From: Roseobacter sp.
GTDB taxonomy: Bacteria; Pseudomonadota; Alphaproteobacteria; Rhodobacterales; Rhodobacteraceae
Direction of reading: 5' to 3'
DNA: 64,000 nt
Assembly: GCA_015665415.1 (NCBI GenBank)
Contig: JADFAE010000010.1
Coordinates: 434,001 to 498,000 of the forward strand
Shown here: one piece after another, positions 1 to 64,000 of the stretch
How the letters are laid out: the number at the start of each line of letters is the position of its first letter
How positions within the stretch are numbered: the stretch's first letter is position 1
Made by a program: the position numbers and the translations under genes
Notes under the pieces: generated by a model
Database searches by the model: none
Told to the model about the DNA's origin: nothing
Seen by the model: the letters and a program-made list of their open reading frames with translations, nothing else

Positions 1-44
1 TGACCAGAACTTGCCCTGCCCCACTCTTTGCCCATTCCCCAGAG

Positions 45-80
45 CTGGCCCAAGCACTGGCCCAAGCACTGGCCCCAGCG
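45..80. repeat. Three tandem 12-bp units
   Basis: Two identical copies of CTGGCCCAAGCA (45-56, 57-68) are followed by a third with two changes (69-80). On the minus strand a reading frame stays open from an ATG at 149-151 to the left edge and reads the units as Ala-Ser-Ala-Trp repeats. That could be the start of a protein continuing outside the window, but there is no good ribosome site, so no gene is called here. Confidence 0.6.
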
Positions 81-167
81 CATCCACTAGCTCGTCCCCA
101 GCTCAGCCCCCTGCCCCATGCAGGCAAATCCATAGACCGCATAGAGACCATGGCAGAGCCGCTGGGC

Positions 168-1817
168 TCACTTGGTTTTGGCCAATTTCTGCAGTTTGGC
201 TTCGGATTTTTTGCGCACCATCTCGGCGAGATCCTTGCGCAGTTTGGCATCCTTGCGCAGTTTCTCCTCCAGTTGCTTCTGCATCACCTTGGCCGATTGG
301 CTGCCATCAGCACTGCCCAGAATATCATTGGCATAGGCCACCAGAACCTTGTCCTGAATGGCACCGGCCACATCGGCATAGATCCCTGGTCCGTGTTTCT
401 TGGCAAAGTCTTCAACCACCTCAGCGCCATATTTGGCGATAAGATCCTTTTTGACCAAGGCATCCATGGCATTGGGCACCAGCTTCTGGGCCAGGAAACT
501 TTGCGATTTTGCCAGGTAGCTGGACCCGAACCCCGCGACGCTTTTCATTGGACCCGAGGACATGATGCCACCGGAGATGATCTTGATCATCGCATCCATC
601 ACCTCCTTTTGGTTGGGCGGCCGCCCCAGCATCACCATCGGCTTGAACAGCATGACCGCCTCTTTGGCGGCGTTTTTCATCATCTCTTGCCCCACTGTGG
701 TGGTGAACATCTTTTCCATGAATTTGGTCAGGGCCTTCTGCGAGAAGGTCTGGAACAGTTTTGATGGCAATTGCGCTGCCACCTTGGTCGCAATCCCCTT
801 CAGAAAAGCCCCGCTCAGCTTGCCGCCGACCGCACCGGCGAGCCCGGCAAAAAACGTATCCGACGCGATTTTCTTCGCCGCCCCTTCCCAGGTCATCTTA
901 TTGCCGGCCAGGTATTCACCAAATTGACCGGCCCCCGATTTCATCGCCTCGGTCCCGGCGGCGGCCACCGCATGGGCGCGCACCGGGTCCATGCCCTTGG
1001 TCGCCATCAGCCGCGCGGTGGCGTAGACCTCGATGATGGCAAAGGAGGTCTCGCGCACAATTTCCAGGGTAAAGATCGCCTTGCCCGCAGTGCCAATGCG
1101 CGCCTGGATGAATTTCTCAAAGGCCTTTTGTCCGGCATTGTAGACCTTGGTCGCCTTGGCATCCTGTTTCGACACTTTTTTCCAGTCCGGCTTGGACCGG
1201 CTGACCTGGGCCTTCAGGCTGGAGGCCTCGGAGCGGGCATTCAAAATGGCGGTCCAGGGCGGGTCGGTGTCACTGTTCAGGGTCGACATGGTGAATTCGG
1301 TGATCGCCATCATCATGCCGTCCTCGGCCTGGCGGGTCTTTTCCACGTCGTTGCAGAAATCCACCCAGACCTCTGCCTGGCCCAGCATCATGTTGGCCTT
1401 GGACAGGATCTCGTGTTTGAGCGCCTTTTCCCCGGCCTCGAACTCATCCACCTTGACCTGCTTGACCTTGCCCTCTTCCTTGACCTCGTAGACAGAGACC
1501 TTCTGATCGGCGGCAATCATCGTCTGCAGCTTGGGCAGCCCTGCCTTCCAGGTGCGCATGCCGGGATCGACAATGCCGTCAGGCTTTTTGAAGCCCAGAG
1601 ATTTTTTCTGGAAACTGCGGATATCCTTGATCAGGCCGGCGTCGCATGTTTTGGAGATGGGGATGCCGGCAAAGCCATTTGCCTTGAGCATCAAACGCAC
1701 CAGCTCGACGTCCACGCCTGCGTTTTTCACCGGTTTGAATTTGCCCTCCCCGGATTTCGGGTCTGGTTTGGTAATACGGTTTTTGTCCCCGACCGGGGCA
1801 GATAATTTAAGCGCCAT
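168..1817 (-). CDS. PG-binding-like N-terminus with Ala/Gly-rich body, unknown function
   Basis: 549 residues with an ATG start and a GGAG about 8 bases upstream. Residues about 30-95 look like a peptidoglycan-binding type 1 module: hydrophobic heptad positions, a central FQKKSLGF, then DGIVDPGMRTW. The rest is Lys/Ala-rich and mostly helical. It includes a Gly/Ala-rich segment at about 320-345 (FFAGLAGAVGGKLSGAF) that resembles a glycine-zipper membrane helix, and a strongly charged C-terminal tail. There is no signal peptide. I do not recognise the family. A PG-binding head with a membrane-active-looking body would fit a contractile-system or T6SS-type effector, but no secretion genes lie nearby, so this is only a suggestion. 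The left neighbour is outside the window. Confidence 0.75.
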   Translation of the reverse strand: MALKLSAPVGDKNRITKPDPKSGEGKFKPVKNAGVDVELVRLMLKANGFAGIPISKTCDAGLIKDIRSFQKKSLGFKKPDGIVDPGMRTWKAGLPKLQTMIAADQKVSVYEVKEEGKVKQVKVDEFEAGEKALKHEILSKANMMLGQAEVWVDFCNDVEKTRQAEDGMMMAITEFTMSTLNSDTDPPWTAILNARSEASSLKAQVSRSKPDWKKVSKQDAKATKVYNAGQKAFEKFIQARIGTAGKAIFTLEIVRETSFAIIEVYATARLMATKGMDPVRAHAVAAAGTEAMKSGAGQFGEYLAGNKMTWEGAAKKIASDTFFAGLAGAVGGKLSGAFLKGIATKVAAQLPSKLFQTFSQKALTKFMEKMFTTTVGQEMMKNAAKEAVMLFKPMVMLGRPPNQKEVMDAMIKIISGGIMSSGPMKSVAGFGSSYLAKSQSFLAQKLVPNAMDALVKKDLIAKYGAEVVEDFAKKHGPGIYADVAGAIQDKVLVAYANDILGSADGSQSAKVMQKQLEEKLRKDAKLRKDLAEMVRKKSEAKLQKLAKTK

Positions 1818-1925
1818 AACAAGGCTCCGACTGATAACAGATAAAACAACGTTTTGATCCTGTCACAGCAGCCGCAGCCCTGTCATGGGTGAAATTCTCG
1901 CTCGCTTCCCCTTTGCAGCGATGCC

Positions 1926-3353
1926 CTACTCCGCTGCAAGCACCTGAAAGCGGGCGGTCGCGGGATCCGCCTGATAGGTTTGGGCAAGCTCTTCAGCGCG
2001 TTGTGTCAGCGCATTGACGCTGTCGATAATGTATTGAACCCGCTCCTCGCTCATCAGATATGAGAAGTTGAGCCGCACCCAGCCCGGCTTGCGCAGCTCC
2101 TTGCCCGCCTGAAGATCCTCGAACAGGGCCTCGGATTCCCCCTGGTCGATCCCCAAAAGCCGATGCGCATAGGGGCCGGCGCAGGCACAGCCGCCGCGGG
2201 CCTGAATGCCGTAATAATCGCTCAGCATGCGGGTAAACAGCTGCTGATGTACCGGCTCTCCCGACATGCCCGTGACGGTGAAGGAAAAGATCGGCAAGCG
2301 ATGCGCCTCAGCGTGGCCCAGCAGGCTGAGGCGTGGATTGGCGGACCAGCCCGCGCGCGCCATTTCGGCAAAACGCGCCTCCTTGGCGGCAATCTCAACC
2401 TCACCCACAGCCTCTTTAACCAAAAAGGCCAGGGCTGCACGAATGTCGCCAATCACATTGGGGGTTCCCGCCTCTTCGCGCGCCGCCAGATCTTCGCTGT
2501 ATTGATGCCCCCAGGGCGAGACAAAGCTGACAGTGCCACCTCCGGGCCAAGAGGGGCAGCGGCTCTGCACCACGTCCTCGTTGACAATCAGCACCCCAGA
2601 GGCCCCCGGCCCGCCGGGGAACTTATGGGGAGAAACCACCACCGCATCCTTATGGGCGCCGTGCTCTCCTGTCATCGAGATCGGCAGATAAGGCCCGGCG
2701 CCGGCATAGTCCCAGATCGCCAATGCACCCGCCGCATGCAGGATGCGGCTGATCGGATCCGGGTCGGTGACGATCCCGGTCACGTTGGAGGCCGCCGAAA
2801 AGCTGCCAATCATCAAATCGCTGCTGGCGTGCTCGAGCAGGGCCTTCTGCAACGCCTGCAGATCAACGCCCCCCTCTTGCGCTTCGGGGATCTCCACCAC
2901 TTTTGCCTTGCTCTCGCGCCAGGGCAGGATGTTGGAGTGATGCTCATAGGGACCAATGAAAACCACCGGATTGCGCGCGTCATTGACGCCCAGCAGGCTG
3001 ACCAGACGGTTGAGCCCGGCCGTTGCGCCCGAGCCGGCAAAGATCACTGCATCGTGGTCTGCCGCATGTGTCACCCGGGCAATTTCTGCCCGCGCAGCCC
3101 GGCGCAGCTTGGTCACGTAGGAGCCGCAAAATGACGCCTCGGTGTGTGAATTGGCATAAAAAGGAAGCACCTGGGTGGCGATGAAATCCTCGACCTGGGA
3201 CATCGCCCGACCAGAGGCGACATAATCAGCATAAACCAGAGGCACCGCGCCTGCCGGGCCCGGAATCATCACCCCTTCGCCAATCAGGCCCTGTGCCAAG
3301 CTGCCGTCCTGAGCTGCATTGCGCAGCGAGTCTTTGAATGTTGCAAGGGTCAT
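1926..3353 (-). CDS. Class V aminotransferase / cysteine desulfurase-like PLP enzyme
   Basis: 475 residues from the ATG at 3351-3353, preceded by GGAGA. A longer frame reaches 3440 but would run into the divergent promoter region. It has the fold type I signature: EHHSN at 137-141, WDYAG with the PLP-pairing Asp at about 215, and SPHKFPGG with the PLP Lys at about 244. A C-terminal GGCACAGPYAH segment resembles the cysteine-containing loop of SufS/CsdA-type desulfurases, so it may remove sulfur or act as an aminotransferase or epimerase. Substrate unknown. It is divergent from an Lrp-type regulator 106 bases away, which probably controls it. This points to amino-acid catabolism rather than Fe-S assembly, because no suf genes are adjacent. 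Confidence 0.85.
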   Translation of the reverse strand: MTLATFKDSLRNAAQDGSLAQGLIGEGVMIPGPAGAVPLVYADYVASGRAMSQVEDFIATQVLPFYANSHTEASFCGSYVTKLRRAARAEIARVTHAADHDAVIFAGSGATAGLNRLVSLLGVNDARNPVVFIGPYEHHSNILPWRESKAKVVEIPEAQEGGVDLQALQKALLEHASSDLMIGSFSAASNVTGIVTDPDPISRILHAAGALAIWDYAGAGPYLPISMTGEHGAHKDAVVVSPHKFPGGPGASGVLIVNEDVVQSRCPSWPGGGTVSFVSPWGHQYSEDLAAREEAGTPNVIGDIRAALAFLVKEAVGEVEIAAKEARFAEMARAGWSANPRLSLLGHAEAHRLPIFSFTVTGMSGEPVHQQLFTRMLSDYYGIQARGGCACAGPYAHRLLGIDQGESEALFEDLQAGKELRKPGWVRLNFSYLMSEERVQYIIDSVNALTQRAEELAQTYQADPATARFQVLAAE

Positions 3354-3459
3354 GGCGCGTCTCCAGGTTTTGTACTCACCTAATTTCCCATGTCTCTTGC
3401 GCGAAAACACCTTCAATGACTGATTGATTTGGTCATTCATTGTGTCATATGATTGAAAG

Positions 3460-3921
3460 ATGTCAAATAGTATAGATCAAATTGACCTCTCCCTTCTACG
3501 CGCCCTGCAACGCAATGCCGGCCTCTCGCAGCGCGAGCTGGCCGAGGTGGTGGGCCTGTCACAGAACGCCTGCTGGCGCCGCCTCAAGGCGTTGAACGAC
3601 AGCGGCGTGTTGCAGGGCTCTACCATGCGGCTGGATCGGGCCCAGCTGGGACTGGATCTGGTGGTCTTTGTGATGCTGCGCACCCGGCACCATTCAGCAG
3701 ATTGGCTCAGCACCTTTCGCCGTCACGTGCTGACTATTCCTGAAGTGGTCGACTTTCACCGCATTGGTGGCGACTATGATTATCAACTCAAGGTGGTCAC
3801 CCAGGACATGGGCAGCTATGACCGGGTGTATCAGAGGCTGATCGGCGGTGTCGAACTGGACAGTGTGACCTCCTATTTTGCCATGGAAACCATCGCCGAG
3901 GCCCGCCCCCTGCCTTTGTAG
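3460..3921 (+). CDS. Lrp/AsnC family transcriptional regulator
   Basis: 153 residues, the usual family length. An N-terminal winged helix-turn-helix (about 5-55, LSQRELAEVVGLSQNACWRRL) is followed by a RAM-type ligand-binding/oligomerisation domain ending in the strand that carries VTSYFAMETI. Lrp-type proteins sense amino acids or related ligands and often control the divergent gene. Here that is the class V PLP enzyme at 1926-3353. The start is an ATG with a weak GAAAG upstream. The short AT-rich gap to the divergent gene presumably holds both promoters and the operator. Confidence 0.9.
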   Translation: MSNSIDQIDLSLLRALQRNAGLSQRELAEVVGLSQNACWRRLKALNDSGVLQGSTMRLDRAQLGLDLVVFVMLRTRHHSADWLSTFRRHVLTIPEVVDFHRIGGDYDYQLKVVTQDMGSYDRVYQRLIGGVELDSVTSYFAMETIAEARPLPL

Positions 3922-3944
3922 GGGCGCTATCAGGATAGACTGCC

Positions 3945-4439
3945 ATGCCAGAACCCGCGCCGACATTGCACCTGATCTGCGGCAGGATCGCCGCCGGGAA
4001 ATCCACATTGGCCGCCAGACTGTCACGCCCCTCTCAGACCCTCTGCCTTAGTGAGGATGATTGGCTGGCAGCGCTCTACGGGGATCGGATGACAACCCTG
4101 CAGGACTATGTGGAGGTTTCAGCCAAGCTGCGACAAGTCATGGCCCCGCATATCACTGAACTGCTATCAGCGGGTCTGTCGGTGGTGCTGGATTACCACG
4201 CCAATACGGTAGAGAACCGCCAGTGGATGCGCGACTGCGCCCAGCAGGCCAAGGCAGAGGTTCTGTTGCATCTCCTTGATGTCGATGAAGAGACCTGCTG
4301 GCACCGCCTGGAGGCGCGCAATGCCCGGGGTGAGCATCCGTTTCAGCCCACCCGCGCGCAATTCAGCCAAATCTGCAAACATTTCACCCCGCCGCAAAGC
4401 TCAGAGGGTTTTGCGATCCAGATCCATCAGCCCGGATAG
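3945..4439 (+). CDS. P-loop ATP-binding protein, kinase-like (AAA_33 type)
   Basis: 164 residues, ATG with AGGA upstream. A Walker A motif GRIAAGKST lies at about residues 12-20. A hydrophobic strand ending in VVLDYHANTVENRQWM, near 80-95, acts as a Walker B-like segment. Next comes a strand plus a DVDEETCWHRLEARNARG motif resembling the lid region of zeta-toxin and polynucleotide-kinase-like small P-loop kinases. The substrate is unknown. It follows the Lrp gene by 23 bases and may be cotranscribed. There is no partner antitoxin next to it, so a toxin role is not supported. Confidence 0.75.
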   Translation: MPEPAPTLHLICGRIAAGKSTLAARLSRPSQTLCLSEDDWLAALYGDRMTTLQDYVEVSAKLRQVMAPHITELLSAGLSVVLDYHANTVENRQWMRDCAQQAKAEVLLHLLDVDEETCWHRLEARNARGEHPFQPTRAQFSQICKHFTPPQSSEGFAIQIHQPG

Positions 4440-4477
4440 CATCCGTTTTCCAAACAGCTGCGCAGTCAGTGGCTGCC

Positions 4478-5050
4478 TCAGTGGCCAAAGGCCGCATCCG
4501 GCATCCAACGCGGACGTTTGCCATCCGGCCCCATGCGCATATGCAGACAGGCCGTGCCCCCCCGCTGGAAATAGAGGATATCCACGTCATACCAGCCCGC
4601 TGCCGGCACCTCGACCTCGCTCATGATGGTGGTGTCGCAGGCCTGTCGACCGTCGAACTTGCCAACCACCTGGCCGCCAATGCGCGCGCGCAATCCGTCA
4701 TTGGTCAGAAAGTCGATATTGTGGAGCCCCGGCGCATCAAACCGCACATAGCCCTTGATCGAAGCCACAACATGTTCCGCCCGCTTCGAGGTCAGGGTCT
4801 TGTCCCCCTCATTGGTGTCGCGGTGATCCAGCCCGCTCAGCGCATGCCCTGGTTCCGACGCAATCTTCAAGGCCGCCGATGCCTCACTCAGGGTTTTGAC
4901 ATCCTGCGGGTAGGCATAGCGCACCGACAGTCCCGGCTGAACGCCAGAGGGCTGCGGATCGGCCAGCTGCAACTGCAGCGGTGCCGCACCCAAGGCGGTG
5001 CCGCAGGTCAAAAGAATGGCAGTCACAGTGCTACCCAGTCGATGCGTCAT
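4478..5050 (-). CDS. Secreted PA14-like domain protein
   Basis: 190 residues from the ATG at 5048-5050, preceded by GGGAGA. A longer frame to 5128 has no ribosome site. The N-terminus is a signal peptide (MTHRLGSTVTAILLTCGTALGA). The mature part has a PA14-like beta-barrel pattern: GYVRFDAPGLHNIDFLTNDGLRARIGG, followed by a VPAAGWYDVDILYFQRGG segment. PA14 domains bind glycans or mediate surface contacts. The protein has no enzymatic domain, so it is probably a small periplasmic or exported binding protein. It is transcribed in the same direction as rpsD, but the rpsD terminator separates them. Confidence 0.7.
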   Translation of the reverse strand: MTHRLGSTVTAILLTCGTALGAAPLQLQLADPQPSGVQPGLSVRYAYPQDVKTLSEASAALKIASEPGHALSGLDHRDTNEGDKTLTSKRAEHVVASIKGYVRFDAPGLHNIDFLTNDGLRARIGGQVVGKFDGRQACDTTIMSEVEVPAAGWYDVDILYFQRGGTACLHMRMGPDGKRPRWMPDAAFGH

Positions 5051-5232
5051 GTTGGTCTCCCGTTGCGCCCGGCTCCTTGTGGAAGGGCTTTTTTTGCTAC
5101 GGTAGCGATCGACAAGCTGCAGGAGCAACTATTTTTGCACATCAGGCGCATCACAAGACGCATTGCAGCTCAGGGTTGCATTTCCATTTCCCTGTCCAAA
5201 CCCAGCGACATTGCCGCCGGAGGCCGGCAAAC

Positions 5233-5262
5233 AAAAAGGGGCTGCCCGAAGGCAACCCCTTT
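5233..5262 (-). terminator. Rho-independent terminator of rpsD
   Basis: Read on the minus strand, a GGGG/CCCC plus TGCC/GGCA stem with one mismatch closes a UUCG tetraloop and runs into a T-rich tract at 5233-5237. It lies 27 bases past the rpsD stop codon. Confidence 0.9.
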
Positions 5263-5289
5263 CTCCAGCACCCCAAAGGGGCGACAGGA

Positions 5290-5910
5290 TTAGTTCTTGG
5301 CGTAGAATTCCACAACCAGGTTTGGTTCCATGATGACGGGGTAAGGCACATCGGCCAGACCGGGGGCGCGCACAAAAGTGGCGGTCATCTTGTTGTGGTC
5401 GGCTTCGATGTAGTCAGGAACATCGCGCTCGGCCAGCTGGGTGGCTTCGATCAGAACGGCCAGTTGCTTGGACTTGTCACGCACTGCGATCACGTCGCCT
5501 TCCTTCACACGGTAGGAAGGAATGTTGACGCGCTTGCCGTTGACGGTGACGTGGCCGTGGTTGACGAACTGACGTGCAGCAAACACGGTTGCAACGAATT
5601 TGGCACGGTAGACAACGGCGTCCAGGCGGCGCTCGAGCAGGCCGATGAGGTTTTCACCGGTGTCGCCGTTCACACGGACAGCTTCGGCATAGATGCGACG
5701 GAATTGCTTCTCAGTCATGTCGCCGTAGTAGCCTTTCAGCTTCTGCTTGGCGCGCAGCTGAATGCCAAAGTCGGACAGTTTGCCCTTGCGGCGCTGACCG
5801 TGCTGGCCGGGGCCATATTCACGACGGTTCACTGGGGATTTAGGACGGCCCCAGATGTTTTCGCCCATGCGGCGGTCAATTTTGTATTTGGCAGCGGTAC
5901 GTTTAGTCAC
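5290..5910 (-). CDS. rpsD: 30S ribosomal protein S4
   Basis: 206 residues, the standard length for the family. The N-terminus [21 protein letters not shown] is typical of alphaproteobacterial S4 and lacks the zinc-binding cysteines. The S4 RNA-binding fold at about 96-160 contains [31 protein letters not shown] and KEGD. The start codon is GTG (5908-5910) with AAGGAGA correctly spaced upstream. S4 binds 16S rRNA early in assembly of the small subunit. It is transcribed as a single gene with its own terminator. The roughly 200 bases upstream carry its promoter, and I see no definite leader structure there. Confidence 0.98.
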
Positions 5911-6117
5911 AGCTGTTCTCCTTCGATATGGTCGAAGCCCTGATAGGCCACTATGAAGGGCGTTGTCCTCTTAAGTGCAGATCCGCAGACCCACTCCTAT
6001 GACAGGCATCCCCTTGCGGGGGCCACCAACACCAATGAGCGGCGCTTATATGCGCAAAGGAAGCAGAGTCAACACTGCGCCCCCTGATTTTTCCCAAGTC
6101 CTGAGATTTGTTTGCCC

Positions 6118-7191
6118 CTAGGCGGCCTCATGCATCAGAATGGCCGCCTCCGAGGCGCTGAGATTGCGCCGCGCATAGGCCCCATAGGACATAGGATCGC
6201 GCTCCAACCCCGGCAAAAGCCCGGTCAGGCGAATGCGGTCTGCAGTGTCCAGAGCCGACATCGAGGCACTGGCGGGATGAAAGCTCTCGCTTTCCACCCC
6301 ATTGGCCCAAAGCACCTGATGCGCACCTAACAGTACATGAATGTAGGTGACTTCCTTTACCGAGGAATCCGCCGTGATCGTGCCTCCATTGATCAGATCG
6401 CGAGCCGCAACCAGAACCTCTGGGGTATTGAACAGCGCCTGCACCTGACGCCCGCGCAACAGCATACGGTGTTCCGGCGAGACCAGCAGTTCCTTTTCCG
6501 GCCGGTCAATACCCAGCGCGCCCGCTCGAATGCGCACCGGCCGCAGCTTTGGCACCACAAACAGCCGCGCGCCACTAATGCGGCGCGCACCAATCCACTG
6601 GATCTCCTGGGCCCCATTGTCGCGGGTCTGCACCCAGTCACCTTCGCGCAGTTCTTCTACGCGGCGCGGCCCCTGCGGCGTGGCAATCTGGGTGCCGGGG
6701 GTGAAACAGATGACACCGCTGGCCGGCTGCCCTGGCATGCTATCCGCCGGGCAGCCGATACTGCCAAGCGAGTGATGCACCACCCAGAGATCGGTGCCCT
6801 TGGGCGGGATTTCATTTACAAACATCAAAAGAGGCCGCGCGCCATCGCCAACCTCAATCAGGGTGACGGTGTAGCTTTGCACCCCATTGGTCACCACAAA
6901 GCTCTTGTCCAGCAAAGGGTCTTCGACCGAGACCTCGCTCAGGTTGCTGCGGTTCTGCACCGCCGCCCCAACCAGTCTGCGCACCGAGCGTGCCGCCCGT
7001 CTGCGCAAATCGGATTCTCCGTTTGCCATATCCAAACGCAACAGTTCAGCCGGGCCATCGACCCGCACTGCTTCACCCTGCCAGGACCATGCAGCCCCGA
7101 CATCGATAGCCTCGACCGGTGCGGCCAAAAGACCGTCAATTTCTGTTTGCGTCCAGGAAATAACAAACGTGCCACGAAAGCCCGTTTTCAT
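6118..7191 (-). CDS. Hint-domain (Hedgehog/intein-type) protein
   Basis: 357 residues. A Hint_2-type domain begins at about residue 162 with CFTPGTQIATPQG (the nucleophile-position Cys162) and continues through VEELREGDWVQTRDNG and LLVSPEHRMLLRG. The N-terminal 150 residues have no recognised domain and no signal peptide. Proteins of this design are common in Rhodobacterales and are often linked to exported or self-processing proteins, but their function is mostly unknown. Whether it self-cleaves cannot be told from sequence. It stands alone between rpsD and the LpxR-like gene, on the same strand. Confidence 0.85.
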   Translation of the reverse strand: MKTGFRGTFVISWTQTEIDGLLAAPVEAIDVGAAWSWQGEAVRVDGPAELLRLDMANGESDLRRRAARSVRRLVGAAVQNRSNLSEVSVEDPLLDKSFVVTNGVQSYTVTLIEVGDGARPLLMFVNEIPPKGTDLWVVHHSLGSIGCPADSMPGQPASGVICFTPGTQIATPQGPRRVEELREGDWVQTRDNGAQEIQWIGARRISGARLFVVPKLRPVRIRAGALGIDRPEKELLVSPEHRMLLRGRQVQALFNTPEVLVAARDLINGGTITADSSVKEVTYIHVLLGAHQVLWANGVESESFHPASASMSALDTADRIRLTGLLPGLERDPMSYGAYARRNLSASEAAILMHEAA

Positions 7192-7303
7192 CTGCCTGTT
7201 TGCCTGCTCGTTATTTTTTTATTAACCAAAACTTAACAAACAGGCCCGCGCAGATAAAGTGCAAATCCGCCGGGACCTTACAGTCCAGAGCTGAAGTGTG
7301 TTT

Positions 7304-8227
7304 TCAAAACCTCAATTGCAGCTGCAATGATCCGGTCAACTGGCCTTCGCTTTGGGTGCTGAATTCCTTACCCAGATAGCTGAGGCCATAAAAGGCAGCC
7401 ATATTCTGCCCCTGCCAGCGCAGCCCCACACGCGCCCTGTGGCGGCTGTTTTCCAGCCCATAGCCTTGGCCCTCTGGCAGATAGATACTGTCAGCTACAT
7501 AGGCGATATCTGCCCCAGCCGTCAGCGTCAGGCCGGTGCCCCCGCCATGAATGACACTGTAGCGCTGCCCCGTGATGCTCTCGCGGACCGACAAGGACCC
7601 CTGCCCCAATTGGCCGTAACTCAGATCGATCCCGGCCCGCAGATAGGTCTCATCCCCGGCCCGCGCCTCGACAAAGGGGCGCAGGGCACTACGCTGCGAC
7701 AGTGTCAGATCCCGCCCGATCTCAGCGGAAACAAGGGGCTGGAACTTGTTGCCAACCTGATTGGCCCGCACAGAGGCCGAAGGCTGTGGCGCGCCCGCCA
7801 GATCATGCAGCCAGTCCTGAAACTCATCCAACTGGGTCTGCGGCCCGACAATGGCAAGCCCCGCGCCAAGAACGATCTCGGCACCACCGCGCTGCATGTG
7901 ATTGTTGAGCTCAAAGCTCAGCGCCCCGGCCCAGGGGCGATCCCCGGTGTCCGGTGTTTTCAAATCCGCAGGCGCGATGATCTGCCCCTGAATGCGCAGC
8001 TCCAGCAGTTCCCCAAACCCAGCGGGTGCCTGCCCCTGCCAATCGTGCCCGTACATCCGCGACGAGGTCAAAGAGCCCGTCCGCCAGCGGTCCTTACCAT
8101 CCCCCATCAGGTCATTGGTAAACATCAGCCCATAGCCGATCTTGTGGCGCTGCTGCTCGGTCTCTGCCAAGCTCTGTACCGGAAGCAAAAGGGCCAGGGC
8201 CATTGCCGCTATCTTTCGAACCATCAA
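7304..8227 (-). CDS. LpxR-like outer-membrane lipid A deacylase (DUF2219)
   Basis: 307 residues with an N-terminal signal peptide (MMVRKIAAMALALLLPVQSLA). The mature protein is a beta-barrel with alternating amphipathic strands and a terminal Phe. It opens with FTNDLMGDGKDRWRTGSLTS, which matches the Asn/Asp and Ser active-site region of LpxR. GPQTQ followed by WLHDLAG fits the region of the catalytic His. LpxR removes the 3'-acyloxyacyl group from lipid A. Catalytic identity is inferred from these motifs alone. MVRK at the second codon is an equally possible start. Single gene. Confidence 0.8.
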   Translation of the reverse strand: MMVRKIAAMALALLLPVQSLAETEQQRHKIGYGLMFTNDLMGDGKDRWRTGSLTSSRMYGHDWQGQAPAGFGELLELRIQGQIIAPADLKTPDTGDRPWAGALSFELNNHMQRGGAEIVLGAGLAIVGPQTQLDEFQDWLHDLAGAPQPSASVRANQVGNKFQPLVSAEIGRDLTLSQRSALRPFVEARAGDETYLRAGIDLSYGQLGQGSLSVRESITGQRYSVIHGGGTGLTLTAGADIAYVADSIYLPEGQGYGLENSRHRARVGLRWQGQNMAAFYGLSYLGKEFSTQSEGQLTGSLQLQLRF

Positions 8228-8539
8228 TTCTGTCCTGCTTATTCCGCCCCGCCAACATGGGATCGAGGTTAACGCTTCGCTAACACTTCTCTCCCGGCGG
8301 CAGCTAGTGCAGCAGAGACACAGTCACCGGCAATACCCCGCGCCCCTGCCAACATCCCGCCACAATGCTGCCGCTGTTGGCTGCACAGACGTACTGCCCC
8401 GTTCAAAATGCCCCTTCATATGTTAGCCCCAAGAGCCGGGAGTGGTCTAAAGACACATCTCGCACGACGGCCACAATTGCCACGACGGGGGCCAAAAAAG
8501 CAGGCAAGCGTGAAAGGCAGCCCCCCGCGAATGCCTTCT
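8228..8539. other. Intergenic region, no gene seen
   Basis: 312 bases between the start of the LpxR-like gene and the end of the AraC-type gene, both on the minus strand. It must hold the promoter of the LpxR-like gene. Short frames here have no ribosome sites or recognisable similarity. I see no RNA gene and no clear terminator hairpin. Confidence 0.5.
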
Positions 8540-9550
8540 TCAGGCAGGCCCGCCGCGCCCAAGGGTCTCACGCGGGGAGCGGCCAAAGGTGGCGCGATAG
8601 GCGATCGAAAACCGCCCCAGATGGCTAAATCCCGCGTCAAAAGCCACGGCACTTACCCGATGATCCGGCGGCAGGCTCTGCAACAGGTAATGCGCGTGGT
8701 TTAGCCGCTCCCGCGCCAGATACTGCATCGGCGTACAGTCATAGTGACGTTTGAACCCCATCTGCAGACTGCGCAGGCTGCAGCCCGCCTCCCCCGCAAC
8801 CTGCATCAGAGTCAAAGGCTCGCTGAGGTTGGCCCGGATGTAATCCGCGGCCCGACGCAGCTGGTAGGGGGCCAGACCTGCCGCCTCCTCCCGCCGCAGG
8901 CCATGTGAGATATTGCTGGGCTGGTGAGAGAGAAAACCCAGCAGCAGCTCTTCTTCCAGACGAGCCTGATGCGGATGCATCTGCGCCCCAAAGGCGCAGC
9001 GGTTCTGCGCCAGTGAAACCGCCGAGAACAGGGATTTGGACCAGTGCTGCAGGGCGGGTGCGGTCAGATCCACCTCTGGGTCAAACACCACCGGTTCTGT
9101 CAGACGACGCCCCAGCAGCGCTTCGGCCTTGGCCTGCACGGCACCGCGGTCGATCTGCAGCAACAGCTTGTGACAGCCCGCATGCCAGGTCATGCGGGTT
9201 TCACGGGTCGGATTAAGCACCGTGGCCCGCTGCCTGCAGGCAGCCACCTCCACCCGGCCATTGCGCACATTGGCGGTCCCCGCCAGCGGCAATTGGACCA
9301 GGTAAAAGCGCTCCAGCTCACCGGGGTTAATGGCGACTTCGCAACCATAGCTCAGATAGTTCAGCGACAGGCATTGCCCCGCTGCATGATTGTGGCGGGC
9401 CTCGAACCGCTTGTATTCACGTCCCGGCGTCAGATCATGGGTACAGAATTTGCGGGCCACATTCTGCCGCGCACGGTCGATATCGCCCGTTTGAAACAGG
9501 GGATGTGCGCTCAGGGGTTCAGCCGATCCGGTGTGGGGCCTAGTCTGCAT
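8540..9550 (-). CDS. AraC family transcriptional regulator
   Basis: 336 residues from the ATG at 9548-9550, chosen for the AGGATGGGG just upstream. An in-frame ATG at 9563-9565 is possible. The long frame to 9781 overlaps the divergent cupin gene and is unlikely. The N-terminal part is an AraC-binding-like beta domain. The last 100 residues carry two helix-turn-helix motifs (LTLMQVAGEAGCSLRSLQM and VSAVAFDAGFSHLGRFS) and the AraC signature FGRSPRETL. It is divergent from the cupin and flavin monooxygenase genes and is probably their activator, with an aromatic or other small-molecule inducer as is usual in the family. Confidence 0.88.
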   Translation of the reverse strand: MQTRPHTGSAEPLSAHPLFQTGDIDRARQNVARKFCTHDLTPGREYKRFEARHNHAAGQCLSLNYLSYGCEVAINPGELERFYLVQLPLAGTANVRNGRVEVAACRQRATVLNPTRETRMTWHAGCHKLLLQIDRGAVQAKAEALLGRRLTEPVVFDPEVDLTAPALQHWSKSLFSAVSLAQNRCAFGAQMHPHQARLEEELLLGFLSHQPSNISHGLRREEAAGLAPYQLRRAADYIRANLSEPLTLMQVAGEAGCSLRSLQMGFKRHYDCTPMQYLARERLNHAHYLLQSLPPDHRVSAVAFDAGFSHLGRFSIAYRATFGRSPRETLGRGGPA

Positions 9551-9688
9551 TTCCCCATCCTGCATAAATTTCACACTTAAAACAAAGCTTTTTGGTGTGG
9601 CGCAATTTTCTTTGCGCTTTTTGGACAAAGGAAAGCTGCAGTCCTGCCTAGGCTGGCGCAACAATCTTTCAATTTCGGGGAGGAAATC

Positions 9689-10147
9689 ATGAAAGAAACT
9701 GCCGGCATTACCCAATCCGCCGATGGCATCAACGGCGTGGCCTGGAACGTGGTGGGTCATACCTACACCCCCAAGCTGCATTCAGACAGCGCCTTTACCT
9801 GGCACGCCGATATCCCGCCAGAGACCTTTGTGCCGCCACATATCCATCCGACACAGGATGAATGGATCTACGTGCTGGAGGGCAATCTGGAAGTGGAATT
9901 CGGCCATGACCAGGGGCCGCCCACCACCCACAAGGCCGGACCCGGCGATACAGTGCGCATGCCGATGGGGGTGGCCCATGGCATCTTCAACCGCAGTGAC
10001 GCGACCGCCAAATGCGTCTTTGGTGTCGCCCCTGCCCGCAAGCTCTATGATCTGTTTGTCGCTCTGGACGGCGTCACCGACCCGGCTGAACTGGTGCGTC
10101 TCTCGGCGCTGCACGAGGTCGACTTTCTGCCACCCCCGGCCGAATAA
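9689..10147 (+). CDS. Cupin-domain protein
   Basis: 152 residues, ATG with GGGGAGGAAA upstream. A single cupin fold: PPHIHPTQDEWIYVLEG (motif 1 with two His and one Glu as metal ligands) and PMGVAHGIFN (motif 2 with the third His). Small cupins of this kind bind a metal and may act as dioxygenases, isomerases or binding proteins. It lies 17 bases ahead of a flavin monooxygenase gene, likely in one operon and divergent from an AraC regulator. A role in the same oxidative pathway is inferred. Confidence 0.85.
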   Translation: MKETAGITQSADGINGVAWNVVGHTYTPKLHSDSAFTWHADIPPETFVPPHIHPTQDEWIYVLEGNLEVEFGHDQGPPTTHKAGPGDTVRMPMGVAHGIFNRSDATAKCVFGVAPARKLYDLFVALDGVTDPAELVRLSALHEVDFLPPPAE

Positions 10148-10164
10148 GATAGGGGAGCAGGACT

Positions 10165-11652
10165 ATGGTAAAACGCAAGAAGGTCGCCGTGATCGGCGGC
10201 GGCGTCAGTGGGCTGGCAGCAGCCAAGGCCTTTGACGAAAAGGGCCATCTCGTCTTTGGCTTTGAACGCAGTCACGATTTTGGCGGCGTCTGGGAGCTGT
10301 CACGATCCTACCCGGACGTACAGACCCAATCTCCAAAGGATCTCTACTGCTACACCGATCACCCGATGCCCGAAGACTATCCGGAATGGCCTAAAGGGCC
10401 GCAGGTGCATGCCTATCTGCATAGCTATGCGGACAAGCATCACCTCAGCCGGTTGTTTCGGCTGAACACCAACATCCAGTCGATGGATCGGCGCGCCGAT
10501 GGCAAGCCCGGCTGGACCCTGACCATCGAGGAGGCAGGTCGCACCCGGCAGGAAGACTTCGACTTTGTCGCCATCTGCACCGGGCAGTTCTCTGACAAGA
10601 ACATCATCACCCATCCCGGCCAGGATGCGTTTATTGCGCAGGGGGGCCAGGTGATCCATTCATCCGACTACACCGATCCCTCGATGATGCAGGGCAAGCG
10701 CGTAGTGGTACTGGGCGGATCCAAATCGGCCACCGACATCGCGGTGAATGCCGCCAAGAATGGTGCCAAACAGGTGACAATGGTCTACCGCGAGAACGTC
10801 TGGCGGGTGCCCTATTTTGTCGGCGGCATCAATTTCAAGAAACTGCTCTACATGCGCGCCCAGGAGCAGCAGTTCAATCAATGGGGCAAGACCCCGTTCC
10901 AGCGAGTCATCGCCGCCGCGCTAAAGCCACTGGTCTGGGCCAATTTCCGGGGGCTGGAAACCCTGCTGAAACTGCAGCTGGGGCTGAAGAAATGGAACAT
11001 GGTGCCGGACAGCCCTATTGAGAAAGAGGCCTCCTGTTCCCTGCCCATCGTCACCCCCGGCCTGTTTGAGAGCTTCAAATCCGGAACGGTCAAACCGATT
11101 CAGGGCACCTTTGATCACTACGAGGGCGATGAGGTGGCGCTGACCACCGGCGACCGTATCAAGGCCGATATCATCGTGCTGGCCGTGGGTTGGAAACTGG
11201 GCATTCCCTATCTGGCGCAGGAACATCGTGACAGGTTGATCGAAAGCGACGGCCAATATCGCACCTTCCGCCTGTCGGTGAACCCGGACCTGCCAGAGAT
11301 GGGTTTTGTCGGCTTCAACTCCAGCTTTTGCACCATCCTGTCGGCAGAGATGATTGCCAATTGGCTGGTGCGCTATGCCGATGGGAAACTGGCCCAGCAA
11401 CCCAGCCGCGCCGATATGGATCGCAATATCGAGATGATGCTGGACTGGCGGCGGCGCGAACGCCCGGCGGCGCAGGTCTATGGCGGGCTCTGCTCAGCGC
11501 CGTTCCACTTCAAGCATTTTGATGAATTGCTCAGCGATATGGGGGCGACCAAGACCAAGCGTGCCAATCCATTGGCCGAACAGTTTTCTTATCCAAATGC
11601 TCCGGCCTATGGCGCATTCCTCGCCTCTGCCCCGCAATATCGCGCCGAATAG
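10165..11652 (+). CDS. Flavin-containing monooxygenase / Baeyer-Villiger type
   Basis: 495 residues. The FAD-binding motif GGGVSGLAAA is at about residues 10-19. An FMO-like signature IHSSDYTDP is followed by the NADPH-binding GGSKSATDIAVNAA in the middle. Class B flavin monooxygenases oxygenate N, S or ketone groups with FAD and NADPH. The substrate is not evident. It does not sit beside amine genes, and I see no specific resemblance to trimethylamine monooxygenase. It is second in the cupin operon and ends at a strong hairpin, facing the peptide ABC operon on the other strand. Confidence 0.88.
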   Translation: MVKRKKVAVIGGGVSGLAAAKAFDEKGHLVFGFERSHDFGGVWELSRSYPDVQTQSPKDLYCYTDHPMPEDYPEWPKGPQVHAYLHSYADKHHLSRLFRLNTNIQSMDRRADGKPGWTLTIEEAGRTRQEDFDFVAICTGQFSDKNIITHPGQDAFIAQGGQVIHSSDYTDPSMMQGKRVVVLGGSKSATDIAVNAAKNGAKQVTMVYRENVWRVPYFVGGINFKKLLYMRAQEQQFNQWGKTPFQRVIAAALKPLVWANFRGLETLLKLQLGLKKWNMVPDSPIEKEASCSLPIVTPGLFESFKSGTVKPIQGTFDHYEGDEVALTTGDRIKADIIVLAVGWKLGIPYLAQEHRDRLIESDGQYRTFRLSVNPDLPEMGFVGFNSSFCTILSAEMIANWLVRYADGKLAQQPSRADMDRNIEMMLDWRRRERPAAQVYGGLCSAPFHFKHFDELLSDMGATKTKRANPLAEQFSYPNAPAYGAFLASAPQYRAE

Positions 11653-11676
11653 GCGGATCCAGCGACAGGCAGCTTC

Positions 11677-11702
11677 AGCGCGACGCCCCTCGGCGTCGCG
11701 CT
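11677..11702. terminator. Hairpin between convergent operons
   Basis: An 11-bp perfect stem, AGCGCGACGCC with GGCGTCGCGCT, around a 4-base loop. It lies between the stop of the flavin monooxygenase gene and the stop of the peptide ABC operon, so it may serve both. T tracts on either side are short. Confidence 0.75.
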
Positions 11703-11717
11703 GATTTGGTGTGGATC

Positions 11718-12704
11718 CTAGGCCTCTGCCAAATGACACGCCACCTGGCTTTGCCGGGTTCCCAAGGGGCGCAACTCTGGCTGACTGTCGCGACAGATCG
11801 CCTGCGCCATCGGGCAGCGGTCGGCAAAGGCACAGCCTTTGGGTGGGTTCAGCGGGCTGGGCGGATCGCCTGACAGCTTCAAGGGGCGCACATAGCCCTT
11901 GGATTTACGCCGCGCCAGCGAAGGGGCCGCCGACAACAGCGCCTGAGTGTAGGGATGCTTGGGGTCATCAAACAGCGCCTCGCGCGGGCCCTGCTCGACG
12001 ATCTTGCCCAGATACATCACCGCCACATCATCACAAAGGTGGCGCACCACTCCCAGATCATGACTGATGAACAGATAGGACAGGCCCAGCTCAGCCTTGA
12101 GCCGCGCCAGCAGGTTGAGGATCTGCGCCTGAATGGCCACATCCAGCGCCGAGACCGGCTCATCGCAGACCAGCAGTTTTGGATTGGTGGTCAGGGCGCG
12201 CGCAATCGAAATCCGCTGCCGCTGGCCGCCAGAAAACTGATGGGGGAACAGATTGAGCTGATCAGGGCGCAGCCCCACCAGCTCAAACAGCTCTTGCACG
12301 CGGGTCATCCGGCTGGCCATATCGCCGATTTCCATCAAATCCATCGGCTCGCGCACGATATCCGCCACCCGGGCCCGGGGATTGAGCGAGGAATAGGGAT
12401 CCTGAAAGATCAGCTGCACGTCGCGACGACGCTGACGCATCGCCTCTTCGTCCAGTTGCAACAGATCATCGCCTTGAAACACCACCCGCCCCGCGGCGGC
12501 ATCAACCAGGCGAATGGCGGCCATGGCGGTGGTGGTTTTACCGGACCCGCTTTCTCCCACGATGCCCAGCGCACGGCCCCTCTCCAAGGAAAAGGAGACC
12601 CCGCGCACCGCCTCCAGATAGGGCTGCGCGGCAAGTAGCGAGGGCTTGGGCAGGGCAAAGCGCACGGTCAGGTCTTTGACGTCCAGAAGCTTGCTCATAG
12701 CCAC
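11718..12704 (-). CDS. Peptide-type ABC transporter ATPase (OppF/DppF-like)
   Basis: 328 residues. Walker A GESGSGKTT, signature SGGQRQRISIARAL, Walker B LLVCDEPVSALD, and the C-terminal oligopeptide-transporter extension with PPSPLNPPKGCAFADRCPMA, whose cysteines are typical of DppD/DppF. It is the last gene of the operon and overlaps the preceding ATPase gene by 10 bases. It energises import of a peptide or peptide-like solute through the two permeases at 13678-15527. Confidence 0.93.
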   Translation of the reverse strand: MAMSKLLDVKDLTVRFALPKPSLLAAQPYLEAVRGVSFSLERGRALGIVGESGSGKTTTAMAAIRLVDAAAGRVVFQGDDLLQLDEEAMRQRRRDVQLIFQDPYSSLNPRARVADIVREPMDLMEIGDMASRMTRVQELFELVGLRPDQLNLFPHQFSGGQRQRISIARALTTNPKLLVCDEPVSALDVAIQAQILNLLARLKAELGLSYLFISHDLGVVRHLCDDVAVMYLGKIVEQGPREALFDDPKHPYTQALLSAAPSLARRKSKGYVRPLKLSGDPPSPLNPPKGCAFADRCPMAQAICRDSQPELRPLGTRQSQVACHLAEA

Positions 12705-13681
12705 CCCTCCTCAACCCCATGGCAGGCCACGGGATGATGTCCATGAGCCGCCAACAGGGGTTTGTCCACCGCGCACCGCGGGGCCTGATGTGCACAGCGG
12801 TCGGCAAAGGCGCAGCCCGCGCCCAGCTTGTGCAGCGGCGGCACCACACCGGGGATCTCTGCCAGCATATCGCCCGCGCCGCCCGCGTCCTTGCCCAGCG
12901 CAGGAATACAGGAGATCAGTCCCCGCGCATAGGGATGTTGCGGATAATCAAGCACATCATCGGCGCGCGCCTCTTCGATGACGCGGCCCGCATACATCAC
13001 CGCCACCCGATCAGCCATTTCGCTGATTGCGCCCATATCATGCGTGATCAGAATGATGGCAGAGCCAAATTCGCGCTGGATTTCGTTGAGCAAATCGAAG
13101 ATCTGCGCCTGCACAGTCACATCCAGCGCGGTTGTTGGCTCATCCGCGATCAGCACTTTGGGACGGCAACTGACAGCCATGGCGATCATCACCCGTTGGC
13201 GCATCCCCCCTGACAACTGGTGCGGAAAGTCACCGGCGCGCACGTCCGGCGAAGGGATCCCCACCCGGTCCAGCAGCGCCACCGCATCGCGCCGCGCCTG
13301 AGCTGCATCAACCTTTTGGTGCAGCATGATCGCCTCGGCGATCTGATCGCCCACGGTGAACACCGGATTGAGTGAGGTCATCGGTTCTTGAAAGATCATC
13401 GCCATCTCGCCACCGCGCAGCGCCTGCATGCGCTTTTCGCTGGCCTGGGTCAGATCTTCCCCGTTCAGGCGGATGGCACCCTCTGCGATCCGTCCCGGCG
13501 GCGTTGGGATCAGCCCCATTACCGAGAGCGCGGTGATGGATTTGCCGCAGCCGCTTTCGCCAACCACGCCCAGGGTCTCCCCCTCCTTCACATGGAGCGA
13601 AACACTGTCCAGTGCGGTGACCTCACCATAGCGGGTGTTGAAGGTCACCCGCAGATCTTCGATTTCCAACAGGCTGTTCAT
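12695..13681 (-). CDS. Peptide-type ABC transporter ATPase (OppD/DppD-like)
   Basis: 328 residues. Walker A GESGCGKSI, Q-loop FQEPMTSLNP, signature LSGGMRQRVMIAMA, Walker B VLIADEPTTALD, and the C-terminal GAGCAFADRCAH extension. It forms a heterodimer with the following ATPase on the cytoplasmic side of the permeases. Its ATG overlaps the stop of the upstream permease (ATGA), which suggests translational coupling. Confidence 0.93.
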   Translation of the reverse strand: MNSLLEIEDLRVTFNTRYGEVTALDSVSLHVKEGETLGVVGESGCGKSITALSVMGLIPTPPGRIAEGAIRLNGEDLTQASEKRMQALRGGEMAMIFQEPMTSLNPVFTVGDQIAEAIMLHQKVDAAQARRDAVALLDRVGIPSPDVRAGDFPHQLSGGMRQRVMIAMAVSCRPKVLIADEPTTALDVTVQAQIFDLLNEIQREFGSAIILITHDMGAISEMADRVAVMYAGRVIEEARADDVLDYPQHPYARGLISCIPALGKDAGGAGDMLAEIPGVVPPLHKLGAGCAFADRCAHQAPRCAVDKPLLAAHGHHPVACHGVEEGWL

Positions 13682-14550
13682 CGCTCTCTCAATTTCGGAT
13701 TGAAGGCATCATTCAGACCATCGCCAATCAGGCTGACGGAAAAGACGGTGAAAAAGATCGCCAGCCCGGGAAAGGTCACCGGCCACCAGGCGTCGAGGAT
13801 GTATTCGCGGTTGGAGCCGATCATCAGCCCCCAGCTCATCACATTGGGATCGCCAAGTCCGAGAAAGCTGAGACCAGCCTCAAAGAGAATGGCGACCCCA
13901 ACGGTGAGTGTCGCCGATACAATGAGCGGCGGCAGGGCGTTGGGCAGGATCACTTTCCAGATGATCCGCTTGTTTCGTGCGCCGATGGCACGGGCAGCAG
14001 TGACATATTCCAACTGCTTGATCTTGAGGAATTCGGCCCGTGTCAGACGCGCGGTTTGCGGCCAGCTCACCAGCCCGATCGCCATGGCAATGGTAAACAA
14101 AGAGGGCGAAAACAGCGTCACCAGAACCATCGCGAACAAGAGCGCGGGCAGCACCTGAAAGAACTCTGTCACCCGCATCAACAGGTTGTCGACCCAACCG
14201 CCATAATAGCCCGCGAGCGCCCCCATGGAGATGCCGATCCCCATCGTGATTGCCGCAGCCGCCGCACCAACCGCCAGGGTTGGCCCGCCGCCGGTCAGCA
14301 GGCCCGCCACCAGATCGCGCCCCAGATAGTCTGTCCCCAATGGGAACTCGGGCGTCATTCCGGGGGGCTCTTGTGGGGCCCAGACGATATCGAACGGGTC
14401 CCCGCCATAAAAGAAGCTGCCATAGAGTGTCGCCAGAATGATCAGGCTCAGCATCGCCACGCCAATCAGAGCGGGAATGTTGCGGCGAAACATCCGCCAG
14501 GCCTCGAGTGCCGGGCTCTCTGCTTGAAAATTGGTATCTTGATCGCGCAT
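13678..14550 (-). CDS. Peptide-type ABC transporter permease (DppC-like)
   Basis: 290 residues. Begins with the short N-terminal cytoplasmic helix and EAWRMFRRNIPALIGVA, as in OppC/DppC. A periplasmic loop with PEFPLGTDYLGRDL is the typical OppC_N feature. The permease core has the EAA loop TAARAIGARNKRIIWKVILPNALPP. About six membrane segments. The start overlaps the stop of the DppB-like gene. Confidence 0.93.
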   Translation of the reverse strand: MRDQDTNFQAESPALEAWRMFRRNIPALIGVAMLSLIILATLYGSFFYGGDPFDIVWAPQEPPGMTPEFPLGTDYLGRDLVAGLLTGGGPTLAVGAAAAAITMGIGISMGALAGYYGGWVDNLLMRVTEFFQVLPALLFAMVLVTLFSPSLFTIAMAIGLVSWPQTARLTRAEFLKIKQLEYVTAARAIGARNKRIIWKVILPNALPPLIVSATLTVGVAILFEAGLSFLGLGDPNVMSWGLMIGSNREYILDAWWPVTFPGLAIFFTVFSVSLIGDGLNDAFNPKLRER

Positions 14551-15527
14551 CAGCCCTTCCCCCTCAGCCGTGGATCAGCCAGTCGATAACTCATGTCGGT
14601 CAGAATATTGGCCACCACCACCATGCCACTGGCAAAGAACAACACCCCCATGATGGTTGGGTAATCGCGGCGCAGGATCGATTCAAAGGCCAGTCGCCCC
14701 ATGCCGGGCCAGTTGAACACGGTCTCCACCAACAGCGCGCCGGAAATCAGATTGCCAAACTGCAACCCCGCCACCGTCAGGATCGGGAGGGCCGCATTGC
14801 GCAGCGCATGTTTGAACAAGACCGAGCGCGGCGAGGCCCCCTTGGCCCGCGCAGTGCGGATATAATCCGACCCCAGCACCTCGAGCATGGAGGCCCGCGA
14901 CAGCCGCGCATATTGCGCCAGGTAGATCACCGCCAGGGTAAAGGCTGGCAGCACCAGGTGGTGCAGAATATCCAGCGCCTTGACCAGGCCTGAAGCGTCG
15001 CGCAATTTCACCGACTGCATGCCCTCCACCGGAAAGATCGGAAAGATGCTGGCAAAGAGGATCACCAGCATGATCCCGGTCCAGAACACCGGCACGGCAT
15101 AGCCGATGGTGGCAAAGACGCTGACAAAAGCGCTCATCACCCCATTTGGTTTGCGCGCTGCCAGCACGCCAAGCACCACACCGATGACAATCGACAGGAC
15201 CTGGGCGGTGATCACCAACAGAATGGTCGGCAAGACGCGCTGTGCGATCAGGCTGGAAACCGGCTGGTTGAAAAAGAAACTCTCTCCCAGGTCCCCCTGC
15301 AGCACGTTGCCGATATAAAGCAGCAATTGAACCGCCACCGGTTTGTTGAGGCCATATTCCTCGCGGATGCTGTCCAGCATCTCTTGGGTGGCACCGCCCA
15401 TCTCACCGGCAATGACCAGCGCCGGGTCGCCCGGTGCCAGGCGGATCAGCAAAAAGTTTAGCACCACGACGCCCAGCATGAGCAACAGCCCATAACCCAG
15501 ACGTCGGAGCAAAAAAGAGGTATTCAT
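14550..15527 (-). CDS. Peptide-type ABC transporter permease (DppB-like)
   Basis: 325 residues. Classic DppB N-terminus (LLRRLGYGLLLMLGVVVLNF), then RLAPGDPA, followed by the permease core with the EAA loop RTARAKGASPRSVLFKHALRNA. About six membrane helices. First of the four genes after the binding-protein gene. It is separated from that gene by a terminator-like hairpin, so permease levels are probably lower than binding-protein levels. Confidence 0.93.
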   Translation of the reverse strand: MNTSFLLRRLGYGLLLMLGVVVLNFLLIRLAPGDPALVIAGEMGGATQEMLDSIREEYGLNKPVAVQLLLYIGNVLQGDLGESFFFNQPVSSLIAQRVLPTILLVITAQVLSIVIGVVLGVLAARKPNGVMSAFVSVFATIGYAVPVFWTGIMLVILFASIFPIFPVEGMQSVKLRDASGLVKALDILHHLVLPAFTLAVIYLAQYARLSRASMLEVLGSDYIRTARAKGASPRSVLFKHALRNAALPILTVAGLQFGNLISGALLVETVFNWPGMGRLAFESILRRDYPTIMGVLFFASGMVVVANILTDMSYRLADPRLRGKG

Positions 15528-15570
15528 TTAGGTGTCCAGTCTCAGTGACGTGTGGGATGCCTGAAAAAGG

Positions 15571-15604
15571 GGCGGCGATCCGGGATCATCGAAGGACCGC
15601 CGCC
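15571..15604 (-). terminator. Intercistronic attenuator hairpin after binding-protein gene
   Basis: On the minus strand an 11-bp GC-rich stem (GGCGGCGGTCC with GGATCGCCGCC, one G-U pair, 12-base loop) is followed by CCTTTTTC. It sits between the binding-protein stop and the DppB-like start. It probably allows partial read-through and so gives excess binding protein. Confidence 0.7.
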
Positions 15605-15628
15605 ACAGGGAGTATCGTCGAGGCTGGA

Positions 15629-17197
15629 TTATTCGCCCCAGGAGACCTGATCCATCGGATGCATGGTGCCCCAGATACCGGTTGGCGCATTCTGCAGCCG
15701 CTTGTCATAGGAAGTGTGATAGGGCAGCGCGTTGATCCAGTAGACCGGCAGATCACCGGCAACAATCTGTTGGAACTCCCCATACAGGGCGCGACGCTTG
15801 TCCTCGTCCAGTTCAACCGCGGCCGCGTCAAGCAAGGCGTCCACCTTGTCACTTGCATATTGCTGGGTATTGGACCAGATCACGCCTTTGCGGATGTTGT
15901 CGCTCAGGTAGCTGCGGTGCACACCAATAACCGGATCACCCCAGTTAAAGACGATATCCATCGACATTTCAAAATCATGGCCGCCAACGCGCCCGGCCCA
16001 GGTTGGGAAATCGGGGGCGGCGCGTACGGTGATGTCGATACCAATTTTCTTCAGCTGCGACTTCATGTATTCCGCCAGATTAAGCTGCTGCTCATTGGGG
16101 CCCGGAATATAATCGATGGTCAGTGCCATTCCGTCACCAAAGCCTGCCTCAGCCATCAGCGCATTGGCCTTGTCGAGGTCAACATCATAGGCCGGGATAC
16201 TGTCGTCAAAATAGGGAGAGCTTTCGATGATGGGCCCGCGTTGCTGCGCCGAGACACCACGGTGCAGCGCCTTGGTGATGAAATCGCGATCCACCGCATA
16301 GGCGATGGCCTGGCGCACCCTCACGTCGCTCAGCTTGGGTGACTGGGTGTTGAAGGCCAGCCAATTGATCGGCCCCACGGCGGCATAGCCTTCGGATGTG
16401 ACGTCAAGGTTCTCAGCCTTCTGCAACCGGCGGATATTCTGGCTGCCTTGCATAAAGGGAAAGATGTCGGCCTCTCCATTCTCCATTGCGATCAACAGCG
16501 AAGAGGTATCCGGAACGATCTTGATAATAATTTCGTCCAGCTTGGGACGCCCTTCAAGGAAGAAATTGGGGTTACGTTTCAAAACGATGGCTTCACCTGC
16601 GGTGAATTCTTCGACCATAAACGGACCAGAGCCCACCGGCAGACTGTTCAGAGGGTGCGATTTCATATCCTGACCATCGTCAAACAGATGTTTGGGCAGC
16701 ACCGGTGCCAGGGCCGGAGACAGCGCCAAAAGCAGGGCTGGATGCGGCTTGCTGAGGTGGATTATCACTGTATGCGGGTCCGGTGTTTCGATCTCGGAAA
16801 CCGGCGCGAACATGGTCTTGAAGGGGTGGTTTTCTTTGATAGTCTCGATCGAAAAAGCCACATCCGCCGAGGTCACCGGCGCGCCATCGTGAAAAGTGGC
16901 ATTGTCGACCAATTGCAGGGTCAGGCTCAGCCCGTCCTCCGCCATTTCCCAGCTTTTTGCCAAATAGGGCTGGGGCTGCCAGCTCTCATCATAGCGCAGG
17001 AGCGAGGCAAAAATCTGCGTTGACGGCACTGCGGTGGCGATACCCGACTGTACAGCACCGTTCAAATGGCGTGGTGTCTGCGTAGACCCAAGCACCAAGG
17101 TGCCGCCATCCGCAAACACAGGCAAAGCCGCAACGGAAAAGGCAACAGACAAAGCGGCACCGGCCGCCGCGCCCATGAGACGTGACATGCAATTCAT
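15629..17197 (-). CDS. Peptide-type ABC transporter solute-binding protein (SBP_bac_5)
   Basis: 522 residues from the ATG at 17195-17197, preceded by GGGAG. The longer frame to 17215 lacks a site. Signal peptide in the first 30 residues. Family 5 binding-protein features: YDESWQPQPYLAKSWEMAEDG, DNATFHDGAPVTSADVAFS and VRQAIAYAVDRD. The bound solute cannot be read from sequence. Because a metal-dependent amidohydrolase and LysR regulator follow upstream, it may import an amide-containing or peptide-like compound that the amidohydrolase then cleaves. That link is an inference from position. Confidence 0.92.
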   Translation of the reverse strand: MNCMSRLMGAAAGAALSVAFSVAALPVFADGGTLVLGSTQTPRHLNGAVQSGIATAVPSTQIFASLLRYDESWQPQPYLAKSWEMAEDGLSLTLQLVDNATFHDGAPVTSADVAFSIETIKENHPFKTMFAPVSEIETPDPHTVIIHLSKPHPALLLALSPALAPVLPKHLFDDGQDMKSHPLNSLPVGSGPFMVEEFTAGEAIVLKRNPNFFLEGRPKLDEIIIKIVPDTSSLLIAMENGEADIFPFMQGSQNIRRLQKAENLDVTSEGYAAVGPINWLAFNTQSPKLSDVRVRQAIAYAVDRDFITKALHRGVSAQQRGPIIESSPYFDDSIPAYDVDLDKANALMAEAGFGDGMALTIDYIPGPNEQQLNLAEYMKSQLKKIGIDITVRAAPDFPTWAGRVGGHDFEMSMDIVFNWGDPVIGVHRSYLSDNIRKGVIWSNTQQYASDKVDALLDAAAVELDEDKRRALYGEFQQIVAGDLPVYWINALPYHTSYDKRLQNAPTGIWGTMHPMDQVSWGE

Positions 17198-17293
17198 CTT
17201 AAACTCCCTGGTCATCTTCTGTGTATTGAAAACAGGCTAGCCCCGTCACAAAATACAGAAAACAGTCTTTTAAAGTGATGCTTCCCCTAAAAT

Positions 17294-18259
17294 TTAGGTG
17301 AATAGATGTGGCGGCCGCTCCCGCGCCCCTTCAACCGTAAAGAGAAGATCGCGGAATTTACCTTCCTCGGCCACCTCTCGGCAGGTCTCCAGCACCGTCT
17401 TGACCAGGCTGGAACGCTGCGAGGCATGGGTATAGGCCACACCATATTGCGGCGAGTCCAGATCCTCGACGATCGGGCGCGCCACATAGCCATTTTGCCC
17501 GGTGCGATCCTGGGGGCCGCAGATATTCATCAAGGCATAACCAAAATTGGCCGCCACCAGCCCGCGCAGCACCGAGGAGCTTTTGGTGGTATGGGCAATA
17601 TTTGGTCGCAACCCCTGACTGCTGAACAGCCCATTAAAATAGGGCCGCGTTCCCGGCAGATCCAACAGGATCATGGGCAGTTCGGCCAATTCCTGCAGCT
17701 GCACTTCCTGCTGCTGCGCCAGCGGTGACACATCCGGGATCAATGCAATCGGTGAGGCCCGGAACATGGGAATAAAGGGCTGGCTGCCCGGTGTCTCGCG
17801 CCGATAGGTCAGCGCCAGATCCACCGCCCCCGAGTTCAGCAGATCGGTAATCGACTGCATGTCACCTTCCTTCAGCTCGATGCTGATCGAAGGGTATTTC
17901 TGTGAAATCCGTTTCAGCAGTGGCGGCAGCACATAGGGCGCGGTGGGCGCGTAGCACCCCAGCCGCAGCGATCCCGCCGGATCGCCGGTCAGGGACAAGA
18001 GGTCAGATTCAAAAATCCGCGCCTGCTCCAGAAATTGCTGCACCCGCGCGCCAACTGACAGCCCAGCCTTGGTTGGAATAATGCCTTTGGCGGGTAGGCG
18101 CCGCAGCAGCTCTGCCTGTGTGGTTTGTTCAATGATATCAATGGCAGCCGTGATCGAGGACTGCGAGATATTCATCTCCACTGCAGCCCGCGCGATCGAG
18201 CCTGTCCGCAGGGCGGCGTCAAAGTACTTGAGCTGTTTCAAGGTGAATCGCATATCCAT
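17294..18259 (-). CDS. LysR-type transcriptional regulator
   Basis: 321 residues. N-terminal winged HTH at about 4-62 (FTLKQLKYFDAALRTGSIARAA, then MNISQSSITAAI), followed by a periplasmic-binding-protein-like effector domain from about residue 90. The start could be MDMRF or MRF two codons later. It lies between the peptide ABC operon (same strand, downstream) and the amidohydrolase (divergent). It is well placed to control both. Confidence 0.92.
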   Translation of the reverse strand: MDMRFTLKQLKYFDAALRTGSIARAAVEMNISQSSITAAIDIIEQTTQAELLRRLPAKGIIPTKAGLSVGARVQQFLEQARIFESDLLSLTGDPAGSLRLGCYAPTAPYVLPPLLKRISQKYPSISIELKEGDMQSITDLLNSGAVDLALTYRRETPGSQPFIPMFRASPIALIPDVSPLAQQQEVQLQELAELPMILLDLPGTRPYFNGLFSSQGLRPNIAHTTKSSSVLRGLVAANFGYALMNICGPQDRTGQNGYVARPIVEDLDSPQYGVAYTHASQRSSLVKTVLETCREVAEEGKFRDLLFTVEGARERPPHLFT

Positions 18260-18352
18260 TCCCTTAATTTTTGCGGGGTACAGGAACAGTAATTACATTT
18301 TTCCAATGGTCAAACCTTGGGTAGGCCTTATGTCAAACAGGCGAGGCTCGAC

Positions 18353-19984
18353 ATGTCCCAAATCACTATTTTCAAAGCAAAAAAAATCATCACCATGGAT
18401 CCAAACTGTCCCGAAGCCAGCCATGTGGCGATCAGGGACGGCAAAGTCCTGGCGGTCGGGGGTACGGATTGCGCCGAACCTTGGGGCGGGACTCAGTCTC
18501 GGGATGACCGGTTGCAGGATACTGTGCTGATGCCCGGTTTTGTCGAAGGCCACGCCCATATGATGGCGGGTGCGATGTGGCAATACGCCTATGCCGGCTA
18601 CCATGATCGCATCGATCCGGACGGCAAACTCTGGCCCGGGATGCAGGATATCGACGCCGTGATCTCCAGTCTGAAAACCCACGAGGCAGCCCTGCCCGCA
18701 GACACTCCATTGGTCGCCTGGGGTTTTGACCCGATTTTCCTGCCCAGTGCCCGCCTCAATCGGCATCACCTTGATCAGATCAGTCCAGATCGCCCCGTTG
18801 CGGTGATCTTCTCCAACTTTCACCTGATGTGCGTCAACAGCGCCGCCCTCGCCTTGGCGGGATATGGACCACAAACAGAGGCAGAAGGGGTGCTGAAAGA
18901 CAGCGCTGGCGCGCCAACCGGTGAGTTGCAGGAGATGGCTGCGATGTTCCCGGTGATGCGGCGCATGGGGGTGGATTTTCGCAGCCTGGCCCAACAGGAA
19001 AGCTCGATCCGCACCTATGGCAAAGTGGCCAAACGGGCTGGCGTTACCACCATCACCGACCTCTTTTCCACCATGGAACCCGAAGATTTGGAGGTTATGC
19101 TCAAGGTGACGGCTGAGCCGGGCTTCCCCCTGCGCATCGTGCCTGCCCAAGGGGCCATCGGGGCGACGCCCGAACAGATCGCGGCCAAGGCCAAGTCCAT
19201 GGCAGAACAATCTACCAACAAGCTCCGGCTTGGGGCGGTAAAACTGATGACCGATGGCTCCATCCAGGGCTGGACCGCACGGGTAAAATGGCCCGGCTAT
19301 GTCGGCGGCCATCCCAATGGTCTGTGGAACACAGCCCCGGCGCAGATTTATGAGCTCTGTGAGGTCATGCACCGCGAGGGGGTGCAGATGCATATCCATG
19401 TCAATGGCGACGAAGCAGCAGAAGTCTCCATTGCCGCGCTCGAGGCTGCGATGCGCAAAAATCCCTGGCCCGGGCACCGCCATGTGCTGCAGCATTGCCA
19501 GATGATGGGTGTTGATCAGTTTCAACGCTGCGCCGAACTGGGGATCTCCGCCAATATCTTTGCCAATCACATCTGGTATTTTGGCGACCAGCATGCCGCG
19601 CTCACCATCGGGGAAGAACGCGCCCAACGCATGGATGCCAGCCGCTCCGCCCTGGATGCGGGGGTCAATATCACCCTACATTCCGACGCCCCTGTCACAC
19701 CGCTGGCCCCCTTGTTTACCGCCTGGTGCGCGGTCAATCGACAGACCATGAGTGGTCGCATTTTGGGAGAGGCGCAGCGAATTTCAGTAATGGAAGCCCT
19801 GCATGCCATCACATTGGGAGCCGCGCATACGCTCAAGCTGGAGGCTGAAATCGGCAGTATCGAAGTTGGCAAGGAGGCGGATTTTGCAGTTCTGGGCGCG
19901 GACCCAACTGCAGTCGACCCCCTGGCGCTTAGGGATGTGCCGGTTCTTGGGACGGTCTCCGGGGGCGAGGTGCATCTGCTATGA
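18353..19984 (+). CDS. Metal-dependent amidohydrolase, YtcJ-like
   Basis: 543 residues from the ATG at 18353 with GAGG upstream. The frame opens at 18317, but that start has no site. Amidohydro_3 features: GFVEGHAHMM metal-binding motif near residue 60, HVNGDEA and HCQMMG in the middle, LHSDAPVTPL near the C-terminus, then GKEADFAVL of the small beta-domain. YtcJ-like enzymes hydrolyse amide or ester bonds with one or two metals. Substrate unknown. Its stop overlaps the start of the CobW gene (ATGA), so the two proteins are made together. Confidence 0.88.
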   Translation: MSQITIFKAKKIITMDPNCPEASHVAIRDGKVLAVGGTDCAEPWGGTQSRDDRLQDTVLMPGFVEGHAHMMAGAMWQYAYAGYHDRIDPDGKLWPGMQDIDAVISSLKTHEAALPADTPLVAWGFDPIFLPSARLNRHHLDQISPDRPVAVIFSNFHLMCVNSAALALAGYGPQTEAEGVLKDSAGAPTGELQEMAAMFPVMRRMGVDFRSLAQQESSIRTYGKVAKRAGVTTITDLFSTMEPEDLEVMLKVTAEPGFPLRIVPAQGAIGATPEQIAAKAKSMAEQSTNKLRLGAVKLMTDGSIQGWTARVKWPGYVGGHPNGLWNTAPAQIYELCEVMHREGVQMHIHVNGDEAAEVSIAALEAAMRKNPWPGHRHVLQHCQMMGVDQFQRCAELGISANIFANHIWYFGDQHAALTIGEERAQRMDASRSALDAGVNITLHSDAPVTPLAPLFTAWCAVNRQTMSGRILGEAQRISVMEALHAITLGAAHTLKLEAEIGSIEVGKEADFAVLGADPTAVDPLALRDVPVLGTVSGGEVHLL

Positions 19985-20880
19985 CCCGCCAAACGGCCTT
20001 GCCGATGACAGTGATCGGCGGCTACCTCGGGGCCGGTAAAACCACCCTGATCAATCAGCTGTTGGCCGCACCACATGGGCGGCGGCTGATGGTCATGGTC
20101 AATGATTTTGGTGCCATCAATATCGATGCCAAACTGTTGCAAAGCGCTGATGAAGACACGCTGACCCTGACCAATGGCTGCGTGTGTTGCACCATGGGGG
20201 CGGATCTGTTCATGGCCATCGGCGACGTGCTGGACCGCAGCCCCCGCCCCGACCATCTGATTGTCGAGGCCAGCGGCATTGCCGATCCACAAAAGATCGC
20301 AAATGCCGCCCTCACCGAACCCGATCTGAGTTATGGTGGCATCGTTTCTGTGGTGGATGCCAAAAATTTTGCCTCTCTGCAGGATGACCCGCAAATCGGG
20401 GCTCAGATTGAAAGTCAGATCACCTGCGCCGATCTTCTCTTGGTCAGCAAGACCAATGAGATCACAGCCGATCTGGCACAGCGTCTGGCAGCGCTGTCAC
20501 CGCGGGACCCACTTTTGGCCAAAGACAGCGCCACCTTTGCCGATCTGTTGCTGAGGGAGGTCCTGCCCCCTGATCTTGAGCCTGCCACAGCCAGCCCCTC
20601 GCACCCTGGGTATCTACGCTGGAGCCACACAAGCCGCGCGCCAATGACCGAAGCTGATCTGCGGGAACGGCTGCGCAACCGGCCACGGGCGCTTTATCGA
20701 ATCAAGGGCTTTGTTCAGGGCAACGCCGGTCGGGGTTGGCTGTTGCATTGCGTCGGACGCCAGGTCTCTCTGGAGCCCATTGCGCAGGACTCCGGGACTA
20801 GACTTGTCGGGATTGGTCTTGCAACTCAGATCTCTGCCAAGACCTGCGAGGCCTGGTGGCCCAGCGCGCCTTCCAACTGA
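19981..20880 (+). CDS. CobW/COG0523 family GTPase, putative metallochaperone
   Basis: 299 residues. P-loop GGYLGAGKTT near the start, the family hallmark NGCVCC metal-binding motif at about residue 61, a Walker B-like LIVEASGIADP, and SKTNE as the base-recognition element (usually NK.D). A CobW_C domain follows, ending near SLEPIAQDSGTRLVGIG. These GTPases deliver zinc or another metal to a client enzyme. The 4-base overlap with the amidohydrolase gene strongly suggests that enzyme is the client. Confidence 0.88.
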   Translation: MTRQTALPMTVIGGYLGAGKTTLINQLLAAPHGRRLMVMVNDFGAINIDAKLLQSADEDTLTLTNGCVCCTMGADLFMAIGDVLDRSPRPDHLIVEASGIADPQKIANAALTEPDLSYGGIVSVVDAKNFASLQDDPQIGAQIESQITCADLLLVSKTNEITADLAQRLAALSPRDPLLAKDSATFADLLLREVLPPDLEPATASPSHPGYLRWSHTSRAPMTEADLRERLRNRPRALYRIKGFVQGNAGRGWLLHCVGRQVSLEPIAQDSGTRLVGIGLATQISAKTCEAWWPSAPSN

Positions 20881-20938
20881 CATAGCCCCCAATCGACACG
20901 ACCGCCCCTACTCGAGGCAACGCTGATCAGGCGCGGCT

Positions 20939-21571
20939 TCACGGCTCCAGCGGCAGGCCTATGATGGCCCCGACGGATTCAAGCCCGATACGCGACAACT
21001 CACCCGGCGCAAAGGCCTCTGGCAGGGCACCGCCCTCCATCCACAATCCGTCAATCAAGGCATTGCAGGCGGTGGCAAATTGATTGAGCCGCGCCGGGCT
21101 GGCGGCAATCCCCGCCTCTTCCAAAGCCTCCCGAATCAACCGTTCCAACCGATCCCGAAAGTCGAGATAGGTCTTTTCGTGTGTCGCCTTCATCCCGGCG
21201 TCATGTTGCACCTTGTTCAAAAATCCGGCCCACAAGGCAATCGAGCGCGGATCCACCACTGGCGGTGTCAGCGAGGAATGCACCAGCACCCGCAACCGAT
21301 CTCGCGCGGACCCCGGATCCATGGTTGCAGGCGCAAAAGTAAGATCGCTCATCTGCGTCATATGATGATCATAGGCCGCGCTGATCAGCTCTTCTTTTGA
21401 CGAAAAATAATGTCTTATCAGCCCCTGGGTCACGTCAGCCCGCTCTGCAATGCCGCGCACCGTGGCACCGCGCACGCCTTTTTCCGCCACCAGTTCGAGG
21501 GTGGCCTGGATCAGGGCAAGTTTGCGCTGCTCAGCGCCTTCGCGGGTAAATTTTCGGCGTTCTTCGCTCAT
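20939..21571 (-). CDS. TetR family regulator, BetI-like
   Basis: 210 residues from the ATG at 21569-21571 with GAAGGGA upstream. The longer frame to 21643 would enter the promoter. HTH at about 25-50 (GATVRGIAERADVTQGLIRHYFSSKEEL), the BetI-type variant of the TetR HTH. The C-terminal ligand domain is all helical. It is divergent from an amino-acid ABC operon and probably represses it until the solute or a metabolite binds. Confidence 0.9.
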   Translation of the reverse strand: MSEERRKFTREGAEQRKLALIQATLELVAEKGVRGATVRGIAERADVTQGLIRHYFSSKEELISAAYDHHMTQMSDLTFAPATMDPGSARDRLRVLVHSSLTPPVVDPRSIALWAGFLNKVQHDAGMKATHEKTYLDFRDRLERLIREALEEAGIAASPARLNQFATACNALIDGLWMEGGALPEAFAPGELSRIGLESVGAIIGLPLEP

Positions 21572-21699
21572 CTTTCGTCCCTTCACTGCCCAATCCCCGG
21601 GCGGATCCTTGGCCTGATCTCTGTCACTGCGGTAATTATACACTTGAATAATTAATACGCATCGGCCTTACTACCTGCAATAACGGAGGAAGCCCCAAG

Positions 21700-22509
21700 A
21701 TGCCAAGCGCAGCTCTCGCAGACCAAGCCCCCCCGACCGCCCAGGCCACAGCCACCCAGCGTGCTGCGGTACAGGTCGAGGATCTGCACAAATCCTTTGG
21801 CAATCTCGAAGTTCTGAAAGGGGTCTCCCTAACGGCTAAACAAGGCGATGTTGTCGCCATCATCGGCGGCAGCGGTTCTGGTAAATCCACCATGCTGCGC
21901 TGCATCAACTTTCTCGAGACACCCAGTGCTGGCAAAATCATCATCGACGGTGAAGAGATCGAGATGCGCGCCGATGGCAGCCCGGCCAACCGCCGCCAGA
22001 TCGAACGTATCCGCACCCGGCTGGCCATGGTGTTTCAGTCCTTCAATCTTTGGTCGCACCGCACCCTGTTGGAAAACGTCATCGAAGTGCCTGTGCATGT
22101 GCTCAAGCAGCCCCGCGCCGAGGCCATTGCAAAGGCCCGCAAGCTGTTGGTCCGGGTTGGCCTGGCAGACAAGGAAGAGGCCTTTCCCGCGTTTCTCTCA
22201 GGTGGCCAGCAACAGCGCGCCGCCATTGCCCGGGCTCTGGCGGTGGATCCGGGCGTGATGCTGTTTGACGAACCCACCAGCGCGCTCGACCCCGAATTGG
22301 TGGGCGAGGTCCTCACCGTGATCCGGGATCTGGCAGCCGAGGGTCGCACCATGCTTTTGGTCACCCACGAGATGCGCTTTGCCCGCGAGGTCGCGGACCA
22401 TGTTGTCTATCTTTATCAGGGGCGGATCGAAGAACAGGGTCCCCCCGCAGAGGTCTTTGGCAATCCGAAATCAGAGCGATTGCAACAATTTCTCAAATCC
22501 GTCTCATAA
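21700..22509 (+). CDS. Polar amino-acid ABC transporter ATPase
   Basis: 269 residues, ATG with CGGAGGAAG upstream. Walker A GGSGSGKST, signature FLSGGQQQRAAIARAL, Walker B VMLFDEPTSALDPE and the switch His in LLVTHEMRFA. The MFQSFNLWSHRTLLENV segment is characteristic of HisP/GlnQ/OccP ATPases. First gene of an ATPase, binding protein, permease, permease operon, the order often seen for basic amino acids and opines. Confidence 0.93.
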   Translation: MPSAALADQAPPTAQATATQRAAVQVEDLHKSFGNLEVLKGVSLTAKQGDVVAIIGGSGSGKSTMLRCINFLETPSAGKIIIDGEEIEMRADGSPANRRQIERIRTRLAMVFQSFNLWSHRTLLENVIEVPVHVLKQPRAEAIAKARKLLVRVGLADKEEAFPAFLSGGQQQRAAIARALAVDPGVMLFDEPTSALDPELVGEVLTVIRDLAAEGRTMLLVTHEMRFAREVADHVVYLYQGRIEEQGPPAEVFGNPKSERLQQFLKSVS

Positions 22510-22573
22510 CCATAACCACCAAGATCGGGGTCAACCCGGTCAAAGCCAACAAAACAAAACTGGGAGAACAAAC

Positions 22574-23338
22574 ATGACATTGAAAACCATTCTGGCTGCA
22601 GGCCTGACCCTTGCCAGCCTCACCGCCGGTGCAGCGCAGGCAGACCAGGTCAAGATCGGCATTGCAGCCGAGCCCTACCCGCCCTTTGCATCCCTGGATG
22701 CCTCTGGAACCTGGGTCGGCTGGGAAATTGAAGTCATCGATGCGGTCTGCGCAGCGGCGGAGCTCGACTGCGTGCTGACCCCCGTCGCCTGGGATGGCAT
22801 CATCCCCTCGCTGACCGGACAGCAGATCGACGCCATCATGGCCTCGATGTCGATCACCGAAGAGCGCCTGAAGACCATCGATTTTTCGGACCCCTACTAC
22901 AACACCCCTGCCGTGATCGCAGCGGACAAGGCCATGGATATCGCCCCCACACCTGAGGGTCTGGCCGGCAAGATCATCGGCATTCAGGCTTCGACCATTC
23001 ACCAGGCCTATGCGCAGGCCTATTTCAAGGATTCCGAACTTCGCGTCTATCAAACCCAGGATGAAGCCAACCAGGATCTCTTTGCCGGTCGCATTGACGC
23101 CACCCAGGCTGACAGCATTGCCTTGGCAGATTTTGTTGGCACCGATGCCGGCGCCTGCTGCGAAATCAAGGGCAGCGTTGCCGACGACCCGGAAATTCTT
23201 GGCCGGGGTGCCGGTGCAGGTGTGCGCAAAGGTGACGATGCCCTGCGTGAAGCGATCAACATGGGAATTGCCAAGATCCTAGAGGATGGCACCCACGCCG
23301 AAATCACCTCGCGCTACTTCTCTGCCAGCATCTACTAA
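22574..23338 (+). CDS. Amino-acid ABC transporter solute-binding protein
   Basis: 254 residues from the ATG at 22574 with GGGAGAACA upstream. Signal peptide MTLKTILAAGLTLASLTAGAAQA. Family 3 fold: KIGIAAEPYPPFASLDASG, WDGIIPSLTGQQIDAIMASMSIT, and FSDPYY, all typical of Lys/Arg/ornithine/His or opine binding proteins. A Cys-Cys pair (GACCEI) in the second lobe is not usual. The exact ligand is uncertain. Confidence 0.92.
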   Translation: MTLKTILAAGLTLASLTAGAAQADQVKIGIAAEPYPPFASLDASGTWVGWEIEVIDAVCAAAELDCVLTPVAWDGIIPSLTGQQIDAIMASMSITEERLKTIDFSDPYYNTPAVIAADKAMDIAPTPEGLAGKIIGIQASTIHQAYAQAYFKDSELRVYQTQDEANQDLFAGRIDATQADSIALADFVGTDAGACCEIKGSVADDPEILGRGAGAGVRKGDDALREAINMGIAKILEDGTHAEITSRYFSASIY

Positions 23339-23350
23339 GGCACTGGCGCG

Positions 23351-24100
23351 ATGATTATCCTCGAATGGCTTGGATTGGCCGAAAGCGCAGCCTTGCTGTC
23401 GCTCTCGGCTCCCGGCTGGGGCAGCAATCTTTTGCGCGGCCTCGCCAATTCCCTGCAAATCGCCTTTGGCGCCTTTGGCATGGGGTTGATAATCGGGCTT
23501 TTCGGGGCCTATGGGAAACTCTATGGCGGGCCGGTCCTGCGGGATCTGCTCGCCATATATACAACTGTTATCCGGGCCGTACCCGAGCTGGTTTTGATCC
23601 TGATCCTGTACTATGTCGGCACCGATCTGATCAACAAGGCCGCCGCCCTGATGGGCTATGGCCGGGTTGAGATCAGTGGCGTAGTGGCCGGGATCTGGGT
23701 GCTGGGCATTGTTCAGGGTGCCTATGCCACCGAAGTCCTGCGCGGGGCCATTCTGGCGGTCCCGCCCGGTCAGATCGAAGCGGCCCGCGCCTATGGCATG
23801 CCCGCCTTGATGACCATGCGCCGGGTCACCATTCCGGCGATGATGGCCTTTGCCACGCCGGGGCTGGCCAATCTCTGGCTGATTGCCACCAAGGATACCG
23901 CGCTATTGGCCGTGGTTGGATTTAACGAACTGACGCTGGAGACCAAACAGGCCGCCAGCAGTACCCGCGCCTATTTCACCTTCTTCCTTGCCGCCGGTGG
24001 GCTTTATCTGATGGTCACGCTCTGCTCTGGCGCTGTCTTTGCCCGGATCGAGAAATGGGCCCGTCGCGGCCAGCCATCACTGCGGGAGGGGCGCTCATGA
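23351..24100 (+). CDS. Amino-acid ABC transporter permease 1 (HisQ-like)
   Basis: 249 residues. HisM/HisQ family core: GLANSLQIAFGAF at the first membrane segment, YTTVIRAVPELVLILILYY, and the EAA loop EAARAYGMPALMTMRRVTIPAM. About five membrane helices. It starts 12 bases after the binding-protein gene and ends overlapping the next permease gene. Confidence 0.92.
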   Translation: MIILEWLGLAESAALLSLSAPGWGSNLLRGLANSLQIAFGAFGMGLIIGLFGAYGKLYGGPVLRDLLAIYTTVIRAVPELVLILILYYVGTDLINKAAALMGYGRVEISGVVAGIWVLGIVQGAYATEVLRGAILAVPPGQIEAARAYGMPALMTMRRVTIPAMMAFATPGLANLWLIATKDTALLAVVGFNELTLETKQAASSTRAYFTFFLAAGGLYLMVTLCSGAVFARIEKWARRGQPSLREGRS

Positions 24101-24873
24101 CGACGGTAAAATCCCTAATGCAGCCCCATCGTATCGTGATGATGGCGCTCTTTGCCGCGTTTGTGCTGTGGTGTGCGCTGTCGATGCGCTGGGACTGGAT
24201 CCCCAAATATGCTCCGCTGGCGCTTGAGGGGCTCTGGACCACGCTCTGGATCCTGGTAGTCACCACGGTACTGGGCTTTTTGCTGGCAATCCCCCTGGGT
24301 CTCGCTCAGGCGATCGGTCCCTGGTATCTGTCCGCCCCGGCCCGACTGTTCTGCACCGTCATCCGCGGCACGCCGCTGCTGTTGCAAATCTGGCTGTTGT
24401 ACTACGGGCTCGGCTCGCTGTTTCCACAATTCCCCTGGATCCGCTCCTCAGAGCTGTGGCCCTATCTGCGCCAGGCTTGGCCCTATGCGGTCATGGCGCT
24501 GACGCTGTCTTATGCAGGATATGAGGGCGAAGTCATGCGTGGTGCCTTTTCCGGGGTTGCCAAGGGCCAGCTGGAGGCGGCCAAGAGCTTTGGCATGCCG
24601 CGCTTTACCATGTTCCGCCGCATCTGGTTGCCCCAGGCCATCCGCAATGTGCTGCCGACCCTGGGCGGTGAGACCATCCTGCAGCTGAAGGCCACGCCGC
24701 TGGTGGCCACCATCACCGTCGTCGAGATCTATGCGGTCTCTTCACGTGTGCGGGCGGACACGTTCATCGTCTATGAGCCGCTATTGCTGCTGGCACTGGC
24801 CTATATGATCATTGCCGGATTGATCGGACTGGCGTTCAAACGCTTTGAAAATCAGGGGCCGGGACGGCGCTGA
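24097..24873 (+). CDS. Amino-acid ABC transporter permease 2 (HisM-like)
   Basis: 258 residues from the ATG at 24097, which overlaps the previous stop (ATGA). Core with GLWTTLWILVVTTVLGFLLA, VIRGTPLLLQIWLLYYGLG and the EAA loop EAAKSFGMPRFTMFRRIWLPQAI. Forms the membrane channel with permease 1. Last gene of the operon. A decayed gene on the other strand begins within 250 bases. Confidence 0.92.
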   Translation: MTTVKSLMQPHRIVMMALFAAFVLWCALSMRWDWIPKYAPLALEGLWTTLWILVVTTVLGFLLAIPLGLAQAIGPWYLSAPARLFCTVIRGTPLLLQIWLLYYGLGSLFPQFPWIRSSELWPYLRQAWPYAVMALTLSYAGYEGEVMRGAFSGVAKGQLEAAKSFGMPRFTMFRRIWLPQAIRNVLPTLGGETILQLKATPLVATITVVEIYAVSSRVRADTFIVYEPLLLLALAYMIIAGLIGLAFKRFENQGPGRR

Positions 24874-25056
24874 CCGCCTGGGCCTCGTGCAGCAAGGCCC
24901 CGAGCAGCCGCATCCAGTGCCGTCAAGGATCCCGCCGTCGGCCCCTTGGCCTTGCCGCCCTGGATGATCCACAACAAGAGACCGCCATCTGCCAGATAGA
25001 TCGCCCTCAGTCCAACCGCCTGCAATTCCTTGTCAAAACCCCCGGTCAGGCGCACC

Positions 25057-25400
25057 GTCGGGGCGGCAAGACTACCACCGCCTCCCCGTTTTGAAATGCT
25101 CCTTGCGGATCAGATCGATCCGGCCAGAAGACTGCTCTCCAGCTCGGAAACCATCTGGATTTCCTCTATGCTGTCAGCCCCGGGGAGGCCCTCGCCCTCG
25201 CCGACATAACCGATGTTGGCGACCACATCTTCACTTGCCAGAACACCGGAACAGCCCAGGTGTTCGGCGGTCTTCACCACCAGTTTATTGACATTTTCTT
25301 CCTGCTTGGTCTTGGGCGTAGGCAGACGATCCATGCGCTCAAGCAGGATTGGCAGATGCGCAGCACCAAAGCGACAAACCGGGATGATCCGCCCCTGCAA
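25057..25400 (-). pseudogene. Remnant of a D-cysteine desulfhydrase / ACC deaminase-family gene
   Basis: The minus-strand frame from 25400 starts like the N-terminus of this PLP family ([19 protein letters not shown]). After about 40 residues it jumps straight into the C-terminal part ([13 protein letters not shown], then [20 protein letters not shown]). The catalytic middle, with the PLP Lys and most of the fold, is missing. After [11 protein letters not shown] the frame stops. The expected continuation [14 protein letters not shown] follows in another frame, so there is also a frameshift. This is an internally deleted, frameshifted relic. It directly follows the DMGDH-like gene stop. The 24874-25056 stretch before it holds no clear gene. 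Confidence 0.7.
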
Positions 25401-25402
25401 TG

Positions 25403-27838
25403 TTACGCACGCATCCGGGAAAAACCGGGATCATAGACGCAAGTGGCGATCACCTCAGCGGCCGTTGGCACCCCGCAGGCGTCGAGAACCATCTGTTGAC
25501 CTGGAGCCGCAAAAGCCGGATCGACAAAGGCATAGGCTAGGTTCTTGCCGACGCGGTGCCCCCAATCACCAGAGGTCACGGTGCCAATGACTTCTCCACC
25601 CTGCATCAATGAGGCGCCGGGATGGGCCGGAGACCTGGTGCAGTTGATCTCGAGGGTGACTAGGCGTTTGCGTATCCCGGTGGCACTACGCGCCTGTAGA
25701 GCCGCCTTGCCAATGAAATCACCCTTGTCCATTTTGACAAAGCGTTCCAACCCGGTTTCAAAAGGGTCGAACTCAGTCAGCAGATCCGCCTTCCAATGCA
25801 AAAACCCCTTTTCCATGCGCATGCTGTCCACCGCACGGGCACCAAAGAGCTTCAGCCCATGAGCCTTTCCTGCTTCCCGTAGTGCCAGATAGGCGGCATA
25901 GAGAGAGGCATTGGGGACGTGAATTTCATAGGCCAACTCGCCTGAAAAGCTGACCCCCAGCACCGTCACCGGGGCGTAGCCGATGTGGCTTTCGCGTACA
26001 GAGAGCCAGGGGAAGCCCTGCGCCGACCAGTTGCCACGGGCGCAGGCCGATAGCACTGCGCGGGCCTTGGGGCCGGCCAGAACCAGGCTGGTCTGATCAT
26101 TGGTCAGGCTCTTGATCTGCACATCCTCACCTACGCCGATATGCGCCTGCAACCAATCCATATCATGCAATTCAGAGGCCGCCGCCGAACCGTACCAGAT
26201 ACGTGCGGGGCCGCGATCCGACGCGGGCAGGTTGGCAAGCGTGGCCTCGCCCTTGATCCTGCCATGGTGGTTCAACAGATAGCCCAGACCGGCGCGCCCG
26301 GCTTTGCGCGGGATGCGGCCACAGAACATCCGGTCCAGAAAATCAGCGGCATTTGCGCCGGTGATCTCCAGCCGATTAAAGCCATTGACCTCGGTCAGGC
26401 CGACATTCTCTTGCACATTCTTGACCTCGGCACCAACCAGATCAAAGGTCTCATCAAAATCAAAACTGAGGGATGGCTGAAAATCGACGCTGGGTTTGAT
26501 GTAATCGACCCGCTCCCAACCGTTGATCACGGTAAACTCTGCCCCCTCCGCGGCCATAACGGGCGTCAGCGAAGTGGTTCGGGCATTGCGCCCGGCGGGG
26601 CGGTGTTCATGCGGGAAGTGAAAGCGGAATTCATTTTGGTAGTCTTCGATCGCTTTCAACGCCGTCAGCTCGACATTTGCATGCGGTCCAAAGCGGCGTG
26701 GATCGATGCACCAGGTGTCATATTCTGCCTCGCCATGCACGATCTGCTGCGCCAACAGCCAGCCATGACCACCGCCCTCACCCAGCCCAGCACGCAAGCC
26801 AATGATGCAATAAGCGTTGCGCTTTCCCGGGATCGGCCCCACCAGTGGTGCGCCGTCAATGGTATAGGTGATCGGCCCGTTGACGATTGAACGGATGCCG
26901 GTCTCTTGCAATGCAGGCATGCGCTCAAACGCGCCTTCCAGCACGTCCATCACCCGCTCCAGATCATCAGGGCACAGAGCGTTGACAAAATTTGGATCGA
27001 TCCCGTCCATCCCCCAGGTCTTGCAATCCTGTTCATAGAACCCGACCAGAAGCCCGCCTTTTTCCTGGCGGCAGTAGTAGTCTGAGATCGGGCAACGCAG
27101 CAGCGGCATACGGTGACCGGCCTCGGCAATGGCCGCGATATCCTCGGTGAGGAAATACTGATGCTCCATCGAGGCCACAGGATGCTGCACCCCCATCATC
27201 GCGGCGACTTCATTGACCCGATAGCCGCAGGCATTGATCACGATATCGCAGTCGATTTTTCCCTTGCTGGTTTCGACGGTCCAGGTGTCGTCCCGATGCT
27301 GGGTCAGGCCGGTCACAGGCGTGTTGCGATAGACCTCAGCCCCGGCCTGGCGTGCATGATAGGCCAAGGCCTGACAGAGCTGCGCCGGATCGATATCACC
27401 GTCCAGCGGATCCCAGAGCCCGCCCAGCAAATTCGTGGTCGAAATCAGGGGATGGCGTCGCGCGCATTCCGCGGCATCGATCACTTCGAACTCCACCCCC
27501 ATGCCGCGCGCCATCGAAGTAAAATGACGATAGCCCTGCATCTGTGCAGGCGTATTGGCCAGGCGAATGCCACCATCGGCGTGGTGGTAGTTGATCGGAT
27601 AGGCCGGATCCTCAGAAAGCTTTTTATAGAGGCCTATGGAATGGCTCTTCAGGCCGACCATGGTCTGGTTCATGCCAAAGTTGGTGACCTGCGCCGCCGA
27701 ATGCCATGTGGTGCCACTGGTCAGCTCATCACGCTCCACCAGCACCACATCCGACCAGCCTTCCTGGGTCAGATGATAGAGCGCCGAGCAGCCCGCGATG
27801 CCGCCGCCAATCACTACTGCTTTGGTTCGTGTTTTCAT
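25403..27838 (-). CDS. Dimethylglycine/sarcosine dehydrogenase-like FAD enzyme with GcvT domains
   Basis: 811 residues from the ATG at 27836-27838 with GGGAG upstream. FAD-binding [16 protein letters not shown] at the N-terminus. The flavin-linking His in [13 protein letters not shown] matches covalent-FAD dimethylglycine dehydrogenases. An FAO_M-type bridge follows, then a folate-binding GcvT domain from about residue 430 and GcvT_C at the end. The family demethylates dimethylglycine or sarcosine, passing the methyl as a one-carbon unit to tetrahydrofolate. The substrate is not fixed by sequence. The nearby LysR gene is on the same strand upstream. Confidence 0.88.
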
Positions 27839-27996
27839 GACTGATGCTCCCGGAAGGTCTCCCATGAGATCAGTCGTCTTATGTCCATCGGGTCAAGCGG
27901 GCGCGATGCGATTGTGGAAAAGCCGAAACAAACCTACGAATTGCTGCGACTTTCCCGAATATGAAAAATCCTCCCCTGCCCATGCCCGATCCGCGC

Positions 27997-29001
27997 CTAA
28001 TCTTCGGTCTCCGTCTTGGCGGGACCCGGCTGATCATCCCCCAAAATCATGAACTCATGGGCCAGCCAGGGCACCTTCGAGACCACCGGTTCGGTGAAGT
28101 TACGGGCAATCAGACGGCGCAGTGCACTGGCCACCACCTCGGCCATGCCGGGCGGGAAGACATCGGTGCTGAACAGCGACAGATTGCGGGCAAAGCCTTT
28201 CGCCGGAAACGGCAAAAGGGTCACCCGGTCATGAAACCGCTTGGCCCGGAAATAGCTGGCCGGTGTGGTGATCGCCCAACCACTGCCCTCGGCCACCAAG
28301 CCCATCAGAGAATGGTTGCTCTCCAATTCGAACCGGTTCGGCAAGTTCAGCTTGAGACGGCGCAGGTGGATTTCGATGAGGTTGCCAATGATCTGACTGC
28401 CCGAATATCGCAGAAACGGCGTATCGGATTTGCCACTGAGAAATTCTTCGGCATTCAGCGCCGAGTTTGACGGCACCGCGACAACAAAGGGATCCCGCAG
28501 CAGCCTGTATTCCACCAATCCCGGCATATCGCTTAGGGGGCGCGTGGCTACCGCCGCATCCAGTTTTTGATCGACCAGGAGCTGCAGAATGGCATGGCTG
28601 GGACGAGTGTAATGCATAAAGCGGCATTTGGGCAGCGCGGTGGCCAGGAACTGCGCCAGTTCCGGCGCCACCTCACTGTCAAAATCATCCACCATACCAA
28701 AGCGAAGATCACGGGATTCAGTCCAGTTGCCAGTGGTCAACTCCGTCTCCCCGCGCCGGATCAGACGTATGCCATCTTCGACATATCGGGCAAAGATCAC
28801 CCCCGCAGGGGTGAGCTGCATCGGCCGTTTGGAATGATCCAGCAACGCGACCCCCAGACTGTTTTGCAGGTTCTGCAGGTGCTGAGAAACCGTGCTTGCC
28901 GACAAGCCGCTTTCCGACGCAGCCTTTTGGATAGAGCCGCTACGCGCTGCAAGAAGGAAGATCTCCAACCATCGCATGCTCAGTTTTGAACGATCCAACA
29001 T
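27997..29001 (-). CDS. LysR-type transcriptional regulator
   Basis: 334 residues. N-terminal HTH at about 8-65 (LSMRWLEIFLLAARSGSIQKAA, GLSASTVSQHLQNL), then an effector domain. Divergent from the taurine-type ABC operon, with about 220 bases between the two starts. The DMGDH-like gene lies downstream on the same strand, separated by 158 bases. Either could be its target. The long spacer with the ABC operon makes that the better guess. Confidence 0.92.
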   Translation of the reverse strand: MLDRSKLSMRWLEIFLLAARSGSIQKAASESGLSASTVSQHLQNLQNSLGVALLDHSKRPMQLTPAGVIFARYVEDGIRLIRRGETELTTGNWTESRDLRFGMVDDFDSEVAPELAQFLATALPKCRFMHYTRPSHAILQLLVDQKLDAAVATRPLSDMPGLVEYRLLRDPFVVAVPSNSALNAEEFLSGKSDTPFLRYSGSQIIGNLIEIHLRRLKLNLPNRFELESNHSLMGLVAEGSGWAITTPASYFRAKRFHDRVTLLPFPAKGFARNLSLFSTDVFPPGMAEVVASALRRLIARNFTEPVVSKVPWLAHEFMILGDDQPGPAKTETED

Positions 29002-29223
29002 CCTGCAATACTCCCAGCTTGCTTTCCTGCTTTGACTCTTTCTTCGGTTTTTCCGATACTACAATTCGAGTTTTTGGGAATACCTATTTTTGCAAAGCCC
29101 AGTCAATTTTACTCGCTAGGCTTTTCCACGTCACAGCCCACGCACTCCGAGACAGGTGCTGGTACCCCATAAAAAGGCAGGTCAACTGCCGTTTTTCCGA
29201 TGAAATTGCAACAGGGTGAAAAA

Positions 29224-30228
29224 ATGAAACTGACCAAACTTAAATGCGTGATGACCTCAACGGCTGCCGCCGCCGCCATGCTGACAGCCTCGCAGGCCGC
29301 TGCACTCGATGAACTGACCGTGGCCTATTTCCTGGAATGGCCGATGCCGTTCCAATATGGCAAGGCCGAGGGGATCTATGAAAAGGAACTCGGTGTCAAA
29401 ATCAATTGGGTTGCCTTTGACACCGGCACCGCAATGTCTGCGGCCATGGCCTCAGGCGATGTGCAAATCGCCGTGAGCCAGGGTGTTCCCCCTTTTGTTG
29501 TCGCCACCTCTGCCGGCCAGGATCTGCAGACGCTCGACGTGGCTGTCAGCTACTCTGAAAATGACAACTGCGTTGTGGCCGAAGGGTTGGAGATCGACAA
29601 AACCAGCGCCGATGAGCTGACAGGCCGGAAGGTGGGTGTTCCAATCGGGACCGCCGCACACTATGGATTTCTGTCGCAGATGAAGCATTTTGGTGTGGAC
29701 GTCGACACCATGGAGATCGTTGACATGGCGCCGCCGGATGGGGCCGCCGCCTTTGCCCAGGGCAATCTGGACATGGTCTGTGGCTGGGGTGGTGCGCTGC
29801 GCCGCATGAAAGAACACGGCAATGTTTTGCTGACTGGCGCCGAAAAAGAAGCTTTGGGCATTCTCGTCTTTGACGTAACTGCAGCGCCATCCACTTTTGT
29901 CGCGCAAGAGCCCGAATTGGTTGCGAACTTCCTGAAGGTTACTGCTGACATGAATGCCATGTGGAACGCTGGCGATCAAAAGGAAGTCATGCTGCCGGTC
30001 ATCGCCAAGGATGCCGGCATGGACATTGCCGACACCGAGGCCACCATTTCCACCTTCAGTTTCCCCTCGGTGGAAGAGCAGCTCTCTGAGAAATGGCTGG
30101 GCGGCGCAGCACAGTCCTTCATGCTGGGCGTGGCCAATATCTTTGTGGGCGCGGGCAGCATCGAAGCCGCGCTGGACTCCTACGCAGGCACGGTAGAGAC
30201 CGCACCGCTGGCGGCCGCTGGCAACTAA
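29224..30228 (+). CDS. Taurine-type (NitT/TauT) ABC transporter solute-binding protein
   Basis: 334 residues from the ATG at 29224 with AGGGTG upstream. Signal peptide with a long Ala-rich stretch ending SQAAA. TauA/SsuA-like features: VAYFLEWPMPFQYGKAEGIYEKELG, ASGDVQIAVSQGVPPFVVATSAG and KVGVPIGTAAHYGFL. The likely ligand is a sulfonate or similar small organic compound, but the family is broad. The following hairpin suggests it is made in excess over the rest of the transporter. Confidence 0.9.
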   Translation: MKLTKLKCVMTSTAAAAAMLTASQAAALDELTVAYFLEWPMPFQYGKAEGIYEKELGVKINWVAFDTGTAMSAAMASGDVQIAVSQGVPPFVVATSAGQDLQTLDVAVSYSENDNCVVAEGLEIDKTSADELTGRKVGVPIGTAAHYGFLSQMKHFGVDVDTMEIVDMAPPDGAAAFAQGNLDMVCGWGGALRRMKEHGNVLLTGAEKEALGILVFDVTAAPSTFVAQEPELVANFLKVTADMNAMWNAGDQKEVMLPVIAKDAGMDIADTEATISTFSFPSVEEQLSEKWLGGAAQSFMLGVANIFVGAGSIEAALDSYAGTVETAPLAAAGN

Positions 30229-30245
30229 GACCAGGTCACATTCTC

Positions 30246-30273
30246 AAATGGCCCGAGCATCTTCGGGCCATTT
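30246..30273 (+). terminator. Intercistronic attenuator hairpin
   Basis: AAATGGCCCGA pairs perfectly with TCGGGCCATTT around a 6-base loop, then TTCC. It lies between the binding-protein stop and the ATPase start and probably terminates part of the transcripts. Confidence 0.8.
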
Positions 30274-30302
30274 TCCACATGAACTACAGCGAGGGGATGG
30301 CC

Positions 30303-31109
30303 ATGAACGGATTGGACATCAACGGGCTTTCTATGCGCTTTGATCTGCCAAATGGCAGCTCAGTCCAGGCGCTGAAGGACGTTTCCATTTCACTGAAACC
30401 TGGTGAACTCATGTCGGTTCTGGGGCCTTCCGGCTGCGGAAAGACAACACTTTTGAACATTCTCGCGGGCTTTCTAGCGCCGACCGAGGGCAAGATCGAA
30501 CTGAACGGCCACATGGTCACCGGGCCCGACGCAGAACGCGGCATGGTGTTTCAAAAGGGAGCCCTGTTTGAATGGATGAGCGTGCGCGAAAATGTAGATT
30601 TTGGCCCCCGTATGAAAGGCATGCCCAAGGCCGAGCGCGATAAGATTGCTGACCATCTGCTGGAGGTCGTAGGCCTGCAGGACTTTAAGGAAAAAGCGGT
30701 CTACGAGCTGTCAGGTGGCATGCAGCAACGGGTCGCACTGGCGCGTTGCCTGGCCAATGAACCTGACATTATCCTGATGGATGAACCACTTGGCGCATTG
30801 GATGCGCTGACCCGCGAAAAAATGCAAGGCCTGGTGCTGAAACTCTGGAAAGAGACCGGCAAAACCATCATCCTGATCACCCATTCGGTGGAAGAGGCCC
30901 TGCTGTTGGGCGAGCGTCTGCTGGTCATGGCCCCCCGCCCGGGGCGCATCCACAAGGAATACCGCCTGCCCTTTGCCGAGCGCGGCGTCAACGCTGACCT
31001 GCGCGACGTCAAGAAATCTGAAGGCTTTGCGGAAACCCGCGATGAGATCCTGTCGATGATCTGGGAAATGGAAGAAGAGATCATGGGACGCACGGAGGAC
31101 GTGGCATGA
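30303..31109 (+). CDS. Taurine-type ABC transporter ATPase
   Basis: 268 residues from the ATG at 30303, chosen because GAGGGG lies 6 bases upstream. ATGs at 30279 and 30297 are in frame but have poorer sites. Walker A GPSGCGKTT, signature LSGGMQQRVALARCL, Walker B ILMDEPLGALD, and switch His in ILITHSVEEA, all typical of TauB/SsuB ATPases. It overlaps the permease gene by 4 bases. Confidence 0.92.
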   Translation: MNGLDINGLSMRFDLPNGSSVQALKDVSISLKPGELMSVLGPSGCGKTTLLNILAGFLAPTEGKIELNGHMVTGPDAERGMVFQKGALFEWMSVRENVDFGPRMKGMPKAERDKIADHLLEVVGLQDFKEKAVYELSGGMQQRVALARCLANEPDIILMDEPLGALDALTREKMQGLVLKLWKETGKTIILITHSVEEALLLGERLLVMAPRPGRIHKEYRLPFAERGVNADLRDVKKSEGFAETRDEILSMIWEMEEEIMGRTEDVA

Positions 31110-32371
31110 GCGTACTTCTTTTCTATCTCGCCCTTTTTGTTGGTGCCTATGTCTTGGTCAAGATGATCCGCAAAGGCGTGACATCTCAAAAAGACTTTAC
31201 CAGCCTCAAGACGGTGACCTTTGGCGATGAAAGCGCGGTCACGCCGGATCGCGCTGCCTCTATCATCTCAGTTGTGGTGATCTTTGTGATCTGGGCGGCC
31301 TTTACCGGCTCCAAACTGCTGCCGTTCCACGTGCCAGGCCCGTTCACCGGTGAAACTCAATTCACCTATACGGTCGAAACCGCCGATGGCCAAAGCGATG
31401 ACGCCACTGTCTTTGTGCATGTCGCCCCATTTGGATCCGACGCCGAAAAATTCGAAGTTGCGCCCGGTGACGGCATTGCCAAAGATGACGCCGTGGCCAT
31501 GACGGCTTCGCGATCAGCCACAATCCTGTTTGACAAAAACGACGAGGCCAAGCGAAAAGCTGGTGCTAGAATCATCGCCATCAATGGTGCTGCCATCACT
31601 TCTGATGGTACCTTTGATGCAGGCGATGGCAGCATCAGCCTGACCGCCAAGGGCGCCATCATCTTCACCCCGGATCTGGGCATGCAGATGAATCCGATCT
31701 GGCTACCATCACCAGAACGGGTCGTCGCCCGCTTCTTTGAAATTGCCGACTCTGGATATCAGAACTTCTCGCTCTGGGAGCACCTGGGCTGGTCGTTGAT
31801 CCGGGTTATTGTTGGCTTCATACTCGGCTCTCTGGTCGGCATTCCGCTGGGCTATGCCATGGGTCTGTCCGGATGGTTCCGCGGCTGGTTTGATCCAATC
31901 GTCGAATTCATGCGGCCGGTGCCGCCTCTGGCACTGATCCCGCTGGTGATCATCTGGTTCGGCATCTGGGAGACCGGCAAGATCGTGTTGCTGTTCCTGG
32001 CTGCGCTCTGGATCATGACAATTGCCGCGCGGGCGGGCGTCTCTGGCGTCAATATCTCCAAGATCCATGCCGCCTATTCTCTGGGTGCCTCCAAGGCGCA
32101 GATCATGCGCCATGTGATTGTGCCCAACTCTTTGCCGGAAATCTTCACCGGGGCACGTGTGGCGATGGGGGTCTGCTGGGGCACGGTTGTGGCCGCCGAA
32201 CTGGTTGCCGCGCAAAAAGGGGCCGGCATGATGATCATTGCCGCCTCCAAATTCCAGCTCACCGATATCGTCATCCTTGGTATCGTGCTGATTGGCATCA
32301 TCGGCTACGGAATCGATATCCTGATGCGCAAAGCCGAGGATTATCTAGTGCCCTGGAAAGGCCGCAGCTGA
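31106..32371 (+). CDS. Taurine-type ABC permease with extra extracytoplasmic domain
   Basis: 421 residues, against about 260-280 for a usual TauC/SsuC permease. The C-terminal half from about 196 is the normal core: PSPERVVARFFE, LIRVIVGFILGSLVGIPLGYAMG and the EAA loop AAYSLGASKAQIMRHVIVPNSL. The N-terminus has two extra membrane helices (about 1-20 and 50-66) around a short cytoplasmic loop. Then a 120-residue extracytoplasmic insert (about 77-195) contains FTYTVETADGQSDDATV and AINGAAITSDGT followed by GAIIFTPDLG. These are the repeat edges of VCBS/cadherin-like beta domains. The insert may contact the binding protein or wall. The start overlaps the ATPase stop. Confidence 0.85.
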   Translation: MSVLLFYLALFVGAYVLVKMIRKGVTSQKDFTSLKTVTFGDESAVTPDRAASIISVVVIFVIWAAFTGSKLLPFHVPGPFTGETQFTYTVETADGQSDDATVFVHVAPFGSDAEKFEVAPGDGIAKDDAVAMTASRSATILFDKNDEAKRKAGARIIAINGAAITSDGTFDAGDGSISLTAKGAIIFTPDLGMQMNPIWLPSPERVVARFFEIADSGYQNFSLWEHLGWSLIRVIVGFILGSLVGIPLGYAMGLSGWFRGWFDPIVEFMRPVPPLALIPLVIIWFGIWETGKIVLLFLAALWIMTIAARAGVSGVNISKIHAAYSLGASKAQIMRHVIVPNSLPEIFTGARVAMGVCWGTVVAAELVAAQKGAGMMIIAASKFQLTDIVILGIVLIGIIGYGIDILMRKAEDYLVPWKGRS

Positions 32372-32405
32372 TCCCAAGGGCACCCGCTGGCGACTGTGAA
32401 AATCT

Positions 32406-32433
32406 GAAAGGCCCCTATAATCAGGGGCCTTTC
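32406..32433. terminator. Rho-independent terminator of taurine-type ABC operon
   Basis: GAAAGGCCCCT pairs perfectly with AGGGGCCTTTC around a 6-base loop, followed by TTGGG on the plus strand. It is 35 bases after the permease stop. The P450/DyP operon also ends nearby on the other strand, so the hairpin may act in both directions. Confidence 0.85.
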
Positions 32434-32511
32434 TTGGGTTTGGCGCTACCCTGCCCGCCACATCGTCTTGACACATCGCCTTGTTGGTCCATCAGTTCAG
32501 CAGGGGCCGCG

Positions 32512-33312
32512 CTACGACAACAGGCCCGGCTTGACGCAGAGCAGCTGGGATGCCCGATGATCGTCATAGATCCGCTGAATGAACCGGCCCGTGGGGCGTT
32601 GGCGCAGATCCTGGTAGACCTTTTGCATAAAAACCGGGCACAGGGCGTGATTTGGCAACATCCCGTGATAGCCCTGGGCCAGGATCATCGGCCCACCTGA
32701 AGTCGCCAGAGCCAAATCCGCAAACGTCAGCCGGTCGCCGACCAGATATTGCCGCCCGTCGCTCAGGATCTGGTCAAACTTGTCCCAACCCGCATAGATT
32801 TTTTGCAATGCCGCATCAGCCGCAGTCTGATCCAGCTTGAGCCCCTTGTACATCAGCGCCCGAATGACCCGAAAGGCCAGCAGACAGGTCAGCTTTTCGT
32901 ACCAGGGCACATCCGTGGTGATCGAGGGACAAACAACTGATTTGTACTTCAAGAGATTCCAATAGGACCAATTCACCACGGCCTCCCCCATGTCCCAGCG
33001 GGCATAGTGCTCCAAATCGTGAACCTCCTGATACAGCGCCGCTTCGCGGTCCTGATCCGGCAACAGTTTCAGCGCTGACGTGGCCTCAGCTTCCAGCATT
33101 GGCAGCAATTTATCGATGCCGCCGAATTTTTTCCCCTCGCGCATGAACAAGGGGTAATCATTCGCGCCGACCCCCCAAAATTTCAGCGCCAGGACATGAA
33201 AAATTGGAGCATGCGGGCGTTCCGTATAGGTCACCCCATAATGACTGAGCAGCCAACGCCCCAGGTCGACATCCGCCGAGGGCAACAGTGTGATCAAAAG
33301 CGGCTTGGCCAT
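32512..33312 (-). CDS. Glutathione S-transferase-like protein
   Basis: 266 residues. An N-terminal thioredoxin-like part (SADVDLGRWLLSHYGVTYTERPHAP) and a helical C-terminal GST part with GRQYLVGDRLTFADLALATS, which is the N-capping box typical of GSTs. The usual catalytic Ser/Tyr is not clearly placed (SADVDLG). It is the last gene of the five-gene peroxidase/P450 operon, 9 bases after the P450 gene. It may conjugate or isomerise the reactive product of the upstream enzymes, or bind it. Substrate unknown. Confidence 0.8.
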   Translation of the reverse strand: MAKPLLITLLPSADVDLGRWLLSHYGVTYTERPHAPIFHVLALKFWGVGANDYPLFMREGKKFGGIDKLLPMLEAEATSALKLLPDQDREAALYQEVHDLEHYARWDMGEAVVNWSYWNLLKYKSVVCPSITTDVPWYEKLTCLLAFRVIRALMYKGLKLDQTAADAALQKIYAGWDKFDQILSDGRQYLVGDRLTFADLALATSGGPMILAQGYHGMLPNHALCPVFMQKVYQDLRQRPTGRFIQRIYDDHRASQLLCVKPGLLS

Positions 33313-33321
33313 GGGTCCTCT

Positions 33322-34665
33322 CTAACTGTCGAATTCGAGATGGAAATGTTCGGGGAAACTGCTGGTGCCACAGTCAATCTGCCCGGCAACCCCGGGTGCG
33401 CGGCGCAGGTTTTTCCGCATCAACAAGGGTTCGAGGATTGCCGGGATCACCGCCTGGTTGATGGTGGCCCCAAAACAGGTATGCATGCCATAGCCCCAGA
33501 TAATATAGTCTTCCCAGGGGCGATCCGTGCGGAAACGACCGGGATCAGCAATCTCAAATCGGTCGAAACAGGCCGAGAAGTTGGCCGCAAAAACCATCTG
33601 CCCCTTACGTATCTTGATGCGCCGCAACGTCGAGGCTGCCACCTGAGTGTCGCGGGTGGCCCGCCGGTAGATCACCGGGTTGAACGGGTTAAAGCGCAGC
33701 GCCTCCCAGACATGCTGGGCCAAGAGCGCATCATTGCCAGCCCTTGCCGCCGCCTGCGCCGAGGCCAAGGCCTCCGGCCGGTTCAGCAGTTCATCCAGCG
33801 CCAGGCAACTTGCCCTGGAAATGGTTGGAATTGCCCCGATCAAAAGCCCCAACATATTGTTGCGAATACCAAGATCGCTCATGCCCGGGGTGTCAGCGGA
33901 TTGCAGCTCCAGGCATCTGTTCAATATATCCGGGGCATCGGTGGGGCGGGCCTTGCGCGCGCAGATCGCCCCATCCAGATAGTCCCGCAATTGCCCCGCC
34001 TGTTCCATCGCCCTGGCATCCAACTGGGCGTCGGCCTCCAGATCGAGAAACAAATAGGTGAACAGGGTTGTTGTCCAGTCCACCATGCTTTCGCGGCTGC
34101 CGCCTGTGCCGAAATAATGCGCCGTCATGTCCCAGGGCACCTGCAGTGTCAGGCTTGGCACGATATCAATTTTGCCACCGCTTGCCGCCACGGCCTGTTC
34201 AGCGATCTTGGCCGCCCGCGGCTGCACGATTTCGGCGACATCTGTCATCCGCGCCGCCAACCGCATGGCCGAGGTGTCGCGGGTATAATCCCAGCCGGGC
34301 TGCATGCCGAGAAAGAAGTTGTCGCCTGCCGTCAGCTTGCGCATGCGGGTGCCGTAGACCACCTCGAAATCGGCGTTGCGATTCAGCACCTCAAGACAAT
34401 CCTCACGGCGTGTCACCAAGGCCGTACCGGTGTTCTCATAGGATTTCATCACAATCCTGTTCAGCGACAGGTTTGGCCAAAATCCACGCAAGAGCGCAAA
34501 AATCCGCCTCTGCGTCAAAGGTTTGAGGAAAAACGCCCCAAGCGTGCCCGAGACCAGCGCCCCGCCCCCCTGCACGATCAGCAGGGCCAGGGCCAGCAGC
34601 CCCTCGCCCCAGACGGCCAGGCGCTGAAACACCCAGATAAAGACATTGGCCAGGGCGGTCATCAT
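33322..34665 (-). CDS. Cytochrome P450, membrane-anchored, atypical I helix
   Basis: 447 residues. Hydrophobic anchor-like segment in the first 50 residues. The ExxR motif is EALR at 321-324. The heme-thiolate loop WGYGMHTCFG at 390-399 has C397 as ligand, with Trp in place of the usual Phe. In the I helix (about 272-284, GLLIGAIPTIS) the position of the usual acidic residue before Thr is Pro280. P450s lacking that acid often use or rearrange peroxides rather than activate O2. No ferredoxin or reductase gene is nearby, and a peroxidase gene overlaps by 4 bases. Function unknown, but a peroxide-dependent role is plausible. Confidence 0.88.
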   Translation of the reverse strand: MMTALANVFIWVFQRLAVWGEGLLALALLIVQGGGALVSGTLGAFFLKPLTQRRIFALLRGFWPNLSLNRIVMKSYENTGTALVTRREDCLEVLNRNADFEVVYGTRMRKLTAGDNFFLGMQPGWDYTRDTSAMRLAARMTDVAEIVQPRAAKIAEQAVAASGGKIDIVPSLTLQVPWDMTAHYFGTGGSRESMVDWTTTLFTYLFLDLEADAQLDARAMEQAGQLRDYLDGAICARKARPTDAPDILNRCLELQSADTPGMSDLGIRNNMLGLLIGAIPTISRASCLALDELLNRPEALASAQAAARAGNDALLAQHVWEALRFNPFNPVIYRRATRDTQVAASTLRRIKIRKGQMVFAANFSACFDRFEIADPGRFRTDRPWEDYIIWGYGMHTCFGATINQAVIPAILEPLLMRKNLRRAPGVAGQIDCGTSSFPEHFHLEFDS

Positions 34666-36341
34666 GTTGGGTCAACGATGCCCATGGCCATCATGCGTAT
34701 CGCCGTCATTGATGGGACAAAGAAATAGTCCCCGCCGCGACATTCGACAAAGGTCTTGAGCTTGCTCATGACATAGGGCGGGCGACCGCTTTCGGGATCA
34801 GACGGGATTGTATGGCGGGTGCTGTGATCGTGATTTCCCAGCATCGGACAGGTATTGTTACCCTGGTGGAAGTCGAGACCGTATTGGATCCATTGCTGTT
34901 GCACAAACTCGAACTGCCGTTCCAGGCTGGCCCCCATGATCAGCATGATGACGCCCTGCTCGGTGTCATCGCTCTTGTGTTCGAAATTTGGCGGCCCATA
35001 GGGCAGCCCGCGGCGCAGGATGCGACGACGCTTGTTCAAAGCACTGGTGGCCTTGGGGTTTTCATATGGCTTGCCGGTCTTGGGGTCGGTCCCGCTCTTG
35101 TTCAGCGGATCCAGATAGTCCCGGGTGTTGACGCGGCGCATATGGGCCCCGCCGGGGCATTTGGCCCCGGTCATATCATCGCCATAGCGAAAATCACGTG
35201 CCTCGGGTGAGCCGATATACTTGAGATTGCTCATGTAGCCTTCCAGCGGGTCGATGCCTTCGCCGCGAAACTTCATCTTTTTGCCAAAGTCAACCCAGTC
35301 GGAGTAGGTCGAAACCTTGGAGAGCGGCACCCCATCAGACCAGCGACCACACATTTTTGCCAGCAGGGTCTCCACCGCCTCTTCCTTGTCGACCCCCATA
35401 ACTTGGGCATATCTCTCGGCCTCTTCCTCGACCACAGCTTGAAAAGAACCAACATTTTCATGCAACTTGCGAAAGGCGAGAAAGGTGCCGTTGCGCATGA
35501 ACTCAGGCGGCTGCGCGCTTGGCGGCAACTCCTGGCTTTCGTCCGGATGCCCCAGAAGAAACTCGCCCGTTGCCAGGGGTTCCCAGCCCTGATCGGTGAG
35601 TTTTCCGCGCCCAATCACGGTTGTTGGCTTGCCCTTGCCACCATGCTGACCTTCGAAAACCGGATCTCCGATCCCGTCGGTAAAGCCAAAATGCTCTTTG
35701 GCGGTCGGCAGCGTCAAACCCCCGAAGGTATCAAAGACAGCAGAGGCCTCTTGATAGTCCGCCTCTTTGCCACGGCCAATTCCACCTAGTTGGCGGACGC
35801 CGCAGTCTTTCGCCAGAGTACACAACCAATCGCAGCGCTGCTGCAGCGCCGGATTCGGCTTTTCGGCCTGCTCAAACCCCATCGATTGCGCATTCAATGT
35901 CACCAGACAATGGACATCGTCTTTCCCGCCAGAGCCCGGCTCGCGGCTGTCTCTCCAGATGCGATCCCAATGGGCATCCCAATCCTCCCGCAGAGCGTCG
36001 GCTTCGGTCTTGGTTTGATCGCGATCCCCCAGAATAAAGGCCCGCGCTTTCATCCCTTCGATAAAGGCGGCAGGCATGGCCTGCAGGGTGCGAACCGGCA
36101 GTTGCAGCACCAGCAATCCGGGAAAGGTCAGCGCCATATTGGTGGTGCATTTGGGCTTGTCCTCATCCCCCTGCCACAGCGCCGCCGTGGTCACCTTGCT
36201 ACGCAACCCCTCCAGAAAGCGGCGTCCGGCTTCGGGGCTGGGGAAATGGAAAAAGAAATAGCGGGCAAAGGGAAAACTGTAGCGCCCATAGGCACGGGTG
36301 ACATTGCCCTGAATATCATCGAGATTGAGTTCGCGTGTCAT
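34662..36341 (-). CDS. DyP-type heme peroxidase
   Basis: 559 residues, longer than many bacterial DyPs and closer to the larger D-type. It opens with LNLDDIQGNV, common to DyPs. The GXXDG motif is GFTDG at 219-223 (distal Asp222). The proximal heme His is H400 in PGGAHMRRVN. A catalytic Arg lies in RRILRRGLPYG (about 444). No Tat or Sec signal is seen, so it is probably cytoplasmic. DyPs use H2O2 to oxidise a wide range of substrates. It overlaps the P450 gene by 4 bases and follows two unknown proteins, so the substrate is probably shared with the P450. Confidence 0.93.
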   Translation of the reverse strand: MTRELNLDDIQGNVTRAYGRYSFPFARYFFFHFPSPEAGRRFLEGLRSKVTTAALWQGDEDKPKCTTNMALTFPGLLVLQLPVRTLQAMPAAFIEGMKARAFILGDRDQTKTEADALREDWDAHWDRIWRDSREPGSGGKDDVHCLVTLNAQSMGFEQAEKPNPALQQRCDWLCTLAKDCGVRQLGGIGRGKEADYQEASAVFDTFGGLTLPTAKEHFGFTDGIGDPVFEGQHGGKGKPTTVIGRGKLTDQGWEPLATGEFLLGHPDESQELPPSAQPPEFMRNGTFLAFRKLHENVGSFQAVVEEEAERYAQVMGVDKEEAVETLLAKMCGRWSDGVPLSKVSTYSDWVDFGKKMKFRGEGIDPLEGYMSNLKYIGSPEARDFRYGDDMTGAKCPGGAHMRRVNTRDYLDPLNKSGTDPKTGKPYENPKATSALNKRRRILRRGLPYGPPNFEHKSDDTEQGVIMLIMGASLERQFEFVQQQWIQYGLDFHQGNNTCPMLGNHDHSTRHTIPSDPESGRPPYVMSKLKTFVECRGGDYFFVPSMTAIRMMAMGIVDPT

Positions 36342-36356
36342 ATCGGACCTATCTGG

Positions 36357-37379
36357 CTAGGAAATAACATTCTGGGCATCGGCCGAGGAAATGACGCCCG
36401 GTTTTTGCGTCATGGTATGGCGGTTGCTGGGTTTGTGCTGGGACATGAACGCGCCAAAGGCCTCATAGAGGTCGTCGGGTGCCGCCCCCTGCTGTTCAAT
36501 AAAGAAATCCGAAAACTGTTGTTGCACATACAGGCTCTTGAGGACGGAGGGCAGATCGTCATATTTCCCCGGTGCCAGCGGTTTTTCCCCATTTCGAATG
36601 GCATAGCGAATGGCAAGGATGGCCAGAACCACCCCCAACAACATGCTGCCAAGCCCCGTCCAGAGACTGGACCAACCCAGAAGTGGCAGCGTAGTCCAGC
36701 CCATTAGCCACAGCGCTAGCGCAGCAAGCCCCAGCACAAAGGGGATGAGGGTGCCATAGATCAACGGCTTGACCGGCAAAATGTGAAAGGCCGGAAGCTG
36801 CAGATAATAATCATGGAAAGGCATCGTGGTTTCGACATGGCACTTTTCAAGATAGGCGGCAAAATCATCCGCGCTTTGGACGGTGTCAAAACCGTAGCAG
36901 TTGGAGTAGACGGCGATCAGTTCCTCGCGCATCGTCGCCCATAGCTCCCGCGCGTAAGAGGCCCGGACCCGTTGCTGCTGTTGCGGGCTCAGATCGGTTG
37001 GCAGCGCATCGCTTTCCTGGGTGACCGCATCCACATCAGCGCAAAAAATCAGATATGGCGCCTTGAGACGATCCACATGCTGCGGCACCAGCGGGTTGTG
37101 TCCCTCGATCTGGCTGACCAACGGATTTTGCGTGTTGCGACCGTTATAGACCACATCATTCAGCACAAACATGCGCGCCAGGTGATTGCGGCAATTTCGA
37201 GCAAAGGGGCTGTTGAAGGGGGCCTCCTGAGTGGCCGGAGACTGATGTGCGGTCGGCAACATCGCCAGGGCCATCCGCACCCGCTGTTCGTAGGAGGTAT
37301 GCGGATCATCCGCAGGCGCTCCCGGCTTGATCGGCGCAAGCGTGGTCAGGAAAATATGTCCGGAATCGAGATCGGGCAT
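36357..37379 (-). CDS. Membrane protein of unknown function, partner of DyP/P450
   Basis: 340 residues, not recognised as a named family. The soluble N-terminal half has NHLARMFVLND at about 65-75, APYLIFCADVDA at 107-118 and AVYSNCYGFDT near 157-167. These look like strands of a ferredoxin-like alpha/beta barrel. Two membrane helices follow at about 207-226 and 240-259, and a cytoplasmic tail. The HLAR and YLIFC elements resemble HFARW and MLFCSNFNG in the next protein, so the two are probably distant relatives. Same operon, 16 bases before the DyP gene. Confidence 0.7.
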   Translation of the reverse strand: MPDLDSGHIFLTTLAPIKPGAPADDPHTSYEQRVRMALAMLPTAHQSPATQEAPFNSPFARNCRNHLARMFVLNDVVYNGRNTQNPLVSQIEGHNPLVPQHVDRLKAPYLIFCADVDAVTQESDALPTDLSPQQQQRVRASYARELWATMREELIAVYSNCYGFDTVQSADDFAAYLEKCHVETTMPFHDYYLQLPAFHILPVKPLIYGTLIPFVLGLAALALWLMGWTTLPLLGWSSLWTGLGSMLLGVVLAILAIRYAIRNGEKPLAPGKYDDLPSVLKSLYVQQQFSDFFIEQQGAAPDDLYEAFGAFMSQHKPSNRHTMTQKPGVISSADAQNVIS

Positions 37380-37388
37380 CGGAATCTC

Positions 37389-38066
37389 CTATTCAGCAGC
37401 TGCGCGCAGCGAGGCATAGCCCTGCTGTGCATTGGAAATATAGTTCCTTCGATTGACGTCGGCGCGCTCGGTGTCGAGGCTTGCCACCGGTCCAAAACCC
37501 GGGTCCCCGAGACCGATCTGCATCTTGTAGGCCGCAGCCTGATAGGCCTTGGCAAATTCCTCTGGCGTTGCGGTTTGGTGCAGCTCAGCCAGGGCCAGTA
37601 CCTGATCATAGATCAACAGGCTGGTCTTGATATCACGCTGTGCCGCCCCTGGTGTGGCATTGTAATAGTAATCCGTATCTATTTGATTGAAGGTAATATA
37701 ATCCTTGAACGGGGTCACCGGAATGGACTGCGGATATTTAATGGAAGAATACCAGAATAAATCAAGGCCACTGGGAATTCCGTCTGAAAAGGCATCAATA
37801 TATTGATCCCAAGTGCCATTGAAATTTGAACAGAAAAGCATGTAGTCGTTTTTCAGCTCTTCCTTGCCCTGCCCCAGGTCAGGCCAGCTTTCGGGCTTTA
37901 TGATCACCCAGCGAGCAAAATGGATCAGCGACAACCCCAATAGCCCCATGAGATTGCTCGGCAGCCCCCTGGATGCCATAAACAACAGCCGATTGATCCA
38001 GGTAATCTTGGGATTGCTGGGTGTCACCACGTTCATTGCATAGGCCTTACCGGCAACGTTTGACAT
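37389..38066 (-). CDS. Unknown protein with HFARW / LFCSNFNG motifs, first gene of DyP/P450 operon
   Basis: 225 residues from the ATG at 38064-38066. An earlier start at 38090 is possible. A hydrophobic stretch (about 36-49) leads into HFARWVII at 49-56. MLFCSNFNGTWDQYIDAF lies at 76-93, then SSIKYPQSIPVTPF and PGAAQRDIKTS. The pattern of strand-HFAR-strand-SNF(D/N)G looks like an alpha/beta-barrel domain related to the following 340-residue protein, but without its membrane anchor. It is the first gene of the operon. The AT-rich 250 bases upstream contain the promoter. Function unknown. Confidence 0.65.
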   Translation of the reverse strand: MSNVAGKAYAMNVVTPSNPKITWINRLLFMASRGLPSNLMGLLGLSLIHFARWVIIKPESWPDLGQGKEELKNDYMLFCSNFNGTWDQYIDAFSDGIPSGLDLFWYSSIKYPQSIPVTPFKDYITFNQIDTDYYYNATPGAAQRDIKTSLLIYDQVLALAELHQTATPEEFAKAYQAAAYKMQIGLGDPGFGPVASLDTERADVNRRNYISNAQQGYASLRAAAE

Positions 38067-38320
38067 GGCACAGTTCCTCACAATTTGCACTCATAACATC
38101 AACAATTACACCCTGAACGTGTGCTAGAAATTAATCAACATTTTTAACGTGATAATTCAAAATTTCACCCTTCCAATAAACATCCATCAAATATAGATAC
38201 ATCGAAAGGCTGGAAGTAACTGCTAGACCGAGCCTTTGTGTTGGGGAATTGGCCTGCCAGAATTTCCGCTGGAGCTCACTGCTTCGCGGGCTGACAGCTG
38301 TCAAATGAGCAAGATCTCTG

Positions 38321-39223
38321 TCAGCTAGAAACGCCGTCAAGTACCAGTGCGCCTTGGGCAAGCAACCAGTCGCGAACTACGGCAACCAACGCCGGTTGGC
38401 GCGGCACGCGCGGCGCAACAACAAAGTATCCCTCTCCTGTTGCCAAAGAGAGTGCCAGAGGTTGGCACAGGCGCCCCTGCTGCAGGTCTTCTGCTATCAG
38501 CGCCCGCGGACACAGGGCAACGCCCTGCCCGGCAATGGCTGCCTCAACCGCCAGGGATGTCTGGCTGAAATTCATCACCCTTGCCTTGGCCGCAGCGGCC
38601 TCATCCCCAAGTGCTACTTCCAGAAACACCGGCCAACGACCATGGCTGTCTTCGAGCAGTACCTGCCCAAGCAGATCCCGCGGTGCGCGAATGGCATGGT
38701 CTCCTTGGGTCAGGTCCGGGTGACAGACCGGCACCACTTCGGCGTCAAACAGCGGATCAGCCACCAGCCCTGCTCCAAAGGTGGATGGGCCCAGACGGAT
38801 GGCGACATCCACCCCGTCACTCTGAAAATTCGACAGGGTATTGGAGGCATCAAGACGCAGCCGGATATCCGGGTATTGCAAGGAAAACTGGCCCAGGCGC
38901 GGCACCAACCAGCGTGTAGCAAAAGAAGGGGTTGTGCTAATGGTCACAACCCTGTCACCAGGGCTGAGGTTCTCTGTCGCCTCAACAATCATATCAAAGG
39001 CCCGGCGCAGCGGTTGCAGATAGCGGCGGCCTTCATTTGTCAAGGCCAGCCCCCGCGCCTGCCTCTCGAACAGTTTGAAACCCAAGTGACTTTCCAGGCT
39101 TCGCACCTGCTGAGCCACCGCTCCCTGGGTCACGCCCAACTCCTCTGCAGCCAAGCGAAAGTTAAGGTGACGCCCTGAAACCTCAAAGGCTCTGAGTGCA
39201 TTCAAAGGCGGTAGCGCACGCAT
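38321..39223 (-). CDS. LysR-type regulator, GcvA-like
   Basis: 300 residues. GcvA-type N-terminus (LPPLNALRAFEVSGRHLNFRLAAEELGVT, then QGAVAQQVRSLESHLG) and effector domain with ISTTPSFATRWLVPRL and DVAIRLG, all hallmarks of the GcvA subfamily. It is divergent from the SDR gene at 39344 and is its likely regulator. It also lies upstream of the DyP/P450 operon on the same strand, 254 bases from the first gene, so it could control that too. Confidence 0.92.
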   Translation of the reverse strand: MRALPPLNALRAFEVSGRHLNFRLAAEELGVTQGAVAQQVRSLESHLGFKLFERQARGLALTNEGRRYLQPLRRAFDMIVEATENLSPGDRVVTISTTPSFATRWLVPRLGQFSLQYPDIRLRLDASNTLSNFQSDGVDVAIRLGPSTFGAGLVADPLFDAEVVPVCHPDLTQGDHAIRAPRDLLGQVLLEDSHGRWPVFLEVALGDEAAAAKARVMNFSQTSLAVEAAIAGQGVALCPRALIAEDLQQGRLCQPLALSLATGEGYFVVAPRVPRQPALVAVVRDWLLAQGALVLDGVSS

Positions 39224-39343
39224 ATCTCACCTGTTCAGACTATAGTTTTTCTACAGCCGTATGACAGAATTGATGTTTGGTCAAACTCCAGATCCTCGCC
39301 CATATTGGATCCATCAGAGTTCAGCTTTCCCAGAGGATTCGAC

Positions 39344-40051
39344 ATGACCAAAAAGAAAGTAGCCCTCATCACCGCCGGCGGCAGCGGCATGGGGGCTGAT
39401 AGCGCCCGGCGTCTGGCCGCAGATGGCTTTGAGGTGGCAATTCTGTCGTCCTCCGGCAAGGGTAAAGCCCTGGCAGAAGAGCTCGGTGGGATCGGGGTCA
39501 CCGGGTCCAACAGGTCAGAGGCCGATCTGCAAGAGCTTGTCGATACCACCCTGGCGAAATGGGGCCGCGTCGATGTTCTGGTGAATTCAGCCGGTCATGG
39601 CCCCCGCGCGCCCATCCTCGAGATTAGTGACGCCGACTGGCACGAGGGCATGGAAGTCTATTTCCTCAACACCGTGCGCGCCACCCGGCTGGTCGCCCCC
39701 CTGATGATCGAGCAGAAATCCGGCAGCATCATCAATATCTCGACTTTCGCTGCCTTTGAGCCCGATCCGGTCTTTCCGACATCTGGCGTCATGCGGGCCG
39801 GACTGGCGGCCTATACCAAGCTGTTTTCTGATAAATATGCCGCCGACAATGTCCGCATGAACAATGTGTTGCCTGGATTTATCGACAGTCTGCCAGAGAA
39901 CCCGGAGTGGAAGGCACGTATCCCAATGCAACGCTATGGCAGCTCCTACGATGAGATAGCCGCCACTGTGGCCTTTCTCGCCTCCGAGGGCGGTGCCTAT
40001 ATCACCGGACAGAACATCCGCGTCGACGGTGGCATCACCCGATCCGTCTGA
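39344..40051 (+). CDS. SDR-family protein lacking the catalytic Tyr and Lys
   Basis: 235 residues from the ATG at 39344 with GAGGA upstream. Rossmann fold with a TAGGSGMG dinucleotide motif (a variant of TGxxxGxG), the structural NSAG at 81-84, and NIS with Ser133 at the active site. The YxxxK pair reads SGVMR at 147-151, so Tyr is Ser147 and Lys is Arg151. C-terminal PGFIDS and ITGQNIRVDGG are normal. It can probably bind NAD(P)H, but the normal proton relay is missing. It may have a different reaction or a binding role. The regulator is the divergent GcvA-like gene. Confidence 0.88.
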   Translation: MTKKKVALITAGGSGMGADSARRLAADGFEVAILSSSGKGKALAEELGGIGVTGSNRSEADLQELVDTTLAKWGRVDVLVNSAGHGPRAPILEISDADWHEGMEVYFLNTVRATRLVAPLMIEQKSGSIINISTFAAFEPDPVFPTSGVMRAGLAAYTKLFSDKYAADNVRMNNVLPGFIDSLPENPEWKARIPMQRYGSSYDEIAATVAFLASEGGAYITGQNIRVDGGITRSV

Positions 40052-40067
40052 ACCGCAAAAACGAATT

Positions 40068-40085
40068 GGGGGGAGCTCTCCCCCC
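40068..40085. terminator. G-run hairpin between convergent genes
   Basis: GGGGGGA pairs with TCCCCCC around a 4-base GCTC loop, 17 bases past the SDR stop and close to the ugpQ stop. No T tract follows, so termination strength is uncertain. Confidence 0.4.
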
Positions 40086-40093
40086 CGAGCCGC

Positions 40094-41026
40094 CTAGCCC
40101 GCCCAGCCAAGCCCATGGGCCAAAAGGCGATGCTGCACCCGGCCCGGAAAATCGGTGATAATTGCATCCACACCCAGGGCAATCATCCGGTCGATCTCCG
40201 CCACCTCGTTCACGGTCCAGACCGCCACCCGCAACCCCAATGTCTGGGCGCGCGCCACCGCCTGGGCGGTGACATCCAGGTAATAGGGGCACCACAGCGC
40301 ACCCCCGGCCGCGCAGATCAGATCAGGTGGATTGTCCACCGTCAGCTCCGGGCTGGCATTGGTGGCGCTGTCCTCGCCGATATCATCCGCATTTTCAGGT
40401 AGTTGGGTAAGGTAGGAGGTCGGCATTTCCGGAGCCTGGGCAGAACATTCTGCCAGTAGGTTCCAATCAAAACTATGCATCAAAGTGCGCTCCGTCAGCC
40501 CCATTTTGCGCAGCTCCGCCACCACCGCCGCAACAATGCCTGCCCGGACCTGAGCGTCCTTCATCTTGTCCGGGTCCGATTTGATCTCCAGCATCAGATG
40601 CACATCTTCATACTCTGGCTGCGCAACCAGGCGACACAGGTCCCGCAGCCGCGGGATACCTACCCCTGACAGAAACGCCTGATCGGGAAAGCGCTGCCCA
40701 TAGGCGCTGCTGCCATCCAGCCCCCCGACATCCAGCTGGGACAGATCGGCCCAATCCAGATCCGAGACCTTGGGCTCTGCGCCGCGCAGCCATGCGCCTT
40801 CGCGGTCGCGTACGATAGAGCCCGTCAGACGGTGGTTATGGGTGATCACGGGCACGTTGTCGCGGGTCATCACCACATCGAATTCCAGCAAGCGCACGCC
40901 ACAGGCCAAGGTAAAGCCAAAACCCTCCAGGGTGTTTTCCGGCATGAGCCCGCGAGCCCCCCGGTGACCGACAACACGGATAAGCCCCTCCTGGCCCGCA
41001 AAGGCCTCCACTTGTGGGTGCTGCAT
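40094..41026 (-). CDS. ugpQ: Glycerophosphodiester phosphodiesterase
   Basis: 310 residues. GDPD motifs: VVGHRGARGLMPENT near residue 20 (catalytic His and metal-binding Glu), EFDVVMTRDNVPVITHNHRL (Glu, Asp and second catalytic His), LMLEIKSD and VWTVNE near the end. It cleaves glycerophosphodiesters such as glycerophosphocholine to glycerol-3-phosphate and an alcohol. It is cytoplasmic, with no signal peptide, as UgpQ is in enteric bacteria. Last gene of the ugp operon, overlapping ugpC by one base. Confidence 0.92.
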   Translation of the reverse strand: MQHPQVEAFAGQEGLIRVVGHRGARGLMPENTLEGFGFTLACGVRLLEFDVVMTRDNVPVITHNHRLTGSIVRDREGAWLRGAEPKVSDLDWADLSQLDVGGLDGSSAYGQRFPDQAFLSGVGIPRLRDLCRLVAQPEYEDVHLMLEIKSDPDKMKDAQVRAGIVAAVVAELRKMGLTERTLMHSFDWNLLAECSAQAPEMPTSYLTQLPENADDIGEDSATNASPELTVDNPPDLICAAGGALWCPYYLDVTAQAVARAQTLGLRVAVWTVNEVAEIDRMIALGVDAIITDFPGRVQHRLLAHGLGWAG

Positions 41027-42081
41027 CAGGCGTCCAATCGCTTTTGGGTTTTGGGGTCAAACAGATGCAGCTGCTCTGGCGCAACAGAGAAACGGTACTG
41101 CGCCCCCCTGGCCGCGCTCACATGGCCGGCAACCGAGGCCACCATGGCATGATCGGTGCCGCCCAGTGTGCCATGCAGCAGGGAATTGGCCCCGAGCTGT
41201 TCGACCATATCGACGACAATGGTGATTTCCCCGGCCTCGTCTGGCAGCAGGTGCTCCGGACGAATGCCCAGCAGAACCGAGTCCAGTTGGACCTGTGGTG
41301 CCGCAATCGTTCCACCGGTTGGCAGCGTCACCCCATCCGGGCCGGTTGTGGCCGGGAGAAAGTTCATCGCTGGGCTGCCTATGAAACCGGCAACAAAGAC
41401 CGAGGCGGGCCGGTCATAAAGCTCGATCGGGGTGCCAAATTGTTCGACATAACCGCCATTCAGAACCATCAGACGATCCCCCAGGGTCATGGCTTCGACC
41501 TGATCATGGGTCACATAGATCGAGGTCACCCCAAGGCGCTGTTGCAGTTTGCGGATTTCGAGGCGCATCTGCACCCGCAGTTTGGCATCAAGATTCGACA
41601 AGGGCTCGTCGAACAGAAAGACCTGTGGATCGCGCACGATGGCCCGGCCCATGGCGACTCGCTGGCGCTGGCCACCGGACAGCTGCCGCGGTTTGCGGTC
41701 CAGATACGGGCCGATCTCCAGGATATCGGCTGCCTCTTCCACTCGCCGGTTGATCTCTGCCTTGGCAAGTTTGCGGATCTTGAGCCCATAGGCCATGTTT
41801 TCGCGCACGCTCATATGCGGATAAAGAGCGTAGTTCTGGAATACCATGGCGATGTCACGCGCCGAGGGTTCCAGTTCGTTGACCCGGCGATCGCCGATGC
41901 GGATCTCGCCGGAGGTCACGCTCTCGAGCCCGGCAACCATGCGCAACAAAGTCGACTTGCCGCAGCCGGAGGGACCAACGATGACGATGAATTCGCCATC
42001 TTTGATCGCGCCCTCGACATGGTGCAGAACTTCGGTGGGACCGTAGGATTTGGTCAGATCGGTTAGGTGTATTTCGGCCAT
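41026..42081 (-). CDS. ugpC: Glycerol-3-phosphate ABC transporter ATPase
   Basis: 351 residues of the MalK/UgpC family. Walker [10 protein letters not shown], signature [15 protein letters not shown], Walker [17 protein letters not shown], and a C-terminal TOBE domain containing LGIRPEHL. It energises uptake of sn-glycerol-3-phosphate or glycerophosphodiesters. Position between ugpE and ugpQ supports the name. Some rhodobacterial UgpC-like ATPases serve several transporters, so wider use is possible. Confidence 0.92.
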
Positions 42082-42092
42082 TGAGGGGCGTC

Positions 42093-42944
42093 CTATTTAT
42101 CGGTTTCCGTCAAGCCCTGCACAAAGAGCTTTTGCATCGAGATGACGACAAAGATCGGCGGGATCATCGCCAGCAGCGCAGTCGTCATGATGATATTCCA
42201 TTGCGGGCTCTGCTCGGCGGCCTCCAGCATCTGTTTGATCGACATCACGATGGTCGTCATCGAGGTATCCGTGGTGATCAAAAGCGGCCACAGATATTGG
42301 TTCCAGCCAAAGATGAAGAGGATCACAAACAGCGCCGCGATGTTCGTCCGCGACAGCGGCAACAGGATATCCCAGAAGAACCGCATCGGTCCCGCCCCAT
42401 CAATCCGCGCGCTCTCCAGCATCTCATCCGGCACCGTCAGAAACACCTGACGGAACATAAAAGTCGCCGTAGCGGAGGCAATCAACGGGATCGACAGCCC
42501 CCAATAGCTGTTGAGCAGTCCAAGATTGGCCACCACTTCGAAAGTGGGCAGGATCCGCACCTCAACCGGCAACATCAGGGTGATGAAGATCATCCAGAAA
42601 CAGGTCATCCGGAACGGGAACCTGAAATAGACGATGGCAAAAGCCGACAACAGCGAGATTGCAATCTTGCCCAGCGAAATCATCATCGCCATGGCCAGAC
42701 TGTTGAGCAGCATCAGCCAAACCGGCGCGGTTTCAGACCCGCTAAGTCCGGCGCCAAACAGTGTCTGTTTGAGGTTCTGCCACAGGTAGCTGCCCGGCCA
42801 GAGCGGCAGCGGGGCCTGGTTCATACGCAGCTCATCATGAGTGGCGGCGACAAAGGTAATCCAGATCGGCAGCGCGATGGCGATCACCCCCAGAACCAGG
42901 ATCACATGGGTCAACACAGAGGTGAGTGGACGATTTTCAACCAT
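42093..42944 (-). CDS. ugpE: Glycerol-3-phosphate ABC transporter permease
   Basis: 283 residues. Six-helix MalG/UgpE-type permease with [22 protein letters not shown] after the first helix and the EAA loop [26 protein letters not shown]. It overlaps ugpA by one base and ends 12 bases before the ugpC start. Confidence 0.92.
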
Positions 42945-43825
42945 CAGTATTCCACCTTTCTTTCAACATAGCGGAATTGGACAACGGTCATGGCAATCAC
43001 CAACACCATCAGGACCACGGACTGCGCAGCAGAGCCCCCCAGATCAAGCCCGACAAAGCCATCGTTGAATACTTTGTAGACCAGGATGGTGGTTGAGCTG
43101 CCCGGCCCCCCTTGGGTCACCGCGTGGATGATGCCGAAGGTCTCAAAAAAGGCGTAGACCATATTGATCACCAGCAGGAAGAAGGTCGTAGGCGAAACCA
43201 GCGGCAGGATGATGGTGAAAAACCGCCGGCCCGGCCCGGCACCATCGATGGCAGCGGCCTCGATGACGCTTTTGGGAATCGACTGCATGGCGGCAAGGTA
43301 GAACAGGAAATTATAGGCCACCTGCTTCCAGGCCGCGGCCAGAATAACCAGCCCCATCGCCTGATTGCCATTCAGATAATGGTTCCAGTCGATGTCAAAA
43401 AACTCGAGGAAATAGGGAAAGATCCCCAGCGTCGGGTTGAACATGAACACCCAGAGCGCCCCCGCCAGCACCGGTGCCACCGCATAGGGCCAGATCAGCA
43501 GGGTGCGGTAAACCATAGCCCCCTGCACAACCCGCTGTGCAAACCCGGCAAGGATCAGTGCGACCCCCATCGAGAGCGCCGCCACCAGCGTAGAAAAGAC
43601 CGCTGTGCGCAGGAAGGCATCAAGATAATGCTGATCTTCCCACAGCATCTGGAAATTCTCAAACCAGACAAATTCTGACCCAAGGCCAAAGGCGTCTTCG
43701 ATCAGAAAGGATTGATACATCGCCTGACTGGCGGGCCAGATAAAAAAGACCAGGGTAATGGCCAACTGCGGCGCGACCAGCAGATAGGGCAGCGGCGAGG
43801 TGGGAAAATGGACACGTTTGAGCAT
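42944..43825 (-). CDS. ugpA: Glycerol-3-phosphate ABC transporter permease
   Basis: 293 residues from the ATG at 43823-43825 with AGAGG upstream. The frame to 43873 runs into the intercistronic hairpin. MalF/UgpA-type permease: [21 protein letters not shown] at the N-terminus, [13 protein letters not shown] in the first periplasmic loop, and the EAA loop [22 protein letters not shown]. Pairs with UgpE. Confidence 0.92.
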
Positions 43826-43845
43826 GGAGAGCCTCTGTAGAACGT

Positions 43846-43877
43846 GACCATGCCGCCCCAAACTGGGCGGCATGGTC
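43846..43877 (-). terminator. 13-bp perfect hairpin between ugpB and ugpA
   Basis: GACCATGCCGCCC and GGGCGGCATGGTC flank a 6-base loop with no mismatch. It is just past the ugpB stop, with no T run on the minus strand after it. It is more likely to be an mRNA-stabilising or partial-termination element favouring UgpB over the permeases than a full terminator. Confidence 0.75.
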
Positions 43878-43894
43878 TTTTGTGTGGTCAGATC

Positions 43895-45196
43895 TTACTT
43901 GGCGGAACGCTCGAACTTGCGCAGCAGGGTATTGCCACGCTCAACCGCTGCACTCAGGGCTTCATCGGCGGATTTGTCACCGGCCCAAAGCGCTTCCATC
44001 TCTTCGTTGATCACGTCACGCACCTGAACAAAATTGCCAAAGCGCAGGCCACGGCTGTTCGGAGTTGGCGTGTTCAGGCTCAGCTGTTTGATCGCTGTAT
44101 CGGTGCCGGGGTTGCTGTCATAAAACCCCTGTTCCTTGGACAGCTCATAGGCCGCTGTGGTGATCGGAACATAGCCGGTCTCCTGGTGCCACCAAGCCTG
44201 GACTTCGGGCGAAGACAGATAAGTCAGGAACTGCGCGGTGCCCTTGTACTCTTCGTCCTCATGTCCCCCCAGTACCCAAAGCGTGGCACCGCCAATGATC
44301 GAGTTTTGCGGCGCATCCGCGACCGAGGTGTCCAAAGGCAGCATGGCTTGACCAAACTCAAACCCGGCCTGGGACTTGATCGAGCCATAATAAGCAGAGG
44401 AGTTCATCCACATGCCGCATTCACCATTGGTGAACATCGGCAGGCTGTCGCCGCGACGACCGCCATATTTGAACAGATTGCCTTCGGACATCGAGGCGAT
44501 GTCATCCAGACGGGCGGCAACTGCATCATTGTTAAAGGTGAATTCGGTGTCAAAACCCGCAAACCCGTTCTCTTTGCTGCCCAGTTCGAGGTTGTGCCAA
44601 GCCGAGTAGTTTTCAAGCATGACCCAAGACTGCCAACCAAAGGACACGCCGCAATCCATCCCGTTGTCGACCAGTTTCTGAGCAGTCTCTTTCACGTCAT
44701 CCCAGGTTTCAGGAACTTTTGCACCGGCCGCCTCGATGGCATCCCGGTTGTACCACATGACCGGGGTGGAGCTGTTGAAGGGCATCGACAGCAACTCGCC
44801 TTCCGGGGTCTGGTAGTAAGAGACAACCGCAGGCAGGAAGGCATCACCGTCAAAGGGTTCACCAGCATCCTTCATCAGTTGCTCAACCGGATAGATCGCG
44901 CCTTCGGCCGCCATCATGGTTGCGGTGCCGACTTCAAAGACCTGAACGATCTGCGGGTGTTCCTTGGCCCGGAAGGCCGCAATCGCGGCTGTCATGGTTT
45001 CGGTATAATTGCCCTTGTAGACTGGAACCACCTTGTAGGCGTCCTGCGAGGCATTGAAGTCTTCGGCAATCTTGTTGACGCGTTCACCATTGGCCCCGCC
45101 CATCGCATGCCACCACTGGACCTCAGTTTCAGCAAAGGCCGTGGTCGCGGTCGCAGCCAGAATGGCGGTGCTGCAGAAGAGTGTTTTTACAGACAT
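43895..45196 (-). CDS. ugpB: Glycerol-3-phosphate ABC transporter binding protein
   Basis: 433 residues from the ATG at 45194-45196 with GGGGAGA upstream. Signal peptide MSVKTLFCSTAILAATATTAFA. The mature N-terminus VQWWHAMGGANGERVNKIAEDFNA, then VVPVYKGNYTETM, IVQVFEVGTATMM and PFNSSTPVMWYNRDA closely follow E. coli UgpB as I remember it, so the identification is firm. It binds sn-glycerol-3-phosphate and glycerophosphodiesters in the periplasm. First gene of a ugpB-A-E-C-Q operon, divergent from a LysR gene. Confidence 0.94.
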   Translation of the reverse strand: MSVKTLFCSTAILAATATTAFAETEVQWWHAMGGANGERVNKIAEDFNASQDAYKVVPVYKGNYTETMTAAIAAFRAKEHPQIVQVFEVGTATMMAAEGAIYPVEQLMKDAGEPFDGDAFLPAVVSYYQTPEGELLSMPFNSSTPVMWYNRDAIEAAGAKVPETWDDVKETAQKLVDNGMDCGVSFGWQSWVMLENYSAWHNLELGSKENGFAGFDTEFTFNNDAVAARLDDIASMSEGNLFKYGGRRGDSLPMFTNGECGMWMNSSAYYGSIKSQAGFEFGQAMLPLDTSVADAPQNSIIGGATLWVLGGHEDEEYKGTAQFLTYLSSPEVQAWWHQETGYVPITTAAYELSKEQGFYDSNPGTDTAIKQLSLNTPTPNSRGLRFGNFVQVRDVINEEMEALWAGDKSADEALSAAVERGNTLLRKFERSAK

Positions 45197-45276
45197 TTTT
45201 GTCTCCCCGTTCGTTTGATGCGCAAAGATTGGGCAGGGAAAAAACATAATGCAAGTTAAAGTTTTTTGACAGTTGA

Positions 45277-45293
45277 CATAATACAATGTTATG
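45277..45293. promoter_or_regulatory. Inverted repeat in the ugpB/LysR divergent promoter
   Basis: CATAA and TTATG arms 7 bases apart, in an AT-rich stretch between ugpB and its divergent LysR gene. A second CATAAT lies near 45245. A plausible LysR operator. No 11-bp spaced PhoB repeats were seen. Confidence 0.4.
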
Positions 45294-45331
45294 AAATGAT
45301 CTGATAAACCACAGATCTGGATGCTAAGCCA

Positions 45332-46249
45332 TTGAAATTCAAACTCAGACAGCTTGAGGCCTTTCAGGCCATTGCCCAGACTGGATCGGTCACCCGCGCC
45401 GCGAAAACATTGGGAATTTCTCAACCCGCAACCAGCCGCCTGCTGTCGGACTTCTCAAACTCGGTCGCAATCGAGCTGTTTCAACGCAAAGATGGCAGGC
45501 TGATTCCCACCAGCGAGGCACGTTACCTGCTGTCCGAAGTCGGCCGCGTCTTTGACAGTCTGCGCCACCTTGAAGAGCTGAACCGCGATTTGACGGATCG
45601 CACAGCGGGACATCTGCGCATTGCCTGCCTGCCGGGCTTTGCCAGCTCGCACCTGCCCCAGCTGCTGGCGCAGTTCCTGCAACAAAGACCCGGCGTGAAC
45701 CTGACACTGGAACCCGACCGCCCCGAACGCATTCTGGAATGGATCATTGGCGAGCAATATGATTGCGGGATCTCAGAGCGGTTTTCCGGTCATCCGGCTG
45801 TCGAACACCTCGACATCGCCATCAAAACGGTCTGCATCTTTCCCAAAGGTCACCGCCTGTCCGCGCTAGAGCGTATCTCGCCGCTCGACCTGGTGGACGA
45901 GAAAATCATCCATGCCCGCAAGGACAGCCCGTTTTTCACCAGCCTGGCCCGGTGTTTTTCGGACCATGGCGTCTTGATGAACTCCTGGGTGGAGGTCCGG
46001 CAGTTTTCCACCGCCTGTATCATGGTTGCTCAGGGTCAGGGCGTTTCGGTAGTCAGTATGTTGGATGCAGAGCAGTTCAAGTCAGCGGATATGGAAACGC
46101 GCCCCTTTGATCCGGAACTGGTGCACTGGCTGTCGATCCTGCGCCCGGCCTCTGGCAGCCGCTCCCTGCTATCGCTGGATTTTGTCGACACTTTTGTCGA
46201 GAGCCTGCGCCCCTATACAGCCAATGTCCCGCCCAGGCAGGCCGATTAG
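45332..46249 (+). CDS. LysR-type transcriptional regulator next to ugp
   Basis: 305 residues starting at TTG (45332), because no in-frame ATG gives the full N-terminus MKFKLRQLEAFQAIAQTGSVTRAAKTLGIS. HTH at about 3-60, effector domain with LRIACLPGFASSHLPQLLAQF. Divergent from ugpB, which it probably controls. In many bacteria ugp is under PhoB, so a dedicated LysR suggests response to a carbon or choline-type signal instead. The rare TTG start may keep its level low. Confidence 0.9.
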   Translation: MKFKLRQLEAFQAIAQTGSVTRAAKTLGISQPATSRLLSDFSNSVAIELFQRKDGRLIPTSEARYLLSEVGRVFDSLRHLEELNRDLTDRTAGHLRIACLPGFASSHLPQLLAQFLQQRPGVNLTLEPDRPERILEWIIGEQYDCGISERFSGHPAVEHLDIAIKTVCIFPKGHRLSALERISPLDLVDEKIIHARKDSPFFTSLARCFSDHGVLMNSWVEVRQFSTACIMVAQGQGVSVVSMLDAEQFKSADMETRPFDPELVHWLSILRPASGSRSLLSLDFVDTFVESLRPYTANVPPRQAD

Positions 46250-46317
46250 CCCGTGCCAAAGCCCGAGAGGGTTTGAACAGGGACTAGAAGGCCGCGCCTG
46301 TCACCGGGCTTGCCTGC

Positions 46318-47106
46318 TCATTCCGTAACCGCAAAATCAACGCTGCAGAACTGGGTAAACTGCAGCACAACACTGTCGTTTGTAAATTCCACAACCGCGT
46401 AATGAGGGGCTTCCGGTGCCGGTTCAAAGCTTTCCCAATCCCAAGCCGGACGCGGCGCAGGGGCCTGAAAAGACAAGGCCCCGATGGTTGCAAAGGGAAT
46501 GCCGCGAATACTGCCACAGGTCGGCCGATGCACATGCCCCATAAACAGATGTTTGACGTTAGCATGGCGGCCAATCAGATCCAGAAAGGCGGCGCTGTCC
46601 TCGAGCATGATTTCATCCTGCTTGGGCAGGCCCAGGGCCAGAGGCGGGTGATGCATGAAAATATAGGCGGGCGTATCGCCTGCGCGGCGCAGAGTCTGCT
46701 CCAGCCAATCCTGTCGCGCAGCACAAAATGCCCCGGCATGCGATCCCGGTTTATGCGTATCCAGGCAGATCATCATCCCTTGCGGCGTTTCGATCGCATA
46801 TTGGATGAACTCTGCCATCGTCCCCTGCGGCAGCGGCAGTTTTGCGCGCAGCCCCTGCCGGTCATCGTTGTTTCCCATCATTGAATGGATCGCCATCCCA
46901 GACCTGGCGAGATAGCGTGCCAATTCGCTGTAATCACCTTCGATATCATCGCCCACCAGATCCCCCGACAGAATGGCAAAATCAGCATCCCCGTGATGGG
47001 TATTGGCATGTTCAATGGCAGCGCCAAGCCGCTTGCGAGGATCCAATCCGCCAATGGTGCCCTGATTTTGAAAATGGGGATCCGACATCCAGATGATTTT
47101 GGTCAT
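46318..47106 (-). CDS. Metallophosphoesterase, GpdQ/CpdA-like
   Basis: 262 residues. Complete dinuclear metal site: SDPHF (Asp9, His11), SGDLVGDD, GNNDDR, MHHPP and GHVHRP, the five blocks of class III cyclic-nucleotide and glycerophosphodiester phosphodiesterases. It could hydrolyse cAMP or glycerophosphodiesters. The neighbouring ugp operon with ugpQ makes a GpdQ-like role attractive. It faces the LysR gene tail to tail, so it is not in the ugp operon. Which substrate it uses cannot be decided from sequence. Confidence 0.88.
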   Translation of the reverse strand: MTKIIWMSDPHFQNQGTIGGLDPRKRLGAAIEHANTHHGDADFAILSGDLVGDDIEGDYSELARYLARSGMAIHSMMGNNDDRQGLRAKLPLPQGTMAEFIQYAIETPQGMMICLDTHKPGSHAGAFCAARQDWLEQTLRRAGDTPAYIFMHHPPLALGLPKQDEIMLEDSAAFLDLIGRHANVKHLFMGHVHRPTCGSIRGIPFATIGALSFQAPAPRPAWDWESFEPAPEAPHYAVVEFTNDSVVLQFTQFCSVDFAVTE

Positions 47107-47481
47107 TGCCTATTCCTATCCTGGTAATTTTACCGCTCCGGTGACCTGCGGTCATATCCCAGGACACCCGGCGCCGCTGGTCCGCATCAAAGTCAAGCCT
47201 ATGAAACAGCCATTTATGGCAGAGTCCAGCACCTTCATTTGTCGCCAAAATTGTAACTCTGGCTGAACGTCCTAGCCGGGTTGGCCTTCACGTCCTGAGG
47301 AATCTTTCACAAGCCCGCAGCCAAAACCAAGCGGCCTACCCCTGTCGCCACAAGAGCATAACGCTGGGCACAAACCCTGAACCAAGGGGCTTCACGCTCC
47401 CTGGGGAGCCAACTAACGCTTGGTCTTCATGCAGCCCTTGCCCCGATCAGACAGCCGTCCAGGGCCTGGAGAAGAGAGGGA
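47107..47481. other. Intergenic region, no gene seen
   Basis: 375 bases between the start of the metallophosphoesterase gene and the end of the Lrp gene. No frame with a ribosome site or recognisable similarity, no RNA gene and no convincing hairpin. It must contain the metallophosphoesterase promoter. Confidence 0.5.
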
Positions 47482-47961
47482 TCACTCCACATCCTTGATT
47501 GGCAGCGCCGTCTCATATTTCACCTGATCCAGCGCGATCGACGACCGTATCCCCGAAACCGCTTCTATTGTGGTCAGGCGATTTAGGATGAACGCCCGCA
47601 GCTCCTGTACATCGGCGACGATCACCCGGAGCAAATAGTCAGAATCTCCGGTCATCAGATAGCATTCCATAACCTCGGAACAGGTGTCGATAGCAGCCTG
47701 GAAGGCCTGCAGAACCGGTTCGGATTGGTTGATCAGAGAGACATTGACAAAGACTGTCAGGTTCAATCCCAGCAGCTGTGGATCCAGCAGCGTCACATGG
47801 CGTTTTATCAATCCCGAAGTGGTCAGGGCCCGGACCCGAGCCAAGCAAGGGGAGGCTGACAGCCCGACCCGGCCCGCCAGTTCAACATTGCTCAGTCGCG
47901 AATCTGCCTGCAGCTCGCGCAGAATTCTCACATCAACTGCGTCCAGATCCATTTTTGGCAT
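47482..47961 (-). CDS. Lrp/AsnC family transcriptional regulator
   Basis: 159 residues from the ATG at 47959-47961 with AAGGGA upstream. HTH at about 6-50 (LDAVDVRILRELQADSRLSNVELAGRVGLSASPCLARV), then a RAM domain with CYLMTGDSDYLLRVIVAD. Divergent from the AceE-like E1 gene, with about 160 bases between starts. Lrp-type control of a divergent E1 resembles the arrangement of methionine or other amino-acid catabolic genes (for example mdeR-mdeB), which suggests a keto acid derived from an amino acid. Confidence 0.92.
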   Translation of the reverse strand: MPKMDLDAVDVRILRELQADSRLSNVELAGRVGLSASPCLARVRALTTSGLIKRHVTLLDPQLLGLNLTVFVNVSLINQSEPVLQAFQAAIDTCSEVMECYLMTGDSDYLLRVIVADVQELRAFILNRLTTIEAVSGIRSSIALDQVKYETALPIKDVE

Positions 47962-48121
47962 TTTATTCCCTTGAAGCTCGATTTCACCGCATACCATGCC
48001 GAATACCCCCCGAGAAGAGGCTGCATTCAGCAGGACACACTGCTCCGCTGCGCGCTAAGCTCAGGACAACCAAAACACGCCACTACCGGCGATCCTTTGC
48101 AGAGGGCTGACAAGAGCTGCC

Positions 48122-50515
48122 ATGACCAAAGCCACGACCGATCTCATTCACCTGAAAACCATTGAACAGCGGTTGTTGTGGCTGTCGCATTGGATGATCC
48201 ATCACGCAAATCATGTCCGCCCCAAGGCAGATGGTATCAAGGTGGGCGGCCACCAGGCCTCGTCGGCCTCAATGGTGTCGATCATGACAGCGCTTTATTT
48301 CTCGGCGCTAAAGCCGCAGGATCGGGTGGCAGTCAAACCACATGCCTCTCCCATCTTCCACGCCATTCAGTATTTGATGGGCAATCAGACACGCAAAAAG
48401 ATGGAAAATTTTCGCGGCTTTGACGGCGTGCAAAGCTACCCCTCGCGGACCAAGGATATCGACGACGTGGATTTTTCCACCGGTTCCGTTGGGCTCGGCG
48501 TGGCGATAACCTCCTTTGCCTCGCTGGTACAGGATTACATCAAGGCCAAGAGCTGGGGCGGCGATCGGGATCTTGGCCGGATGGTGGCGTTGGTGGGCGA
48601 CGCCGAAATGGACGAGGGCAATATCTACGAGGCGCTGCAGGAAGGCTGGAAAAACGATCTGCGCAATACCTGGTGGGTGGTCGACTACAATCGCCAGTCG
48701 CTGGATGGGATCGTGCGCGAAGGCCTGTTTGAGCGGGTAGAGAAAATTTTTGACGCCTTTGGCTGGGATGTTGTGCGGGTAAAATACGGGGCCTTGCAAC
48801 GGGCCGCCTTTGCCGAACCTGGCGGTGAAGCGCTCCGCAATTGGATCGACAGCTGTTCGAACCAGGACTATTCGGCGCTGACTTTCATGGGGGGCGCGGT
48901 CTGGCGTAACCGCCTGCTTCAGGATCTGGGCGATCAGGGTGAGGTCTCGGCGCTGATCGAGTCCCGCAGTGATACAGAGCTGGCCGAGCTGATGGAAAAC
49001 CTTGGCGGCAACTGTGTTTCGACCATGGCCGACACCTTTGCCGCGATCGACCACGACCGCCCGGTCTGCTTCCTGGCCTATACCATCAAAGGCTGGGGCA
49101 CTCCGATCGCAGGTCACAAGGACAACCACGGCGGTCTGATGAACAAGACCCAGTTTGCCGCCTGGCAGGACCACATGGGGGTTGGTGCGGGACAGGAATG
49201 GGAGCCCCTGGCCACGGTTCAGGATACGCAAGCGCTGCAGGCCTTTCTTGCCGATGCGCCGTTCTTTGCCAAAGGTCGCCGCCGCTACAATGACGACAAG
49301 CTGGACGTGCCCGCGATTTGCCTCAGCTCGGATCGGGAGATCTCGACCCAGATGGCCTTTGGCAAGGTCCTTGATGACCTGTCCAAAGGGGACAGCGACC
49401 TGGCCGAGCGGATCGTCACCACCTCGCCGGATGTCACGGGCACCACCAATCTGGGGCCTTGGGTCAATCGGCGCAAATTGTTTGCCCGCCGCGCGCAGGC
49501 CGATGCCTTTATCGAGCACCGGATCCCATCGACCGCCAAATGGGAGTTCACGCCCAATGGGCAGCATATCGAATTGGGCATCGCCGAGATGAACCTGTTC
49601 CTGCTGCTGGGCGCGGCTGGCCTGTCGCATTCGCTGTTCGGCAAAAGGCTGATCCCCATTGGCACTGTGTATGACCCCTTTGTGGCCCGGGGCCTCGATG
49701 CGCTGAACTACGCTTGTTACCAGGATGCCCGCTTTATGATCGTGGGCACACCGTCCGGGGTGACGCTGGCGCCTGAAGGCGGGGCGCATCAGTCCATCGG
49801 CACGCCTCTGATCGGCATGAGCCAGGATGGGCTGGCCGCCTTTGAGCCCGCCTTTGCCGACGAGCTGGCGGTGATCATGGAATGGGCCTTTGACTATCTG
49901 CAGCGCGATGGCGAGGGTGATCCGGATGAGCGCACCTGGCTGCGCGACGAGACCGGCGGCTCGGTCTATTTGCGGCTGACGACCAACCCGATCGAACAGC
50001 CCGGCCCGCGACTGGATGATCGCTTTCGCCAGGGCACCATTGACGGCGCCTATTGGTTGCGCCCACCGGGGCCGAATTGCGAGGTGGTGATTGCCTACCA
50101 GGGCGCGGTCGCTCCAGAAGCGATCAAGGCAGCTGGCCTTTTGGCCGAGGGACGTCGCGATATCGGCGTGCTGGCCGTGACCTCAGCCGATCGCCTGAAC
50201 GCAGGCTGGACCGCTGCTCAGCGGGCCCGCAGCCGTGGCACCGCGGACGCACACAGCCATATCGAAGCGCTGCTGCAGGATCTGCCATCCCATTGCCGTA
50301 TTGTAACAGTGATCGACGGCCACCCAGCCACCCTGTCATGGCTGGGCAGCGTCCAAGGACATCAGACAATCCCCTTGGGTGTTGAACATTTTGGCCAGAC
50401 CGGCAGCATTGCCGACCTCTACCAGCATTTTGGCATCGATGCCGCGGCCATCGTTAACAAGGTTCAGGGCCTGACCAAAGGCCGCAAAATCACCCAGCTT
50501 CAGGTGATAGCATAG
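48122..50515 (+). CDS. AceE/transketolase-like 2-oxo acid dehydrogenase E1
   Basis: 797 residues in a single chain, as in AceE-type homodimeric E1. TPP-binding motif VGDAEMDEGNIYEALQEGW with YNRQSLDG (the GDx...N thiamine motif) at about 159-197. N-terminal GHQASSASMVSIMTALYF is the His-containing transketolase segment. EFTPNGQHIELGIAEMN lies in the second domain. It is shorter than E. coli AceE. No E2 or E3 gene is adjacent, so acceptor and substrate are open. Candidates are pyruvate, 2-oxobutyrate (MdeB-like) or another keto acid. The divergent Lrp regulator is the likely controller. Confidence 0.85.
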   Translation: MTKATTDLIHLKTIEQRLLWLSHWMIHHANHVRPKADGIKVGGHQASSASMVSIMTALYFSALKPQDRVAVKPHASPIFHAIQYLMGNQTRKKMENFRGFDGVQSYPSRTKDIDDVDFSTGSVGLGVAITSFASLVQDYIKAKSWGGDRDLGRMVALVGDAEMDEGNIYEALQEGWKNDLRNTWWVVDYNRQSLDGIVREGLFERVEKIFDAFGWDVVRVKYGALQRAAFAEPGGEALRNWIDSCSNQDYSALTFMGGAVWRNRLLQDLGDQGEVSALIESRSDTELAELMENLGGNCVSTMADTFAAIDHDRPVCFLAYTIKGWGTPIAGHKDNHGGLMNKTQFAAWQDHMGVGAGQEWEPLATVQDTQALQAFLADAPFFAKGRRRYNDDKLDVPAICLSSDREISTQMAFGKVLDDLSKGDSDLAERIVTTSPDVTGTTNLGPWVNRRKLFARRAQADAFIEHRIPSTAKWEFTPNGQHIELGIAEMNLFLLLGAAGLSHSLFGKRLIPIGTVYDPFVARGLDALNYACYQDARFMIVGTPSGVTLAPEGGAHQSIGTPLIGMSQDGLAAFEPAFADELAVIMEWAFDYLQRDGEGDPDERTWLRDETGGSVYLRLTTNPIEQPGPRLDDRFRQGTIDGAYWLRPPGPNCEVVIAYQGAVAPEAIKAAGLLAEGRRDIGVLAVTSADRLNAGWTAAQRARSRGTADAHSHIEALLQDLPSHCRIVTVIDGHPATLSWLGSVQGHQTIPLGVEHFGQTGSIADLYQHFGIDAAAIVNKVQGLTKGRKITQLQVIA

Positions 50516-50816
50516 GCGCAGGCAGGGGACGCGCCGTCTTAGCTGCCGCAGACACAGGCTTCGACCTCGGCCAGAAATTCTGGTCGGGTGACCCCACTGA
50601 CACTCATCAGTGTGGATGCAGGTTTGACCTCGACAGCCAGCAGTAGGTATCGCGCACGGCGTGACACTCGTCCCTATGGGCCCGGTCGGTGACATTGGCC
50701 TACAGCCACAGAATAGTGTGGCGGAGAAGAAAAACGGCTCTATATGGCAGTGTCTGCAGCAGCGCTGGCGCTTTGAATTCTGAGGCCCGTGTTATCCTGA
50801 AAGCAGACCAAGCGAT
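50516..50816. other. Intergenic region with a gene remnant
   Basis: 301 bases between the E1 stop and the LysR stop. Apart from the RidA-like fragment below, I see nothing. Confidence 0.5.
50539..50673 (-). pseudogene. C-terminal fragment of a RidA/YjgF-family gene
   Basis: An open stretch of about 45 codons ending at TAA (50539-50541) reads ARYLLLAVEVKPASTLMSVS, then GVTRPEFLAEVEA. This resembles the end of RidA-type imine deaminases (xxRPEFLVEIEA). There is a stop in frame at 50674-50676, and no N-terminal part or start codon in context. A truncated relic. No whole RidA gene is seen nearby. Confidence 0.6.
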
Positions 50817-51740
50817 CTAGCCATAGCGTTTTCGTTGTGCGCTTTGTTCAACCAGCCAGTCCTTTACGATCTGCCGTTCAGGAAAGCCCTTGTGGCTCTT
50901 GTTGGTCAGCAGGTAATACCCCGACTGAGTGCGCACCGCAGCCTCGCCGGTTGGACGGACCAGTTCACCCGAAGCCAGCAAATGATCCACCAGGTGGCCC
51001 CAGCCCAGGACGACGCCAAACCCATCCAGTGCCGCCTGAATGGCAAGAGGATAAGTATTGAAGGCGACGGCACGGTCCAGCGGTGGGTCAGCAACCTCCT
51101 GATGGCTGAACCAGGTCTTCCAAGTCATCCATTCGGCGTGGCTGCTGGTAACCTCAATAAGGTCGAGATCCGGCAGCTCGCTGATTTTGGGCGCGTGATT
51201 TTGCCGGGCCAGATAGCCTGGGCTGCACACAGGAAACACGGTTTCCCCAAACAACAGCTGCGCCTCATATCCGGGCCAGCTGCCATCACCTCGCAAGATA
51301 GACAGGTCCATCTCGTTTGCCAGGCATTCTGCATCACTGTCCGAGGCGACAAGGCTGATCTTCACCCTGGCATTGGAGCGGTTGAATTTGCGCAGACGTG
51401 GCATCAACCAAAGGGCCGCGACCGAATTTGTCGCCGCCAGATTGATTGTGTTTGCCTGATGGTTGGCAAAGATATCCCGGCTGGCCTCGCGCAGGATATC
51501 AATCGACTGCGTTACCGACGCCAGCAGTGTCGTCCCATGTTGAGTCAGCGTGATGGAGCGATTGCCCCGCACGAACAGAGGCACATCATAGTGCTGTTCC
51601 AGCAGGCGCACTTTGCGGCTTATGGCTGTCTCGGAAATGTTCAGATCTTCGCTGGCACGGGCAAAGCTGCAGGCTTTGGCCGCGGATTCAAAGGCCAAAA
51701 GATAGTCCAATGGCGGCAAGACTTTCCGTTTACTCGGCAT
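50817..51740 (-). CDS. LysR-type regulator of the TMAO genes
   Basis: 307 residues, GcvA-like. HTH near 10-65 (LPPLDYLLAFESAAKACSFARA, then LNISETAISRKVRLL), effector domain with VAALWLMPRL, MDLSILRGDG and YLARQNH. Divergent from tmoX, with 255 bases between starts. By position it is the best candidate for control of tmoXVW-tdm. In other roseobacters control of this pathway is not well known to me, so the link is an inference. Confidence 0.9.
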   Translation of the reverse strand: MPSKRKVLPPLDYLLAFESAAKACSFARASEDLNISETAISRKVRLLEQHYDVPLFVRGNRSITLTQHGTTLLASVTQSIDILREASRDIFANHQANTINLAATNSVAALWLMPRLRKFNRSNARVKISLVASDSDAECLANEMDLSILRGDGSWPGYEAQLLFGETVFPVCSPGYLARQNHAPKISELPDLDLIEVTSSHAEWMTWKTWFSHQEVADPPLDRAVAFNTYPLAIQAALDGFGVVLGWGHLVDHLLASGELVRPTGEAAVRTQSGYYLLTNKSHKGFPERQIVKDWLVEQSAQRKRYG

Positions 51741-51800
51741 GATAAAAAGAAACTCCAGATGGTCCAGAACCGGTCAAAATTTCATTCACGGGGAAATTTT

Positions 51801-51826
51801 TTTCACAACGGTAAGATGGCGTGAAA
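51801..51826. promoter_or_regulatory. Inverted repeat in the LysR/tmoX spacer
   Basis: TTTCAC and GTGAAA arms separated by 14 bases, 61 bases before the LysR start and 170 before tmoX. A possible regulator site. No experimental support. Confidence 0.3.
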
Positions 51827-51986
51827 TCCCAACGGATTGATTAAAGCACATAAATCACCGTTTGCCTCTAATTTCTTTAGCCTGGGCCAATCAAATCTCT
51901 GTGCTGGTTTGAAGCGGAAAGAATGCACAATGCCCACAGCCGGGGTCGATAGAATCCCGCGGCGGTTACGCCACAAAACACACTAG

Positions 51987-52949
<963 letters not shown>

Positions 52950-53033
52950 CATCCACCCTCTCAACTTGTCCTGAAGCGCGACCCTGCGGATAGTTTGCAT
53001 GGGTCGCGCTTTGGCCCAATAGCGAAGACACTC

Positions 53034-54062
53034 ATGCCCCAAACTCCTCCCGTGATCTCAGCCAAAAATGTCTGGAAACTGTTCGGGCCTGCGCCGGAAA
53101 AATACTTGGCAGGGATGCAGCCAGGACGAACCTTTGAGAAAATCCGGGCCGATGGCTATATCGCCGGGGTCAAAGATGTCTCGATCGAGGTGGCCCGTGG
53201 CGAAATGCTGGTGATCATGGGGCTGTCAGGGTCAGGGAAATCCACCCTGGTGCGTTGTTTTTCTCGCCTCCATGACATCAGTGGCGGCCAGATCATGGTC
53301 GACGGCCAAGACATCATGGCCCTCAATGAGCGGGACCTGATCGAGCTGCGCCGCAACAAGATGGGCATGGTGTTTCAGTCTTTTGGGCTGCTGCCGCACC
53401 GAACGGTTCTGGACAATGTGGCCTTTCCACTGGAGATGCGAGGACAGGACCGGCATACGCGCCGGGACCGCGCCATGGAAGTGATCCGCCTTGTAGGTCT
53501 TGAGGGGCGCGAAGACTATTTTCCACGGGAGTTATCTGGCGGCCAGCAACAGCGTGTCGGCATTGCCCGTTCGCTGGCGATTGAGCCGGATATCTGGTTT
53601 CTGGACGAGCCGTTCAGCGCGCTTGACCCCCTGATCCGTCGCGAAATGCAGGATGAGTTTTTGCGTCTGCAGGCGATGCTTGGCAAGACCATCGTCTTTA
53701 TCACCCATGATTTTGACGAGGCCCTGCGACTGGCAGATCGCATCGCCATCATGAAAGATGGCGCAGTTGAGCAATGCGATACCCCTGACCGGATCGTGAT
53801 GAATCCGGCCACCGAATATGTCGCCAAATTCACCAAGGAAATCGACAAGGCGCGTGTGGTGCGCGCCCGCGGATTGGCTGCCCCCCTGAATGGGACAGCG
53901 GTAGAAGGTCAGGCAATTGATGGCAGCGCGACCATCCACGACCTGGCGCGCCTATTGGTCAATGATGCGCGCGTGGCCTTGCCCATCGCGGATGACCAAG
54001 GCGCAATCACTGGGGTGTTGAACCGCCAAAAGGCGCTTGATCTGTTGCTGGGAGAGGCGTGA
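53034..54062 (+). CDS. tmoV: TMAO-type ABC transporter ATPase
   Basis: 342 residues from the ATG at 53034. The frame opens at a TTG at 52995 and the site is weak for both. ProV-like: KNVWKLFGPAPEKYL before Walker A, GLSGSGKST, signature LSGGQQQRVGIARSLA, Walker B IWFLDEPFSALDP, and a shortened C-terminal CBS-like tail. It energises TmoW. Its stop TGA overlaps the tmoW ATG. Confidence 0.88.
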   Translation: MPQTPPVISAKNVWKLFGPAPEKYLAGMQPGRTFEKIRADGYIAGVKDVSIEVARGEMLVIMGLSGSGKSTLVRCFSRLHDISGGQIMVDGQDIMALNERDLIELRRNKMGMVFQSFGLLPHRTVLDNVAFPLEMRGQDRHTRRDRAMEVIRLVGLEGREDYFPRELSGGQQQRVGIARSLAIEPDIWFLDEPFSALDPLIRREMQDEFLRLQAMLGKTIVFITHDFDEALRLADRIAIMKDGAVEQCDTPDRIVMNPATEYVAKFTKEIDKARVVRARGLAAPLNGTAVEGQAIDGSATIHDLARLLVNDARVALPIADDQGAITGVLNRQKALDLLLGEA

Positions 54063-56044
54063 TGACCTCCGTCATCACAGAGGTCCCAAAGGCGCAGGGC
54101 TCTGCAGCCCCCCGGGCCACAATCCTGCGTCTGATGCTGGGGCTCGCCCTGGCGCTGACTATGGCCCAGCTGGCTGGCATTCTGCCTGCTTGGTTGCACC
54201 GTTTGCCGCAGGCAGTCATCCCGCCAACAGCCCTGTTTCTGGACCGGGTCTTTGACTTTGTGCAAAACGATTTGGGCCTGATCTATGTCACCCGTTTTAT
54301 TGCCGAAGGTCCGCTAGAGTTTTTGCTGGATACCTCGGCCAATCTGCTGGAGGGCAAGCGGCGTTGGCCAAATCTCGGGCCGATCCCATGGTCCGCAACG
54401 GCCGGGGTCGCGGCTGTTGTCGGCTATGCGCTGGGGGGCTGGAGGTTGGCAGCACTGGGGGCCGGAACCTGTGTCTGGACTGCCTTGATTGGCCAATGGA
54501 AAATGGCGATGCAGACGATGTCGGTGCTGGTCGTGGCCGCCCCCCTGGCCTTTGTGGTTGGTCTGTGTCTGGGCATCGCTGCATGGAAGTACCGCTGGTT
54601 TGAACGTGTGTTGAAGCCTTTCCTCAGCGTATTGCAGACCCTGCCGTTTTTCACTTACCTCTTGCCTGCGGTGATCTTTTTCAAAGTAGGTCCAACGGCC
54701 GGCGCGGTGGCTACGATCATCTTTGCCATCCCGCCAATGATCCTGATGACAACGCTGGGCCTCAAGAAGGTCAGCCACGAGGTGGTTGAGGCGGGCAAGA
54801 TGTCCGGCTGCACCCGGTGGCAGATGCTGCGCCATGTCTATATTCCCGCAGCGCGGACCGAGATCCTGGTTGGGGTCAATCAGGTGATCATGCTCTGTCT
54901 CGCCATGGTGGTTCTGACGGCCTTTATCGGCATGCCGGGGCTGGGCGCAAAATTGCTGGCGATGATGGGCAGCTTCAAACTGGGCCGCTCGTTTGAGATC
55001 GGCGTGACCATTGTGCTGCTGGCGGTGACGCTGGATCGGATGTCCAAGGCCTGGGTGGTGAAACAGCCCCAACATTTTGAAAAGGGCACGCCCTGGTGGG
55101 TCCGTCACCGGATCCCACTGCTGGGGTTGGCAGTCTTTGTCGGATTTGTCTTGTTGGCGCAGCTTTTTCCAATCCTTGGCAGTATCGGGCGCAAACAACA
55201 TTTCAGTCAGGGCAAAGAGATCGACGTGGTTATCAAATCTTTTCTGGCGCTGGATGGCATTCGCGGCGTGACCGAATGGCTGCGTTGGTTCCTGAATGTC
55301 AAAGTCCTGATCCCGTTCCGCAATGGCATGTTGGCGATCCCCACCCCGGCCTTCATCCTGATGGTGGTGGCATTCTGCTACTGGCTAGGGGGGCGCAGAC
55401 CTGCGATCTTTGGCGCGGTGTTCTTCTCCATTGTTGCCCTGTCGGGCTGGTGGGATCGCTCGATCATCACGCTTTATGCGGTGATCTCTGCGGTGGCACT
55501 GGCGACATTGATCGGCATTCCCTTGGGCATTCTCGCGGCCCGCTCCGAAATCTGGTCGCGCCGGGTGCTCTTGGCCTGCGATACGGCCCAGACCTTCCCA
55601 AGTTTCATCTATCTGATCCCGGCGATCATGCTGTTTGGGGTCAATGATGTGGCGGTGGTGTTCTCGGTGCTGATCTTCGCCACTGTTCCATTGACCCGCT
55701 ACACCGTTGAAGGCCTACGCACGGTCCCCCCTGAGATGACCGAAGCGGCTGAGATGTCCGGCTCAACCCGGCGTCAGAAACTGCTGTCGGTGCAACTGCC
55801 GCTGGCGCTGCCAACAATGGCAGTGGGGTTCAATCAGGCGATCATGTTTGCCTTCTTCATGGTCATCATCGCCGCCTTCATCGGCACACAGGACTTGGGG
55901 CAAGAGCTGCAGCGCACGCTGGCCGGGACGGAACTGGGCAAGAATTTTGTCCTGGGTCTGAATGTGTCGCTGATGGCTCTGACCTTTGACATGGCCATTA
56001 CCGCCTGGGCCGAGGGGCGAAAACGCGCCCTGGGGCTGGAGTGA
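54062..56044 (+). CDS. tmoW: TMAO-type ABC permease, tandem-duplicated ProW
   Basis: 660 residues, nearly twice a normal ProW (about 350). Two permease cores are present in one chain. The first has EAA loop EVVEAGKMSGCTRWQMLRHVYIPAA (about 235-260) and the second EMTEAAEMSGSTRRQKLLSVQLPLA (about 560-585). Each has its own set of helices. An N-terminal extension carries LLEGKRRWPNLGPIPWSATA. One chain may form both halves of the channel. It starts at the TGATG overlap with tmoV and is followed by tdm 16 bases later. Confidence 0.88.
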   Translation: MTSVITEVPKAQGSAAPRATILRLMLGLALALTMAQLAGILPAWLHRLPQAVIPPTALFLDRVFDFVQNDLGLIYVTRFIAEGPLEFLLDTSANLLEGKRRWPNLGPIPWSATAGVAAVVGYALGGWRLAALGAGTCVWTALIGQWKMAMQTMSVLVVAAPLAFVVGLCLGIAAWKYRWFERVLKPFLSVLQTLPFFTYLLPAVIFFKVGPTAGAVATIIFAIPPMILMTTLGLKKVSHEVVEAGKMSGCTRWQMLRHVYIPAARTEILVGVNQVIMLCLAMVVLTAFIGMPGLGAKLLAMMGSFKLGRSFEIGVTIVLLAVTLDRMSKAWVVKQPQHFEKGTPWWVRHRIPLLGLAVFVGFVLLAQLFPILGSIGRKQHFSQGKEIDVVIKSFLALDGIRGVTEWLRWFLNVKVLIPFRNGMLAIPTPAFILMVVAFCYWLGGRRPAIFGAVFFSIVALSGWWDRSIITLYAVISAVALATLIGIPLGILAARSEIWSRRVLLACDTAQTFPSFIYLIPAIMLFGVNDVAVVFSVLIFATVPLTRYTVEGLRTVPPEMTEAAEMSGSTRRQKLLSVQLPLALPTMAVGFNQAIMFAFFMVIIAAFIGTQDLGQELQRTLAGTELGKNFVLGLNVSLMALTFDMAITAWAEGRKRALGLE

Positions 56045-56060
56045 AGCAGGGAAGAATGCA

Positions 56061-58436
56061 ATGAATGTACAGCCGATTTTTGAGCTGCCCTTTGAGCGGC
56101 GTGGCGTCTTGGCGCCCGGGCTGCCGATCCTGCCGCAGGGGGTTGAGCGCCATCCGGTGCCGGGGGCTGGCTCGCGCGCGGTGCCGATCTCCAAAGGCGA
56201 TACCCTCACCCTATTGGATCGCGACGGGATGCAGAGGGCAGAGATGGTGTTTTTCGCACCGGACCGCCGCTCTGATGCCGCGATGCTGGGCGCAGAGGGA
56301 CGCGGTCGCCCAGAGGGTATCATCGCCACCCTCGCCAATGGATCTCGCTCTGGTGCCAAGGTGCTGCGCGCCCTGGAGACGGCCGGGTTCGATCTGGGGC
56401 AAGGCGATGCAATCCGCGCCTTTGAAGAGGGCTCGCAGGCGGGAGACATGGTCTCCTTCACAGCCGAGTGCGATGGCATGGTGATCGTTGCTGCCCCCGG
56501 TGGCCCGATGCGGCCCGAAGAGCAGAATCCGCCGACCGAAATCATTCTCTACATCCAGCGCTCTGCATCTGGCCTGCTAAAGCCGGAGATTGCGGCGCCA
56601 GAGCCGCTGGCCGATCCGCTTCAGGATCACAACATCCAACCGGGCAACGCGCAGACCTATGAGGTCAAGGCCGGGCAATACATTCAGGTGCTCGACGTGA
56701 AAGGGCGGGAATGTTCGGACTTTCAGGCCTTCAGCCTGCGTGCCTTGGACAAGGGGATCGAGCGGGAAATCGACCCGACAACCACCCGCAGTCTGATGGG
56801 AAGCCTCTATCCTGCGCCGGGGATTTTCTCAAAATACTGGTCAGTGGACCAAGAGCCGCTGGTTGAGATCGTGCAAGACACCTGCGGGCGTCACGATACC
56901 TTTGGCCTGGCCTGTACGGCCCGCTACTACGAGGATCTGGGCTATCCCGGCCATATCAATTGCTCTGACAACATGAACAAGGATCTGGCGCAGTTTGATA
57001 TCAAACCGCGCGGTGGTTGGCCTGCAATCAACTTCTTTTTCAATACCATGTTGGATGAGACAAATGCCATTGGCATGGATGACCCCTGGTCCCGTCCCGG
57101 CGACTATGTGCTGCTGCGCGCGCTCAGCGATCTGGTCTGCGTCAGTACCGCCTGTCCCTGTGACATTGATCCCGCCAATGGCTGGACCCCCACCGACATT
57201 CAGGTGCGTACCTATAAAGCGACCGAGGATTTCTCTCGGTCGGTTGGCTATAGAAAATCTGCGGAGGCGGATGTGGAAGAAACCAAGAAAACTGCGTTTC
57301 ACGACTGTTTTGCGCGTCATACCCGCGATTTTGTCGAATACAATGGCTACTGGCTGCCAAACACCATGACCAATCATGGTGCAATTGCCGAATATTGGGC
57401 CTGTCGAGACAGGGTGGCGGTGATGGATCTGAGCCCGCTGCGCAAATACGAGGTCACCGGTCCAGACGCCGAAGAGTTGATGCAGGCCTGCGTGACCAGA
57501 AACATGAAAAAGCTGAGTGTCGGGCAAGTGGTCTATACCGCCATGTGTTACGAGCACGGCGGGATGATCGATGACGGCACCGTCTATCGTCTGGGTGAGA
57601 CCAATTTCCGCTGGATTGGCGGCAATGATACCAGTGGGCTTTGGTTGCAGCAGCAGGCAAAGGCGCGCGGGTTGAATGCCTGGGTGCGAAACTCGACGGA
57701 TCAGTTGCACAATATCGCAGTCCAGGGTCGTCATAGCCGCGACATCCTGAGCCGGATTTTCTGGACGCCGCCGCAACAGCCCACAATCGAAGAGCTGCCC
57801 TGGTTCCGCCTGACCGTTGCCCGCGTCGGTGATGTTTCGGGCACTTCGGTGGTGATTTCACGGACCGGATACTCCGGAGAGCTGGGGTACGAGATTTTCT
57901 GTCATCCCAAAGATGCGGTTGAGATCTTTGACCGGGTCTGGGAAGTCGGGCAGGAGTTTGGCATTGCACCACTTGGTTTGGCGGCTCTTGATATGTTGCG
58001 GATCGAAGGCGGGTTGATCTTTGCAGGGTCCGAATTTGACGACCAGACCGACCCCTTTGAAGCGGGCATTGGCTTTACTGTACCGCTGAAATCAAAGGAG
58101 GATGATTTTGTCGGCCGTGCAGCAATCGAAGAGCGAAAGGCGCATCCCCACCGCAGGCTCGTGGGGTTTGAAGTCGAGGGAGGCACCATCCCGGTTCCAG
58201 GGGATTGCATCCGGGTCGGACGCGCGCAGGTCGGAGAAATCACCAGTGCCATGAAGTCGCCAATTCTGGGAAAAGTGATTGCTTTGGGACGGGTGGCCAC
58301 AACCCACGCCGAGATCGGAACCGAGATCGAAATTGGTCAGCTGGACGGGCTGCAAAAACGACTGCGGGCACGCATCGTCGCGTTTCCTCACTTTGATCCA
58401 ACCAAGGCGCGGGTGAAGGGGAGCTACGATGGATAG
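56061..58436 (+). CDS. tdm: Trimethylamine N-oxide demethylase (DUF1989-GcvT fusion)
   Basis: 791 residues, ATG with CAGGGA upstream. The N-terminal half is a DUF1989-type domain. The C-terminal half from about 430 is a folate-binding GcvT domain with GcvT_C at the end. In the Tdm enzyme I recall, zinc is held by three Cys with spacing 64 and 2. Here C301, C365 and C367 reproduce that spacing (GHINCSDN, STACPCD). Tdm splits TMAO into dimethylamine and formaldehyde, the latter trapped by tetrahydrofolate. Position after tmoXVW fits. Glycine-betaine-type demethylation is a weaker alternative. Confidence 0.86.
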   Translation: MNVQPIFELPFERRGVLAPGLPILPQGVERHPVPGAGSRAVPISKGDTLTLLDRDGMQRAEMVFFAPDRRSDAAMLGAEGRGRPEGIIATLANGSRSGAKVLRALETAGFDLGQGDAIRAFEEGSQAGDMVSFTAECDGMVIVAAPGGPMRPEEQNPPTEIILYIQRSASGLLKPEIAAPEPLADPLQDHNIQPGNAQTYEVKAGQYIQVLDVKGRECSDFQAFSLRALDKGIEREIDPTTTRSLMGSLYPAPGIFSKYWSVDQEPLVEIVQDTCGRHDTFGLACTARYYEDLGYPGHINCSDNMNKDLAQFDIKPRGGWPAINFFFNTMLDETNAIGMDDPWSRPGDYVLLRALSDLVCVSTACPCDIDPANGWTPTDIQVRTYKATEDFSRSVGYRKSAEADVEETKKTAFHDCFARHTRDFVEYNGYWLPNTMTNHGAIAEYWACRDRVAVMDLSPLRKYEVTGPDAEELMQACVTRNMKKLSVGQVVYTAMCYEHGGMIDDGTVYRLGETNFRWIGGNDTSGLWLQQQAKARGLNAWVRNSTDQLHNIAVQGRHSRDILSRIFWTPPQQPTIEELPWFRLTVARVGDVSGTSVVISRTGYSGELGYEIFCHPKDAVEIFDRVWEVGQEFGIAPLGLAALDMLRIEGGLIFAGSEFDDQTDPFEAGIGFTVPLKSKEDDFVGRAAIEERKAHPHRRLVGFEVEGGTIPVPGDCIRVGRAQVGEITSAMKSPILGKVIALGRVATTHAEIGTEIEIGQLDGLQKRLRARIVAFPHFDPTKARVKGSYDG

Positions 58437-58514
58437 GAGGGTTAGAAAAAACAGACCCTCAACCATTCCGGTAGTTCGAAAAATTCTCGCAGGGGATTTG
58501 GACAAGAGGGGAGG

Positions 58515-58634
58515 CTCAATCCATTCATCAGCCCCTGCGACAAGCACCATCAGGATATCGGAATAGTCCCATCTTATTTTCACATGTTTGTCAGCCTCTC
58601 CATGCGAAGGGTTAGGCAGTCCCAAGCTGATCTT
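58515..58634 (-). pseudogene. Possible ISAs1-type transposase N-terminal remnant
   Basis: About 40 codons read KISLGLPNPS, then DYSDILMVLVAGADEWIE. This is like the N-terminal domain of ISAs1-family DDE transposases, where PxPR is followed by hydrophobic IL...AGAD.W.EIE. The frame then has no DDE domain and runs antisense into tdm. A truncated relic, supported by motif pattern only. Confidence 0.4.
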
Positions 58635-59524
58635 CGTTTCATTTAGGGGAGCAGAAACTTTCACAAAGTGGAGCCGTGGCCAGGCTGGTCAATTCGTTGA
58701 TTGCTGAATCATTTCAGCTTTCAAAGCTACCTTAAGTAAAACCATCTGAAGGTCAAAAACGGTGCCAGGATCTTAGTGGCGTCATTCGTGACTACGCTTG
58801 AGGCCTGAGCTCCACGGATGAGCCTCATAGAAATTTCGAGACCTATCCGACAAACTTTTTATCTTCTTCGCAAACAGGATTTGAGCGACTGCGGCTCCCA
58901 ATCCCTGAAACAACAATGCCACTTCCGATTTCTCGGCAGCGGTATTGTTTTTGCAGCCAGAATTGAAGCTTCAAGCGGCAAACTAAAAACTGCGTCCGAT
59001 TTTCACAAGACCTGCAGCACCCTATTCGACATTTCCATCCACCTCTCAAAACTCCCTTTAACTCAATACATTATCATCACAACATCTTAATATATTGACG
59101 AACAGTCTGACACTAAATCACCGTCGCTCACTGAAGGATCAAGACCCTTTAATCCTACATCTCTGGCTGACTCGGATTCGTCCTGGGAAAGCTCAAACCC
59201 AAACAAGTAGTTATTTAATTCAACTATCTACGACACCTATCAGGGGAGGAGACAGCCCAACCCTTTGGACGCGCGTACCGCTGCAAAGCAGCGGGTTTGA
59301 CGGCTTGGGATTGCCCCTGCCCGTCCCTGCGCGTTCAAAACCGCTACTGCATCGCCTTTCGCGTGTCAAAGACGCAGGATCAATGGGGCCTGACTTTAGT
59401 AAACGAATGGCCCACCTGTACCCTAGGCATGAAAATTCTCAGCGAATTGAACTGGATAACCCCAGAGAGCCAAGCAAGAAACCCGAACAAATGCCCTTTA
59501 TCAACGATCAGACTTGGCGCTATT

Positions 59525-59550
59525 CACTGAACCGCTCTACCAATTCAGTG
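59525..59550. repeat. Perfect 7-bp inverted repeat
   Basis: CACTGAA and TTCAGTG arms around a 12-base loop. The loop and arm read on the minus strand as TTGGTAGAGC, like a tRNA D-arm, but no complete tRNA fits. Confidence 0.5.
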
Positions 59551-59615
59551 CATCGCAACAAATAATCTGTGGCCATATACTTGCCAATGCCCGCGCTCTG
59601 CACCGCACACATTAC

Positions 59616-59647
59616 AATGTTGCATTTTGAACATTTAGCTCTATCCT
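59616..59647 (+). promoter_or_regulatory. Candidate promoter of the LodA-like gene with overlapping inverted repeat
   Basis: TTGCAT (59620-59625) and TATCCT (59642-59647) are 16 bases apart, giving a weak sigma-70-like promoter. AATGTT and AACATT (59616-59621, 59630-59635) form an inverted repeat over the -35, a possible operator. Confidence 0.3.
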
Positions 59648-59712
59648 AGGGTGAAGTAAATTTTCAGAATAATAAATCATTTTTACCCCCTATTCGAACC
59701 AGGAGATTGCCA

Positions 59713-62034
59713 ATGCTAATCAATTCAGTTTCCGAAATATTGCACCGACTTGCATCACATGGCTGGGCAGATTTAATGGCCGCGCATGGTCTTGATTTAA
59801 ATGCGCAAAACTTGGCAGACGAGCTCACCCGGCCGTTACAAAACATAGATCGGTCCATACCTGGATTCAAAGACTTGTCGCCTGCGTGTTCACGAGCTGT
59901 CGAGCCGGGATCCCCGGCCCGAAGTCTACTCTTTCATGCCCTTGCAAGTCCCGAGGTTCACAGTAGCCCAGTTGGAGCCCTGTCTGCCTATCCATCCCTT
60001 GCTGACCTAGACGCTATTGAAAACTATATATATGCAGCAGCGGCCCTGAGTTTCGAAGACGTTGAGGATCTTGCCCGCCAAACACAGAGTCATTTCAGTG
60101 GCCCTGTGGATGGGGAAATAGCTATCGTCGTTCTGTCTACAGAATACCGTTCTGCATCGGACAGCGTGCATGGCGGACAGGCAGATCAGGTTTTTTCGCG
60201 CACGGGCATCGCAAGGGCGGGCACGCTGCCCCCCAACTACAACGCAAAGGCACGGGGCCACTGGCCTGCATCCGATCAAATCGGCATTCACTCAGTGCCT
60301 TCAACATGGAACGCTTACCTTTGTACAAAGGTGCGTCCGGACCGGACACAAGTGCTGAGTGCGGCCGGCATCGGCCCGGCAACCCCAGTTGCAGAAGATA
60401 TCAATCAGCTCTTCTGGACACCGATACACAAACTCTTTGACGGTCAGGAATGTTTGGTTGGTGAAACCGTTTCCTTGCAGTGGCTGGCTCATCACGAAAA
60501 CACAAAGATCGCGCGGATCCATAAGTTCCTGCATTCGATTGGCGAAGTTTCGCGCGTCGGGACAGACGATCTAAGCGCCAGCCCGTTTAGGTTCACCGAG
60601 GGTCTGGCCAATCTGTCGAACGATGCCAGCTTGCCACCTGCAGTGATCGTGCCGGTTTCACATCCGCGCCTTATCGACATTGCAAGAAACGCAGCCGGAG
60701 TACCGGTAACTTTCAAGGTTCCAAAGTCAAAATCAACGCCTTCAGGTGCTGTCAAATTGTTCTGGAGCAGCCTGGAAATGCGTAATTTCGGGACCGGTGG
60801 AAACAGACCTGCCCCAGAGTACGTGCATATCCGGCATGTTCTTGACGAAAACGGAGGCGTCGTCTCCCTGAATGACGAAGCGGGCCTAATAGATAAGATT
60901 GAAACGGCTGGCTACGACGCCGTTCACTACGTGGACTTCACCGGTGCGGGTTATATCACCCTGACTGGTACCGGGCTTTCGCGCGCCTTCGATATTAAGG
61001 CAGGACACAGCGTCATCGCTGCTCCTGACTTCTATCCAAAGGTCGATCAGCGGCAAGTCCAGATATGGCAGCGCAATTTGCGGGAAAGTGACCCTGACCT
61101 GGCAGATTTCATAAGATGGGAAAGCCAACTTGCGCCGCTTTCGGCAATCCGATTGCCCGCAAACCCGGCGATTGACACTGCAGGACGCCACCCGTTTGCA
61201 CGTTCTGAAGATGATGGTACGGAGGAAACAATAAGCGCGCTCATTGCGGTGCCGGATTCAACACGCTCTGCCGCCACCGAATTTAAGCTGTCGGATGTCG
61301 AACGTTGCTCGACGATGCCGGATGCAGCTGCAGGCATCTTTGCGCCAGGCTGGGCTATCTCTTCTGATGCCACAGAAGGCCGCAGACACCTCGCAGCCTA
61401 TGGCTTGGGGAGTCCTTTTCCAGAAGACTCTAAGCTTTGTGCCGCTTTAAGTGCCTTTTGGCCTGCCGCCGCACCAGATACCACACGGACCTATGAGCCA
61501 ACCCGCGACTCGGTTGTCCCGATGGTTGATGAGGAGATGACACACGGCGCTGCCTGGGACGGTATTGATGGGATAACCCTGTCCAACGATGGCCGCACCG
61601 TGGAATTTCCCGACAAAGACTATGCCGATTACACCGAAAGTTCTTTGAACAACGCCTTTGATATCCGCAAAATTGCTGCAGTGACATTTGATGACTATGT
61701 AACCCGGGCCCTGAGAACGGCTCAGGTACGGCGCTATTTGGCGCAAAATCCAAGCTTGGGTGCCACCAACTTCCTTCTAGCGTCTTTCACGCAGGTGCCT
61801 GACGGGCACACAGATTTGGCACAAATCCAAACCGATACGTCCAGGGAGCTTTCAGGTCCGGCGTACCGGTTCAAGATTATCACGCGAGACGCCTCTTCTG
61901 CCAAACCCGGTGACCATCGCCGCAGGGTCGCGAATGTTAGCAGCCTGCTCGAAATTATTGCCGCCGGAAATGGTATCGCCCATCGCAACGCTGGATCATG
62001 GATCTCCTTAGATCCGATCTTGTTTATATCATGA
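59713..62034 (+). CDS. LodA-like quinoprotein (CTQ) oxidase
   Basis: 773 residues from the ATG at 59713, 7 bases after AGGAG. The C-terminal third has the LodA-family signature: EDSKLCAALSAFWPAAAPDT at about 571-590, with Asp572 and Cys576 in the D-x3-C spacing known for cysteine tryptophylquinone, then PMVDEEMT and AAWDGIDG with Trp615 as a candidate partner. LodA enzymes oxidise an amino acid with O2, giving H2O2. The first 500 residues differ from LodA as I know it, so the substrate is unknown. There is no signal peptide, as in LodA. It precedes a LodB-like flavoprotein. Confidence 0.75.
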   Translation: MLINSVSEILHRLASHGWADLMAAHGLDLNAQNLADELTRPLQNIDRSIPGFKDLSPACSRAVEPGSPARSLLFHALASPEVHSSPVGALSAYPSLADLDAIENYIYAAAALSFEDVEDLARQTQSHFSGPVDGEIAIVVLSTEYRSASDSVHGGQADQVFSRTGIARAGTLPPNYNAKARGHWPASDQIGIHSVPSTWNAYLCTKVRPDRTQVLSAAGIGPATPVAEDINQLFWTPIHKLFDGQECLVGETVSLQWLAHHENTKIARIHKFLHSIGEVSRVGTDDLSASPFRFTEGLANLSNDASLPPAVIVPVSHPRLIDIARNAAGVPVTFKVPKSKSTPSGAVKLFWSSLEMRNFGTGGNRPAPEYVHIRHVLDENGGVVSLNDEAGLIDKIETAGYDAVHYVDFTGAGYITLTGTGLSRAFDIKAGHSVIAAPDFYPKVDQRQVQIWQRNLRESDPDLADFIRWESQLAPLSAIRLPANPAIDTAGRHPFARSEDDGTEETISALIAVPDSTRSAATEFKLSDVERCSTMPDAAAGIFAPGWAISSDATEGRRHLAAYGLGSPFPEDSKLCAALSAFWPAAAPDTTRTYEPTRDSVVPMVDEEMTHGAAWDGIDGITLSNDGRTVEFPDKDYADYTESSLNNAFDIRKIAAVTFDDYVTRALRTAQVRRYLAQNPSLGATNFLLASFTQVPDGHTDLAQIQTDTSRELSGPAYRFKIITRDASSAKPGDHRRRVANVSSLLEIIAAGNGIAHRNAGSWISLDPILFIS

Positions 62035-63017
62035 AAAGTGATGTCCTCATTGTCGGAGACGGTATTGCAGGCCTATCGAGCGCGATCATCGCCAAACTAA
62101 AGGGGCTGGAGACGGTCGTTCTCCAACCCAGCACCAAACCGAGAGACGCGTTTCATGTCGTGCTGCACCCTGGTATAGAAGCTCTGCTCAAGACGCTCGG
62201 AGTGGCTCAGGAGGCGGCTTGTTTAGCGTCCTCCAGACCAGACGGATATTGGCGATACAGTGCAGAAGGCCGCGATTTCGTGCTCTATGGCCAGGACGCC
62301 GAGGGCCCTTGGCTTGGCTACCTCGTGAGCCTGAGGGAGCTGGAGAACTTGCTCAGAGCTCGGGCTCAATTTCTTGGGACTATTTTCCTTCGTCCGGCCG
62401 ACGCGGTGCATGCCCTTTCGGAACATGGGGCTGTCAAAGGTCTGGAAAGCGCAAGGAAGCGTTGGTTCGCAGGCCTGACCATTGACGCAAGCGGCGCAAG
62501 GGGGATCCTTGCCCGCGACTTGTGTTTGAAATACCTGTACGGATCTCCACCACTTGTCGCAACCTATGCTTCACAAGCGTCAAGCAACCCCGCCTCTCAC
62601 CCCATATTCCGAATGGACCCAGATGGGTGGCGCTTTGATATGAGCACCAGCCCAGGCCATAGATGCACCATCGGAATGGCCATCACTTCGCAAAAGATCT
62701 GCGAAAAGGGCAAATCTGGCCGGGATGTCTCCTGGCGATATTTGCCCGAATGTGCGGGCCCTGGATATGCACTTGTCGGCGATGCAGCCTTCCGACTCGA
62801 CCCGGGTTCAGGGGCGGGTGTACTGCGGGCAATTATGATGGGGATCAAGGCTGTCGAATTGGCGGCGCAGCCCGACGAATGGCATCTGTACCGCCAATGG
62901 GTCAGTGACTGGGCCCGCACTGACGGCGCTGCGCTCGCGGAAATCTATTCTGAAAAACCATTCAACGCCGCCTGGCCCAAATCGCATCGCTGGAGTGATG
63001 CGAGACTTTCCTTTTAA
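62031..63017 (+). CDS. LodB-like FAD protein, predicted quinone-cofactor maturase
   Basis: 328 residues from the ATG at 62031, which overlaps the LodA stop (ATGA). FAD motif IVGDGIAGLSSAII at residues 5-18, and GYALVGDAAFRLDPGSGAGV near 245-264 (the GD motif of flavin hydroxylases). LodB is needed to form the CTQ cofactor in LodA. The strict coupling here supports the same role. A little shorter than typical LodB. Confidence 0.75.
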   Translation: MKSDVLIVGDGIAGLSSAIIAKLKGLETVVLQPSTKPRDAFHVVLHPGIEALLKTLGVAQEAACLASSRPDGYWRYSAEGRDFVLYGQDAEGPWLGYLVSLRELENLLRARAQFLGTIFLRPADAVHALSEHGAVKGLESARKRWFAGLTIDASGARGILARDLCLKYLYGSPPLVATYASQASSNPASHPIFRMDPDGWRFDMSTSPGHRCTIGMAITSQKICEKGKSGRDVSWRYLPECAGPGYALVGDAAFRLDPGSGAGVLRAIMMGIKAVELAAQPDEWHLYRQWVSDWARTDGAALAEIYSEKPFNAAWPKSHRWSDARLSF

Positions 63018-63127
63018 CCGGGGCATTCAAAGACCAGAGACAACACATACCGGGGGGAACGATCCGATGACCTAAGTCAGCCAGTCATATTTTTCGCTAG
63101 CAGAATTTATTAAATGAAAGTCATCCC

Positions 63128-64000
63128 ATGTCACATCAAACACATTTCGGCAAATCAGTGCTTGCCCCACGTTCAAAATTCTATCAGGGCCCGTTCGGCA
63201 GAATTTGCCCCAACCTGGATCCCTGGGTGCCTCCAGGCACTACAGAAGAACAGGATGCTGGGTTTTTGGAGTTTGCGACCAAAAACATGGTTGAACTGCC
63301 AGGGTCAACACCGACTGAAATCGCTCAGGACCAATCCACGATTGACGAACTTGAAAGCAAATTCGGATCACAGATCCCTGCCGGGTACACGTATTTCGGA
63401 CAGTTTGTTGATCACGACATAACGCTTGATACCACGTCTTTGACAGCGCGGGAGATCGACCCTGATCAAATAAAAAACTTTCGCACCCCAAGACTTGATC
63501 TGGACTGCGTTTACGGCAGAGGCCCCGGTGACCAGCCCTACCTTTATGAATTCGATAGCAAAGGAAAATTCACGGGAGAGCTTCTGGTTGGGACAGTGGC
63601 AGGAACAAACCTGAAAGATTTGCCTCGAAATCAGCAGGGGCGCGCATTGATCGGCGACATGCGCAATGATGAGAATTCGATGGTCAGCCAACTGCAACTC
63701 GCCTTCATCCTGGCGCATAACGAACTTGTCGAAAGAGCGGATGCGCAGGGCGCAAGCGATGCGTTTTCTGCAGCCCGAAAATCTCTAACCCGTCTTTACC
63801 AATGGGTCGTCTGGAATGACTTAATAAAACGCATTGCGATTGATGAGGTCTATAACTGTGCGCTGCAGCTAGAAGAGCTTTGCGGCGGGCGCAAAGTTTG
63901 GACGATGGGACTGAAAGATGTGTATGAATGGAAAGATCAACCGTTCATGCCAGTCGAGTTTTCTGGTGCTGCTTATAGATTTGGCCACTCCATGGTCCGC
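63128..64000 (+). CDS. Animal-type heme peroxidase, partial (runs off right edge)
   Basis: 291 residues from the ATG at 63128 to the window edge, in frame to the last base. It has the family hallmark YFGQFVDHD with distal His96 and the Ca-binding Asp97, then RTPRLDLDCVYG, GDMRNDENSMVSQLQLAFILAHNEL, and EFSGAAYRFGHSMVR with proximal His287. Peroxidases of this superfamily (including bacterial ones) use H2O2 to oxidise halides or organic substrates. The ribosome site is weak. The gene is in the same direction as LodA/LodB after a 110-base gap. The upstream oxidase could supply its H2O2. Confidence 0.88.
   Translation, partial: MSHQTHFGKSVLAPRSKFYQGPFGRICPNLDPWVPPGTTEEQDAGFLEFATKNMVELPGSTPTEIAQDQSTIDELESKFGSQIPAGYTYFGQFVDHDITLDTTSLTAREIDPDQIKNFRTPRLDLDCVYGRGPGDQPYLYEFDSKGKFTGELLVGTVAGTNLKDLPRNQQGRALIGDMRNDENSMVSQLQLAFILAHNELVERADAQGASDAFSAARKSLTRLYQWVVWNDLIKRIAIDEVYNCALQLEELCGGRKVWTMGLKDVYEWKDQPFMPVEFSGAAYRFGHSMVR

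Follow-up and report, generated by a model that had tools for sequence, protein, structure and literature searches.

Do three neighbouring genes at the right-hand end of the window (the whole stretch of 64,000 nucleotides that was analysed) form a compact oxidative system, in which one enzyme makes hydrogen peroxide, a second matures the first and a third spends the peroxide? The initial annotation had read them as a LodA-like oxidase, its LodB-type maturase and an animal-type haem peroxidase. The three genes are real and lie in the same direction on the forward strand: gene A (59713-62034), gene B (62031-63017) and gene C (from 63128). The joint explanation, in which A would be a CTQ oxidase, B its maturase and C a user of the H2O2, is given a probability of about 0.5 on the basis of sequence.

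Gene A starts at ATG 59713, preceded by AGGAGA, ends with the stop codon at 62032-62034 and encodes 773 amino acids. Its proposed CTQ core lies at 61336-61479 on the forward strand (residues 542-589, FAPGW ... EDSKLC ... FWPAAAPD), with C576 and W583 as the proposed CTQ residues and D572 as the conserved acid. C576 and W583 align with the CTQ residues of LodA and are invariant in all seven aligned members of the A family. The same holds for D572-x3-C576 (7/7), the CTQ-type Cys/Asp signature that had been noticed earlier and that stands in the alignment. As in LodA, the core combines D-x3-C with W-x-A-x2-P, and the Asp-to-Cys distance is 4 in 7/7 A rows and 11/11 LodA rows. The Cys-to-Trp distance is 7 in every A row (7/7), compared with 15-37 among the 11 LodA proteins and 6 in QhpC (Cys37, Trp43). 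Residue 548 is Ala in the window and in L007, the locus of a second contig described below, and Asp in five of the seven A rows; all 11 LodA rows have Asp or Glu there. Only two Cys are invariant in the seven A rows, so a QhpC-type set of Cys-Asp/Glu crosslinks would be missing. A probably carries CTQ or a close variant of it.

The relationship of A to LodA is very remote. None of the Pfam or NCBIfam models scores above its cut-off with any of the seven A members, and LodA_C (PF18417) and the NCBIfam LodA and GoxA models are silent up to E 1 in all seven; a LodA_C search of the genome matched at C3 and C14 and not at gene A. In profile comparison with hhalign, A against 11 LodA proteins scored 43.5 at full length and 45.4 when trimmed, and all 60 block shuffles scored lower (maximum 35.0). 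Against five LodA proteins the score was 38.1, with maxima of 28.3 in 100 column shuffles and 32.2 in 100 block shuffles. The hhalign probabilities reached only 15.7, 36.9 and 48%. Six short motifs common to A and LodA occur in the same order. The CTQ core of A alone was not significant against LodA (E 0.035, probability 1.5%) and reached E 0.00042 (probability 34%) against one QhpC-type sequence. The sole NCBIfam model that responds to A up to E 1 is QH_gamma, for the CTQ-bearing subunit of quinohemoprotein amine dehydrogenase, at 13.9 bits against a cut-off of 50, over residues 523-596 and in two of the seven members. The LodA profile reached the gamma subunit 1jmx_G in the PDB only at E 0.41, and a demethylase that is unrelated ranked above it (E 0.28), so this LodA-gamma subunit link is by itself no evidence. 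A pattern for the core matched 29 of 449 frames, all LodA or A-family; since it was composed after the families were known, the matches speak for specificity and not for independent discovery, and row L009 matched elsewhere than at the aligned core. The LodA-like label given earlier thus holds as a remote relationship with the CTQ residues kept, but A is placed by its sequence in an unnamed branch outside the known LodA and GoxA models. As such, it appears to be a real, remote new variant of the CTQ oxidases.

Gene B encodes a 328-amino-acid flavoprotein on the forward strand, proposed to be a CTQ maturase like LodB, GoxB and QhpG. Its longest frame opens at 61998; the second Met, at 62031, matches the start in relatives and gives the ATGA overlap with A at 62031-62034, as first described. 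Similarity to the equivalog models for GoxB (48.7 of 400 bits) and QhpG (47.2 of 240) stays below their cut-offs. Within its own genome the B profile finds two LodBs as next best (97.3 and 90.8 bits), followed by a match at 43.5, and in a tree with only two other flavoproteins as outsiders B groups with LodB/GoxB on a branch with support of 100/99. Model similarity, genome ranking and tree all support the earlier reading of B as a LodB-type maturase. Among solved structures, the profile matches flavin halogenases best (8zop at 1.7e-28, CmlS at 7.9e-24) and QhpG (7ctq) at 3.6e-12.

Gene C opens with ATG 63128, 110 bases after B, and runs on the forward strand to the window edge at 64000 and 657 bases past it. 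Followed rightward into the genome, as had been suggested, it is an intact protein of 509 amino acids (L003:4128-5657) that scores 58.1 bits with the An_peroxidase model (cut-off 25). The motifs GQFVDHD, R-N-D-E and FGHS are present, and with them both of the His motifs already recognised. Q92, D95, H96, R179, E182 and H287 are invariant in the five aligned peroxidases (5/5), and we take these to be the catalytic residues, with the distal and proximal His and the Arg among them. C is an ordinary bacterial member of the animal-type haem peroxidases with its catalytic residues kept. It shares 34-44% identity with three plasmid relatives; C stands behind an A-B pair, whereas no annotated LodA-type gene lies within 6 kb of these relatives.

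The arrangement of the three genes recurs once. A, B and C form a 5-kb block that is found again on a contig titled Roseibium (L003:702-5662 versus L007:5675-10626), with 82.8% DNA identity; in the window it spans 59702-64000 and it reaches 662 bases past the edge. It extends from 11 bases before A to 5 bases after C, with all three genes inside, and no match between the two loci was detected beyond it. Among eight A loci, B adjoins A in six and is unlinked in a seventh, and a peroxidase adjoins A in only two, the closely similar copies in the window and L007. The expectation that the three genes are conserved together is thus borne out for A-B and for the block on the second contig, but the full A-B-C set is limited to one lineage (2/8). 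This points to A-B as the conserved system and to C as a lineage-specific addition. Peroxide coupling from A to C is plausible and would, so far, be confined to that lineage. On an Acaryochloris plasmid, A has an animal-type peroxidase at a distance of 8.3 kb and a DyP peroxidase less than 3 kb away. At the Nitrosomonas locus, the gene just upstream of A encodes a 490-amino-acid protein in which a CxxCH-like motif was recognised by eye. A survey of eight canonical LodA neighbourhoods on plasmids (7-kb flanks; H15 cut by the record start) gave no annotated animal-type peroxidase (0/8) and one DyP peroxidase (1/8), about 5.5 kb away.

In the mechanism that we infer, A would be a single-chain enzyme that belongs, as a very remote and unnamed branch, to the CTQ oxidases. 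Its W583 would be oxygenated by B, acting as a flavoprotein monooxygenase, and would then bond to C576 to form CTQ, close to the conserved acid D572. Once matured, A could use O2 to oxidise a primary amine or amino acid and release NH3 and H2O2; that A is an oxidase releasing peroxide is judged slightly better than an even chance. The haem peroxidase C could use this H2O2, either in making a reactive product or in cell protection; the odds that C uses it are put just short of even.

Several other explanations draw on the same evidence. A could carry CTQ and pass its electrons to another acceptor, as in quinohemoprotein amine dehydrogenase, making no H2O2, so that C serves something else. The short Cys-to-Trp distance, near that of QhpC and far from that of LodA, agrees with this, as do the response to the gamma subunit model alone and the protein upstream of A in Nitrosomonas. 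However, A resembles the LodA oxidases over its full length, its two invariant Cys do not provide the QhpC-like crosslinks, and no amine dehydrogenase gamma gene was found in this genome, which makes this unlikely. Somewhat less unlikely, though still doubtful, is that A and B do form a pair of CTQ oxidase and maturase while C is a mere passenger or a detoxifying enzyme caught in a moving block. Six of the eight loci have no peroxidase beside A, C has many plasmid relatives, with no LodA-type gene annotated in the three neighbourhoods viewed, and B and C are not tightly spaced; against this, the block limits enclose all three genes closely and the Acaryochloris plasmid has peroxidases near A. 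The least probable explanation is that A is not a CTQ enzyme and resembles LodA only as a decayed or structural relic, with B as a halogenase or hydroxylase whose substrate is A or a small molecule. Flavin halogenases do outrank QhpG among the structural matches of B, A has no model above cut-off and Ala548 departs from LodA. Yet QhpG and GoxB themselves are reported to resemble CmlS most closely (PMC7876137), B is nearest to LodBs in its own genome, and C576, W583 and D572 never vary in the A family.

The favoured reading, a CTQ oxidase with its maturase and a peroxidase, has partial counterparts. LodA/LodB and GoxA/GoxB, the CTQ lysine and glycine oxidase systems (PMC4417212), likewise place a gene for a flavoprotein maturase after that of the oxidase, and A shares the LodA/GoxA motif order, but A escapes their models and here a peroxidase gene follows the pair. 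QhpC/QhpG (PMC7876137) offers a similar flavoprotein to B and, for A, a short Cys-Trp loop and an Asp four positions ahead of the Cys; A differs as a long single chain. PMC4417212 also describes LodA proteins that carry a fused catalase-fold domain, as well as LodA operons that include tyrosinase and multicopper oxidase. These set a precedent for the coupling of CTQ oxidases to further oxidative enzymes, although they involve canonical LodAs and, as described there, partners other than animal-type peroxidases such as C. A bolder and tentative proposal is that A founds a third lineage of CTQ enzymes, with a LodA-like full-length chain and a QhpC-like tight Cys-Trp loop, packed in one lineage with a maturase and a myeloperoxidase-type enzyme into a module that is complete in itself, moves horizontally and both makes and spends peroxide on the spot. 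If the favoured reading is true, protein-derived quinone enzymes extend beyond the reach of current family models, the locus offers a natural comparison of how LodA and the amine dehydrogenase hold CTQ, with relevance for the formation of the quinone, and the three-gene block is a compact natural oxidase-peroxidase pair.

Promoter and terminator scans gave one promoter-like site (4.1 in shuffles) and eight terminator-like sites (7.1 in shuffles), none above chance. PDB profile searches with A gave no match up to E 10, PHROGs none for A, and the viral-contig scan and phage collection no relative. An AlphaFold model of A from three input sequences had a pLDDT of 28.2. The whole-genome matches G995 and G1202, both weak, were rejected, their frames reading by eye as the exonuclease VII large subunit. 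The match in G025 covers about 210 N-terminal residues of A only and was counted as a truncated remnant.

In the window (G000:C1:434001-498000), three genes run in the same direction on the forward strand: A, the proposed CTQ oxidase gene (59713-62034); B, the proposed maturase gene (62031-63017); and C, an animal-type haem peroxidase gene that begins at 63128 and, once the contig was followed rightward as the initial annotation had suggested, could be read whole as a protein of 509 aa. Their GC contents are 0.542, 0.572 and 0.515, respectively, against 0.58 for the window. Judged from sequence, A fits best as a remote, so far unnamed branch of the CTQ oxidases rather than as LodA. The A-B pair is the conserved system, and C is a lineage-specific addition that is shared as part of a block.

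The initial annotation had called A a LodA-like oxidase, and this holds in part: profiles detect remote LodA homology and the D-x3-C motif is kept, but A draws no match from the NCBIfam models of LodA and GoxA. The sole NCBIfam response from the A family up to an E of 1 was the quinohemoprotein amine dehydrogenase gamma subunit (2 of 7 members, E 0.038), which spans residues 523-596 of the window protein and reaches 13.9 of 50 bits, below its cut-off. Similarly, the only Pfam response up to an E of 1 was DUF5754, in one of seven members (E 0.16, below cut-off). The same genome also carries two canonical LodA-type genes, each adjoined by its own LodB (L001, G000:C3 near 252940; L002, G000:C14 near 88895). 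These true LodAs match the LodA/GoxA models at E 3.7e-47 to 1e-107, taking the better model for each, with both below the equivalog cut-offs.

A profile of seven A proteins scored 38.1 in hhalign against five LodA proteins, compared with 18.0 when reversed and with maxima of 28.3 in 100 column shuffles and 32.2 in 100 block shuffles. Against 11 LodA proteins the score was 43.5, or 45.4 without gap-rich columns (reversed, 14.0), and when the trimmed profile was block-shuffled 60 times, the highest score was 35.0. The program's own probabilities for the A-LodA match are low (15.7, 36.9 and 48%), and the confident part is a middle stretch from D-x4-G to F-x-P that leaves the CTQ core outside; the core taken alone gave no significance against LodA. 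Six motifs occur in the same order in A and LodA (G-x2-R-x-G, D-x4-G, [DN]-[FY]-x-P, F-x-P-G-x3-[ST], D-x3-C and W-x-A-x2-P), and a single pattern of all six, composed after the alignments had been seen, matches 7/7 A rows, 8/11 LodA rows and none of 3600 residue shuffles.

Within the core, the spacing from Asp to Cys is 4 in all seven A rows and all 11 LodA rows, while that from Cys to Trp is 7 in every A row and 15 to 37 across the LodA rows. The cofactor pair is C516 and W581 in M. mediterranea LodA (PMC4417212) and Cys37 and Trp43 in QhpC (PMC7876137), and the Asp four residues before the Cys is described as dispensable for CTQ formation in GoxA (PMC7876137). The residue following PGW is Ala548 in the window and L007 proteins (L007 being the second A-B-C copy), Asp in the other five A rows and Asp or Glu in all 11 LodAs, which counts against the CTQ reading of A.

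Genes A and B share an ATGA overlap (62031-62034), and the proposal that B is a LodB-type maturase is supported by a four-protein B profile, which in the own genome scored B at 570 bits, the two LodBs next at 97.3 and 90.8, and the following match at 43.5. The best NCBIfam models for B were GoxB (5.4e-13) and QhpG (1.5e-12), both far below cut-offs. In a tree of 19 rows, one branch (93/98, drawn open) splits six B rows from 11 LodB/GoxB rows, and these together split from two other flavoproteins (100/99); the L011 row forms a long branch. Flavin halogenases lead the solved-structure matches of B, ahead of QhpG (7ctq, 3.6e-12); PMC7876137 gives the halogenase CmlS as the closest resemblance of QhpG and GoxB.

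C is confirmed as an animal-type peroxidase with both histidines, matching An_peroxidase at 58.1 bits (cut-off 25), and Q92, D95, H96, R179, E182 and H287 are invariant in five of five aligned proteins. We presume for these residues the roles of their mammalian counterparts. It is plausible that C would use peroxide supplied by A; no clear signal peptide was seen by eye in A or C.

The expected conservation of all three genes together held for A and B at most loci, but took in the peroxidase in one lineage only. A was found at eight loci (the window, L007, L008, L009, L010, L011, L017 and L018), with B adjoining it in six and an animal-type peroxidase in only two, the window and L007. The frames of A and B are both broken in L010, and in genome G273 B lies on a separate contig (306.9 bits). 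In a search of the Acaryochloris plasmid alone, the top B-profile match scored only 16.9 bits. A ninth locus, L019 near 1831-2583 (genome G025), is a remnant of about 210 N-terminal residues followed by unrelated sequence. An_peroxidase was found in 5 of 12 genomes or records (the own genome, G007, G827, Nitrosomonas G828, on contigs other than that of A, and the Acaryochloris plasmid); those without a match included G273, G426 and two Burkholderiaceae records.

Blastn of the 19-kb region that holds A, B and C (L003) against L007 gave one match only, L003:702-5662 to L007:5675-10626 at 82.8% identity, running from 11 bases upstream of A to 5 bases past C, and the left flank (L004) added no further match. 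An IS200-type transposase gene (Y1_Tnp) abuts the block end in L007, whose true host is uncertain because the contig is 13.7 kb long and comes from an uncultured Roseibium assembly. The extent of the match is evidence that the three genes travelled, or were retained, as a unit, although a single case cannot show mutual need.

A is rare. In overlapping genome sets it occurs in 2 of 146 relatives (the own genome and the G025 remnant), in 3 of 385 genomes of the class, in the own genome alone among 398 from the phylum, in 1 of 17 genomes of a small set searched twice and in 1 of 87 around L007; around Nitrosomonas, 3 of 379 genomes matched and two of these matches were rejected. For comparison, LodA_C matches were found in 4 of 60 relatives. 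Three of 72,556 plasmid records match the window A, the same three with two other family members as query, and A was absent from the 50,697 phages searched.

In a literature search that covered few subscription papers, none of the titles and abstract openings listed describes the A family, and neither tryptophylquinone with animal heme peroxidase nor CTQ-dependent with peroxidase family protein was found in one paper. Fusions of LodA to a catalase-fold domain, and LodA operons that also encode tyrosinase and multicopper oxidase, are described in PMC4417212, so coupling of LodA-type proteins to other oxidative enzymes has precedent.

Several neighbours of A may be recorded. On Acaryochloris marina plasmid pREC1 (300000-330000), enzymes of oxidation and protein modification form an island around A: a DyP peroxidase less than 3 kb away, a 939-aa animal-type peroxidase at 8.3 kb and, inside the same 30 kb, a tyrosinase, together with a lipase and a formylglycine-generating enzyme. 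Beside A-B in L018 (genome G426) are a 417-aa His-rich protein (989-2242) and a 395-aa protein on the other strand (5816-7003), both without a Pfam match. Directly upstream of A in Nitrosomonas (L008:749-2221) is a 490-aa lipoprotein-like protein, also without a Pfam match, in which a CxxCH-like motif was seen by eye close to the end. In the own genome, a glycine-betaine type transporter lies left of A with an 816-aa protein behind it that joins DUF1989 to a GcvT-type aminomethyltransferase (window 55986-58436), and an AMP-binding enzyme lies right of C on the opposite strand; these show no apparent relation to A-B-C.
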